Assembly (NCBI RefSeq): GCF_964204865.1
Contig: NC_135250.1
Span: 10,912,001 to 10,976,000, forward strand
From: Styela clava
Taxonomy: Eukaryota; Chordata; Ascidiacea; Stolidobranchia; Styelidae
Direction of reading: 5' to 3'
DNA: 64,000 nucleotides
The first letter of the stretch is position 1; each line of letters begins with the position of its first letter. The position numbers and the translations under genes are program-made. A model generated the notes under the pieces. That model worked only from the letters and a program-made list of their open reading frames with translations, made no database searches and had not been told where the DNA came from. Of this stretch, positions 1 to 64,000 are shown in pieces.

Positions 1-495
1 TGATCATTTCAAATATTCAATATTTGAAATTTAAACATGAAGCATGGTTAAAATTTATCACTGTATATTTACCGTCAAAACTACCTGAGGTAAATTACAT
101 ACTTCAGCTAATTCATGCTGTTTTTTTAGTATTTTTTTTTTTGTATCGTTAATATTCTATTTTATAATCAATTGAAAAAACATGATTAATTCTCGAGTAT
201 TCTAGTTTTTATTGAAAATAAACTGAAAACGAAAAAAAAGTTTTACACTGTTTCTGGTGAATTTGAGCATAGACTGGTGTAACATGACTGGTGTAAATGA
301 TTTTGTGTAATATTGTGAGAAAAAGTGAACAAATCATTTTCTGGAGAGGTCTCAGGTCATCAATCAGCGTCACATGGGTCCAATATCTAAATCAGATTGG
401 AAAGAGCGGGAAATCAAATTTATAGAGAACTATTGTTGTCAGGAAATAATGCTTTGAAGCAACTCCCATAAAAATTCTATTGGAATCACTCAATT
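1..495. other. non-coding flank
   Basis: AT-rich sequence with no open frame, splice signal pattern or recognisable repeat. It ends at the target site of the first hAT element. Confidence 0.5.
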
Positions 496-503
496 CACTA
501 GAT

Positions 504-1862
504 CAGTGGTTCCCAACCGCCGGTGTCGGTCCGCGAAGCTTTTTTGCCGGTCCGCGAGAAATTTCGTTGTTTTTTATGCGTCTCAATCGCGTTACCGAAG
601 ACGAGGTTGCGTTGGTTTATTACGCAATTCCTCTTCCGCCGTAATATTGCGACATCTTGGCGCCGAGTAATCACACTTTCCGCTTTTTCGGCCCCGATTC
701 ATCGCGATTGCGCTCCGATCGCTTTACCGAAGACGAGGTTGCGTTGGTTTATCACGCAATTTCTCTTTTTCCGTCAAATTGTGACGTCTTTCGCGACATC
801 TTGGCGCCGAGTAAACCCACTTTTTGCTTTTCGGCTTCTATTCATCGCGAATGCGCTCCATCAAATCTCGCAAGTTTCAGAAACCTAAAAATCGGCGAGC
901 GTGCTTTTTCTGTTCTGCGCATTTTTCCTGATTAGTATGACCATCCATATAAAACGTTATGCATATTTTCTTCGTTTAAACTAGAAAACAGTCAAGAACG
1001 GTATAATATTCCAGTAAGATATGAACTTGTTGCGACTCTGCAGATGGTCACGAAACGCGCAAAAATGCATGGGCTGCAGAGATCTTTTCCAGTATTTAGA
1101 GCAGACACAGTAGAATGTCGAGCCTGGTGCCAAGTTAGCGACGACTTTGTCATTGTAATATAAATTCATTTCGTTCGAGGAGTCGATCAACTGCAGAGGT
1201 ATTAATATGATGAACCCGATGAAAAAGAAAAATCTTGATCAAAATTGTGCCTCTACTTTACAATCCAGCTTTAAGAAAGAATCACTGTCACAATTTTGAT
1301 AACGAATACCATCACTAAGAAATCGAGCAATCAAACTGTTGTCCGTATTTTCAATCAGTTACTGCGTTATACGAAAAAACATTTTTTTTACTCACTTCAA
1401 TTGAAACGAAGCAAAGAAATCGGCTGCACGCCATGCACTGCAGAGCTACGTGTTGCAATAACTCATTTGAGGTCTTGTTTGCAATCTTATATTGGAAACG
1501 AAACAGTGGCAAATTTCTCATTAGAGTTAATTGTGTTTGTACGTGATTTTGCATGTACATGTTTTTATGTTTAATGCGTGCCTTTCTTACGCATAAAGGG
1601 TGCCCAGTACTGCATTTTATCACGAAAATAGGTATTATTATTTTATGTTTCACCCATTTCAATTTTTGGCCAGCACATTAATTGATAGTTTTTCTTCGTG
1701 TGAAATTTTTTTAATTGTGCCTTTTTAGTCTAGAATCATATTAAATGCCCGGCATTACAATATATTATAACTGTTCCGGTCATTTCAATTTTTTGCCGGT
1801 CCGCGAGTACATTTAATTTAATTTTACCGGTCCGCCAGGATAGAAAGGTTTGGGAACCACTG
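504..1862. mobile_element. non-autonomous hAT transposon 1 (1359 bp)
   Basis: The left end reads CAGTGGTTCCCAACC and the right end TTGGGAACCACTG, a short terminal inverted repeat. The flanks 496-503 and 1863-1870 are both CACTAGAT, a perfect 8-bp target-site duplication, as hAT transposases make. Subterminal copies of CCGGTCCGCGA lie near both ends (about 527-558 and 1796-1806). No intact transposase frame is present; open frames of about 60-120 codons in the body show no domain I recognise, so the element probably moved with a transposase supplied from elsewhere. The perfect duplication suggests fairly recent insertion. Confidence 0.93.
586..866. repeat. two tandem direct repeats inside hAT element 1
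   Basis: A unit starting near 588 (CGCGTTACCGAAGACGAGG) recurs at about 720 (CGCTTTACCGAAGACGAGG). The shared block GACATCTTGGCGCCGAGTAA occurs at 651 and 795, so the spacing grows from 132 to 144 bp by a small indel. Such internal duplications are common in non-autonomous hAT elements. Confidence 0.85.
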
Positions 1863-2240
1863 CACTAGATGACTCCGCTTGGGCTACATGGAGCAAAGTT
1901 GGTCATGCTGGGGAAAATATTCGCGGAAGCTTACGGTATGTGAAATAATTTTCAATATTAGTGGGTCTTAGAATAAACATTGAGTAGCATACAATAGAAG
2001 TGAGAAAAACTTTTACCAATCAGGGCGACTAAATAGATATAAGCGCTGTCTCTCATCGTTGTAGATTTAGTGTATGCGTTAGCCAATTGACTTGATAACT
2101 TAATTGCCAAACGCCAATATAAACTATCAATGTTAAAGCAGTTATGCATGGCCCATTGATTCAACGCTAAAAGGATCCACTATATATCCATGGCCGATTA
2201 AAAACTGTTTCTCAGGAATACATTTCGACCGACTCAAGAG

Positions 2241-4397
2241 CAGGGGCGGACACTTTCCATAATTTTGGGGGGGCGAACTTGGATCGCCTACCGAAAAACA
2301 CCGCGCCGTGTATCGTCACGTAACAATAACCTGTCGATGTCATTCTCTAAGTATTAGCATGTCAGTTTGCTACTCATATATCGATTACCTAGGCTGCTTT
2401 GCTCGGACACGAAACTTGCGCGTCACTGAACCAATTTCTTGAATTCCGCGAGAATTAGCCCACGGCTCTTGCTAACATACAGAAAATAACAAATTTGAGG
2501 AGTCGTATTAGGTTATTGTTTCAATTCCTAGTTCTGCATAAAGCGCACTAACGCCGTTTCGTGAAATTAGAAATGCAAAACAAAGTAACAAGCTATTGTG
2601 CGAATTTTTTTCCTAAATTTTACCAAGGAATTATCATTTGACTAGTAGAATTGCCATTATTGCCGATTTATTAAATCATCATTTGAACTCGAAATAACAT
2701 TCAGGATTCACGCAATGACTTTGCAGGGTTTTTATTTATAATTTAATACGAAAATAAACAGGCACAAGTTCAGGCGCGCAGCCAGGATTTAAAAAAAAAA
2801 GGCGGGGTCAAAGTCGGAACTTCCCACTGCCGTCTGCAACAAGCACCGCGATTACGCGCTCAATAAAAGAGCCGCCTATTTGAGCGTATAATGATTTTTC
2901 TGTCGATCCATGACAGCCACGAGATTCTAAAATGTCCTTATATATTAAATTGTGTGCAACCTAACTCGCGGTTGCGACTTCTTACGTCAAAATAAAAATA
3001 TTACTAAACTTAAAGTACCACGGCGATATGTGGACATAAAAATATGAGATAAGCTGCCTGATGTATTTAATTTTGATACGTATTTTTGCAATCTTCCGAA
3101 CTCGTTATCGTCGTTACAAAAATCTCGATATCTGATATAAAATCCGATATAGTACAATTTTAATTCATACAATGAAAATAATTATAAGGTATACTAGTAA
3201 ATCAAAAATACAAATACACCGCCTCGAAATCCACGCGGAACAGTCGCCGCGATTACGCCACTTGTTAATTAGAGCCGACTTCATCAACGAAAAATGATTT
3301 TTCACTTGTGCAAAGTAATCAATCAAAGACCGATACGGGCATATTCAAAATGTCTTGATTTATTAATTTAATTGTCTTCAATTTAAACTGCGGTTGAGTC
3401 GACAAAACAAGGGCCACTCTAAAACACGATGGAAAAAACCTTTCCAAAAATCCGTAAATTTTCTGTCAATTCTCACGTAGTAAAAGTTATTTCAGTACAA
3501 TAAAAATACATAAGTAAATACAAAAAGTGATCGAATATACTTATATAGGGATATTATCTTATATATCATCACAAACCGTGGAAAAGTCGCGTTCTCAGCT
3601 TTGTTTAATGTTAACACGAAAATTTTCGACGTCAATTTTAAAGTAATGGATAAAAAGGCAAATCCCGCTCACAATTGACCGTGTTTCGATTTTAGTAACA
3701 AAATATTTTTAAAGGTTAAGCAAACATAATTTGTGCCGTTGGCACACGAAATTTTGCGATTTTCGATGCCTAGAAAAGCGTTTTTAGACTGTCGCGGGCC
3801 TCAAAACTTATATTGTTTACAGTTTTATTTTTAGTATTTTATATTGCCGCTTTTCAACTTTTCGACAAAGTAAATGCTTTGATCTTTGCCCGCAAATTAT
3901 GCTGGGCCTTGCACGAAATCCATAACGTAAAAAGATACGTCCCGCGGTGAAAATTGTTTAAAACAACTTTAGATCTAGTTAATTTTTTAGCGATAATAAT
4001 TAATTGTTGTAATGAAACACAGTTTGCCTCTTTCATTTCTTTCGCAAGTGCCAACAATAACACTATTGAAAGATTTTGACAATGAGAAAATCATATTAAA
4101 TTGTACAAAAATGAGTTAGTTGTGCAAAACCGTGGCGCGTGATCGGCGGTGCGTTTGAAGACGGAGTATTACCCGTGCGGGCGCGCATGTTCCACGAAAA
4201 TGTAAGGTGCTCCGAAGGCGCATTATTGTAAGAAAACAGTTATAATATCGGTAACTATTAACCGTTTAATGGCGCTTGACTATCGCACTTTTCTGAAATG
4301 ATAATTTTGTAGGGCGGAAACAACATGTATTAAATTTTTTTGCGAAATTATTGGGGGGGCGACCGCCCCCCCTCGCCCCCCCGGGTGTCCGCCCCTG
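2241..4397. mobile_element. non-autonomous hAT transposon 2 (2157 bp)
   Basis: Ends are CAGGGGCGGACAC and GTGTCCGCCCCTG, a perfect 13-bp inverted repeat. The flanks 2233-2240 and 4398-4405 are both CTCAAGAG, a perfect 8-bp target duplication. G-runs (GGGGGGGCGA) lie just inside the left end and C-runs just inside the right end, extending the inverted symmetry. The body is AT-rich with no frame longer than about 70 codons, so there is no transposase. Confidence 0.93.
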
Positions 4398-4639
4398 CTC
4401 AAGAGCTCTGAACAAAGCTGGTGTTTTTTTTATTATCAGTTTACATGAAACACTTTGGAAATGACAATTAAAATGTATATGGCTTTTAAAACTTTATCAA
4501 AATACTACAATCATGAGAAATATGACAATTTAGGTTTTATTATACATTATACATTATTACATTATTATACATTCTGACTGATTCAAGAGCTATGAACAAA
4601 GTTGGTGTTATTTGTATTATGCGTTTGAATAATATATAT

Positions 4640-4910
4640 GTATATATCATTACTTATCGATCGATCGGTAAGTATGTTGATAGGCATTTGCCTGTCTGTC
4701 TGTTTGTTTGTCTGTTAGATGAACGCGATATCTCACGGAGGCGAGGTTGAATCTGCTCCAAATTTTGCATGTGAATTCATCATCTCTCGGATATTGGAGC
4801 CTATTGATTTTGGATGAATTATGTCGTATAATTAGCGAGTTATTAATCAATTAGTGATGGGACACTCGGTGTCACTATAGAGTCATTAATCGAAACCGCA
4901 GTTTCGATCG
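4640..4910. repeat. dispersed repeat with CTGT/TTGT microsatellite head
   Basis: A CTGTCTGTCTGTTTG-type run (4691-4718) is followed by a unique-looking body. The part at about 4805-4905 (GATGGGACACTCGGTGTC) is found again, inverted and diverged, at about 18590-18710 inside hAT element 3 (GACACTGCGTGTCCCAT). Two copies in opposite orientation mark a dispersed family. It sits just downstream of the first lipocalin gene. A further local duplication links TCAAGAGCTNTGAACAAAG at about 4400-4415 and 4583-4600. Confidence 0.7.
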
Positions 4911-4991
4911 ATAAGTCTATTTATCATGTTTTTATTCAATCGTTTATGTATGTTTTTCTTATCAATGACGAAAGATATTACAATGTTGTTG

Positions 4992-6953
4992 CTAATTTCC
5001 TTTCTGTAGATACTTGCGTCTGACACATTTAGTCTTCCAGGTGATTCTCGGCAATTCACCATACTCCGAAAATTTGTCCCAAACTTTTGCAATGATTTTG
5101 CCTCCAGGATTTTGTTTGGTAAATTTGACCCATCCAAATACTGACAAAAAAATGTATATTATTTCAAAGTAAAAACATCTTCTTGTATAAGATTGTATCT
5201 ATATATTCAGATTTTGAAATATTACAATCAGGTATATATATATTATAAACAAAACTTTTGCTGTTTACTCACCGGATCCAGGGATGCAAGCTGCCGCGGC
5301 CAAGTAAGTTTCATAATCAGTAAAGAAATAGAACTTCAATTGGAGCATCTGATTCAAAACTGCATGAAATATAAAAAGAAACATTTTAAGAATTCAGATC
5401 ATTACGTCATTTTTACTGATTTTTGAAATCAATTTTTCTTATCCTGTCAGGATAAGCTTGCATCTTAGTCTCACACTTTATGTAATTGTTTCAATGTTTG
5501 TTCAGTAATTCTTCGTTTATTCAAAAAATTTGAAAGGCAGCAGAAATGAGCCTGAAAATAAATTAGTTTACTTACAGTATTGGAATTGCTCGTCAGACGA
5601 TGGCATCATAGTGTTGGTAGCAGTTTGGCCTTTCTTCAGAAATGAGAAGTCTAATAGAATATCAATGAGAGCAATGCTTAAACATATTACCGTGATATTC
5701 CAATATATATGCGACACTCGAATCCGTTATCTGGGCATTCGAAAGCGTTAAGTCGAAATTGCAAATCGAACCACACCGCCGTAAAATCCACATCGATACA
5801 AATACCGACCATACCCGAGCAGTGACCATCGGTTTGTCGGAAAGATATCTTAGATATTGTCGCAATATTCGTTGAAATTGCAAAATGTTGGGTGAAATAT
5901 AGAGCCCCATAAAACTCCATATATAAACCTCGTAGAAAATAATAACAAAATAGCCTTGATCCATTGGTCAATATTGGTTCATTAATCAATATGTACATTT
6001 CGTGTTCCATAATTTGTCTCGGGTGTTTGTGATAATGTAGAAGGAAATTGCTTGCATAAATGTTCTCTAATGCGAATCAAGGTAATGGAAAATGTAACAA
6101 AACTCACCATTTTTCGAACTTAAACTATATGTACCATTTCCAGTATAAACGTAGCGAGCATTCATCGTTGATTCACCTGGCATTCTTTCAAAACAAAAAG
6201 AGTATTATTCAATAGGAAAAAAAAGTATTAATATTCAAGGAAGAATTTATAACTCTCAGAAAATCATTATACTTATATCTACCCTTCTATATATTTATGC
6301 ACTTCAGAAATGAAGCCATCATCCGTCACTCGAATATTCTTCCAGTTGTAACAGTCAAAAGGAGTTGTTGGTGTCGGTATATCAATGACGTCGTAAAAGG
6401 TCTTCTTTTTCTTTGCGAGCTTAAGTAAACCGAGATTTTGTAACAATACGTTAAAAACATCTTCGATTATGTTTTTATTGTAACTAAAATTAGTATTCTA
6501 AAATTCATTGGTCCTATATTATGCGTTACACCTAAGTACAACCTCTCGAAGTGGAATACATTTCAAATCGCCTGGTAAATCATGGGGGTGTATTAGGCAC
6601 CCAATTTCGAAGCTTGACTTAAAATAAAATTGTACGAAATTGTTTCATCTTCTACCTTGTATTGCTTTACTTACACAACGCTTAAGACTACAATTACAAC
6701 AAGCCAACTTTATCTTGAGATATACAGGCATTTCACAGGCGAGAAACACGTCCAAAGATTAGTTATATTAACGTACAAACACGCATTTTGAAAATATATT
6801 TTCAAAACTATAAGGTAATATGTTATATCTACAAACCTTTGTCCAATCGATTTCTTCTCCTGCTTTTCCATGCGGACAAATTTTGGTTTCAATTACGCCA
6901 ATAGTAACAATAAAAATCACAACTATTTTTATGATAGTTATCGAAGTATTCAT
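4992..6953 (-). CDS. secreted lipocalin-like protein, copy 1 (six exons, 213 aa)
   Basis: Exons on the minus strand: 6953-6837, 6419-6283, 6184-6108, 5650-5576, 5359-5273, 5140-4992; phases 0,2,1,1,1; total 642 nt. It begins with a signal peptide (residues 1 to about 23, rich in I and V). Exon 2 carries the strand-A region (FYDVIDIP), then DCYNW and a DG turn, like the apolipoprotein D start; exon 5 carries the second lipocalin signature FFTDYET; exon 6 ends RITWKTKC, giving the usual paired C-terminal cysteine. The lipocalin GxW tryptophan is replaced (KKKTFYDV), unlike copy 2. AATAAA (minus strand, 4936-4931) lies 56 nt after the stop. Role: binding a small hydrophobic ligand outside the cell, by family; ligand unknown. 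Two donors (GTTTGT, GTAGAT) are non-consensus. Confidence 0.85.
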
Positions 6954-7755
6954 TTTGCCGAAATCTATACTCGAAAATTTGAAATATATACTATAAGTAT
7001 ACTTTGAAGTATATACTGTATTGGTGTATCGCTTTATGTTAAAGTCTGCTTAGTCGGATAAAAATTATAACATTAATTAAGTTGATACAGCAAGAACCAA
7101 ATAAAGACTTCGCTTGGCTGCGTTGTCTAGTAAGTAGACAAATATCAACCCTATTTAGTTATTATCGTTATTTATTTAATTTTTTATTTCGTTAGACTGT
7201 AACAATTTCTATCGACACAAATAAAGAAAGTGTGCACTTTACAAGAGATCCTGCGAAAAGAAAGTCTTCCTTTCACGTCTTTCCCCAGATTCATTATCAG
7301 CGCTATCGTATTTGCAATGCAATAACGCCGTACAAATTTTTTTTTCTCCGTACCGACTATTCTGAAGGATTGCTGCTGACGATAGCCTTAGGCGAACGGG
7401 TATCGATTTCAAAAATTTATTGGTGATGGTAACTAGATACCAGCTCATACTTGACCTTTGCTACGAACTCGAACCGCTTAAGCCAAACTCACCTTTTTTT
7501 TAATATACCATCGATACCATTCCCAAAACATGAAAATAATTAGGCTTGATTCGTCAAATAAATTTGGTTTATTTTTATACAATTGTACGCTTTATATTTT
7601 TAACGACTAAATTCACAATGAAAAATATAGAAGCCTGTGTGATAGCATAAGACAAAGCCACACAAAAAATTTTACCTTCGCTTAATGCTAAATAAACCAT
7701 TATTTAAACTTTTTCGTGTGTATAGTGCTTTATATCAAAATTTAAACATTAAACT
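6954..7755. other. spacer between the two lipocalin genes
   Basis: This 0.8-kb stretch lies upstream of lipocalin copy 1 and downstream of copy 2. TATA-rich sequence at about 6985-7020 could hold the copy 1 promoter. The open frames around 7232-7448 overlap on both strands and have no splice or family support. AATAAA for copy 2 is at 7761-7756 on the minus strand. Confidence 0.4.
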
Positions 7756-7807
7756 TTTATTAATTTCAATTATTTCTAACAACAACAGATTACATGTTTT
7801 TTCTATC

Positions 7808-10800
7808 TTAGTATTCTCTTTTCGTACATTTCGTCTTCCAAGTGATTCTTGATATACCACCAATTTCGGAAAATTTACTCCAAGCTTTTGCAACCATTTC
7901 CCCATCAGGAACAGGCTTGCTAAATTTCACCCATCCAATTGTGCCTAGAAAAGTGAAGATTTGATGAGTTTTAGTGATCTCGAGTCACAAAGAAATGAGA
8001 CACGAAAACCCAAAATGATTTTTCTACTTCGTTTATTTTTTGTAATACTTGGATTGGCTTATAAGCTGGATTGGATATCTTGACAAAGATCTCTAACCAC
8101 CATGCGAAACAAAGTCTACTTGTTTTCTCATGTAAAGAAAACCAAAAACGAAAAACTGTTCTCGAATGAGGCCGATTAGTCGACAAAATAAACGGATGAA
8201 ACGGTACGTCTATACTCTTTGTATTGAGACTTAATAGATATTTATATGAACCTACTGAAAGTATCATACTCCCTATATGTACTCAATTTTCGATATTGCT
8301 ACTTACCCAATTCAGGTACGCAGGAAACAATGAGAAAATAATTTTCATAGTCTGTAAAGAAGTGAAATCTCAAGTAGTACATTCCATTCACAACTGCAAA
8401 ATAATGAAAGAGAATTTTTGAAAACATATTTGGTTAATTTTCTGTTCTGTGTTTACCAGTGTTTGAGAAATGTTAATAGGACAATAATGAATTTTTACAA
8501 AACTTCTCGTTGTACCGTTAAATAAAGTTATCAGAGTATCGTTAGATTTTTGTAGTATTCATATAGAATTTTGCTGTGCTGTGTTATTTTACATACCAAG
8601 ATCGGCTATAGACATAGCTGGTCAAGATCATATTTTGGTATTAGAATCGGTATTGACTTTTGCGTCTCATATCGAATACATTAAATTTTAGTTTGTGTAG
8701 TGGATGCTTAATATATATATCAGTTTTTTACAATATTTCACACCGACAGCTGAAAACGTTATACAAAAAAAAAATTGCTAAAAAATCAATATCTCAACAC
8801 TACTCACATTGGTCGAATTCTTCAAGCATAGCCGGAGTTGAAATATGAGAGAGAACTTTTCTACTCTTTTTCAGAAACGAGTGCTCTGTGAACGACAAAA
8901 TATTTCTTGATATATGTAAGACAATCATAATCCATACGATCTTAACTTTTCAAAAATATATTTCAAATATATATTCTGAATTAAACATTTTGAATTGATA
9001 TGCGATTGATAAATATTTCTTTTTATTTGCGTCTCAAAACTAAACAAAAAATAGATTGAGTCGTGGCAAACTTACAAAAAGTCAATTAAATCAAAATTAT
9101 CGTGTCAATTTGTCTACGTGAGTAAAGCTTTCTTCGAAATAAAAGCATAGATAACTTTTCCATGGGAATATTTTGTTTTCCTAAAAGACGGACGCTGATA
9201 CGTTTGAAGCGACAACAATATACTTGCAAACATTTAATAGTGCTTCAGATCAGTGTTTCCTAACCTTTTTTCAAGCGACCCGAATTCAAAAAAAAAAATT
9301 GTGAAAACTCACGACACAAAAATATTTTGAAATCCAACACGGCATGTAGTGCTTGCATGGAGTCAAATTAAACTACCATATGATATACATACAAAACAAT
9401 GATTTTTTTGCATATATTTCTTCTACGAGAAACTGCTTCAAAGTAAGAACACTTTCGCTTTTTATCAACAAGTTTTTGAAATCGTGGCGTGGTTTTTAAT
9501 CTTTGATATAATATAATTTACAATTACTGTACTATTGAGCAACACTCCAATACAAAATGAAAAATAAACAATAAAATCTACTAGTAAATGAAATCAATAA
9601 CTTTCAAGTTTTTTGTTGTAAAAACAAATGGCTCAGAAGTATTTTCAGGCGACCCAGTTTTGGAAACCTTTTGTACTTCACGAATTGCCATAAGAACTTC
9701 CAAGAAGTTTTGTGTAGTATTTGTGTGTAGACAAGTATAAGAAAAAACTTACTATTTTTTTCGCTTATTCTGTAGGTTCCGTTCTCAACGCGAATGTAAT
9801 GTGTATACAGGGTTTGTTCTTCTGACGCTCTGAAAAAATATCATTTCCATGTTATTAAGTTGAAATCTAAATACATGCTATGGCTAATTCAACGACTGGA
9901 TCGCTGTTTAAATAGTTTAACTTAAAATAGATATTTTATCAAGATGTAGTAAAATTGTGACAGTGCGCGTGTAAAACCTTATTCGTAACGAATGTTTGAA
10001 AGCAAGCCTTACAAATTTAGGAGTGTAAATAACACTAGGTCAATTATACTAGAAAGTACCACAAGACTTGTCAATTAAACATTGATTATTATATGACCAA
10101 GAGAACTGTACAATTGTACAGCGTATAAAAATACTGACCCTTCAACATAAGCATGCACATCCACTATGATACCGTCAGATACGACATGCAGTTTTCCCCA
10201 ATTGAAACAGTCAATCGGCAGTGCCGGTGCCGGTATTTCAATAACATCGTACCACAGTTTTATTTTTGACAGCTGGATATGGAAAAACAAAAATATAACG
10301 AGTTATGATGTTTTTTTGCTTTATGACCGTGAATTTATCTTTACGTTCTCCTCGGGATGTTTTTCATTTAAGCCATTATTTTCTACAGTACGAATCCACG
10401 TTTGCCATCCTTCACAAAAAATCATTTCTCGTAGCTCAAGCTCTCAAACGTGATATAAACATCGCTTAGGTACATCGCTTAGTCCACGTTTGCCATTTTT
10501 AACCAAAAAGTCATTTCTCATAGTCATAGCTCAAGCTCGCAAACGTGATACAAACATCGCTTAGGTACTGTTAAAAATGATTTTATCCAATTTTCCAGCC
10601 ACTGTCGCTAGCGAGCAACAACTGTTTTGTATCTTTCGTGGTGTTCGTTGGTAAGTGAGATTTATAAGTTTGTAAAGTACAAAAGTTTTCGCTCAACTAT
10701 GTTCATGAATTCTTCTATTGCATATGGATTAGTTAATTTGTAAAAAAAAATAATTGTTTTTTCTTACCCTCGTCCAGTCAAGCTGCTGCTCAGCAATTCC

Positions 10801-10881
10801 ATCGGAACATGTTTGACATGTCCCTGATTTGATGCATATTGCTGCTAATATTAAGAATAGAATGAAACTATTTCTGGCCAT
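7808..10881 (-). CDS. secreted lipocalin-like protein, copy 2 (six exons, 208 aa)
   Basis: Exons on the minus strand: 10881-10768, 10272-10139, 9829-9753, 8885-8808, 8393-8307, 7944-7808; total 627 nt; the phases (0,2,1,1,1) match copy 1 exactly. Signal peptide at residues 1-19 (ARNSFILFLILAAICIKSG). Exon 2 has KLWYDVIEIP, retaining the tryptophan of lipocalin motif 1, then DCFNW and SDG; exon 5 has FFTDYENYFLIVSC, a clear second lipocalin motif; exon 6 ends RITWKTKC plus six residues. The exons align one to one with copy 1, with roughly half the residues identical in exons 2, 5 and 6, so the pair arose by tandem duplication. A decayed hAT element sits in intron 3 and a tandem repeat in intron 1. 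Family role: extracellular carrier of small lipophilic molecules; ligand unknown. Confidence 0.88.
9251..9668. mobile_element. decayed hAT-like element in lipocalin intron 3
   Basis: The left end CAGTGTTTCCTAACCTTTTT resembles a hAT terminus. The right part GGCGACCCAGTTTTGGAAACC is its rough inverse and shares the GCGACCC subterminal block. The outermost right end and the target duplication are no longer recognisable, so the limits are approximate. Confidence 0.55.
10391..10568. repeat. imperfect tandem repeat, two units of about 80-90 bp
   Basis: Unit 1 (from ATCCACGTTTGCCAT, 10391) and unit 2 (from GTCCACGTTTGCCAT, 10481) both end in ACATCGCTTAGGTAC. They differ by a few substitutions and a short insertion (CATAGT) in unit 2. 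It lies in intron 1 of lipocalin copy 2. Confidence 0.85.
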
Positions 10882-13120
10882 TCTTTATATCTTCTGCGTC
10901 AAATTGTCCAGTGTTTTCTACTGAGAACAACTCTTCAATATGGAAAAGATTTTAGAATTTTTATAGTCGCTGTTATAACAATGTGACTTTTATGAATTTA
11001 GTCTTTCAATAGATTAATAATCATAGTTCACAGTTATTACCAATTCATTTTCGCGTTTCAGACTTACTTTTTATTTAAATAATATAACAAGATATTGGTT
11101 AAAAACTCTAATTAAATGTTATTGTTCGGAAAATAGAGGCTTTATCACAAAAAAAGTTATCACACAGTTCAATAATGTGCCATACATTTCGCAAACAATG
11201 CAAAATATATATTTCCTAAAAAAAATAGAAAATCATAAAATTTGGCCATAGTTGAATTTGTACTTAACACTAATACTTGTTAATTAAAGAATTGCATAAT
11301 TAGCTGATCTCCTAAAAATTCTTGTCATAAATAATTGACTTTCTAATCGCAAGAAACCCTTTGTTTGCTGTCAAGAGAAATCAAGAGTGAACAAAAACCT
11401 GTGAAACTGTCTGTGCATCTATTTCGTTGTTCTCTTATATATATACCTTTTGCTGGATGCTCTACTACGCATAGTCATTATTATTCAGCATATCAATTTT
11501 GGGCGGGTGCAAAATGAACAGAAAAGTGAAAAATCAGCTTATTTAGGTATATAAATACAAGAGATAACGGCGTAAAACTGTCAAAATAAAAATTTGTAAA
11601 TTTATTGTAGAAAGTCGTACTCAGCCTACATCATGTATGTTACATGTTGACTGTAATAACATAAGATATCCGTTGAGCTTTTCTCCGGCAGGAACTTGAT
11701 AGTTCAACTACCGACAAGATAGCTGCCTGAAAAATAATTACTTAGCGACATCATTTATTATAAAAAGAATATAAAATTTCAACAACTTTTATTCGTTGTA
11801 GCTGTACAACAGAAACATTTCTGCATGTCAACGGGGCACTAAGGTAAGTATATGTTTCGCGCCTAGCGCCTTTGGCCACTTGTCTATGTGGTGAGTGTAT
11901 TGAATTGAAAATCTTTCGAATTTTAAAATAAAAATCACATTGGTTTTACGCTTCATATTTTATACAAGTGATGCAAAAATACTTTAATATTGTAATTCAA
12001 ATATCTCTTTTACATATATATAACAATAATCTGCTTCGCAAATCCATTTCATCTGTCCCATCTATACTCTGTACCAGATAAAAACATGTTTTGGATTCGA
12101 GAATAGGAAGCATTATCGATGAATTTATTAAATGATATTTATCATTTTTCTTTATTTCGTTTGCTTACGAGATGGTATAAAAATAAACGTACTTACTTGG
12201 CGATGCCTTATCTGATGAAGTCATGTTAACGACGTTGGAAAGAGTGAGTCACTTAAATCTGCATTTCCAAAACATTCCACCCATTTGTATGTATATATAG
12301 AGCGCCTAAATATAAAATGCAAATGTTACATCTGGCAGGTTTAAAAAATGATCTTTGGACCGACAAAGATAACATCGTATCGGATCAGCAATATTTACGA
12401 AATTCATTGTCTTATTTAGTAAATGTTTGTCTTAGATTATTATGTAAAACGTAATCTTCCGATTTTAAACCTGAGTTCAATATAAAACTGTAAATACCGA
12501 GGGCGTATACCAAAAGTGATAAATAATGAATCTGTTGATGTAATGAAAATATAAATTTTTTAAAGAAAAAATGTCTAAATTTATTTTTATTTTTTTTCTC
12601 AAACGCTATTCTAAAATAATATTAGAAATTTGGGTTATGAGATAATTTTTCATGCCATATTCTCATATATATATTGGAAAAAAATTATGAACGTTTTTTT
12701 TTTCGAGATCGCCAGCAAAAATTGAAGATTGTAAACAGTTTTCCAACCATAATGTTGTTTAGGGTCATCTTATCTTTATTGTGAACGTCAATAACAAGCC
12801 GGGATACTCAATTATATATATACGAGTATATCGTAAATATTGTTCATTTTACCAGCCATGTAGTAAAAAGTAATAGTCAGACTTTACAATTTACGACAGT
12901 TATTTGGGAAAAATAAAATTTGATAAGCAGACGAAATTTTCAATAAAATTTCAGGTTCTACTATAGCGTAAGGTCGACCGCTATATGTCACACATCAGAC
13001 GCAGGTCTACCGCGCTGAGGTTAGTTTGATCTTGATTATTTTTGCATGAGGATGGCGAATAAGAATTCTACGTGAGTAACAACGCTAATTCAGTGCAGGC
13101 GATCTTTCTGACATCTATTA
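10882..13120. other. gene-poor spacer
   Basis: I see no supported gene in these 2.2 kb. On the minus strand a short ATG frame with a good donor (12223 to about 12197, donor GTAAGT) and an open acceptor-led segment near 11732-11640 could be exons, but their phases do not give a joined frame. The stretch 12960-13120 is more GC-rich than its surroundings and may be an old repeat. Confidence 0.35.
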
Positions 13121-13122
13121 CG

Positions 13123-14112
13123 TCAGACGCGTTATTGGACACAAAATGGACATATGGATCGTTTGTTATTATTATTATTGTACACAAAATGGACCTTTGA
13201 ATCGTTTTGTTATTATGTTGTTGTTCTTCTTGGTATTTTTCTTCTTATCATTATGCAAAAAAATCGCCTTTCTTATTTACTACTAAACCAATTGCTTTAA
13301 AATTTTCAGTGGTTAAAGATTATATTTTTTGCTAGAGGTCTAATAATTTTATTTATTTCAAAAATTTCTGTGGTCTCCATGGGATTCAGTTTACTGTGCG
13401 ATAACGTCATCAAATTAAAAAATTGCGCTCTCTGTGCAGGGTTGCCATATTGGCTTTTTCAAGGCCAAATTTGCCATTTTTGTCTTTTTTCAAACATGTT
13501 TGACGTCAGAACTTCCGTTTGGCTTGTTGGCTTTTTTCTTAGTTTTTTTAAGTCTCTTTTAGTGTCTATTATTAAAATCATATGATTTCCTTGTTTATTA
13601 CCTTAACGATTAACCATAACCAATCACAAATAATTGCAGTTTCTGCAGCCGATCAGACAGATGTTCAAGAAGGATTGTAAACATTGCCTCGTTTTTATAG
13701 TTTTGCGTGTTATTTGTCGGTTTTTAGTTGCAGTAATAAAAATTTGGGGCTCCCAAAGTATGTGCACCAAGATGGCGCACAACCTGAACCCTAACCTGGT
13801 AAACATACTATGTTCAGGTTGTGCGCCATCTTGGTGCACATACTTCGGGAGCATCAAAAATTTAGTCTCACGAACTATGTGATTAACTACGCTAAAATTA
13901 GCTATCAGTAGTTCACCTGTAAGCGGCACGTGGTTAGATAATTTTTTAAATAAAAATGATGGTTTCAAAATGTTTAGGCATAGGGAGAGTGTTTTAAGGT
14001 GTATCGCATACTGAAGCAGGGAGTCCAGGGAAGCCATATGGTAACGGTAGGCTACTCTGACATACTACACAGGCACTATTTCGTGTCAGTATATTTGAGC
14101 ATCGCTGTCTTG
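13123..14112. repeat. dispersed repeat family R, longest copy
   Basis: It starts near TTGGACACAAAATGGAC and ends near TATTTGAGCATCGCTGTCTTG. Diverged partial copies occur at about 32752-32999, 41486-41745, 48282-48640 and, inverted, 62105-62245; all share a GTTGTTATTGTTGTTCTTCTTG-like segment, ACCAATTGCTTTAAAATTTTC and GGATTC blocks. The tail TATTTGAGCATAGCTCTCTTG also appears at 32975 and 44498. No protein is encoded. A foldback element (13749-13852) is nested in this copy. Confidence 0.75.
13749..13852. repeat. foldback MITE family M, copy 1
   Basis: Arm GTGCACCAAGATGGCGCAC followed by AACCTGAAC is mirrored on the other side of a short loop, giving a near-perfect hairpin about 104 bp long. 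Related copies lie at 14620-14720 and 54809-54910. The perfect arms suggest cruciform potential. Confidence 0.88.
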
Positions 14113-14442
14113 TTAGTTGATCAGTGGAGGAACGCTATGACTTTTATAGTACAACTGATGTTGTCTTCCTGATGATGACGTGTAGAAATATATATATATA
14201 TATATATAATTATTTTAGCATTATGAGTAATGCCGTATAGGCAGTTGGCAACGAGTCTTTGTGCCGACGAACCAGAATCGGCTATCAAGAACTATTGTTT
14301 TGATTGCTATTATTTACACTGCATTCGAAATTGTCACGTTACAGTTAGAAGGCCGGTCATCATTTCAAAAATTTGTAAGATTTGCTCGGAAACGTAACGA
14401 CAACAGCTGTTATATTTTTGCATTTATTGTTTTATTCTAGGT

Positions 14443-16024
14443 TTATTCAAAAATTTCAAATACATCCAATTCTCTGTCATCCTCATCATTATCTTCTAAA
14501 TATCGGAATCGTCTTCGTCGTGACACATCTGTAACAGGGGTTTAAAGAATTAAAGAATTTGCGTACCATAAGCTACGTCTTGCAACAAATTGTTCGCATT
14601 CAGAAAAAACATTGGGACCCCCTGAAGTATGCGCACCAACATGGCGCACAACCTGAACTCAGGTTGTGTACCAGGATAGGGTTCAGGTCATGCGACATCT
14701 TGGTGCGCATACTTCAGGAGTATCAAACCTTGTTATCATTTTACCTAAAGGTATCAAAATTTATCGTTATTATTTTCTGAATTTTACTCAGATTCTATCT
14801 TGTAACGTAAAGTATATATATGAAACGCGGTAGGTATAGACTGGCAACGAACATGAGTTAGCAGCAATTCACTATATCACAAGATACATCTTTTCACAGG
14901 AATAAGTGTGAAGTCTTGTGCTATTCTAGCATGTGAAAAATGTATATGTAATATACTCAACGGTTTCATGAACCTTATATACATATATTCCTAAATTAGA
15001 TTAGCAAAAATAAGCTGGCCGTGTAAAGTATGTTCCCAAATAATCATTTTTGAGTTGGGATTGAACCCAAGTAGAACATATTCTGATAAATTCACTTTAG
15101 CTTGTACACATGAATTGTTTTTATCTTTTAAAAACAAAACTCCGGCTAACCATAGGCGACTGCAGAAGATTTTTGAAATCTATTCAATGTTCTAAATCCG
15201 GGAGTGGTAGAGATCGTAGAAATTGTTTGTCCATTGGTGTATTCATTTCTGTTTATATAAATGTAAATTTTTTATATATATAGATTATAGATTATGTTTG
15301 TTGAAAATGAAGGCTGCCAAAGACTTAAACTGATGTCGGAAAAATATGGACTGCATTATTCCAGTGTCCATCGATGCGCGACTGAGAACGAGTTGAGTAA
15401 ACACGGTTGGGCAAATGACGCAATATAGCCAGTGAATGCCTGCTGACGGCGATTTAATGTCAAAGCTTCATTTCTGCCCAATGATGCAAATGGTCAGTCA
15501 GTTAGAGCAATTGTTCATCAAGAAAGTCTAAAAACTTTGCAGTTCTATTATATACTCTTATTATCAAATTTTTTCATTAACGTTACGTGACCGCATAAAA
15601 TCTGTTTATTTTGGGTACCTGAATAATTGTTGCTAAAACGATGAGCCTACTACCAAATTGTATGTAATAATGGGCGAATTTTGAGACGAAAACGCGACAG
15701 TACGGAACATCGCATTTGCCGATTGATTTTTTGTTCGATTAGGAAATACTGAGAAATCATTTTTACATTCGAAAAATATATCTTTGCCTGCATTGTTCTG
15801 CTATCTTATTTTGCATGTTTCACATTCATTAAATCAAAAATTGGGCCATTGCGATTGGAGTAACAAGCGGTAAAAACAAATAATATATCTGTAGTTGCAA
15901 ACATCTTGAAATTACATCTTACTTTCATACGACAAAAGATGTTTAGTAAAAGTAATAAATTAAATACTTACCCAGTTACAGCGAGAAGAACAAAAATTAC
16001 TATAATCACGAGATATCGATTCAT
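14443..16024 (-). CDS. small secreted cationic/acidic peptide precursor, copy 1 (partial model)
   Basis: Supported exons on the minus strand: first exon 16024-15972, a signal peptide (MNRYLVIIVIFVLLAVT) with donor GTAAGT; last exon 14528-14443 behind a clean acceptor (TGTTACAG), encoding VSRRRRFRY, a highly acidic stretch (LEDNDEDDRELD) and a stop. The first exon ends in phase 2 while the last needs phase 1, so at least one exon between them is missing from the model. A tentative middle exon at 15473-15405 is open in the right frame but does not by itself fix the phase. Signal, basic core and acidic tail is the architecture of ascidian antimicrobial precursors; that role is inference. The paralogue at 16997-20356 has the same first and last exons. 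Confidence 0.5.
14620..14720. repeat. foldback MITE family M, copy 2
   Basis: Arms CCTGAAGTATGCGCACCAA and TTGGTGCGCATACTTCAGG face each other around AACCTGAACTCAGGTTGTG. It lies in an intron of the peptide-precursor gene and closely resembles the copy at 54809-54910. Confidence 0.88.
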
Positions 16025-16990
16025 AGTTTACCCAAACTACAAAAAAGGAACAAAGACAATCAAATGGATTTGTAGTTTTAAACTCATTCTAATCACGTTC
16101 TAGAAATTAGCAAGCTAGTCGATAGCAAGAGTGCAATGCTCAAGAATATAGACAGTAATGCCAAATGGCTAATCTGAAAATCGCAATATTATCAAAATTC
16201 CAGCCAAATGATAAAGGAATTGTACTGAATGTTAAATGAGGGTGCTCGAATGAATTAACGAAAAATAGAAACTTTATATATTTATAGATTAGAAATGTTC
16301 GCCAAAATTACTAATCTCTGGGCTATCGGGCTTCCCAGAATCAAGAGAAACTTTGAGAATAAATTAAAAGATTATCATGCTGAAATCGATACGTCCTTTA
16401 GTTGTGGAGGAGAGCAATTTTCCACAAAACCAACAATTTGCCCAAACAATTCATAGGTCTTCGTTATTCACTTCGTGTTCAATAACACTTCTGTAATCTA
16501 TTCTAACGTTACTGCTTGGCACAATCTAAATTTCACAACTTCAGTTTTCTTTGCACATTAGCACTGACAAAGAACTCGTTTACTTAATGACTTTGAAAAG
16601 AATAAGGGGAAGCTCAACCATATGGCACTGATGCTCATAAATCTATGATGACCGTTAACCGCCTCTACATTGTATTTACGGAAGTCGGAATCATTACGAG
16701 CAAAGATTGACTTTCTGGCTACATTATTTGTTTGGCACAGGTAATCACTACGATAAAGAAAAAACGTAGAAGTTTCACGTGTTCACAAATTTCATCAAGT
16801 TATATTTGTACAAAACACTCTCACTTTAAAATTTTCATTTTTGTATTATGATGACACATGATAACAATTCAAAAAGCTAATCTTAACAATGAGTGAAAAT
16901 TTTCCTTTTTTGCCTGCTAATATTCAAGCAGTAAGTATGTCGAAATATACCATTTTGGAAATATCAATATATCCCATATATATCTAGTTG
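16025..16990. other. spacer upstream of peptide gene copy 1
   Basis: Nothing coding is supported. The sequence is AT-rich and should include the promoter of the minus-strand gene starting at 16024; no clear promoter motif stands out. Confidence 0.4.
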
Positions 16991-16996
16991 AAAATA

Positions 16997-19900
16997 TTAA
17001 TCAAACAATTCCTCGAGATCAAGCTCATCATTATCATCATCATAGTCTGCATTTCGTATTCGCCTAACATCTGTAAAAAGATTGAAGTCAAGGAAGTTCA
17101 TATCTTGTTTTAATGGGAATTTGTAAATTTTTCGACATGCAGTGTACTTTGTATCTGGACAAAACGGTTAGTATAAAAAATATTTCCGCATTAAAATTAA
17201 AACCATTCCATATCACGAAATCCCGAACAAGTTTTCGAACAAACATATGTAAACCACTGGATACAGAGCAAGTTTCTTAATAATATTGAGGTGAATTGCT
17301 TCAAGATTCACGTCAACGGATATTTATAATGTTGCTTAGGAAACCACCATAGTGCTAGGCGGTTTCAGTAGCTCAGTAGCATTTCAAGTGTGACACTGTG
17401 GTCAAAGTTTATTCTACTTCATTCTGAATCCTCGAAACCTTGGATGCTTTAAACCAGGGGTGTGCAATCTTTTTTACAGATGGGCCAAATACAAGTAACT
17501 GGGTGAAGCCGCGGGCCGCACCAAGAAAGTCTACTTACGAAAAATTTGTAGTTTTTAATTGGTATTTCTTTGTTATTTTATTTTACCATGTGTGCCCTCA
17601 AAAATTACTTACTTGCGAATGAGTTTCCCTAATTTAAACGAAATTAATTTGTTCCAAGCCTCTTCGTAGATAGAAAATTCCGTGGGTAAGGACGCATGAA
17701 TAAAAAGGGATTAATCCATTCCAAGCTCCCACAAAACCCGGACATAATATTTACTAGGGCAACTAGGCTAAGCGAAGACCGTGGAGAGTGGGAAAACGGG
17801 GGTCGGACGAGGTGAAAGGAGGCGTTAAAAGTAGAAATCTGAAAGAGAACGTAATGTACGAAAATGAGCACACGCACATGAATATCAAAATTAATATTTA
17901 CTATTTTTATTTTGCATTTTTATTTATTTTTATTATTTCATTTATTTTAGCTTTGACTGTTATGCGTATCATCGTCATCTCAACTGAAACTGAGTGAGAC
18001 TTATTGTACGTACCCGCGGGAAACAAACGGGCAAGTGGGATGGAAGATGGTTGATTGGCGTGTGGCAGGGCAGCTACCGCCGACTTCGATTTTTATGTAG
18101 CTCACGAGTCACGACACCATTCGTTGATTCAGGAAAAACGCAAATGTATTCACGCGATCATCGTCATTGCCAAATGAGTGAATCTGATTCCCAAATTCCC
18201 ATCTACCAACAAAAGAGAATTAAGACCGGACATCTTCTTTTATTTTTCGAGTCGGCGCTGATTTAAATATTTTATTTAGGCTGTTTTGAATTTATTTTTT
18301 AATATTAATTAATACCGCCAACTTAAACTGAACGATATTATCACGCCGCGATAGATACTAAATAATATTTAGGAGCTATTTTATAAGCTCTAAACTGCAA
18401 GAGATGAAAATTTGCCCTTATGTTTGGACACTATCAAAGTGAAAGGATGAAAACAATTACAATTTACAAACATAATTTTCTTTCAGATTTATTGTCGATG
18501 CCGCACAAACTATCTCGACAAAAAATGAAACGAGATAGCGATCAGAGACCGCCAACTTATCGATCTTCAGCATGTTCCGTTAGGGGATCCCCCAAAACAG
18601 AAACCGTGGGTTCGATTTCTTCGCTCTGACTCAATAGCGACACTGCGTGTCCCATTACTAATTAATTAATAATTCGCTAATTATACCATATAATTCATCC
18701 AAAAACACTGGGCTTCTGGTCCGCGATATGATAAATGCACGATCGATAAGCAATATTAGTAAAGTGTTCCAAATCAAAACGTTTACGGTCGCTCTAGGAA
18801 TTTGGTATTCTAACAGACACGTAAAACTATATTCGAATTGGACATCCCTGATTCAAGCTCTGCATTAAAAAAAACGAATGTCCCTACACGCGTTTTTTGT
18901 CTTTCGTATGTAAAAAATCTCATGTTATAGTAGAAGCAATGTTATTGCAAAAATAATTTTTGTAAGTTGGATTTTTCGTATCCCGAGCCTTTCGTAAATA
19001 GAGTCTTTACTGTAGTTGCAGACACAAAAATTTGTTTCTTTTTGTTATCGATCTTACGGCATTGTTCGGGGTCCTGGCAAAAATGTTGAGTTGAAACGTA
19101 AATTTTTTTAAATAAAACTGTTTAAATTTATTGTCACAGCGACCTAATCGAATTTAGCAAGAAACACGCGTTTATGACATTGTGTATTTTCCAACAAAAT
19201 ATTGCCTGCTGGTTTTACTTATATGATAGTGGCACTCGGGTACTTGAATGGGTTCCGCGACGCAAGAGGTTGATTCGCTCACACGTTCTAGAATGATAAA
19301 ACTAAAAGCTCGTTTCGCGGGAACATCCTCCAAAATTAGCATTTCTCCGCGGGACGCACAATTCTTTTTTGCGGGCCGCATTTGGCCCGCGGGCCGCAGT
19401 TTGCACACCCCTGCTTTAAACAATGTGACATAAATTAAAGGCCAATGTGTTTAAAACTAAGCTATTCAGAACTTATTGGAAGTTTGCATCGTACAAAAAT
19501 TTTACTCAACAATGGTACATTACCCCACGCCGCTGAAGATGGGGTTGTTCTCACATATCTTCTTAATCCTGATATGGATGAGGTTGTCAAAATGGTTTTT
19601 CCATTCACACATTTGTTTCTGAATGTATAAATTCAAAGTACTGTATGTGTAATAAATATTAGGTGTAAAAATTTTCGTCGTATCACAAGCAAATGTGGAT
19701 ATATGTACATAGTAAAGAAGAAGGACAGGGATTTATTTTTAGTTGTGAAATGAGAGTCGTGTTGATGTTAGGAATTTATGATCAGCGTACACATTTCTGT
19801 AAAAAAAATACTATTTTATTTTGTAGTTTTCCAACATCCTCATAATTTTTTGTCACTTGTTTCTGTGATCCACTTTTGTATAAGCAAACTTTTAAAGCTT

Positions 19901-20356
19901 TTAAACTTTTGGTTAAAAGCCAAAGATCTGTCTGCTCGGATGCTTCACACCAGTGGAGGGTATTTGTACCCATGATATAGAACAGATGATTTTATTCGTT
20001 CTGAAACAGGAAGGATCCTGAATTTGACAACAGCTGAACATAGTTGCAAATGATTGTAACTGTAAATGAAGGAGATTAGCATAAGTTTTAGATGGTCTCC
20101 TCTTAACGGAATGTATAGTTATTTAATACATGTTGCAGATGATCCACATAATTGACGCCAGCCCAAGGTAATCGAAAAAAGTTTTTCGACGACGACGCAT
20201 GTCTAATGAACTGTAACCATTTTTCAGAAATACAATATGAACGGGAATAAGTCAAATAGTACAGAAGCAAGCATGTGATATCAAGAAACGAAATACTCAC
20301 CCCGATCCAACGAGGAATACAAGAATAAACACAACCGAGAAAGATCTGCTTGTCAT
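16997..20356 (-). CDS. small secreted cationic/acidic peptide precursor, copy 2 (partial model)
   Basis: First exon 20356-20301 on the minus strand encodes a signal peptide (MTSRSFSVVFILVFLVGS) with donor GTGAGT and, as in copy 1, ends in phase 2. Last exon 17070-16997 follows acceptor TTTTTACAG and encodes VRRIRNADY, then an acidic tail (DDDNDELDLEELFD) and a stop; acceptor, entry phase and basic-to-acidic order match copy 1. A candidate middle exon at 20210-20130 (acceptor GGTTACAG) is open and includes four arginines in a row, but as in copy 1 the phases show an exon is still missing. hAT element 3 lies in the intron. Function unproven; an antimicrobial precursor is the best guess from architecture. 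Confidence 0.5.
17455..19413. mobile_element. non-autonomous hAT transposon 3 (1959 bp)
   Basis: Ends CAGGGGTGTGCAA and TTGCACACCCCTG form a perfect 13-bp inverted repeat; flanks 17447-17454 and 19414-19421 are both CTTTAAAC, a perfect 8-bp duplication. GCGGGCCGC motifs recur inside both ends (about 17512 and 19374-19398). No transposase domain is recognisable. A fragment of the repeat seen at 4805-4905 is nested in reverse at about 18590-18710. Confidence 0.93.
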
Positions 20357-21287
20357 ATTTCAAAATCTAAATGTTGACAATCTAATAGCAAATAATGTCA
20401 TTTAACGCCACTATAAAATAATATTCTTGCATTCGATCACATTATATTACAAGCATTGATTTAATGATCCAATTCTATGTTTGTAATCACTGTTGTCCAC
20501 GAACTACAGTCTACCGGTAATGAATGTTTGAATACAGATAGGGTGAACCCAAAAAACTGACTTCATAAATTTCTTAATTACCTCTACGAAAATTTATTAA
20601 ACTATTGAAATTATTTTTGTGTGTGAATGTTTAAGATTTCAATAATATAGGACGCTTTGCACAAAAGTTATGTTCTCCTTAGAATGTGTTCCAAATAACC
20701 TAATTTCTGTTGTGGGTTAACTCTCAATTATACGCCCTTGCCCGCAGATGCGGTGGGCAATGGAAAACTGACGGAACTCTCGATTTGTCCTATATATTCT
20801 GCTACTTTCTTACTCGATACTCTTATTAATTTACTTTCTATCGATAGATGATGAGATACCCTCGTACAAAGTATGGTATAATTTCAACCATATGGTCGTT
20901 GACGATTATATCAATGTATAACTCCCGTCCGATGGGGCATTTCCTCGGAAGGTCATATTACAACAGTTCACAATAGGCCTATTTCAGGTAATGTATAATC
21001 TGAAAATGTATTTTAAATGTATTACATGATTATGCAAACGAGAAATAGTTAATTCAAAAAAATTGAATTTTATTCATAAAATATGCTACGTATAAAACGC
21101 TCGGCGCGTGAGTGATGTTACTTTCTTTTTTCTCTAAGGTGAACTGGTGGCTAACAGGCAGTTCGCTGTCCAGAGTTGGGAAATGTAAACGTTCCATATT
21201 CATGGATTGCTGATTTAACAAAATAATTCTGTATACTGTTTGTGAGTAAAACCCCAGGCTTCACGATGGTGTACTGTATAACCATTT
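20357..21287. other. spacer
   Basis: I see no gene. The sequence holds short AT tracts and some mid-GC patches (about 20730-20960) with no family I can name. Confidence 0.4.
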
Positions 21288-21972
21288 TCAGCATCCTATA
21301 GTCAAGAGTTCAGGGCCACATGATACAGGATAATTCTTCTTCTTTATCATTTGCCGGATTAACTCTGCAGATGCATGGATGCAAGCATTACTGTATACAT
21401 CATGCATATTATACCCTGAGCATGTTACATTATGACTTGATTTAGTGTCGATGCATTTACAATCCATTACGTCAAATACTGCTAATCCTTCAGGCTTCAG
21501 CATCTGGCACTGTTTCCGGTGTTCGCCTTGTCGGATAGCACTCCATCTGGTATCCTCCACAATACAACGGAAACGATAAATCGGTAAAAATAAGTATTAC
21601 CATTTCATTCGAAATACTTATTTAATTAATAATTGCAAATGCCAAATGGTGTGATTGTGCGAGGATTTCGGTTGTGGGCTTGGCATAAGCTAAGAGAATA
21701 AGTAATTTTAAATCAAAAAATTCTACAGTTTGCAATCTTCTGGCATCACATACTATGAATACATGTGAAATCATACATAGCATACGATTAATTGCTTTGA
21801 ACGGGACATTTTTTACAGCGAAACATATATAACGTTGCCGATTGTTATACTTATAGGTCTGACTAAAGCTTGACTTTAAATGGAGACAATGCGGCCACAG
21901 TTCTCCTTCACTCCTTACCAATTCATACTTTATACAAATATATAAAGCTACTTCGTAAATGCACGTATGCAT
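21288..21972 (-). CDS. cysteine-rich, possibly Kazal-like protein (tentative two-exon model)
   Basis: The main exon, 21554-21288 on the minus strand, is open for 88 codons to a stop after a pyrimidine-rich acceptor. Its cysteines are spaced CKC, C, YSNAC, C, C; the Y-x3-C unit (VYSNAC) and neighbouring cysteines recall Kazal/follistatin-type inhibitor domains, though spacing is not canonical. A possible first exon, 21972-21919 (MHTCIYEVALYICIKYEL, donor GTAAGG), joins in phase 0, but it is a poor signal peptide. The cysteine-rich exon is more likely real than the join. Nothing else is known of its role. Confidence 0.3.
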
Positions 21973-22323
21973 AGCTGTTAAATGAGCCAAAAATACAACA
22001 AATGCGGAGTAACACTGTTATTTAATAAACCTTGTTCCATAAACTGTACTATAATGAAATTTGTTGTTTTCGTAGGCCCATATTCTTCAACCTCAAGTTC
22101 GAATTACAACAAACCACTCAATGCGGTACCCAAATCTGACACATATCTGAGATATGAAAGTATCGAACGGATATAAATTCTAGTATTGATGTTAGTCGTA
22201 TTTAGCCGTCAGACCCTGTGTTACTATGATGTGATAATATTTATTCAAGAGAGATGGTGTTAGAAGTAATCAGCTCACATTTTGATTTTCATTGGTTGTT
22301 TTAGTTTGCTTAACAAAATCAGA

Positions 22324-22388
22324 TCAAGAAGTATTTTCTTCGCAACATTCTTCACTTCTGCATTCAATGCAAACACATTTAGGGAAAT
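22324..22388 (-). CDS. possible cysteine-rich last exon
   Basis: On the minus strand, acceptor GATGCCAG is followed by a phase-1 frame of 20 residues with five cysteines (CVCIECRSEECC) and a stop. The cysteine density is unlikely to be chance, but no upstream exons were found, so the gene is unidentified. Confidence 0.25.
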
Positions 22389-22389
22389 C

Positions 22390-25063
22390 TGGCATCCAGC
22401 CAGCAAATAAAACATAATATTACCTTACCAATCGAATATGTTGCTTTATGCAGGTAATCGAACAATTATTATGAAATCTACATTATAAATCTTATCCAAA
22501 CCTGAAAATATATATTTCTATTTGGGTTCTTGCAACTATGCAAATTAAAAATTACAATGCGTAATCCTTCGAAACAATTTAAAAAAAGATCTCTCCCCTA
22601 TTTATGATAATGTCCAATAGATTATTTACTGTGAGAATATTATTTATGTCGTCATTATTATTTCTTTATTAATGTCGCTTGATCTCTGTCTTGCGACTTG
22701 CATGCATTGCTTGCTGCCGAGTGTTCTGAATTATGATGTCTTTTTTAAATACACAATATATTCGAGCAAGCATATTCTTAAAACATTTTTGTGATTACAA
22801 AAACAAACATCACCCTGATAATTCTTCACCAATTTATTAAAAATCCTCAAAATTTTTGAATTCTTCCTTATAAACTTGCGACAGATTGAGTTGATATAAT
22901 TTTGAGGAATCTTATGTGACTTTCAGACACGTTCGTTCTTTGCGAGTAATTTTAAAGTAGAGAGTTTGCAATTTAAATTTCCATGAAGCAGTTGAATAAA
23001 TTGTTTGTTTTCTTTTTTACTAGAAACCAATTATGTATAACAGTATTCACTGGTTTTATTTGAACGGGTTCCAAAAATTTCATACAAATCACTGAAACGA
23101 TTCATATCATTGAAAATGTTTGAAACCATTATTACAAAAAAAGATGTTGTCAAATCAATGTGGTGGTTACCGACCATCTTAAAATTGTGATTTCATTTTT
23201 TCTATAAAACAGAAGCATTGGTCGAACGAAATGAATTGTAAGGTTTAATCACCAAACAATCTTTATTGTATTCTTTGCGATCATTTTTATAGTGCACAAC
23301 GAGTTAATTAAGATTTAGAATTCCAATACCGAACCAATGCAAAATAAAATCGCCGATTCAGTTTAATGCATTTCATTAATTCGGATTTTTTTTTTGTCTT
23401 TTTTTAAGTTGGTTGTTTTTCAGCTTTGTTTTATTTCAAGATGATTACATGCTACGTTTGCTTTTCCTTTTTTATTCAAGCATCATTCTATCGTGCAATC
23501 ATTAATTTAAAATGAATAAGAAGATCACCCATCTGCAATTAAATAATTGAAGACATAGAGAAAAATGTCACCTTGATAATGAGAAAAATGCATACGATAA
23601 TATGCAAATAATGGGAACGTCAGTCTATGCTGAAATGCGCATTTGACTTTTAGAGTACTTATTACGAACGTTGTGACTGTAGCTTGTTTTAGGCTATTCT
23701 AAGGTACAAAGTATTTTAATCCTAAAATCGTGACAAAACGGGGGATAAATAATACAATAATAAAAGTTCTTTTGTAAAGTTTCATATGACTGGAAAAGGG
23801 CTTATGTGAAGCAATTTCAGAGACTGCCTAAGGCCCGTCGTCATTCAATGTCTGCTCTTTATTCAAATGTCCTGTTTTTATTGAAATACTTAGCACGTCG
23901 ATTTAGTCATTTCCCGTTATTTCACGAGTAATTTTCCCTACTTATTGGATGTTCTGGATTTGCACATAAGAGTGTTTGTAATTTTATCAAGCATATAAAA
24001 AATGCTCTATAAAAATATTTCTACAAAATAACAGTTTTTGAACAGATACCATTAGGTTCACTAAATATTCAGACTTTTAATGTAACAAAAATTAAATGCG
24101 AATATATTTCCATTTTTTATATTTGTTATTTCACAAAAATAGTCTCTTGCGTCCACTTTATATTAGAAATTAGTGCATATAGACTAAATTACTAAATACA
24201 ATTGCCAATTAAAAATAAAATAGAATGCTGGCATTGATCAACTTCTGATAACGGAAAAGCAGATGCACAATGACTTTTTGTAATAAACATTCATAACGAC
24301 TTCAATAGTATTAAATATAACTAAAGACGTTATATTCTAAAATATTTTGAACAGACGAACCATGCACCATTGACGAAATTCAAATTTTATTCTTATGAAA
24401 ACGTAAAATTATGGGAAATTTATCATAACGAAACTCACTACGAGACTATTCATACCATCCAGGTTTGCGGTGGTTCTAACTTATTATTGCGCATATCATT
24501 CCATTCATTAGATTGACATCGAAATATCACACAAATGAGAAACATGGCGAATCTTTCCCTAAATATTTACAAACACATATAACGTAACAATACACGTATA
24601 GAAAATATCATGAGATGAGTAACTTTTCTGATAACAACCTCAATGAAATAACGAGTTCATGAAAGTTTAATAATTCCTATTATTTCACTAATGATTAAAA
24701 TTTGAATAAATGGTACTTTTGCTACCGTTGAGTCAACAGAAGAAAAAAATATGGCATCAAAAATAAAAAGGGCGTCTCCTACTAGATTCTTGAAACTGTA
24801 TCGTTTGTAAGTTCGAAAACGTTTGTTTTTAGACGAGTTTACATAATTTGTTGTATTAGCAAACTATTAAATATAGGTTTTAATAATTGGAGCAGTATTG
24901 AGAGATGTAATTATTTAAAGAAGTCTTTAACGCGAATATTTACTTGCAAACACTAAGTTCCGTCGAATTTACTATTTTGCGTATTTATATAAAATTTGAC
25001 AATAAATGATAAATATTATTATTTTTAAAAATTACACGATAAAAGTTAAACAATTCGACAAGC
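22390..25063. other. gene-poor AT-rich spacer
   Basis: These 2.7 kb have no supported exon, RNA gene or transposon end that I can identify. The region just before 25064 must hold the promoter and 5' leader of the IGFBP-domain gene. Confidence 0.45.
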
Positions 25064-26097
25064 ATGAAGTGGTTAAGCGTTCTTGAGGCCGTTAGCATAT
25101 TGGTCACAGTGTCAGATGCATTTCTATGTGGAGGGACATGTGAAGGACGTGTGACTCCATGTCCAGAGCCGAAGTGTGAAAAGGGGGTTGGGCTCGTGAA
25201 ACACGTTTGTGGGTGAGAATTATTTATTATCATTTTAAAACGCAAGTTTTTTCTTTCGATTAAATTTAGACAAATTCATTTTGTTGTACATAATATATTT
25301 TTTAGGTGGTATTTAGGTGTACGGACAGTGTTCGCCAGCGCCAGTGTCTGAAGACCTCTCAAGTATTTCGCATAAAACTAATATTGAATCACGAAAAGCA
25401 AGCATTTTGCAGCTCACAGTTTAAAATTCTGAGGTCTGATTCAACATAAATTCAGCTTTACAATTTTTTAACATCAACTGCGTTGTGATAGCTGTAGGAT
25501 CAAAATCAACCAAGCCTTCAGATTTATCCATCTGAAATATATACTTGTACAGATGCTGCGATGTTTGCTCAAAGCAGAAAGGTGAATCCTGTAATGGAAG
25601 ATGGGGGAGAGATGGAAAATGTGATCCGACAAAAAATTTGATTTGCGTTCCGAAAGAGCCAATTTGTCCCAAAGAAAACATCGATAAAGAACTTCCCAAA
25701 TATTTCTTTGGTGTGTGCATTCCAAAGCGCGACTATGTAAGTTCAATTTCTACTATCTATGCACTTTATCTCAAAGATATGCAGTTGAGTGAGTGAATTC
25801 ACTAGTGGTACATGACTGAGAACCTCCTTGTGGCATCTGAAGTCCTGCAATTGCATAACTATCAAAGAATGTGAATTTTTCTACAACCGTTTATGCTTCA
25901 CAAACTACTTTATCTTTTATTTATTTCATCATATCATACTCGAATTAGACGAAAAATAATTGTTAAATGAAATTAATTTTTGCATTGTAGCATTGTCAGA
26001 AAAACAGTAATTTCAATTTCAAACCACCTTTTTATTATTACAGAAAATTATTCGACAATACTGTAAAAACAACCGCACTCTTGTTTGTCCAGCATAA
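25064..26097 (+). CDS. secreted single IGFBP-domain protein (three exons, 128 aa)
   Basis: Exons 25064-25212, 25553-25736, 26044-26097 (387 nt) with donors GTGAGA and GTAAGT, both acceptors CAG-type. The signal peptide covers about residues 1-19. The cysteine pattern of the mature part matches an IGFBP N-terminal domain: about residues 22-49 hold five cysteines, then the hallmark CGCCDVC straddles the first splice junction (residues 49-55), followed by C63, C73 and C81. Four further cysteines lie in the C-terminal third. Length resembles single-domain IGFBP-like proteins of invertebrates, not the full vertebrate IGFBP with its thyroglobulin domain. Likely extracellular; binding of an insulin-like peptide is possible but unproven. 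AATAAA occurs about 250 nt downstream (near 26348). Confidence 0.88.
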
Positions 26098-29000
26098 AGG
26101 AGATGATGAATGTTGCGTGTATTTTTCTGACACGAAATACCAATAATTTGTATTTATATAATATGTAGTGTAAACAAGTACTTTGAACAAGTATTACCCA
26201 TTGAATTTAAACAGTTTTCAAACAGCAGTTTTTCTGTTATTTTTATTCAGAACTGTCATTATATATTGTTCACTAACATTATATAATTTCACTGTTAAAA
26301 CATTTTTGTGTTGTTACATAAAACAGTGAATCCCAGTTTTGTCAGATAATAAACGAACTTATAATATAAACGATTCCTTGAAGTTGAAGTAATATTAGAA
26401 TCATCTGTCTATGTGTTCATTTGCAAAGTAATTGTAGTTTGATTCATTCAACAACAAAGAAAAATATTATTTTGCGCTATGCGCTATATATACGAGTATA
26501 GTATAAAGATAAAATAATAAATTGAAAAAAAAATATAGTTAGCATAATATGTTTCTAAACAATGATTACTCTCAACAGCATTAAACAATATTGACGTGAT
26601 AGAACAGTAATTTGGTTGAAATCCGTTTCAGAAATTGCCAAAGGCGATTTAATGAGTAATCTTCAAATAGGCGATAATTTTTATTCGAGTGATGACGTAT
26701 AGTATAGATTCAAAAATAGTGAAACAAAGTTGGGACTTTAACATTAGTAATTTTGGAGTAAAGTATTTTTGCAATTATATCGTCCTCACAACAGATATGT
26801 GCTTTACATAATTATTACTTTCAATTTATGAAATAAAACAATTTTAAAAATAAAATTTATGTGATACATATTTTAGAAATATAACAGATATAACGAATAT
26901 TACCGGTTATTAGCCGAAGTTGAACCGCCTTTAGCAATGTCGATATTCAACACTGCGACGACGTAGCAATGATTGTTGTCACGACCTAGCAATGAATGCT
27001 AATTATCACGACATTCCGAGAGCGGGTTCTTGCGAACCCTCTAAATCTACCACTGTTCTGGAGTCGTAATAAGTAACGGCATATAGCAACTTTTTTATAT
27101 ATATAGTTCATTGGCTAAACTAAAATCAAAATGACAAGCTTATACAGATATCCAAGTTTTGAATTGTTTTGGTAAAATTCAAATATATGTTGCATAGTTT
27201 AGTGACAGTTGAAGACACTTGGAAAAAGATTTCACTCGTATTCACGAGACCCCAAATGCGAACGCTGTGGGTCCGGTAACCATTGCATCCTCCACTCAAA
27301 GTGACAAGATAATCTTTTTCGCGAACTCTCGCAATTCCCATGTCTTCTTATTCAAACTATGACTCTATTACAGTATTTCTATTTTTATTGCATGTGTGAC
27401 ACTTGAGAAAAATAATTAGACTATATCATAAATACCGTCCCCGCATGTCAATCGGACACGAATGAATTTTGCATTGTTTTAATATCCCATGACAATAATA
27501 CTACGCATATGATACCAGGAAGCAATGACAAAGCCCATATTATTATAGAGATACTAACGGATGTATTACGTAGAATTTATATTTACCGTTTATACGAATT
27601 TTTGAATTTCTGATTTTTTTCGAATTAAATGCGATAGCAATCTTCGTAAATAATGTATGTAGCCTTCCAATAGGTGGTGTCTTTTTGTGAGAATACTTAC
27701 AATTTCGCCACGAACAACCGGAAAAGATTTCCTGCTCATTCAGAAGGGCTTTTCTATCACCAATTGCGAGTTAAACTCCAACTTGACCAATGAAACAAGA
27801 ACGGCTAAAACTTCTCTACGCAACATCTGCATAGGGTGCGAGGTAGATCACCTTAAGACAGACAACGGGGTCTGACATATCCACCGTAAAAACAAATAAG
27901 ATCTTTGTTCTGAATGCGTATTATAATGCCCAGCTAAAACGACGATAAAATCAAAGATGAGAAACAACGGGATAGAACGACAAACATTTTAATTTCATGT
28001 TAGATTAAAGCTTGAGGAGTCGTAAAGAATCTTGCATTCGAGATGTGTAACTTGACGCAGCTGAAAGCAGAGTACAGGCCTAAAATTTGAACCCAAAAGC
28101 CATACGTGTCAAGCGTGACGACTCAAGATATCGGCCGATCCCAATCAGCGAGCAACACAAGCTGGAGTTGTATAGTTCGATGCATTATTCCTGCCCTCGA
28201 TGGGTACTCATGATACAAAATCTATGGTGGTTCGCTCTGCAAGTTAAAAACGGTTGTAATTCTGTGGGTCCAAGAATAGTTTTGACAAATATTATCATAC
28301 AAATATACATTCATATTTCATCATATTCATCCTCCAGAATTTAAATTTGAACACATCTTTATGAATACTTTTCAGGTCATAAATTTACAGGTCATTTACC
28401 GTCTCATTATTACACTAAAATTTCATATCGTACAAAACACGCATTTGAATTTTGCAAAATGGTTCGGTAGTATTTTGCAGTGCAGGTGTAATGAATGCCA
28501 CTAAAATGCTATACAATCCACTATCAAGAATATAACATAAATTAAATAAACTTCATTATTGATATTTAAATATGTAATATTCTATAAAAAACATTAATGT
28601 AACAGATTCATAGCGTGTGTCACGAGGCACGGAGTTTCACTTTTGCATGTATGTTATTTTTAATGCATTTGATGTTAATATAACCCTCCTATTCGTCTAT
28701 TTTCAGTAGAATGTTTGGTAAACAGGTTAGAAAAAGAATAGTGGGCATACAACATAGAATGTCATATGAAACATTGCTTTATATAAAATCATGTGCGTGT
28801 TAAAAAGTGTCTATTTTCAGTAGAGAAGTGTATTGGGTATCTATCTGGCGTAAATCAGAAGAAGTGTGTATGGCCTTTTTGCTAAAACTTATACTATTCG
28901 CGTAGATTTTAACAATAAAAGACAAAGATGAATACTTGTAAATCTCGTTTTTATGATTATCCAAATATGATAATAGATATTTTTCAACACCACTTGAATC

Positions 29001-29170
29001 TAGTACATTTATATTACCTTGTTCAATTAAAATGTTCCGTTCATCGTGCTGAATAAAATATTAGATTAGTGTATAAAATGATTGCATTATAGTGTAAAGA
29101 CAGCCGAAGAATAAATATTTTAGATGAACTGAAGAAAGAGTAAGAAGCATTTCTTCTGAAAAAATCGGAA
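26098..29170. other. spacer between IGFBP gene and intelectin A
   Basis: No supported gene in 3 kb. Patches of higher GC at about 26920-27080, 27200-27340 and 28080-28280 break the AT-rich background and look like old repeat pieces, but I could not place them in a family. Open frames there (for example 28087-28344) lack splice or protein-family support. Confidence 0.4.
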
Positions 29171-32100
29171 ATGAATCAAATTTATGAGCTCGAAGGAAAC
29201 GAGACATATGAAACTGCAATTCGATATGAGAATCAACCAGGTCAGATTGTGAGAAGATTTTTTTTTATTAATATTGATGAGTATTACGTATACGTTGAAT
29301 TTTATCATTTTTTAGATCCACGGTCATTTTCTATCCAGACGAATAGGTTGAAAGATATTATCATTACTCAGGAGGTTAAAACAAAAAAGAAGGATAAAAC
29401 GAGCATTCATCATGTTGCTGTTGGTGTGGGATTTGTAATATTAATAGGATTGCTTGTTGCTATTATTGTACAAATGAACCTTCATATGCAGGTATTGTAC
29501 ATTGTTTTTGTACTTTCATGAAATATTTTTCATGAAAAATTATAGCTGAAGAAATTAAGGATCTGAAACAAATGAAATTTCATAAACAGATGAATAATAT
29601 GAATATATAAGAGAGTTTAAGAGTTTTAGTTAGACAAAATCTATAGACATATTCATTTTCAGAAAATAGAATAGACCTTATAATCATTCAAAACCCATCC
29701 ATCCTACGCGCAAAAATAAAAGTGGCATAAACCTAACAATTTTAACATTAGCTCTTATGGGGAATGTGATCACCAGGGCAGAAATTTGCATTTTTTATAA
29801 TTTTCTGGTTACCTTTCGTTGTAAACGTGGGCAGTTTTATATATAGAGTGATTTTAGATATTCTTCGAAATATTTATGACGATAAACATGGTCAAGTTTT
29901 TTGATAATCGTGCATTAAAATTGTAATAGACGTGGTTTTTACGCTGGCGTCTCCCTTCCTAGACCATGACATTCTGCCAACCTGTGAAATATTGGGCTAA
30001 CTGTGGCGCTAATGTCTCCTTCGGTACTGGAAGCGTTTAACATTGACGTTCTATAATCTAGATTCTATACCCGTTCACTTGCATTTGTTTACTGGTTTTA
30101 CGCATTTATTTCTGCTAGTAACCATTTACTTGAAGGCATGCTGACGTGTTATTTAAATTGCCGGTACCAATGGGATGAAAACTAAGTTCTACCTGGTATG
30201 TTAGCCAATAGGTATCTCAGGGTAAGTTGTATACAAACGAATATAAATATTCCCAGCCCATTACTCTATTACATTAATTCAGTAACGGTACAGCACCGGT
30301 ATCGTAATGTGATTCCTCAAATGATGAGTAGCGCGACAACTCTTAATTGAAACAGTATCCTAACTAGGTTAAAAAACATGTCAGCATGCCTTCAGAGAAA
30401 GGTCGCTTGCTGTATCGGTAGGATATGCGCAAAGCTAGTAAGGAAAAGTAAATTTGACTGAATACGTGAATGACTACCATTCCAGATAAACTTCACTAAC
30501 TAAAATTAGTATTTCATTAAACGCCAAGCACGGTATGTTTTGGTTCCGGTATTCTGTGATCACTTAATATGAAGCACGAGCAGTTGGAGCGCATATTTCA
30601 CAGACCACAACGTGTTGGCAGAATTTTTTGGTATAGTGAGAGAGACGCCAGCGGAAACACCACGCCCATTAAATTACCAATGAACGATTATCAAAAATTT
30701 CGACCATATTTATCATGATAAGAATATCAAAAAATCTTCCATCCTCAAAACTGCACACGTCTACAATGTTAAAAGAGCTAATGTTAAAATCGTTTTGTTT
30801 ATGCCACTTTTATTTTTCGCGCTTAGGATGGGTTTTGAATAAATACCGTCTATTAAATGCTATTATTGTAAAGGAATTCATTCACTTTCCTCTTTTTACC
30901 AAATCGACATCGATGATTTTTTTCCATCATTGAATTTGAATGTGGTGTCAAACCTACTGCCTCTTTTTTGATTGAAAGCTCAACAATGCACTCTGTGATT
31001 GCGAGATCCAGAACCAATATTTTGCATAATTCTCTCTTGCAAAATTGTAATGAAATCTCCCCAAGTCAAAACATTTTATACCCTTATCTTATGAATAAAT
31101 AATACACTACATATACTAAATTCACTGTAGTCGAAAATTTCTGCAACAACTGCAACAACAGCTTACGTGAGTTTTCCAAGATCTTGCCTCGAGTTGAGAA
31201 ACCAGGGAATAAAATCTGATGGAATTTATAAAATTAAACCAAGCGGACTCCGATCAGAAATACAGGTTGATATTATTATTCATGATGTATTTGAATATTC
31301 CAATTAAATTTGTTCTAAAAGTTCTAATTTTATCTTCAAGGCATTTTGCGATATGTCAACTGACGGTGGAGGATGGACTTTAGTTGCAAGTGTTCACGAG
31401 GATAATATTGAAACAAAATGTGGATCTGATGATTTCTGGTCAAGCTATGTTCCTGAAAATCAACAAGACCACGCAGGTGTAAGCAACTGGGAAAATGAAA
31501 ACGTTTATGGAGACATTAATAAATGTACAACCAGTGATTATAAAAACGTTGCCTATTTTTCGTTAAACGTAAGCCTGTTTTTATATTTTCATAATTACGA
31601 AAAAAAGAAAAGAAACAATCACCATAATTCTATTACACAGTTAATGAGTGAAGCGACTTTTTTTCTGTATTTATTTTTTGTCAACCAATGTATCATATAC
31701 ATCTATGTTCAATATTATCAGTCTTCAGACGTTATGACATGGCACACTCTAGCAGGTTCTCCAGTTTTGTATATGAAAGAAAATTCTACATCACGATACA
31801 GAACAAATAATAACTTCATGGAAAAATACGGTGGGAATCTCAAGATGTTGTTTGACAACCACTATCCATTGAAAATAACTAGTGGTGAGTAAAAAAATTT
31901 ATTGAATCACAAATGCTTTCCATCTTTCATGGTTCCAGAGACATTTTTCATACAACATAAAATGGTTCTGTATACAATTTGACATTACATTGTAGTTTTA
32001 CTGCTTTACTACTATAGAAAAAAGAACGGAAAAATTATTGAACGCTCTGGTGAATAAAGCAAATGAAATGAAAGCAAAAATTTCCAATTGGTATGAATAC

Positions 32101-35100
32101 TCAACCTTATACAAACATGATGAAATAGTGAGTTCAAAGCTGTATGGCCACTATGGAAATCGGGTAATATTTCAATTTCACAGATGTAATACTTATAAAC
32201 ACAGAAGACGCTTATTCTTCTTTCTCATTTTTCAAAATCCAAGTGTCGTTTTCAAAATACAGTAGGAACCAGCCCACGTTTTTGAAAAGTAATGATTATT
32301 ATCTTATTTGAAAAGTAATGATTACTATCTTATGTGAAAAATCATGATTACGGCCAAGTAAGTGTGGTTTGTAAAAGTTTCATCTATACAATCTATCCAC
32401 AAAAACTGTTCGGAAAGCCTTTATCTAATATTTCAATCAATCAGTCAACTATCTAAGATCTAAGTAAACTAATTCTTTACTCAATTTTATTTGCTATTTT
32501 TGTCTGTGTATTAATGGAGATTTCCTATTTAAAAACCTCTACACAGGTTATATTCCCGGTTCACAAGTTGTCAGTAAAAGTTCAAATTCAGTAGACTGAC
32601 AAACAATGTGGAAAGCATTTATGCGTCTTAAATATTGCGACGATTCTCCAAAATATTTAGATGCTGTATTACACGTTACAATACCTTGCTTGACAGAAAT
32701 ACGACATACAACTTTTGGGAAAACCGTCTACTAAAAACTACAAGATCACGAAGAAGTTATTGGACACGTAGTGGACAAAGCGATCGTTTTGTTGTTATGT
32801 TGTTCCTAGTCTTGTTCTTGTTGTTCTTTGACACGTATTGAAGAAATCGCTTTTCCCTTTGATTACTGGACCAATTTTCAGTTGTTAAACATAAAATTTT
32901 TCTCCAAAAGACTATTACTTTTTTTTCGTTATGATGTCATCAAAATTATGTGGCTTTACGTGTCCATATATTTGAGCATAGCTCTCTTGTATATATACAC
33001 TCACCAATCCGTGAATCTCCAGATTAGATTTCAATCAATAAATAAACTAATTTTCACACAATTTCTTTGCATTGCAATATTGTGCTCCAAAACAATCATA
33101 AACGTCGTTTTCGCTTTCCACAAAAGTTTTAAAGTTTCATGATTGCACAAATTGTGCGAACTTTTCTATACTATTACAAATAAATTTCCCTGTTTAAAGG
33201 ACAAATTGCACGCAGTGGAATTTGTACTAATCATGTTTAAAGAATTAATGGCACAATTCGATATAAATATATATTAATTCATTACGTTCAGATTACATTC
33301 GGAAGTAGTTATCAGGAATATTACGGCATTCCTTATCAGCAGAAAGTTCGGCAAGTATCAAGAATATAAATTATTTTTTCGTTCAGTTTATGTTTTTATC
33401 ATACATCATCTGAAATTCTTTGTTTTTATTATTTCAGATTCGTCCGCTCAAACACCTATTTAAACACAAGCAAGACTCAGCCTTTTATCATGGTGTCTGT
33501 GATATCAAACGAAGACAGGAAGAGCTCATACTACTTCACAAGAGTACTTCAAATTTAATATTTCTCGCGCTGATCTGCACTACCATGCTCAATAGTCATT
33601 ACCGTGTATGTGTGTTCTGTTAACAGGCGTACTCAAGTCAAGATAAAGTGACAGTAAAGAGTCAGCTGAAAAACACAATTTCGAGAGGAAATTTTGAAAT
33701 ACAATACAGCGCAGCGCAATTTGTACATCCTTCCGAGGCCACAGTTTGCGAATATCACTTCATTGTGTCTAATATCAGAGTAAGGAAGCAATTTTGATGA
33801 TCACAATCAATTATTTGCTCAATCAGCTAGATCTAGAGTTTATTTAGACAAAAAATATACAAAATCATTAGAATGTATGTTGTTTCTTACCTTTTTGACG
33901 AAAAAGTACTCGATTTAGTATTGTGATGTTGTGTTTTTGTTAATTAACAGGACTGGAAATCGTACAAACCGACATCTATAATCGATAATCATAATATGTA
34001 TCTATCTTCACGATCTATAAAATGTAATGCTGAGGGAAGCCCATCAAACATTGTAATGGGTTATCTAATGCTTACCAGGTAAGTATTGACATAGACACTT
34101 ATATATATATAAGTTATCATGAAATACTATATATAAACATCTGCAACGACCCGTTGTGCTATTCTGTACAAGGAATAATTCATATGCATGACAAGTAAAG
34201 TCATGAACAAGTTTAGGGTCTAAAATTTCCAACATGAAAAAATTGCATGTTCGTATTATAATAAAAAAATTTATTTGCCATTCCTTTTTTATATGGCACT
34301 TTGAGATGGCTGAATCGTACGTTACTTGGACTTCTTTGATTTTTGTATGAAAAATTCATTGTTTGATTAACACAAGTTGATTGAGTGTATTGATTCTTAA
34401 ACATACTGGTTTCGGATAATTTTTAATCGGTCCTCTCCACTGATGATAAATCCAAACTAAAAATGGTCCTCAACATTACTATGTTTAAAGTTCAAGGTTT
34501 TAATCACTGTAATCAGAATAAATTACTAATTTCTATCACATTCAAACAAACTGAAAACTGGATACATTAATATCTTTCTTAGTCCTTAGTAAGTGCAGGC
34601 ATATTTTTTGCATTTGTCCTAATTATTTATATTTTACATGTAGAAAAAATGGATTTAACTTTACAGTTGATCAACTAGATCATGTGACAGATGTAGTTTT
34701 GACGGCGGTTGAATCCGTGAAAGACTTATTCAAAGGTAAGCACGTATTATAAGTAAAATAATATTATTCCATATACATGTTGTGATCCATCCAAGACATA
34801 TTTTATACTCTGTCACATGCGGCTTTCCGTTTAGTACGCCTCCACACTAAATTCTAAAATTGAGTAGATCATAAAATTGACGATTCATGAGAAAAAAATC
34901 AAAAATTTGATGCGTCTTTATGAATTCCTCAATTTTTCATCAAGTAACTCTGATTATGTGACCATCATTATCTTTGCACCCATGTGCATATGCAACCAGT
35001 ACATATAATTTTGCACACACGGACATTTAATCCCAGCGAACGTTACAATTCTTGAACACCAAGAAGGTGCTACCTGGCCCGCCAAAATCTCCGCGCTGGG

Positions 35101-38100
35101 TAACTACCATCCATCGCCAGTTAAGCACTGGTACAAAGTTTCGCGTTACTGCAGAGTGATCCGGATCAACATTGATATATACTTACACTCGGTCATAACA
35201 TTCCCCAATCGCTATTTAACAAAAAATATTTCCCTCACAAAGTTGAACTCTATATGTTCCAAACAATTTAAAAGTTACAGGAAGTATAGCTATTCTGTTT
35301 TTTAAATTATCGGAGTCAGTGGGGCTTATGAATGTCTGACTCATTCAAAATTTTGATTGCGGTACCGGTACCTGACTTAATCCTAATTGTTTCCGGCTAC
35401 CGAATGCAGAAAACGGAAATTTGAAAAACTTTACCCTCGACTAGACTAATTGATTTTAGTTGGAGATTTCGACTTTAAACTACTATAAACTAGACTTGAA
35501 CAATAGACCTTATTCATATTTATTATTATGATAAACATGGTCAAGATTTTTAATAATCGTTCATTGAAATTTTAATGAGCGCGGCGTTTCCGATGACGTC
35601 ATTCTCACTAGACCATGAGATTCTGCCAACGCGCCGTGCTCTGTGGAATATGCGCCCCAACTGCTTGTGATAACAGAATACCGGTACCGGGACCACAACT
35701 GGCGTTCAACGAAAGACCTATTTTGGTTTTTATTGGATGTTATATATTTCATGAATTCCATGTAACTATGTACATTTCTGGTACACATTTCAAAATCCAA
35801 TGGCCTAACTCAGTTCATATGTTGACACCATGTACCTATCTCAAAATTGGTGATGTTCAGGGCTGGATTTAGACCATGAGAGGCCCCTTCATATTTTTGA
35901 GCTCATAATTTCTCTCTAAACAACATCACATTTAATTGCTTAAAATTTGAAAATATGAAAGAATTTAACTTTTCATTCTCCCCATTCATGGGTGTGAATT
36001 TTTAATTAAAAGAATAAAAGTTTACTTGAGGCAGTTTTGCTTTCAATTTCTTTGATCAAACAACCGCTACAGCCATAACATAGAAACTTCCAGCAGAATG
36101 CACATATTAATAATTTCCCCTATTATGATGCAAACGACGCAATAACGCTGTTTACAATGTGGTTGAAACCAGTTGTGTACAGAATTTTCTACTCTGAAAA
36201 GCTTGATATATATATATATATACTTTTCGTAGGGTTTGAACTTGTCAAGTTTTCAAAAGAATTACAATTTTCGAAACCGAATTTCGAGGCTCTAGGTTTC
36301 AGCCTGCCTAGCCTATTAGTAAATCCAGCCCTGGTGATGGTCCCTACAGCAAATTGCTTGCCCCAATCACTCACTCACTCAATATAAATTAACTGTCGTA
36401 CTTGCTAAGTGTCCACTAAGTGAAAATCTAGTGTACAAAAAAAAAAGCAGTGGTTTAATAATGGACTACATTTTTAACCGAATCCAAAAATATTCCGTAA
36501 CTCAGTCAACCCTTCCTCCAAGGAGTTTTTGTTAAATTGTTCAAACATCTTAATTAACTGTTAATCTTGATATCGAACATGGGGGGCAGGGGGTGAGCTG
36601 ACTGTGATGGTCGTATCGCTTCCCAGTCTATACCGAATAACTGTGTGTTTTGTAGTCTATATAATTTTTATTGATTCAATGGTTGTATTCTGGTTGACAA
36701 AATAACTCTGCCTCTCGTATTCAGTCATAATAGGTTGGAGATATTCATCTTTTTTGTATACCGGTACCGTACAACTTATCCTGCCTATTGGCATGATGGC
36801 CAACATTTTTGTTCGTAGGCCTATTTCAGTATTTACTAAATAATTTAGTTTTCACCTCTTGCAGCCTTGGTACGGTACCGGTAGTTTAAATAACACGTCA
36901 GCATGCCTTCAGTAAATGATTGCTAGCTGTACAGGTATAAATGCGTAAAACCAGTAAACAAACGTGATAGAAACGGTATGGGTTATAGATTGTCAATGTT
37001 AAACGCTCCCAGTATCGGTACCGTACCCAAAGCGACATTAGCGCCGCATTTGCAGCGCATATCCCACAGAGCACGGCGCGTTGGCAGAATCTCATGGTCT
37101 AGTACGAATGACGTCATCGGAAACACCGCGCTCATTAAAATTTTAATGAACGATTATTAAAAATCTTGACCATGTTTATCATGATAAAAATATCAAAAAA
37201 AATGTAAAAAATATTCTGTCCTCAAAACTGCTCACGTATACTATGAAAGATATCTAGAAAGTTACAAAAAATGCAAATTTCTGCTCTGGTGATCACATTC
37301 CCCATGAGAGCTAATGTTAAAAAAAAATTTTTTACATCCCTTTCTTTTTTGCGCGTAGAATGGGTTTTTAATGAATAAGGTCTATTCAAAAAGTTGAATC
37401 CCAATTACGGAAGTTTGAAAATACTACTCCGACACCCGAGCACCAACCCGTAGCCTACAGTAAAACGCAATTACTTCCACAGATGTACACAGGATGATAA
37501 ATGGCTAACTTGTATTATTTAAGTAGTTGTTTATAAAATTTATTGCCTTCTTCCTAGTTTCGATATTTTCTAATTTTCAATAATTGGCAGAATTCCCAGG
37601 AAACGATGCTTCAATATCACCAGTTACATTTGACAAAGGAAGCACTGACTTGATTTTTAACATGACTCCACCTAGTATGCGTCCATATGTCGAACCTGGA
37701 TATCTGCAGTTGAGAGCATACAATTTGTCAGGATACCCGAATGCAATCTGCCCAGGAATCAAGTAAGATTTCAAGAACACTGTGTTTGTTATTATCCTCC
37801 TGTTTTATTTGGTAAGAACAACAGACAGGTTGTCGTACAGTTCATGATTTGCGTGTCCGGAAAATTCGGCGCAGGAAATTTCGCTACAGGGGATCTCGCC
37901 GCAAGAAATTTCGCCGCATAGGAAAAATCGCCACAAGAGCATTTCGCTGTAAAACAAGTATTTGTGATAAAAACAGTTAGATTTGTAGGGTTAGGGTATG
38001 CTCTTAAATAACGAATATTTTTAAAATTAGGCGATTTTTCCTATGCGGCGAGATTTTATACGGCGAAATTTCCCGCGGCGAATTTTCGTTGAACCCATAT

Positions 38101-38849
38101 TTTGTATCCTACTATAAGATGTTTTTTTAATAACTTTTAACTTAATGCATCACTTTATTTTGTTTTATATTATAGAAAACGTTGCAAAATTATGCACTGT
38201 TTTTGCTATAGCGAGTAATTTTCTAAATACAAGACATCGTTTTAGTTAGATAAAGTAGATTTTTAAAGTTAATGTGAGTAATTACAAGATGTAAATGAAA
38301 CCTAGTTTTAACTATATTTTTTGAATGTTCGTGATATGTCTAGAGTGACATCTGTTTCACCGGAACACGTTTGCATTGGAGGAATTTCTGCAGATGTCAG
38401 AGAACGTGGAACTTGTGGAGATTTTGCTGGTGGGAAATCATCCGAATTTTTTTTAAACGTATAATCTGTGTGTCTGAATAAATCAACGTCAAGCCCATAC
38501 TAGGTTACCGACTCATTAAATATTATATAGATTTACTGATGAAGCAGACCTAAATAGTTTTTCACCCCGAATAGAAACTACTACCTGGGTAATAGAGTAA
38601 ACTTTTCTATACCTCTTCTATTAAAAGAGGGTCAGGTCAGTAGTTTTAAGTGAAGCAATTTCAATGTAAAAATGCACAGCGATCAAACTTTATGCGACAT
38701 GATTCAAATATAATTCGTTTAATAGCAGTATTTATAATTTTATAGGTTGGTCTGGAAAATCTGATGACAATATTTTACATTCTCGACCAAATGGATATGC
38801 TCATTCAAAGAAGGATATTTCTTCCGTCATTCTCATATTTTATCGCTGA
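29171..38849 (+). CDS. intelectin A: type II membrane intelectin with inserted 228-aa segment (14 exons, 605 aa)
   Basis: Exons: 29171-29240, 29316-29491, 31131-31265, 31341-31568, 31722-31884, 32018-32163, 33292-33350, 33438-33543, 33627-33779, 33951-34078, 34644-34735, 37591-37762, 38344-38429, 38746-38849; 1818 nt in one frame. Residues 1-56: cytoplasmic-type tail with tyrosines and a basic KTKKKDK; 57-75: membrane segment. Exons 3-5 and 12-14 form an intelectin domain: RSCLELRNQGI, FCDM-type start, GGGWTLVASVHED, RYRTNNNF, SPVTFDKG, HVCIGG, CGDFAG, WSGK and final LIFYR, in the order of vertebrate intelectins. Exons 6-11 (residues 258-485) insert an unrecognised segment between KITSG and FPGND; both bounding introns are phase 1. 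Exon 7 uses a GC donor (GCAAGT) and exon 8 a weak GTACTT. Family role: calcium-dependent binding of microbial glycans; here probably at the cell surface. Confidence 0.85.
29671..30854. mobile_element. long foldback element F, copy 1
   Basis: The left end ATAGACCTTATAATCATTC and right end GAATAAATACCGTCTATT are inverse, and the arms continue for about 500 bp (for example AAGGCATGCTGACGTG at about 30133 against CATGTCAGCATGCCTTCAG at about 30378; ATGGTCAAG with TAATCGTGCATTAAA against the inverse near 30690-30715). It lies in intron 2 of intelectin A. Family F recurs at 35502-37386. No coding frame; superfamily not determined. Confidence 0.75.
32752..32999. repeat. dispersed repeat family R, partial copy in intelectin A intron 6
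   Basis: TTGGACACGTAGTGGACAAA, a GTTGTTATGTTGTTCCTAG segment and TATTTGAGCATAGCTCTCTTG match the copy at 13123-14112 with divergence. Confidence 0.65.
34220..34470. repeat. diverged copy of the 42-45 kb duplicated repeat
   Basis: Blocks TCCAACATGAAAAAATTG, TGGCACTTTGAGATGGCTGA, TTGATTAACAC and GATTCTTAAACAT correspond in order to 42045-42255, so a relative of that repeat sits in intron 10 of intelectin A. Confidence 0.5.
35502..37386. mobile_element. long foldback element F, copy 2, with a nested hAT
   Basis: AATAGACCTTATTCAT at the left is inverse to ATGAATAAGGTCTATT at the right. The left arm (about 35502-35650, with GACCATGAGATTCTGCCAAC) is the inverse of about 37057-37240. The right half, read in reverse, also matches the left half of the copy at 29671-30854 over several hundred bp. 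KpnI/AgeI-like CGGTACCGGTA words recur inside. A hAT element (35858-36333) inserted later. It fills most of intron 11 of intelectin A. Confidence 0.75.
35858..36333. mobile_element. short hAT MITE (476 bp) nested in foldback element
   Basis: Ends CAGGGCTGGATTTA and TAAATCCAGCCCTG are exact inverses over 14 bp. Flanks GTGATGTT (35850-35857) and GTGATGGT (36334-36341) match at seven of eight positions, consistent with a hAT duplication carrying one mutation. No coding capacity. Contains a TA microsatellite near 36208. Confidence 0.88.
37858..38088. repeat. foldback MITE with GGCGAAATTTC arms
   Basis: The left arm contains AATTTCGCCGCATAGGAAAA and the right arm GGCGATTTTTCCTATGCGGC, with further GGCGAA blocks out to both ends. 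It lies in intron 12 of intelectin A; target duplication not clear. Confidence 0.8.
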
Positions 38850-39764
38850 ATTATACATTGCATATTTTGATGATTTTAAATAATATGTAACTCGTTAATT
38901 ACTTTTATACATTGTTTCTTCGAAAATTAACCACGAATGTTTAATATATATATATATTTGAAATCAAGAATTGACGCACATTTTTACATATTAATATTTG
39001 CATTTATCATAATATAACACTATAACACTTTGATTTAAATACGTCGAAAAGGCAATTTCATTTTTATCAACATCATCCAATTTTCATTTGGTAATCTGCA
39101 GTTTAGCTTTTCTATTTATATATTTCACTATCGTAGAATTGATATTTGATGCAAACTCATTGAAAAATTATTAAACTTGTTCGAATTCGTGTTAAGCCAT
39201 TTTAATTTACAAGTTGCCGATTAGAAACCATACGTTACGATTGATAGATTGGTCCGAAAGAAATGTTTTTTACCTCAATTTCAATTTCGATAGAACTTAT
39301 TGTTAGTATTTAATGATGATAATTTAAATATTAATAAAATAAATGGTTTAGATTTAGAATGCACCTGAGAGTCTAATTAAAATTTAGTTTACAAGTGAAA
39401 ATCGTTTTCTTACACACCTTCACACATTTTTTCCAGTTTGTCTCAGTGATATTCTAACTGGGAATTTGGTTTTATTAATTCTCTTGTGCCTATCATTTAT
39501 ATTAAAATATCATACGTTTCCAAACAATAATTTTGGATCACTAATGAAAGCTTCAATCGGTGATGTAATTTCCGTTAAACAGGCAGTCATTTGAGGCAAC
39601 TAGACAGAAGAAATTTCTACATGATAATAACCCAGGTCCTAAGATACATTTTATTAAACTATCGATCAAAGTTATCACCAAAAAATTGAAATATCTTATC
39701 GATATTTCACTTATATCCAGATCACAAAGTGTGATAATTTAGAGATAAGTAGAGTTCCTTTTCA
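38850..39764. other. 3' flank of intelectin A
   Basis: AT-rich, no further exon. AATAAA occurs near 39332, about 480 nt after the stop, as one possible polyadenylation signal. A short TA microsatellite lies at about 38945-38957. Confidence 0.4.
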
Positions 39765-39766
39765 TA

Positions 39767-40130
39767 CAGTCCTCGGGTTACGACGGTCGCGACTTACGCT
39801 GTTCCGAGGTTACGAACGCGCACTCCATAACGCTGTTTCGAGGTTACGAACGCACTCCATAAAAAGATAATACTGTACTGTAATATCTAAGCCCTTGAAC
39901 TGGATTATTGCGATCAAGAAAATCAGTGCTTTGGGCTCATTGGTTTCCGTCATCCCTCATGTAACAATTGCGAACTATTACGATTATGAACGAATAATCA
40001 CTAAGCTTCAGTCACATAGTACACAGTTTCAGTGATACCGTACGCAAGTTTGATTGTTCCGACTTACACTGAAATTCGGGTTACACCGCGCCTCGAGAAC
40101 GGAACAACGGCGTAAGTCGAGGACTCCCTG
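39767..40130. mobile_element. Tc1/mariner-type MITE (364 bp)
   Basis: Left end CAGTCCTCGGGTTACGAC and right end CGTAAGTCGAGGACTCCCTG are inverse apart from a 4-base insertion, and the element is flanked by TA on both sides (39765-39766, 40131-40132), the target used by Tc1/mariner/pogo elements. Tandem pieces of GAGGTTACGAACGC lie inside the left end. No transposase frame. Confidence 0.85.
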
Positions 40131-40132
40131 TA

Positions 40133-41485
40133 TTGTCATGTCGCTCTCTTGTTTTATTGCAGCCTTGAATTACAATGGAATGCTCAATGGTTTTTGCTTA
40201 ATGGCATCTTTTTATATCAAGTTTTGTTTTAAATGCATATTGCGTTAGAAAATTTGTAAAAATTTGCTAAAAATAGTTACCGGTATGACCGTGAACGCTT
40301 GACCCATCCCAATTTTTAATTGCCCTGGTGAAGTTTGGCAACATGTGCCTTAGTTCAGTGACAGTCTTAAATTATATTTGAATGCACAATCCCAGTCAAG
40401 GCATAACGGCTCGCATACTCACGTAAATTTGTGGTGTACAGACTTTTGGATTCTGATAAATATGAGGTGGATCAAATGATAAAAGAATGGTATGTAGTGT
40501 TATTATCTAAAAGTCGGCTGTGAAATAAGCGGCTTTTTTTTCAACAGCGTATCATTGACTGACTGATTATTAACAAAACTTCCATCACGAGCTGAAATCC
40601 AAAATCGCATAAACTATGTGAGGGATTACAATGATTATTTAGAATTTTTGAGCTACTTTCGAGCTGTATCAACATCCATAGATCCACACAAGGTTGCATG
40701 ATCTTAGTCGGACTATATATATGCGACAACAACTGCAGGTGCACGGTTGATGAAATACAAAGACATCAAAGTATGCAAGAAACGTCCCTTCCTTATCCAC
40801 ACTTTCAATGTCCGATCAGAGTTCACGATGAGTGACACAAGTGAATGTTTGTTTATGAGCATAGAAAAAATCTTCTACCTTTGTCCTGGGCACATACTGC
40901 TTACAGTGTTGAAAACTGTTGCATTCTATACATGTTACAGCAAAATTTGTTTAAAACTGCAAATAGTCTTGTGACTTTGTTTCTCATTTTATTAACATTG
41001 TGACTGTGAGTATAATGTTCTATAATCTTCTACATCAGATTCCTGGTATTAACATTTCTGTGATTTGGATGTTCTCAGATTTAATCATTTTTATAGTGAT
41101 GATAAAAATAATTCTTTTAAACAATATTCAAAGGTCGATAGTTTAAGTGTGACTGGTAGGTAGCATTTAAGATTAGTGAACAAAGTAATTCGCCCTCATA
41201 CTTCCTGTCTATAGTTAGAATGAAAAAGCTTGAGATCAACAGTTAGATCAGCATTCCTGCACTTTGTTGCGTAGTAGTTAGGATTGACAAACACAGTAAT
41301 TCAACCGAAAAATCTTGGAACCTGCAGGTAGATCAGCATTGTTGAACGCATATGATGAAGGGGGAGTAAAAGACCATAAGCATTCGAATATTGTTAACTG
41401 TTCAAGATGAATTAAGTTGTTGGAATTCATTTGAAGTCATAATCAACGTTAAAGAAGTAAATGAAACAACGTTTAAATTGCCTGT
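40133..41485. other. spacer
   Basis: No gene is supported. Open frames at 40541-40744 and 40747-40974 are short and lack splice context or family similarity. Two related blocks (AGATCAGCATTCCTGCAC at about 41247 and AGATCAGCATTGTTGAAC at about 41331) suggest a small local duplication. Confidence 0.4.
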
Positions 41486-41745
41486 TTTTATTGGATACGA
41501 AGTGGACTTCTGGAGCGTTTTGTCATTTCTGTTACTTCTTGTTGTGAAAAAACGCTCCTCTCATTAACTACTGGACCAATTGCTCAAAAATCAAAATTGG
41601 TTTTGTCGCTAGAGGGCTATGACTTTTATTTATTTCAAAATTTTCTGTGGGCCCTGTGAGATTCGTTTTCTACTTGACGTTTTGTGTGGTGGCCTCAACA
41701 AAATTAAAAATTAATTGTAGCGTTTCTGCGACCGCCTGTTAGCAG
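41486..41745. repeat. dispersed repeat family R, partial copy
   Basis: Shares TTATTGGATACGAAGTGGAC, ACTGGACCAATTGCTCAAAA and TTTATTTCAAAATTTTCTGTGG-type blocks in the same order as the copy at 13123. Confidence 0.65.
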
Positions 41746-42107
41746 ATCTTGCGCTGAGTGGAAAGTAGTTCTCGGATCATTTGGTATTCCAATTCACGTT
41801 GAGACTGGAAGCATGATTCATAATCGACACATGACATGGAAAAGCTAGAAAGGTCCGAGCACCCCAATACGGGCATTTTTGATGAGTGATATTGGACTTA
41901 CATGCTTATATATGGCACTAATAATCCTCCAAAACGTCAGTTTGTTTTTTCCATAAACACTTTGAAAGTGTTTCAATTTTTTTCGCATTCTCAGCACCGG
42001 GAACAATTTTTTAAGCGTAAAACTGAGTTGACTCTGTCTCTGGGGTCCGACATTTTCAACATGGAAAAATTGTATGTTTATAACAAATCATAAATACTGC
42101 TGCCGAC

Positions 42108-43640
42108 TTGCTGTTTACCACTTGGCACTTTGATACGTCAGAACCGTACAATAGTTAGTTAAATTTGAATTGAAAGGCGCACTGCTTGATTAACGTATTT
42201 GGAAGAGTAGGGCGTCAAACCCTCTCAAGACGATTGTTCGATTCTTGAACATGCTTGTTCAGCAAGGATGAATATAGGATGAAAAATTATATGAGCAAGT
42301 AGGCAGGGTGGTTTATATATATATATATAATTTTGACAGCGGTAGATTTTCCAGTGGTATCGGTACATCTATTATCTCAAGTGGAATTTTGCAATTTGCG
42401 AATTTAATTAAGACTCTATATTTGTGTGTACTTGGCGCATTAACCACGTAGTATAAAATTATTGATCGACTTTTATGTGGAGCTCAATTAGGTATGTTTT
42501 TATATTGAGTTTTTATTGCAAGGAAACAAGTTGACCCTTTCACCTGTTCCCAAAAATAGATATTTGCCGCGTAGTATGTGACGGGGGCTTCAAAACAACT
42601 AAACAGGATTTATGTTAAGCCACCATCGCACAGAGACGAATCTACGAAAACCCTAGACTTAGAATTCTGATCCGCGTAACTTAAATGTATACTACTTTGA
42701 TCATACTTTGAAAAGCAGCAGCATAACTAGCCAGAAATCCGCAATATTATACTAGTGTTTTGACATTTAGATGTTTTGTTTATATTAATGGCACTCATAA
42801 ATGCTCCATTATACCAGCTCTTACAAAGAGGATTTGAATATCAAAAATTTACAATAAAAAATCATCAATTTGCTACAAACTCTATTAATTGAACCACCAA
42901 TTAGCGGCTTTTTAACCATTGTACAGATATTTTCAAGGTATTCTACATACGCTTTAAATAGTGTTTCAAAAACGGCTTTCAATACAAAGATGAGCTTCTG
43001 ACGGACAATGTTTTTTTTTGTCATGGGTTTCCTTTTATTGGGTAACCGATACTCAGTCAATAAAATCGAGCGAGAATGTTAATGTCCGATATACGTATAG
43101 ATTGAAAGAACTAAATCAAACATTATTCGGGAAGTTGGTATGTTTAGGCAAATCTGCTATTCATAATTTCTTCCGGTAGTTAAACTTAAAAATACGAAAC
43201 CTATAATCATAAATGTAAAATTCGTTACCGTTACAAAGATGAAATAAATTGCTGATAGCAGTTTCCATGGCTATTGAAAGATCCCCTTTATTTTGGCAGC
43301 TGAATAAATTATACCCAGTTATAAGAAACAATATTACGTGAAAAGTTTGACCTGAAACAGGCGACAGTTACTCTCAGTTATAGTATGAGATCGTGAGGAC
43401 AATGTGACGTCTGAATGAAGTTTTGCGTCTAACAAACATTACCTGAAATGAAGATAATTTTTGAAAAGTCAGTCTTTCACATTACAAAATGTCTGTTTGA
43501 CTTGTTTCTAAATTTGCCGGAACAAATTGTGCGATAACAACCCATTATTTTTTTCTGGCGCGTAGTTTTATGCGAGAAAAAATAATCCAGACCGTTGTGT
43601 TGCAATGCTTGGTGCCGGAGTAGTTCACTTTCTCTTTCTC
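42108..43640. repeat. tandem duplication, unit 1 (about 1.5 kb)
   Basis: From CTTGCTGTTTACCACTTGGC to about TTGCAATGCTTGGTGCCGG, this unit aligns along its whole length with 43858-45820. Shared landmarks: GAGTAGGGCGTCAAACCCTC, a TA microsatellite after GGTGGTTTA, GCCACCATCGCAC and CCCAGTTATAAGAAACAA. Minus-strand frames near 42821-43060 and 43477-43677 are short and I could not assign them, so the unit may be a transposon remnant. Confidence 0.85.
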
Positions 43641-43857
43641 TCATAGTCGATCTCAAGTAAGATTTGATCAACTTCAAAATTTTTGAAAAACTTCTTCCGC
43701 AAACTTAAATTAGTGTTAACTTAGATCGTTTAGGTCTGAGTCTCTCTGAGAATAAATTAAAGTGACTGTCATAGTTCGTTTAAAACGTTTTGCCGCCCTC
43801 CAGCAACTTGCCGTCCCTGGATTTATCCACAAGGTCCAATGGGTAGCTACGCCACTG

Positions 43858-45820
43858 CTTGCCGTTTACTACTTGGCACTTTGAGAAGTCAGAACCGGAC
43901 ATTAGTTAATCAGATTTGTATGGAAGCCAAACTGCTTGATTAACGTATTTGGAAGAGTAGGGCGTCAAACCCTCTCAAGTCGATTGTTCGATTCTTGAAC
44001 ATGCTTGTTCAGCAAGCTCTTCATTTTCACAAATGATAGGATGAAAGATTATATGATCAAGTAGGCAGGGTGGTTTATATATATATATATAATTTTGACA
44101 GCGATAGATTTTTCAGTGGTATCGGTACATCTATTATCTCAAGTCGAATTTTGTAATTTGCAAATTTAAATAAGACTCTATATTTGTGTGTACTTGGTGC
44201 ATTAACCACGTAGTAAAATTATAGAACGACTTTTATGTGAAGTTCAATTAGGTATGTTTATATATTGAGTTTTTAACGCAAGGGAACAAGTTGATCATTT
44301 TACCTGTTCCTTAAAACTATAGATTTGTCGCGTAGTATGTGATGGGGGCTTCAAAACAGCTAAACAGAAATTTTCAGGCTTGTCCATGGGAATGAGATTA
44401 CACATGACACACATTTGTGTTTCCCATGGGACACGAAAACTGTATGATTTTGGGGGAAATGATGGTAAAACATTTCATTGGGGATTTCGTGTCCAAATAT
44501 TTGAGCATAGCTCTCTTGTTAGTTATAAAGAGCAAAATATATTCAGCATTAACAATATACTTCGTGAAGGGGCTGATGGGCACATGTATAATAAGTATGA
44601 ATATAAAGTTAACAAAGTCCGTAAATTTTGTTGTTTTGCATGTCTATTCGTTCACATAGTCCTATTTAGTAGACGCTAAACCTAAATTTAACAATTTTTA
44701 TTGAATTTTATTCCAATGGAAATCCCATGGGATGGGACAGGCATGATTGTCATGGGATGGGATGGGAATGGGACAGAAAAATAATGTCCCATGGACAAGC
44801 TTGGGAATTATGTTAAGCCACCATCGCACAAAGACGAATCTACGAAAAGCCTTAGACTCAGAATTCTGATCCGCGCAACTTAGGTTTATACTACTTTAAT
44901 CATACTTGAAAAGCAGCAGCATAACTAGCCAGAAATCCCCAATATTATACTAATGTTTTGACATTTAGATGTTTTGTTAATATGTATAACACTGAAAATG
45001 CTCCATTATACCAGCTTTTACAGAGGGCATTTGGATATCAAAATTTTTTGATAAAAAATATCAATTTCCTACCAACTCTATGAATGGAACCATCAAGTAG
45101 CGGCCTTTTAGGCATTGTATATAAATTTTAAAGCTATGTTACATACGCTTTAAATAGTGTTTCACAAACGGCTTTCAATACAAAGATGAGCTACTGATGG
45201 ACAATGTATCTTTTGACATGGGTTTTCATTTATTGGGATATTCAGTCAATGAAATCGAGCGAGAATGTTATTGTCCGGCACGTAGATTGAAGGAAATCAA
45301 GCATTACTTGGCTAGTTGGTATGTTAGGGTCATCTAGTGGTCATCATTTCTTTCGGTAGTTAAATTTAAAAATATGAAACTTATAATCATAAATGTAAAA
45401 TTCGTTATCGTTACAAAGATGGAATAAATTGCGAATAGCAGTTGCCATGGGTATTGAAAGATTCATTCATTTTGGCAGCTGAATAAATTATACCCAGTTA
45501 TAAGAAACAATATTACGTGAAAAGTTTGACTTGAAACAGGTGACAGTTACTCTCAGTCATAGTATGAGATCGTGAGGACAATTGGACGTCTGATTAAAGT
45601 TTTGCGTCTAGCAAACATTACCTGAAATGAAGATAATTTTTGAAAAGTCATTCTTCCACATTACAAAATGTCTGTTTGACTTTTTTCTAAATTTGCCGGA
45701 ACAAATTGTGCAATAACAATTTATTATTTTTTTCTGCCGCGTAGTTTTATGCGAGAAAGAATAATCCAGACAGTTGTGTTGCAATGCTTGGTACTGGTTT
45801 AGATCATTTTCTCTTTCTAT
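43858..45820. repeat. tandem duplication, unit 2, carrying an insertion
   Basis: Same order of landmarks as unit 1, with scattered substitutions and small indels. Apart from the element at 44373-44805 the length equals unit 1, showing that the insertion followed the duplication or that one copy was spared. Confidence 0.85.
44373..44805. mobile_element. inverted-repeat element inserted in duplication unit 2
   Basis: Present only in unit 2. The ends contain GGCTTGTCCATGGGA and TCCCATGGACAAGCTT, inverse over about 14 bp; CCCATGGGA-type words repeat inside. The uninterrupted site survives in unit 1 (AAACAGGATTTATGTTAAG, about 42603). An AATT-like duplication flanks it (AAATT before, AATT after). 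Part of repeat R's tail (TATTTGAGCATAGCTCTC) is included. Superfamily not determined. Confidence 0.8.
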
Positions 45821-46535
45821 TTGTATGTCGAAAACGTTCGTAGTCTTATACATTTTTTACTTTTATTTTAGATTAACCGGCTTTTTATTTCCTTCTGCAT
45901 TATTAAGAAGAATAAAAGAAATATTTTATGATTTAATGTTTTGTCTAAATTTGGATAGTCTGTTAAATTGATATTAAAGATATCCATAAGGTTTTGATAA
46001 AAATGTTCGCAGCCCTAAAATGATTATTATTCGAGTTTTACAGAAAAAAAAACTTTTTAATGATTGGTGACGAATGAGAATAGAAATTGCATAACTTTAA
46101 TCAAGAATATACTTTTTCGTGACGTGATTAGATTCTCCATTGACTGAAAGTAATTGAGGAAATTTAACTGACAACAAGATTAGATCTATCAACCAATCGC
46201 AGGTCTAGGTATTTCTAAAATGAGCAGGTGTACGTACCACACTGCATGTGTGGTAAAATTAGCGCAAAAAAACAAGCACGGTAAAATGCGTATGTTCAAT
46301 ATTTTGGACTCCAAATTACATCAACAATTTGCAATATTTGACAGTTTAGTAATAAGTTTTGCTTTGTAAACACTTTATTGTTTATGGTGCGATTTTTCTT
46401 TCAAATATTCCTATTGACTGGATAAAAACATCACAGTTTGAATCGCACATTGTATTTTGCCTCGTATGCTAATGGAATGTATTATTTATTATTCATTGTA
46501 TGTACTTGTTTGTTTTTCTCTAGTTATAGGTAATA
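45821..46535. other. 5' flank of the galactosyltransferase gene
   Basis: AT-rich; no exon found. A possible acceptor (TTTTTCTCTAG at about 46513-46523) just before the ATG could mark an upstream non-coding exon or a trans-splice site, which tunicates use; this is inference. Confidence 0.35.
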
Positions 46536-49500
46536 ATGAATTATACGAAAGTAGGGCTCACTATAGTTGCTATTCTGGACGTAGTTGTTGTTTTAGTGTT
46601 GTATTATACTACGTTAACAACGGTCAGTGTGTATGATTATACAAAGGATACAAAAGTGGAATTCGATTCATTATATTTTTCAAATGTAACGGAGGAAAAT
46701 CATTCTATTGAACCTAATAATTTATTTAAGACCTCAAAGTTTCTGGGAGATATTAGCAGAAATGCTACAGTTTCAACGCATTCAACACTTCCAATTCCAA
46801 AACAAAAATATGTATTGGACCAATTTATTGGAAACACGAACTATTCTATCATTGGATATAACGGATCAAGAGTATACAATACAAGTAAACACAACAATAA
46901 TACAGGAAAATTTTGCATGGAAAAACCACCTCGTCTAGTTGGAAAAATGGCTATTCCAAATAACATTCTCCCTCCATCGTGGGAGGAAATTCGGAAGCAA
47001 AATTTGAATATACACGGCGGAAGTTATATGCCTGAAAACTGTAAAGCGAGATATAAAATCGCTATAATAATAGCCTTACGAGGCAGAGAGGACCAATTGA
47101 AAATTCTCCTCTATCATTTGCATCCGATTTTACAAAGACAGCAAGTCGATTATACTATATACACTATCACTATGGCCGGAAAAGGCGTTTTCAACAGAGC
47201 TAAACTTATGAATGTGGGATTCGCGGAGGCAAATAGAGGTAAACTATTTTCAGTTTTGCTCTGGGTGAAGATTTACTAAAAAGCATTTAACTTATGACAA
47301 AGTACATCATAATGGTAATGGTCATTTTGTTAATACGCTTTGCCTGTGGTTTTTGGGTACATGTGTTTTCAACGATAAGACCGAAACAACCACAACATTT
47401 GCTGGTAGATAATATATATATATGGTAGGCTGTTACAAATTAGCAATATATACCGGTAGATATCGGGTTTTCAAATTCCGTAACATCGCCAAGAGCATTT
47501 TGCGAATGTGTGGAAAGAACCAGAAAATGTTACATAAATTGACATGCTATGTTCTTTGCCAGTGTTCATTTGGTCAGTAATTCTCGTTTTTTATTAAGAC
47601 CGAAAATACGATTGCTATATATTCCATGACGTGGATTTACTATTGGAAGACGATAATTGTTTATATTGGTGTTCGAAAGAGCCAAGAGAACTCGCTCCCT
47701 ACATGGATAAATTTGGGTATAAACCCTTGTCTTACTCACTCGGTTGCCGTTCAAGTAATGGTGAGTAGCATAGCTTTTCAGCATAAACTTTAATTATAGG
47801 GATATTCTGCTTAAGAAGAGGTAATTACCAAAAATTACCAGTTCATATTATTGTTCTATTTTATTGTGTCTATACAATAATAATTTAGAGATTAATCTTA
47901 TTCACGGCATTGGTTGACCCGATACTGATTTTTGGAATTTTAATCGCGAGTTCCAGTTTAAATCAGTAGTTTGAAAATCTAGAAAATAAGTGGTAATATA
48001 TTTGTGGTTGTTTTTGGCACATTTTGAGCTTTTTTAAAGTACCGAATACCGAATTCTTTTTACCGAATTGTTTAATATTTCAAATTCAAGATATGGTAAA
48101 CGCGCATAGTCTGAAGTTACTAATCTAATAAATCCAGTCCATTTTTCGTTTTTTTTTAATCTTTCATATATAACATAAAACGAATCAAGCTTTTGTGAGA
48201 TAGCCATGGTCCTTCAGACGGTATTGTCATTTTAAAGTTAGCTCTGTCTATTCCGGGCAAATGCATGAATATTTCTTGTCTTTTTGGACAGGACCTATGT
48301 GTACCTATCGATCGTTTTATCATTAGTATCTTGTTGTTGGTATGTCGTGAAAAATCACTTTTCTCTTTACTAGACCAATTGCTTTAAAATTTTCAGTCGA
48401 TAAATTGTTTGCTGTATGATTCTGTTCATTATTTTTGTCGCTACAAGGCTATTACTTTTATCTATTTTAAAAAAATCTGTGGATTCTATGGGATTCGTTT
48501 TTCGTGTGTCATCATCAAAATCAAAAATTGCGCACCTTGTGGTAATTCTGCGTTCTCGTTCTTTGTGATTTGGTTGTCAGTCCAAGTCGGGAAGAATACG
48601 GTACCGTACGTGTCATGTCTATATATTTAAGCATTACTTCCGTGTTTCTTTTGTTTTGATTTTATCGTGCCTATTTCCCTGGCAAACAATTTAATTTGAT
48701 CTACCTATAGTATCGACAAAATTACCGTCACTTTCAGAAGAAAACGCACATGAGTTGTACTGTAGGATGTTGTGTAAAACCCTCCGGAGTTTATGGGGAT
48801 TAATTCCATTCATTGACGTCTAAAAATTACAATGATCCCTTTTTGCCCAATTATAGTTGTCATTCCGGGATAGGAGATACCTTCATAGGTGCCATTTCAA
48901 AATATTTACTCATTTAAAACAATATATTGCAATTTAGACTAACGATCATTTTAGAAAAATTGTCTCCATAAACTAATAGATTTCTAGAGCACTGATACAT
49001 ACAACTGTGAAAGCGATTGAATTTCTGTATTAGAGTAATTTTGAAGCCGTTTGTTTCATTCCAGCGCCACGGATAAACAAGTACTTTGGCGGAGTCGTTC
49101 AGGTTTCGCACGAACTTTTCCTTGAAGTGAATGGTTTTTCTAACATATTTTGGGGTTGGGGAGGTGAGGATGATGATATGTATTCAAGATTGTGGAGTAA
49201 AGGTAAGGACGTGGACTCAGTTTTATTTCATTTTAGTGTATTTTGAATGGATTTGCAAAACTTGAAAAATATTTGGATCTGAGAAAAATATCTGAAACTA
49301 TGAGAATAAGTCAAAAGTCGAAATGATCCCATACATACAAGATGCAATACAAGTAGGATACTGCAAAAAAATAACTTTTATATAGCTAACTCAATATACA
49401 TATACAGCCAATGTACTATGCATATATGTGGTAACTAATTATCTTATCCCAGGATGATTGGCAAGAGTTCGATAAACTCGTGAACCGACTGTGACTCGTA

Positions 49501-51000
49501 AGCGACATATCGCATTGGCTGTATAGGCAAATTTATTTGGCTCTATAAGTCTATACAGTGGTGGGATTCAATATTTTGTCAGCCGGTTCCATCGCGAAGG
49601 TCATATTTTTCAGCCGGTTCTGTTACAAAAAGTCCTATTTTTTTTAGCAAATAAACTGATTATTTTTAATTACGTCCTAATTGACATTTAAAATAATGGT
49701 TAAGTAAGCATCATCATAAGCATGTCAAAATTAGCATCGGGATTTTTAATGATGTTGAGGATTGTCTACATTTGCTGTATATATTATATACTCGTTGATA
49801 ATGAACCTAAAAACCTGGAGGTTTACCTACTTATTACGCAATAATTCAATTTTCAGTCACAAAGGGAAAATTACTACAATTATAAAAATGAACATAATGT
49901 ATAACTGTTACGCGCGAACTTGATCATTTCACATTTTGAAAAAAAAAAAACGTGAGCTACTTGATCTCACAAATCGGTGTGTCAGATAAGATGCGAAAAT
50001 CCATTGACCTTAACCAGTAATGTTAACCGATTTGCTGATCTTATAAAATTTCGTGAGACGGTTCTATAGAACCGGTGCGAACCGGCTGAATCCCATCACT
50101 GGCTCTATATGTATATGAGTTGGCGGTATATGTATATTTTGGCTGTATATGTTTATCACGGTCGAAACTCTACTCGAGTAATCCAAGAATTATTTTGTCG
50201 AGAGAGCTTACCGTATGTTTATATACAGTATTCACTTCTCTTTCTGTATTTTTTCCTGTTACAAAGAACCATGCTATCTTTACCTTTAGTACAGATTTTA
50301 TTAAATTATATTAGGAATTATAACGAAATTATTTTATTTGGAGACTATATGACAGCAACATGTACGCTGTTGCTGTTTTTAATAATAAAATTGATCAAAG
50401 TTTGAAAATTTCTTTCAGGTCATGACAGCGTTAATCCCTATGGAAGGCAATGTTCCTATAGTATGATAAAGCATGAGCACGAATCGACCAATAGTGTCAA
50501 CAAAGCTAGGTTCACTCTTTTATACCACACTATATCCCGAATGCAAAATGAAGGAATGAATACTTTAAGGTCAGATAATTATTTTTGGCATCAATTTAAA
50601 CATATAATATAATAGTGCCTATTCAATCAATAACCTGGGATATCCGAACCAACGCAATAAAAATTTCTTCTTTCCAATCTCTTCACAAAGCATAATATAA
50701 TACTTGTTATAATAAATGAAGAACTCATGAAATTCCGTACGTACTATTCTATACCCTATAATTTGAAGTAAGTAAAGTCACCCAAGCGAGTCTCCACACT
50801 CCAGTAAATTTAATCCCTAATAGTCACTCACAACCTATTACCTGCTCCTTTTCAGATACAAACGTATTTCAACTGAACGAAATCAACTTTACATGAACAT
50901 CACAGTTGACATAGGAATACCGTCACAAAAGATGAATCATTTTATGGAATCAAATTTTGATGGAATTCCTTGCAATAAAATAACAACACCATGGGACTGA
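46536..51000 (+). CDS. beta-1,4-galactosyltransferase family (five exons, 432 aa)
   Basis: Exons 46536-47238, 47599-47760, 49065-49202, 50419-50569, 50856-51000 (1299 nt; phases 1,1,1,2). It is a Golgi type II enzyme by family: short N-terminus, membrane anchor at about residues 8-30, then a stem with many N-x-S/T sites. The catalytic part starts with LVGKMAIP and PSWEEI, then CKARYKIAIIIALRGREDQL, FNRAKLMNVGF, the metal-binding DVD (residues 245-247, HDVDLL), KYFGGV, and WGWGGEDDD (318-326), the acceptor/metal signature of the family; VDIGIPS closes the core. A tail of about 25 residues with one cysteine follows. The reaction expected is transfer of galactose from UDP-galactose to N-acetylglucosamine on glycoproteins or glycolipids. 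Which vertebrate paralogue is closest cannot be told by eye. Intron 3 contains a hAT MITE. Confidence 0.93.
48282..48640. repeat. dispersed repeat family R, copy in galactosyltransferase intron 2
   Basis: TTTGGACAGGACC, GATCGTTTTATCATTAG, ACCAATTGCTTTAAAATTTT and GATTCTATGGGATTCG correspond in order to 13123-13440. Confidence 0.7.
49556..50101. mobile_element. hAT MITE (546 bp) in galactosyltransferase intron 3
   Basis: Ends CAGTGGTGGGATTCA and TGAATCCCATCACTG are nearly exact inverses, with AGCCGGTTC near the left end and GAACCGGCT near the right. Flanks AGTCTATA and GCTCTATA agree at six of eight positions, a decayed duplication. No coding capacity. Confidence 0.87.
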
Positions 51001-54000
51001 TAAAGATTTTGATTAATAATATCTTCAATAATGTCATATCTGCTCGAGGTTAATTAAAACTTCGGATGATGAGTGGTGGATGATAAACAACAAACCTTGC
51101 AGGAAATTCCCAGCAGTTTCAGAATTTTAAGTGATATATATTATTTGACATTGACAAGAACCTTCTTTTGAAACGATACACATTCATAGAATCAAATTTT
51201 GAAGTAATCACCTTGAGGCAGAGGACAATCAATATTATGGAATTTTTCTAAACACACTAAAAAGTCAAGTGCGTTTTCGTTTGCTTCGTTAATACTTAAC
51301 AATATTTCACTCACAACTCACGTCTCCCCTATTGTCAACTCAAAGCATATTTATGTAACTTTTGCTTCTTCATTTCAATCGCTTTTGATGTCATTTATTA
51401 TGCAAACATTAAATTTAAACTACGGAAATGCAAAAATTGTTTTGAAATTGCTCACAAATTTCTCGACCTCAGGGTATGTTATTAGGCCAAAATATAAACT
51501 AAACAACCATAAACATTATTCGTGAGTGGAAACTTTCTTGTTCCTGATTGGGGTTAGCCATGACAATCTATATTCATTGTTTACTCGCAGGAACATTTAC
51601 CATTTTGGTGGTTTGTACAGATTTAAACGTTTTTGTTTTCATCGTTTTCGTTGAGTGATGATCCATTGTTGTAATGAAAGAAAAACTAAAAATTCGACAG
51701 AAAAGAGAATTTCGACGCACAAACTTTTAGGCGATAGTTATCAAAATTTGAAAAAGGATGATTATAATGTTCACGCTTTATCACCCAATCCGCTTATCTT
51801 TTGTTGTCTCGTAGTAACTATAGCACCAAAATTGTACACAGAGGGGGAGGTTAATAGATAACCCAACAAAGCACGAGATTAACCGCCGCTATTTCTGTTT
51901 CTTATATATATCTCTCTACATAGTATTCGGAACAAAAAACCCAAAATAATTCAGCACACAAACCCTATAATAACCTTACATCGCTCATATTACATTTTGT
52001 ACCAATTTTTTCACGCTCTATCAATTTCGTAATTGCTCGGCGACTGTAGTATTCAATTTAATATTAAATTGGAACTTTTTGAGCCATGTGGAGAGGAATT
52101 ATAGAGTACTTTTCGCTTTGTGATACAACAATTGATCACGCCATTCGCCCGCTCACGACAATTAAGTTAAGCCTAATGCCTATATTCCCGGGTAGTGTTT
52201 GCGTTTTATTTCCTACTGGAACAAATATGGAATCTTATATTAAGAATTTCAAGATGGTTCAATACATGGCTGAAAAGTAAATTCTTTTCTCTCTCACACA
52301 ATAAAATATCTCAATCACATTGTTAGTAAATTTGTGACCAGTATAAATGACAAGAAAAATAATTGAGAAAAACGAATCAAACCTGAATTCAGAAACAAGA
52401 AAGCAAGCAATACCAAAAGGAGGTTTAAAACAAAATTCAAATAAAATGCTTCTGCTAAAATATGGTACACGTTTACTCACCTGAAGACTGTTAAAAACTA
52501 CTAATCCAAGAAGAAAACTGAAAATTCGGGTAAATTATGTTCGCTGAATAAGCAGAGAATTTTTGTTTTCCACAGTATAATTATTAAAAGAGATTTCGAG
52601 GTTGACTATCAAATTATTCATCAGATGCAGTCATATCAAAGTGTACCGCCAAGCCGAATATGCCGAGTGTGATTTGTTGTATTAGACTACGTTTTGTGAT
52701 GCAGATACAGTATTGCGTCTTCTCCCAAAATCATGTACTTGTCGGTATTAGTGTGCATACATCGAAGATGATCTTTAGTTCATTTGTACGAATGGGGATT
52801 CGTTATGCCAAGGTATATCACACGGACAACCTCTTGTATTAGGCAAATTCTTATTATACTCAACTATAGAATAATAGACATTGGACAGATTTTTGCAAAT
52901 ATCGTTATGCGTTATGAGTAAGCATAATATGACAACGTTAAATGAAGTGTACATGTGGTAAATCGATTGATAGCTTAGAAAATGAATTCATATACATTAT
53001 ACTCCATCAAGTAAAATCCATTAATAAACTGAGATGTGCTTATGTCTTTATTTCTTAGTTTATATGACTTAAATTGATGTTTCAATTAGACATTTACTTT
53101 TATATGAAACAATTGTATTAAAGACAAAATAAAAGATGTGTCCTGGACAGAATCTAATGACAATTATATAAAACCTAAATTGAAATGGAGAAAAATATTA
53201 TAGACACGGATCACGGATACGTATCCTTATTTTTGTCAGAGTTTGTATTATATTGAAAAATAAACAATACCCAAAAAATAACTACATCGTTTGTCCGAAA
53301 TAAAATTATCACATATATGGTTTGGTAAAATTACCATCAATGTCATCCCTTTAAGCACGAGCTTTAATGACAGTTGAATGTCACCAAGGCGTAAGCAACA
53401 GCAATTTCATTACAAATTTAATACTGTGTAGCGACTGGATTTTCCATCATTTACTAAAATCGTCATAGTACATGTATACTCCTAATCGTTGGAAAATACT
53501 AATGGGCCTTTTATAAGCCTCATGAAAGTACCAATTTCCTTCGATCGTCAAAATATTTCTTCGTTCTAGTATTTTATTGTTCACCAACTGCTTTAAGGTT
53601 AAAGCAAATATTTTTCTTGCGCTTATTTCCAGATGTAACGCTTCAAAGTGAAACTAGTATTATTGACTTGAACGAAATGTAAAATATTCTAATATTGATC
53701 GTTTCAAAAATTAAATAATTCCGCTCAGTTGAGCATTTAGCATACAAGTAGAATATATATTTGAACTTTTTTCTATAGCCTTGATTTACTTAGCCTCAAC
53801 AGTGTAAACATAAGTGCACCAGGATCCATTTAAAGGTTCAATGAATCAATTATTTTCAATTCGGTGACTGCGTATCATTTCAACTAGCTTTTATGGCAAT
53901 ATGTACGTACGTTTTATTACTTGTTGTGAAATTTACATTTGTAATTCTCTAACTGGGATTTTATTCAGTAAGCGTAGATATTGGAGTCAGTCATTAGTTT

Positions 54001-54808
54001 ATTTTTACACACGCCGAAAATACACATTGCATATACATGCTCACGTTATGGCTTATCAAATTAGTGTATAGTTTAAGATGGCTAGGCACTTAAAAACTAT
54101 ATTGTGTACACCGAAGTTAGAAGTATTTTGATTAAATGACTCAAAATATCCTTTCATGCCCGTCTAAGACTGTAAAATACTTCTGTATTCTGCGACTGTT
54201 AATAAACTTTAGTGCCAAAAGGCGTTGTGCCCAGGATTGAGATAAATCGTAACTACTTTTGAAGTTTTGTCATTGTTTCAAACGTAGAAATAATGCTGTG
54301 AACTATATGGTAAAATTATTCATAAACGTCATTGTGATACTAATCACAGCTTAGGTTTTATGTTGCTATAATCTTTCTTCTTATTCAGTGACGTGAATAT
54401 GTATATACAATAAGGTTAAACAACCAAAAAAAAACAAGAACAAGGTAAATGAAAAACATGACTAATTTATTGAACATTGAATAACAGGAAATATCAGAAT
54501 CTTCTTGTTGTTTTTGTAAGTCGACCGGGATAAAACAACATGGCATATGTAAAAAATAGTCAACAATAAACTAACGGTAAAAATCGCGTATCATCAGCAA
54601 TGCCGAAAGTTCGTAACCGATACCCACAGGACGTGGTGAGGTGCTTCAAAGGTCTTTTCCTTAATTTCATAACAGTACAGCGTAAAGGTGTCACACCTCA
54701 GTAATACAACACACTCATGCGGTTTTATTTTCAAATGTGGTCAAGTAAAGATCATCGATGAGGAGATGGTAGGTTTATAGTTATTAGTCTGATAATAGAA
54801 AATCGGAC
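51001..54808. other. gene-poor spacer
   Basis: About 3.8 kb without a supported gene. A 64-codon frame at 52086-52280 ends beside a possible donor but has no acceptor or family match. No transposon termini found. Confidence 0.4.
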
Positions 54809-54910
54809 CTCCTGAAGTATGCTCACCAAGATGGCGCACAACCTGAACTCAGGTTGTGTACCAGGTTAGGGTTCAGGTTGTGAGACATCTTGGTGCGCAT
54901 ACTTCAGGAG
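54809..54910. repeat. foldback MITE family M, copy 3
   Basis: CTCCTGAAGTATGCTCACCA on the left faces TGGTGCGCATACTTCAGGAG on the right, with AACCTGAACTCAGGTTGTG at the centre as in copy 2. Confidence 0.88.
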
Positions 54911-55659
54911 TACCGTATTTTCTCAATCAAAAGGTGAGATATTCAAACGGTATAAAAATTAAGTTTAGTACTCTTTTTGAGGCTGTCAAGAAACAAAACT
55001 ATATATTCGTTGGTATCTTTTTGTTAGAAATATATAGCAAAACCAGTTATGAATTGTGTTTTAGAATACCTATATATTTGTAAATCAGAAAATTCGAAAT
55101 GTTTTTCCAACCTAAGGTGCAACTGCAAACTTCGTTTAAAATACGATCGTTTTTGCAAAATAAAATCTTGTGATGTTCAATTCTATCATAGCAGATATCT
55201 AAAGTTTTTCTCTTTTTTGACTAAATATAATAGTATAATACAGTCGCAGATATACATCTTTTTATGTTTTGGCCAAAAATAAAACTTACGGTACCTATAA
55301 TAATTCTATGCTTTGTTTATTCTAATCATTTACGCAATGCTGGCCACCTTCTCTCGAGACCCAGAACATGTCACTGATTTTGATATATATTTACACTGCT
55401 CAGGAGCCTAAGAATATTCAGTCCAGTAGTCTATACTTCAACTTCTGGTTAAACACTAAATATCATTTACAAATAAAATTATATTCAATTGTCAAAAAAT
55501 TGTACGAGATGAAGTTGTTAAAATCTGAAAATATTTTAAATTGTGAATTGAAAACACGGTTAATTAATTAATGCGAGTTCTTACTTTTAAATATCCTTAG
55601 TTTGGTATTAGCAATATACTCTATATATGAATGAACCGAACTAATATTATAAATTGAGA
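54911..55659. other. 5' flank of intelectin B
   Basis: AT-rich, no supported exon; open frames are chance-length. It should include the intelectin B promoter, but no clear element stands out. Confidence 0.4.
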
Positions 55660-58600
55660 ATGAATGAAGCGTACGAGCTTGAATACAACGACACATATGA
55701 AACTGCAATCCGTTACGAGAATCAACGAGGTAAGACCCCATTAAATTTTATTTGTTCTTTTAGGCAAGATTGTAAGTTTGACCTTCAAACGTCGGTTTCT
55801 GGTTTCAACCTATGCAGGCTACATGTGAGTTCACAAAACGCACGACAGGGCCAAATATTGCACGACAATGTTTAGTTGTTCAGTTTAATGAGGGATTGTT
55901 ATTGCGCAGAGTTTCCGAATATGATTGACATGTTCTCATTTTACGATATCATCAAAACAAATTAACCAACATGAATAGCTTGATTGATAATAACACATTT
56001 GTGTGGCTTCTGTTTAGAGCGAAATTATTGTTCTTAGCATTTCGGAAATTCGTATAATACTTAGAGGGTTCAAGCTTACACCGTGGGATTTTTCAGGTCC
56101 AGTGAGAGCGAGACCTATTCAGACAAGTTCTATAGATCCCCAAAAAGAAATTCCTGTTAAAACTGAAAACAAAAACGTGAAAACTACCAACCTCTATGTC
56201 TCTGTTTGTATTGGATTTGCACTGCTGGCCGGAATGCTTATTGTTGTCATCGTACAGCAAAATAAACATTACCAGGTATTGCACATTATATTTTGCATAT
56301 ATATATCATATCACGTTGCCAATTGCAATTAACCTTGTGTCTGTGAATCATTTCCTCCTATTATGAAAGAAAATATCACTCAACCAATTGAAGTATTGTA
56401 TAATATTATACATCAACCCGATTTTAAACTTATGTAAAACATTTTATATTTTCACAACATTTATTCTAATTCAATCCAGGAAAGCGGTCTTAAAACTACT
56501 ACTACTGTTCAGCAAACAACAGCTCCTAGCAGCAGATTTGCTAGATCTTGTCTTGACTTAAAAAACCAAGGAATCCAAGTAGATGGAATTTTCACAATCA
56601 AACCGGATAACAATTCAGAAATACAGGTTGAAATTGTTCACGAAATTTGTTTTTGATTAGTCGAAATGGTTGAAATTAAATTGTGATTAAGGTATACTTT
56701 TCTCGAATACAATAGCCTTATTTTGCAGGCATATTGCGATATGTCAACTGACGGTGGAGGATGGACTTTAGTAGCAAGTGTTCACGAGGATGATATTGAA
56801 ACAAAATGTGGATCTGATGATTTCTGGTCAAGCTATGTTCCTGAAAACCAACAAGCTCACGCAGGTGTGAGCAACTGGGAAAATGAAAACGTTTTTGGGG
56901 AGATAAATAAATGTACAAGCAGTGATTATAAAAACTCGGCTTACTTTTCGCTTAATGTAAGTTTATTTTTCATAAAACGAGGTCCACACTATATGATACA
57001 CTATATAGATATTTCATATATTGAATTAGATTCACAATAACCTCTAGTGGGCGTGGCGTAACAATTTTCGACGTCATAGTTACGTAATAAGGTCCGCCAA
57101 AATATACTCGTCCAAAACGCTCAAACGTTCACCCGAAATCGAGCAAGCTCTCGTTACATCGTCGCAACGTGATCGTAGCGATTGGTTAGTCATTAGTCAG
57201 GGTCACCAACCTTTTCGAGGCCGAGGGCTACTTTTTGGGTGCAGATTGAGCTGCGGGCTACCAGTTCAATGTACACTTCTGAAAAAGTCAGTTGCCCGAT
57301 TAAGCTTCAATTATTGGTATAATTACTGGTATTTAGTGAAGTAGAGACACTAATAAGCTTTAGGATTCTTCAGGGAATCAAACGATTATCACAACGTAGC
57401 AGATACATTTTTATCAATGACGCTTGCATTTCTAAACTGAGTGTTTTCAAATTGATTTTCAACACTCTGCGCAAGTTTAAGATGAAATGTACTTAACAGT
57501 TATACTATCAAATGTTGCAGAGTATCATACTCCGACGTGTAACTTGACACTGTAACTCTGAGCAAGTCTTGCAGATTTTCATCAGTGAGACGTGTTCCGT
57601 GTTTGTTCCTGGTGGAATGAGTCGCGGCGCTGTGGCCCATCGTGTAAAGCGATAGGTTCGCAGGTTAGAATTCCATGCGGGGATAGTTATGTACTAAAGG
57701 ATTGTTGGACTCCTCGACGCCGTAGGGTGGTTCACATAACCGCTGGCCGATTACGGCTTCATTCGCCATCAAGTCCATGCATCCGCAAACAAATAACTAA
57801 CTAATCTCATACCCGACATGGACTGGTAACTGGGCGAGAGGCCGTGGTCGTCATATGGTTGAGTCGTCTTATCGGCTATCTTCTCCCCCGGGATAAATAT
57901 GTAAATCTTCTCCTATCCTGAGTTTATGTCAAAAATGTTGATTCACAAAGATAGGTTGAACCAAACGATGGTCTCGTAAAATAGGATTGCTGTATGATTT
58001 GAATCGCGAGCTTTTTCTGCCCGTACTGCGCTGTCCAGTGGATAGATTGCGTGACAAGATGTGAAATATCTCTTCGCTTTGCCGTCGCTACGATCGCTCC
58101 AGTAATGAGACACACGCAGGCTTTTTTCATGGTGGTAAAAATGATTTCATTGTGAAAATGATGAGTTTTTCATCGCTTTTCTGCCATTTTACTTTGGAAT
58201 CAATAATTGTATTATTGCTGCTCCACAAACCAACGGACAAGAAAAAGTGCGGGTTCGTGGAAAGTGATATCGGTGTGATGTCATAATTGGAAGAGCGTAA
58301 ATTGACCCGTCACATTACTGAGGTCAAACAAAAATAAGGTTGATGGTTACAAATATTAATATAGTGTCATTTCCAGTTCCCATATGTGATTTATACTAAA
58401 ATAGCAGGACAAAATTTAATTGATCTAGCTTACTTATAAGAGCCGTTATTAAGCTTAGTTTGGAACAGACCGGCGGGCGACTCATATGATCTTCGCGGGC
58501 GACTTGGTGCCCGCGGGCAACGCGTTGGTGACCCCTGCATTAGTGAGTTCGTTATCGCTGGCGCAGATGCCACTTTGGACGATCTGGCTGTACTTTGGCA

Positions 58601-61600
58601 GGATATATGACGCAGAAAACGTTGCGTACCGATAGAGCATTTTAGCCTATTTTATCACAGCTATTTCTAGACAATTTTTGATTACTGCCATTAAACTACA
58701 ACTCCTAAGAAGGCAAGAGGATGATTGACTTATTTGATTCATACTCAAATTTCGGAATCTTGACCGAAAACTAACGAATAGCATTCAAAATCGCGAAAGC
58801 TAGGTATTGTTTGAAACCACAACCAAAAATTTGTCCGAGTGACAAAAGTGCCTGAGCGGATGCTTAAGGGTTCATTGTTACGTCACTTTTTGCATCTTGC
58901 TGATTGGCCAATGTCACGAAATGAACAAGGTAGTCGATGCTCAGTGAAACATCCCTTGGAAAACAATTCGCCATTTTTTCGTGTTATTGCGGGCCTTAGC
59001 GCATCATCCTCTGCCGTTTTTGGCTGCCGGTGAAAACTGAAACAACAATAAAAGTGGTCACCGGTAAAGCCATAATTTGTATATACAGAAGTAATATGTT
59101 AATAATCATACATATAGCTTATTTCTGAACAACAGTATGCAGGTAAACAATATCTGGATGATATTCTTAGGCTTCGGACGTTATGATGTGGCAAACTCTG
59201 GAAGGATCGTCCGTTGCGCATATGAAAGAAAATTCCACTTTAAGATACAGAACAAACAATAAGTTCATGACAAACTACGGAGGAAATCTAAAATATCTAT
59301 ATGAAAATCATTTACCATTGAAAATTACTTCAGGTGGGGAAAATATATTCATTACACAGGTTTTATTAATTACAATTTTTAATTATAACTTGAGAGCGTA
59401 AGTGGAATGACTTATATTTTGCAGATCAATTTTCTGTTTCACTTTTTATATACAATCTAAATAAATAGACATTATGATACTTTAGAAAAGAGAACAGCAA
59501 AATTGCTAGATGCTTTGGTGAATAAAGCTGATGAAATGAAGTCGAAAATTCCTGATTGGTATGAATACACGTACTCCAACACGTACCAAATATCAAACTC
59601 AATGCTGTACAACTCATATGGAAATCTGGTGATATTATATTCACTGCATTCTACAATCGGTTTATAAATCGTTTGTAAAATAATAATACTTCATTGAACT
59701 TCTTAGTCATTTTAAATAGTCTGGGTATTCGAATATATTTGAGTGCTATATGTAGTGTGAATATTTTTTAACAATACAAAACAGCTCAAATGGGAACAAT
59801 AATTAAATCTGGAATTTGTGTAAATTGTCCAGGTGATTCAAATAGTAAACCTTATATGTCATAAAACTGAATTTGGACAAAGAGTTTAACAAACGAGAAC
59901 CTATCGAAGACTTCAAAATTCCAAACTGATAGATATCTACTGAAATGACTTGTGGCTTTTTACCGATAACACATAAAAAAATCGTGTGCTCCAATGGGTC
60001 GAATACAAACTCAATAAAAAAAAAGGCCAATGTTTCAAATCGGTAGCAATAATAGCATAACATTTTTAGTGGCATGAAATAAAAATTGGGACACATTATT
60101 GATAAAACATATAAGAAAATTACAGAAAGGTATGGAAATATTTAGGGTAAGGACGTATTTATATCTTGGCAAACATATTGTTTCCTAATTATCGGTAAAC
60201 TCAAAACAAAACAAAAAAGTTTCCTCAGTAGCTAATGTTTTTATGGGCAGCACAATCTGTAACTGCGTGGACATTTTTGATAGTGAAATAAAACTCGTTT
60301 CATTTCTTTTCTAAATTAGTGCAGCAAACTCTTTAGGCAAGATCAATATTTTATTTTCATAGATAACATTCGCAAGTTCGTACAGATCACAAGGCAACCT
60401 GTTTTATCAAAAGAAATATCGGTAAGTGTCAAACGCTAAGTTAAAGTTACATTTATTTTACAAAAAGTGAACCTGTAAATCGTTTTACTAAATGGTTGTT
60501 GTTCGCTTTTCTTTGCAGCTAATGGGCCTATCGATTTCAACTTGAAGTATCGAAAAAAAGTTAAAGCTGCTAAAAGATTATTACCTTTGCTTTATTGACC
60601 CTACATTTCATCCTAACTATTATGTTTTAATTTATGAAAACGCTCTTCATAAAATAGGGGTACATGCTTTCGTCACGCTTGTCTACTAATCTCTCTATCA
60701 ATAAGCTCATTTAAGTATAAACACCTATATATGTATTATTCGCTGATTATTTGGTTTCTGCGAGACTAACTACTTATGCTTCTTCTATGCTTTTGTGCCG
60801 GTGGATCCGTATGCATATATTGCAGGGATGCTGCAGCAAGAGTAGAAATAACAATCCTATAAGTGATTCAAGAGTCTTGCTGCAGACTAACACAACAATA
60901 TTTCTGTAACGTTTCGTTTGACCAATGTCAGACTTCTTCAGACATACATAGTTCAACTCTAACATGAAAAGCAGTTACATGTATCTTTGGACAATCAGTG
61001 TAAAATTATTTAACATGCGTGACTCCCATAATTTTACACTCATTGTTCAAATATGCATGTAACTGCTTTTCATGTTAGAGTTGAACTATGTATGTCTGAG
61101 GAAGTCTGACCTTGGTCAGAATACTATTACAGATACAGATATTACAGAATACAGATTACTATCGGGCGGAATTTTTTGGACATCAGTATAGTATAGTATT
61201 GAACAATTTGTACACGTCTTTGTTTACTAAAAATAAGTGAACGGCAAAAAGTGGAGATCAAGTTTATCGAACTACCGAAACATCAATTGATATTTCTATG
61301 ACGGAATATATTTTATGTGCAATGTTATACGAAAACAAATATATGGTTCGCTATACTGTACAGTGTACACTATCTTTACCAAAGAAAAATACTTACTAGC
61401 GCTTATTCTTGTTCACAAGCCGCGGACGTGTATTTATTTTATTCCAGTTCAAAATTGTTCTGATCATCACATTCATGTGCAAATCTGTTTATATAAATAA
61501 TTGCAAAAAGAAAGACCCACCTCTATATTTTGGTACGCCTCGTAAATATGTTAAACTGTTAACTGACCGTATTCCTTGTTCAGAGTGAAATATATTTCTC

Positions 61601-62781
61601 CTGAATACGTGTGCATTGGAGGAGTATCTGGAGATGTCAGAAATTATGGTACTTGTGGAGATTTTGCTGGTAAGAAAGTCATGCTTGAGTATATTTCAAT
61701 GTATTGCGTGATCTTTTGAATTCAAATTGGATGATGAAAAATTACCTTTAAATCTAACTGGGCAAAGTTGAATATTGGACACGAAGTCGACCTATGATTG
61801 GCTTCGGAAAATGTTCCTTCTGTTGGGTTTGATTTTTTTGGGGGGGAATATCGATCAACTACGAACTCAGTCGCTAGGCTATTACTTACTATCTCAATCA
61901 TCATTTATTTATCTCAAATTAATTCGATGAATTTTATGGACCCAATATTTCACCCTAAATCTATTTTGCTTTGCGTATATTACGCCACCACTGCGCTATG
62001 CCCGCGATCCGCATTTGTCAAAATTTGTAGAATTTAAGCAGACGAATGCAATATAATGCATGCTGACAAACAAAAATATTGGATTGAAAAATAAAGACAG
62101 TTACTTAAGCAATTTCGTCGTCAAAGCTAACAAGAGAGCAATTTTTTCACAATAACAACAAGAAGAACAACAAAAATACAAAGGAGAATATTAACAACAA
62201 GAACAATTTAACAAAACGAATCGTCTGTCCACTTTGCTTCCAATGATTGCTGATGCGTTTTAACCTCGGATGCAAAATTAAATCGGTACATCTTGAAATA
62301 CAGCTTATTTCACTGGACACGATATATAAAGTGTAGCTATGGATTGTTTTTCTGAATTCTCATTGTTATTGTGAAAATACTCTTATTCTCAATTAATGGA
62401 GCGATCGATCTCAAATAAACGATAGTCACTGTTCCTTTGTGTTCATATATTTGACCACTGCTCTCCCTTTTTAACCATATTTTCTCAAACTTCAATACAG
62501 AAATTGAATAGAAATATATTGTTAATGAGGCAAAAAACCGATGCGCCAAACTGGAAAGACCAAGCTTATTTCGCAACTTTGTGGCTACGCCTGGCGGCTG
62601 TTTATGCAGGGATGGGTTAGTTTTCTTGTTCGGTAAAAAAATAACATTTAAAGTTTGAAATAAACTATTTTTTGTAGGTTGGTCTGGGAAATCCGGTGAC
62701 ACGATTCAGCCATCGATACCATATGGATATGCACATTCCAGAAAAGATATATCCTCTGTTATCCTGATATTTTATCGCTGA
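55660..62781 (+). CDS. intelectin B: paralogue lacking five exons of A (392 aa if exon 7 joins exon 13)
   Basis: Exons: 55660-55729, 56097-56275, 56480-56626, 56729-56956, 59171-59333, 59486-59628, 60363-60421, then 61584-61669 and 62678-62781, numbered 1-7, 13, 14 after A. Phases equal A's throughout. Residues 1-24 repeat A's tail (YELE, TYETAIRYENQ); membrane segment about 55-77. Exons 3-5 encode the N-terminal half of the intelectin domain (RSCLDLKNQGI, GGGWTLVASVHED, RYRTNNKF); the last two encode YVCIGG, CGDFAG and LIFYR. Exons 6-7 match the start of A's inserted segment, but no match to A exons 8-12 is visible in 60422-61583, so the middle of the lectin domain is missing. Exon 7 (phase 2) still joins exon 13 in frame. 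It may encode an altered lectin or be an early pseudogene. A hAT element fills intron 4. Confidence 0.75.
57198..58537. mobile_element. hAT transposon (1340 bp) in intelectin B intron 4
   Basis: Ends CAGGGTCACCAACC and GTTGGTGACCCCTG are inverse with a one-base difference. CATTAGT lies immediately on both sides (57191-57197, 58538-58544), a 7-bp duplication, probably an original 8 bp with one change. GGGCTAC and GCGGGC words repeat near the ends. No transposase; a SINE-like segment is nested inside. Confidence 0.87.
57610..57940 (+). mobile_element. possible tRNA-derived SINE nested in the hAT element
   Basis: TGGCCCATCGTG (about 57630) resembles an A box and GGTTAGAATTCC (about 57663) a B box, spaced as in tRNA genes; a tRNA-unrelated body follows with higher GC than the flanks. 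No clear poly-A tail or flanking duplication seen, so this is tentative. Confidence 0.35.
60920..61117. repeat. palindrome with 90-bp arms
   Basis: Left arm 60920-61009 and right arm 61028-61117 are close inverses (GACCAATGTCAGACTTCTTC against GAAGTCTGACCTTGGTC) around an 18-bp loop. GACCAATGTCAGACTTCTTC with CGTTTCGT just outside resembles sequences common at retroelement termini, but the parent family is not determined. It lies where intelectin B lacks exons found in A. Confidence 0.85.
62105..62245 (-). repeat. dispersed repeat family R, inverted fragment
   Basis: Read on the minus strand it contains AAAGTGGACAGACGATTCG, a GTTCTTGTTGTTAATATT segment and GCTCTCTTGTTAGC, the landmarks of family R. 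It is in the last intron of intelectin B. Confidence 0.55.
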
Positions 62782-64000
62782 ATGCAGTCCTTTTCAATGT
62801 ATAGTTCTGCTTGATGCTTTTGGGAATGAATATATAATTGCATATATTTCTCGGCAAGGTTTTTATTTTTGTTTGTTTGTTTTATTTACAATGTTTATGT
62901 TTACGAAATCGAAGATTGCAATATCCATTATTTTATTTAAACTATTGAGACCTTCATCTTGTTTTGCGTATACATGTAGTGAAAACTATTCTAAAAATTT
63001 TGTTTTTGTGATATTTTAAATTTATTTATATATATATATATATATATAACTTGTATTTGCACTGGGAAAGAGTTATTTATGCAACGTCTATTAAAAGTGG
63101 TGATATACCCAAACCTCCACTGTACACACACTCTCACACTGAAAATTGAAATTGAAAAGCACTGTGATATTTATCCTCCCGTATCTAGTCAAAAACATGT
63201 TTGAATTGGTCAGCTTTTATTTCAAAGTCATGTTTGCAAAATAACTTACAAATAACTGCAGATTGATTGATTATCGATTTTTACCAAATTTGAGACACAG
63301 GAGGGTAATTACTATATTTTCTGACATAAAGGCAGCATTTTTTGTATTACAGTTCAGGCTGGTTGCAAAAAAACACCCGGCAGGAAATATGTTGGTCGGT
63401 TTTAGATCATTGGCTCCACTTTTGAAGTTTTCTTTTCTAAAATCACTTTTATAAATTTAAATATATATGAAAAGAATTATAACGCCATAATAAACAATCT
63501 TGCGTAGCTACTAATCAATAGTAGGCCGAGGAAGTGCGTGTTTAAAGATGCCGAAATATAATTTCTGGTAAGACCGGACCCAAATATTTTCAAACTTTTG
63601 TATGCGGATATTCGGTAAAATAGTTGAGTAGCCCTGCCCTAGTCTACCGACGATTTTTTACTTTCTTATTATTGAAACAAAACTGAAATTCCTCGGAAGA
63701 CAAAATGACTACTAGGTTATTTGTTTTATACCTGAATATCGGGAACTAAAAACTATCAAAAATAGCAAAGCCACGAAAACGTGCTAACGTTTACAACCAA
63801 GTCTTTGAACCACTCATAAAATTCCAATTGTGACGTCACACAATAAACAACGGAATCTATGATCGAGATCGCTCGTTCTTCCGATGAGAGATGTCAAGAA
63901 AAAGTGTGAAACAGACTTCATTACAATCTTTTGTATTTGGAGCAGATTGCCAAATAGCCTGTTTCGCAGCATTAGAATTCCAGTGAACACGTATGCTCAC
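62782..64000. other. 3' flank of intelectin B
   Basis: No gene seen. A TA microsatellite runs at about 63026-63048. The last few hundred bases are slightly richer in GC without an exon pattern. Confidence 0.4.

What the first reader, a model, noticed from the sequence alone, without database searches (positions are those of the whole stretch)
32018..34735. A 228-residue unknown segment inserted in an intelectin lectin domain, bounded by phase-1 introns
In intelectin A, exons 6-11 encode 228 residues between KITSG and FPGND, where vertebrate intelectins run straight through (the loop before the PVVYDFG strand). Seen directly: all six exons are open, total 684 nt (divisible by three), and both the intron before exon 6 and the intron after exon 11 are phase 1, each splitting a G|AA codon. 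Such symmetric cassettes are the signature of exon shuffling and also allow skipping without loss of frame, leaving a normal 377-aa intelectin. The segment starts with an amphipathic helix-like stretch (RTEKLLNALVNKANEMKAK) and continues as mixed beta-like sequence; I recognise no family.
Basis: partly seen in the sequence, partly recalled or inferred. Interest (0 to 1): 0.9.

Follow-up and report, generated by a model that had tools for sequence, protein, structure and literature searches.

The report
Bacterial-type domain inserted in sea-squirt lectins
A sea-squirt-like animal carries a large family of intelectin immune lectins with an extra, unnamed protein domain spliced into the middle, a domain related to parts of bacterial and phage proteins, and the members compared have changed many of the residues that ordinary intelectins use to grip microbial sugars.

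Summary
Exons 6-11 (32018-34735) are open, total 684 nt and add 228 residues to an intelectin between two phase-1 introns. It is no one-gene oddity: of 34 loci in this genome with intelectin front and back parts, 28 show insert exons between them and six compact ones do not (lower bounds, some copies broken). Three of eight modelled genes carry two inserts in tandem. Insert codons are under purifying selection. The domain also occurs in two loci without intelectin hits. Profile comparison ties the inserts, full length, to an unnamed domain of bacterial multi-domain proteins and phage proteins (E 2e-13; 1.6e-9 without the bridging member; shuffles 0.08 or worse); the window insert alone is not significant. 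A bacterial member is predicted as a helix-capped beta-sandwich. The six insert-bearing genes aligned keep 2-4 of 8 sugar-site residues of human intelectin-1; two insert-less ones keep 5-6. Best reading: a shuffled 1-1 extracellular module, constantly included, that reshaped or took over ligand recognition. Structure and origin are well supported; function is inferred.

The parts
29171..29240 (+). intelectin A exon 1: start codon and N-terminal tail (MNQIYELEGNETYETAIRYENQ...)
   Evidence: gene model; the tail/TM exons match only copies A and B in the genome
29316..29491 (+). exon 2: hydrophobic stretch VAVGVGFVILIGLLVAIIVQ, a likely type II transmembrane segment
   Evidence: sequence shows it; no TM program was run
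31131..31265 (+). exon 3: start of the intelectin domain (SCLELRNQGIKSDGIY)
31341..31568 (+). exon 4: fibrinogen-like core of the intelectin
31722..31884 (+). exon 5, ending phase 1 (..KITS G|)
32018..32163 (+). insert exon 6 (region aligned with the N-terminal helix of the bacterial domain)
33292..33350 (+). insert exon 7; GC donor
33438..33543 (+). insert exon 8
33627..33779 (+). insert exon 9
33951..34078 (+). insert exon 10
34644..34735 (+). insert exon 11 (region aligned with the C-terminal helix), ending phase 1
37591..37762 (+). exon 12: intelectin continues (EFPGNDASISPVTFDKG)
38344..38429 (+). exon 13: part of the glycan/Ca site region (EHVCIGG)
38746..38849 (+). exon 14: end of intelectin (ILIFYR, stop)
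55660..62781 (+). copy B: exons 1-6 and 13-14 recognisable; insert exons 7-11 and exon 12 not found; probably a broken copy

Best explanation
The 228 residues are one folded extracellular domain, an N-terminal helix, a beta-sandwich and a C-terminal helix, of a so far unnamed family that also occurs in bacterial multi-domain proteins and phage proteins. It was placed by exon shuffling, as a phase 1-1 module, into the loop before the intelectin strand PVVYDFG in an ancestor of this gene family. It is a constant part of the protein, not an optional cassette. Shown: coding status, recurrence of exon phases, tandem duplication, presence outside intelectins, profile-level homology to the bacterial family. 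Inferred: in these lectins the inserted domain is an additional or replacing ligand-recognition surface. In the members compared the Ca-dependent diol site of the intelectin core has lost half or more of its contact residues, so binding has moved to, or is shaped by, the inserted domain. In copy A the lectin is displayed on the cell surface by a type II transmembrane segment, with a 56-residue inner tail that holds three tyrosines, as a surface recognition receptor.
For: Model and phases. 28 loci with front part, insert and back part in order on one strand: 27 in the tally, plus C1:27332100-27339200, where a model with the insert scores 991 against 675 without. Tandem double inserts in 3 of 8 genes: a second insert adds 438-456 to the score in those three and -113 to +52 in the other five (models). 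dN/dS of the insert 0.22-0.42 in six pairs and of the first tandem copy 0.23-0.31 in three pairs. Homology: 11 inserts vs bacterial/phage profile probability 98, E 2.1e-13. Without the motif-bearing member E 1.6e-9 over positions 4-224; window A with three paralogue inserts E 3.9e-7; 12 column shuffles best E 0.082, reversed 0.54. The insert of the C17:9.02 intelectin, first row of the query, itself confirms bacterial loci by tblastn down to E 8e-14, an E-value relative to the candidate stretches only. Predicted structure of a bacterial member pLDDT 92.3, pTM 0.91. Site residues: A keeps 4 of 8, five other insert-bearing genes 2 of 8, two insert-less genes 5 and 6 of 8 (site list from PMC8324875, passages).
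Against: No transcript evidence. The window insert alone gives hhalign E 0.036 to the bacterial profile, so its membership rests on its paralogues. The motif DGGNDMYDGGN of the bacterial family is not kept in it. No ligand of any member of the domain family is known from any call. The intelectin back part is the most constrained region, so the core is still important. The tail and TM exons match only A and B, so a membrane anchor is not shown for the other paralogues. All 16 bacterial records are metagenome-assembled genomes by their titles.
Confidence: 0.6

Rival explanations
1. The insert is a spacer or oligomerisation module. Its two terminal helices lift the sandwich off the lectin and set the geometry of multimers; the ligand is still bound by the altered intelectin site.
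For: N- and C-terminal helices flank the sandwich (predicted for a bacterial member). The C part is the most constrained region (dN/dS 0.06-0.18 against 0.22-0.42 for the insert in the same six pairs), so the core is still under strong selection. W288 is kept in all ten rows aligned, and E262, H263 and Y297 in A.
Against: Six of eight site residues differ in five of the six insert-bearing genes aligned. The domain occurs in other protein settings, including a phage protein that holds little else.
Confidence: 0.25
2. The cassette is alternatively spliced: skipping exons 6-11 makes a plain intelectin and inclusion a two-domain form.
For: 684 nt is divisible by three and both flanking introns are phase 1, so skipping keeps the frame.
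Against: Six exons would have to be skipped together. Plain intelectins exist as separate genes, and the three read have no intron at the site. Symmetric phase is expected of any shuffled 1-1 module. No RNA was available, so this is not tested.
Confidence: 0.1
3. Exons 6-11 are a separate gene nested in an intron, wrongly joined to the intelectin.
For: None found; only the absence of RNA leaves it open.
Against: In-frame phase 1 junctions on both sides recur in the paralogue models, and insert and flanks lie together in order in 28 of the 34 loci with both flanks.
Confidence: 0.03
4. The domain is an H-type lectin domain or another named sandwich lectin that has diverged.
For: Beta-rich sequence beside a lectin; my first impression on reading it.
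Against: No H_lectin match among the Pfam hits of 11 inserts and none in the whole genome.
Confidence: 0.04

Closest known systems
Intelectins (human intelectin-1, Xenopus XEEL, lamprey serum lectin)
   Same: Flanking regions align end to end with solved intelectins (E 1.2e-46 to 2.9e-51 for A without insert); E262, H263, W288 and Y297 are kept in A.
   Different: A 228-aa domain stands in the loop before the PVVYDFG strand. N243, E244, N260 and E274 are changed in A; of the five other insert-bearing genes aligned, H263 is changed in four and Y297 in five. A probable type II membrane anchor and tail are present in A.
Unnamed DGGNDM domain of bacterial proteins (L066-L081) and phage proteins (L082-L097)
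   Same: Full-length profile match; the first and last parts of the insert align with the two helices of the predicted bacterial structure.
   Different: The window's clade has lost the DGGNDMYDGGN and GADG motifs. It sits inside a lectin, whereas the four bacterial carriers examined are chains with Ig-like or other repeats and the phage one examined is a 296-aa protein.
N-terminal beta-sandwich of GH65, GH94 and GH116 glycoside enzymes
   Different: 2-14% identity in the rows listed and no catalytic domain; Foldseek gives no E below 1e-3. A shared general fold at most.

Membership tests
Intelectin | Fibrinogen-like start plus the intelectin-specific remainder aligning end to end with solved intelectins | tested here: met
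   PF00147 1.4e-8; 282-aa core without insert vs 4wmq_A positions 29-306, E 1.2e-46
Intelectin | Eight glycan contact residues (243, 244, 260, 262, 263, 274, 288, 297 of human intelectin-1) | tested here: not met
   A keeps 4 of 8; five other insert-bearing genes keep 2 of 8; two insert-less genes 5 and 6 of 8. The family name is kept on overall homology; diol binding is not claimed. Known intelectins also vary at these sites (PMC8324875, PMC12800186, passages); XEEL keeps 6 of 8.
Intelectin | Secreted, disulfide-linked multimer | not tested
   A has a hydrophobic stretch after a 56-residue tail, which argues for a membrane anchor; oligomer state not testable here
DGGNDM domain (unnamed; bacteria, phages, this genome) | Full-length profile similarity | tested here: met
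   11 inserts vs 17 rows (14 of 16 bacterial loci, 3 of 16 viral) E 2.1e-13; 10 inserts without the motif-bearing member E 1.6e-9; window insert alone E 0.036, not significant
DGGNDM domain (unnamed; bacteria, phages, this genome) | Motif D-G-G-x-D-M-x-D-x-G-N, invariant in 17 of 17 bacterial/phage rows aligned | tested here: not met
   Invariant in A4. The window insert reads VSSKLYGHYGN there. Kept in the insert-bearing intelectins at C17:9.02, C17:10.94 and C8:15.57; altered at C17:11.30. A loss inside the clade, so a derived member.
DGGNDM domain (unnamed; bacteria, phages, this genome) | Helix - beta-sandwich - helix fold | tested here: inconclusive
   Predicted for one bacterial member; spliced tunicate sequence not folded
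Class 1-1 exon-shuffled module | Same phase at both ends, tandem duplication at that phase, other protein settings | tested here: met
   Phases, |1| junction between tandem copies, two loci without intelectin hits (outer phases there not determined)
H-type lectin (PF09458) | Pfam profile match | tested here: not met
   Not among the hits of 11 inserts; no match in the genome
Galactose-mutarotase-like supersandwich (label recalled) | Structural match well above unrelated rows | tested here: inconclusive

The most novel reading that the evidence does not exclude
A tunicate took an adhesin-type domain shared with bacteria and phages, shuffled it into an intelectin, and let it replace the lectin's own microbial-sugar site. 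The result is a family of about 28 loci for immune lectins with one or two such domains, in which recognition is carried by a microbe-derived module grafted onto a retired intelectin scaffold.
Probability: 0.25. Interest if true: 0.88.

Novelty: new variant of a known kind. Interest (0 to 1): 0.72.

Why it matters
Intelectins are described as a conserved chordate answer to microbial glycans, with one Ca-dependent diol site in intelectin-1. Here a chordate genome shows a branch, larger than the ordinary one, in which a whole domain is inserted into the lectin and, in the members compared, that site is altered. It gives a direct test of how a lectin changes its target by domain insertion. It also points to an unannotated extracellular domain whose bacterial members can be expressed and studied at once.

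Tried and rejected
H-type lectin reading of the insert: no Pfam support and no such domain in the genome. Sequence searches of the PDB with the insert and with profiles: nothing below E 0.8. Weak Pfam hits were not followed: BetaGal_dom2 E 0.01 and RNA_binding E 0.11 for the window insert are below their cut-offs; HSDR_N_2 (3 of 11 rows, best E 0.0025), STATa_Ig (1 row, 0.0023) and four more in single rows are not shared by the family. PHROGs: nothing below E 0.046 for two tunicate sequences and nothing up to 0.01 for four phage proteins. The phage collection gave no tblastn match with one tunicate copy. Structure: no Foldseek match at E 0.001 in PDB; folds not listed there are not excluded.

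Horizontal transfer as the origin: not decided. Eukaryote genomes other than this one were not at hand, so I could not see how widely animals or protists carry the domain. I recall similar DGGNDMYDGGN motifs in other eukaryotes, but no call shows it. The tree has the tunicate copies as one group (98/96) and does not resolve whether the two intelectin insert clades share one insertion (one group in 12% of bootstrap trees).

A third insert copy per gene: scores rise by 6-90 in the three double-insert genes and by 27 in C8:15.07, through implausible extra exons, as does a second copy in C8:15.07 (+52); taken as noise.

Papers: searches (8 of 10 allowed). In the listings shown (for only the top 10-15 of 13-288 papers) no title or abstract start describes a domain inserted in an intelectin, and the four motif strings were found in 0 papers. 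Passages only were read in PMC8324875, PMC12800186, PMC8185196, PMC9953650 and PMC10433773. The library lacks most subscription papers, so wider absence in print is not claimed.
Full report
What is there. The window lies at C1:10912001-10976000 of a 376.6 Mb genome. It is very probably a tunicate: a glycoside hydrolase family 6 match, which among animals I recall only from tunicates, is present (one match, E 1.5e-6, over the cut-off). Intelectin A is a 14-exon gene at 29171-38849 on the + strand, 605 aa. One donor (exon 7) is GC. The flanks are a true intelectin: without the insert they align with human intelectin-1, XEEL and lamprey serum lectin. Upstream there is a 56-residue tail with three tyrosines and a 20-residue hydrophobic stretch, which looks like a type II membrane anchor; no predictor was run. 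These exons match only copies A and B in the genome.

It is a family, not a single oddity. Searching the genome with the insert, the back part, the front part and a divergent insert gave 41 clustered loci: 27 with front, insert and back in order, 7 with front and back only, 1 with insert and back, 1 with back only, 3 front fragments and 2 with the insert domain alone. The searches are capped, so these are lower bounds. The 27 include broken or weak cases: copy B, one C1:27.31 locus and one C8:15.11 locus each rest on a single insert-exon hit (E 8.3 for the C1:27.31 one), and in-frame stops lie in C17:8.57 (exon 4b) and in an insert exon at C1:27.39. One of the 7, C1:27332192, does carry a diverged insert (model score 991 with it, 675 without). 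That leaves 28 of 34 with an insert and six compact ones without a hit: three on C2, two on C5, one on C16. The three C2 genes read through the insertion site within one exon. The C5 and C16 genes were not read at that site.

Modularity. With my own spliced aligner (script; models) the insert exons recur, typically 143-150, 47-65, 100-106, 153-156, 128-131 and 92 nt, with phases 1-0-2-0-0-2-1. Departures: C17:8.63 (exons 6 and 7 modelled as 165 and 40), C1:27.37 (exon 6 in two pieces), C3:21.81 (last exon 104), and C8:15.07, which fits the pattern poorly in the middle. Eight genes were scored with 0, 1, 2 and 3 inserts: a second insert adds 438-456 in three (C14:16.70, C17:8.58, C17:8.57) and -113 to +52 in the other five. 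The two copies are joined by a phase-1 intron. Two other C14 loci show the same junction in partial sequence. First and second copies form separate clades across C14 and C17 (100/100 each), so the internal duplication is older than those gene copies. In the distant C17:9.02 gene exons 8 and 9 are fused.

Selection. Nei-Gojobori dN/dS of the insert is 0.22-0.42 in six paralogue pairs of C14/C17; of the first tandem copy 0.23-0.31 in three pairs; of the back part 0.06-0.18 and of the front part 0.17-0.31 in the same six pairs. The three pairs with A are saturated (dS about 2 or undefined), giving 0.25 and 0.28 where a value exists. The insert is therefore translated and useful, but evolves faster than the back part.

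What the domain is. No Pfam family, PHROG or PDB sequence matches significantly. More conserved relatives in this genome carry YISDGGNDMYDGGN or close forms: four copies in two loci without intelectin hits, C3:11.19-11.20 Mb and C2:26.63-26.64 Mb. Between the C3 copies lie three stretches that I read as Ig-like; Pfam gives V-set at E 0.017, below cut-off, for one of the three. Scans with four such sequences, led by the C17:9.02 intelectin insert, gave 16 bacterial loci (Flavobacteriales and other Bacteroidota, Verrucomicrobia, Zixibacteria, Neomarinimicrobiota; all metagenome-assembled genomes by title; best E 8e-14 against the candidate stretches) and 16 viral contigs. Four of the 16 bacterial carriers were scanned: long proteins with Ig-like repeats (L066, L075, L078), an ALK/LTK glycine-rich domain (L066), SprB repeats and a type IX secretion tail over the cut-off (L080; below it in L078). 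One of the 16 viral neighbourhoods was looked at (L082): a 296-aa protein of this kind next to a gene that I read as a family B DNA polymerase (label recalled).

Strength of the link. The 11 inserts against 17 rows (14 of the 16 bacterial loci, 3 of the 16 viral): probability 98, E 2.1e-13. Removing the one insert that keeps the motif: probability 96.3, E 1.6e-9, aligned 4-224 to 2-209; bacterial rows only 1.3e-6; phage rows only 2.3e-4 (probability 44). Window A with three paralogue inserts: 3.9e-7. Window insert alone: 0.036, not significant. Twelve column shuffles: best 0.082; reversed: 0.54. The 11 inserts against the four-sequence motif-keeping set: E 2.7e-51, but C17:9.02 is in both sets.

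The lectin site. The eight human intelectin-1 contact residues named in PMC8324875 (passages) were mapped by alignment, taking the last residue of the chain as 313. A keeps E262, H263, W288 and Y297 and has changed N243, E244, N260 and E274. The five other insert-bearing genes aligned keep 2 of 8. Two insert-less C2 genes keep 5 and 6, and XEEL keeps 6. So in the genes sampled the loss of the site goes with the insert. I aligned 6 of 28 insert-bearing and 2 of 6 insert-less loci, and did not correct for shared descent. The residue at 274 depends on gap placement in A, which has a glutamate close by.

How it most likely works. The insert is a built-in second domain of an extracellular lectin. 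Because the ordinary site is altered in the insert-bearing genes compared, and because the domain's other carriers look like surface or virion-associated proteins (inference from their domains), I favour a recognition role for it, with copy A on the cell surface. That step is inference. The main rival is a spacer or assembly role.

Evolution. The motif is intact in inserts at C17:9.02, C17:10.94 and C8:15.57, altered at C17:11.30, and lost in the clade of ten rows that holds A (100/100). The tree does not settle whether the two clades come from one insertion.

Limits. One genome, no RNA, no other animals. The locus tally uses typed coordinates and a simple ordering rule. Exon 7 is weakly conserved, and its borders in C17:8.63 and C1:27.37 are uncertain.

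Noticed in passing
window 55660-62781: Second intelectin (copy B) in tandem with A: exons 1-6 and 13-14 are recognisable, insert exons 7-11 and exon 12 are not found; probably broken.
   Followed up: partly
window 46536-47761 and beyond: Gene for a type II protein with CKARYKIAIIIALRGREDQLKILLYHLHPILQ and a DVDLLLEDDNCLYWC stretch; reads like a beta-1,4-galactosyltransferase (label recalled, no search run).
   Followed up: no
window 25064-26097: Small multi-exon cysteine-rich gene, probably secreted, starting MKWLSVLEAVSILVTVSDAFLCGGTCEG; not searched.
   Followed up: no
window 35520-35664 and 37046-37190: 145-nt inverted repeat, 93% complementary, inside the intron between exons 11 and 12; looks like a transposable element of the MITE kind (label recalled).
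   Followed up: no
   Followed up: no
L047, C17:8576049-8575958: In-frame stop in exon 4b of an otherwise open two-insert intelectin gene: allele, assembly error or young pseudogene.
   Followed up: no
L082-L097: Viral contigs carry a protein of about 284-330 aa of this domain family; the two tested have no PHROGs match up to E 0.01.
   Followed up: partly
L064 (C3:11191500-11200500): Locus without intelectin hits with two copies of the domain and three stretches between them that read like Ig domains (V-set E 0.017 for one); full architecture not worked out.
   Followed up: partly
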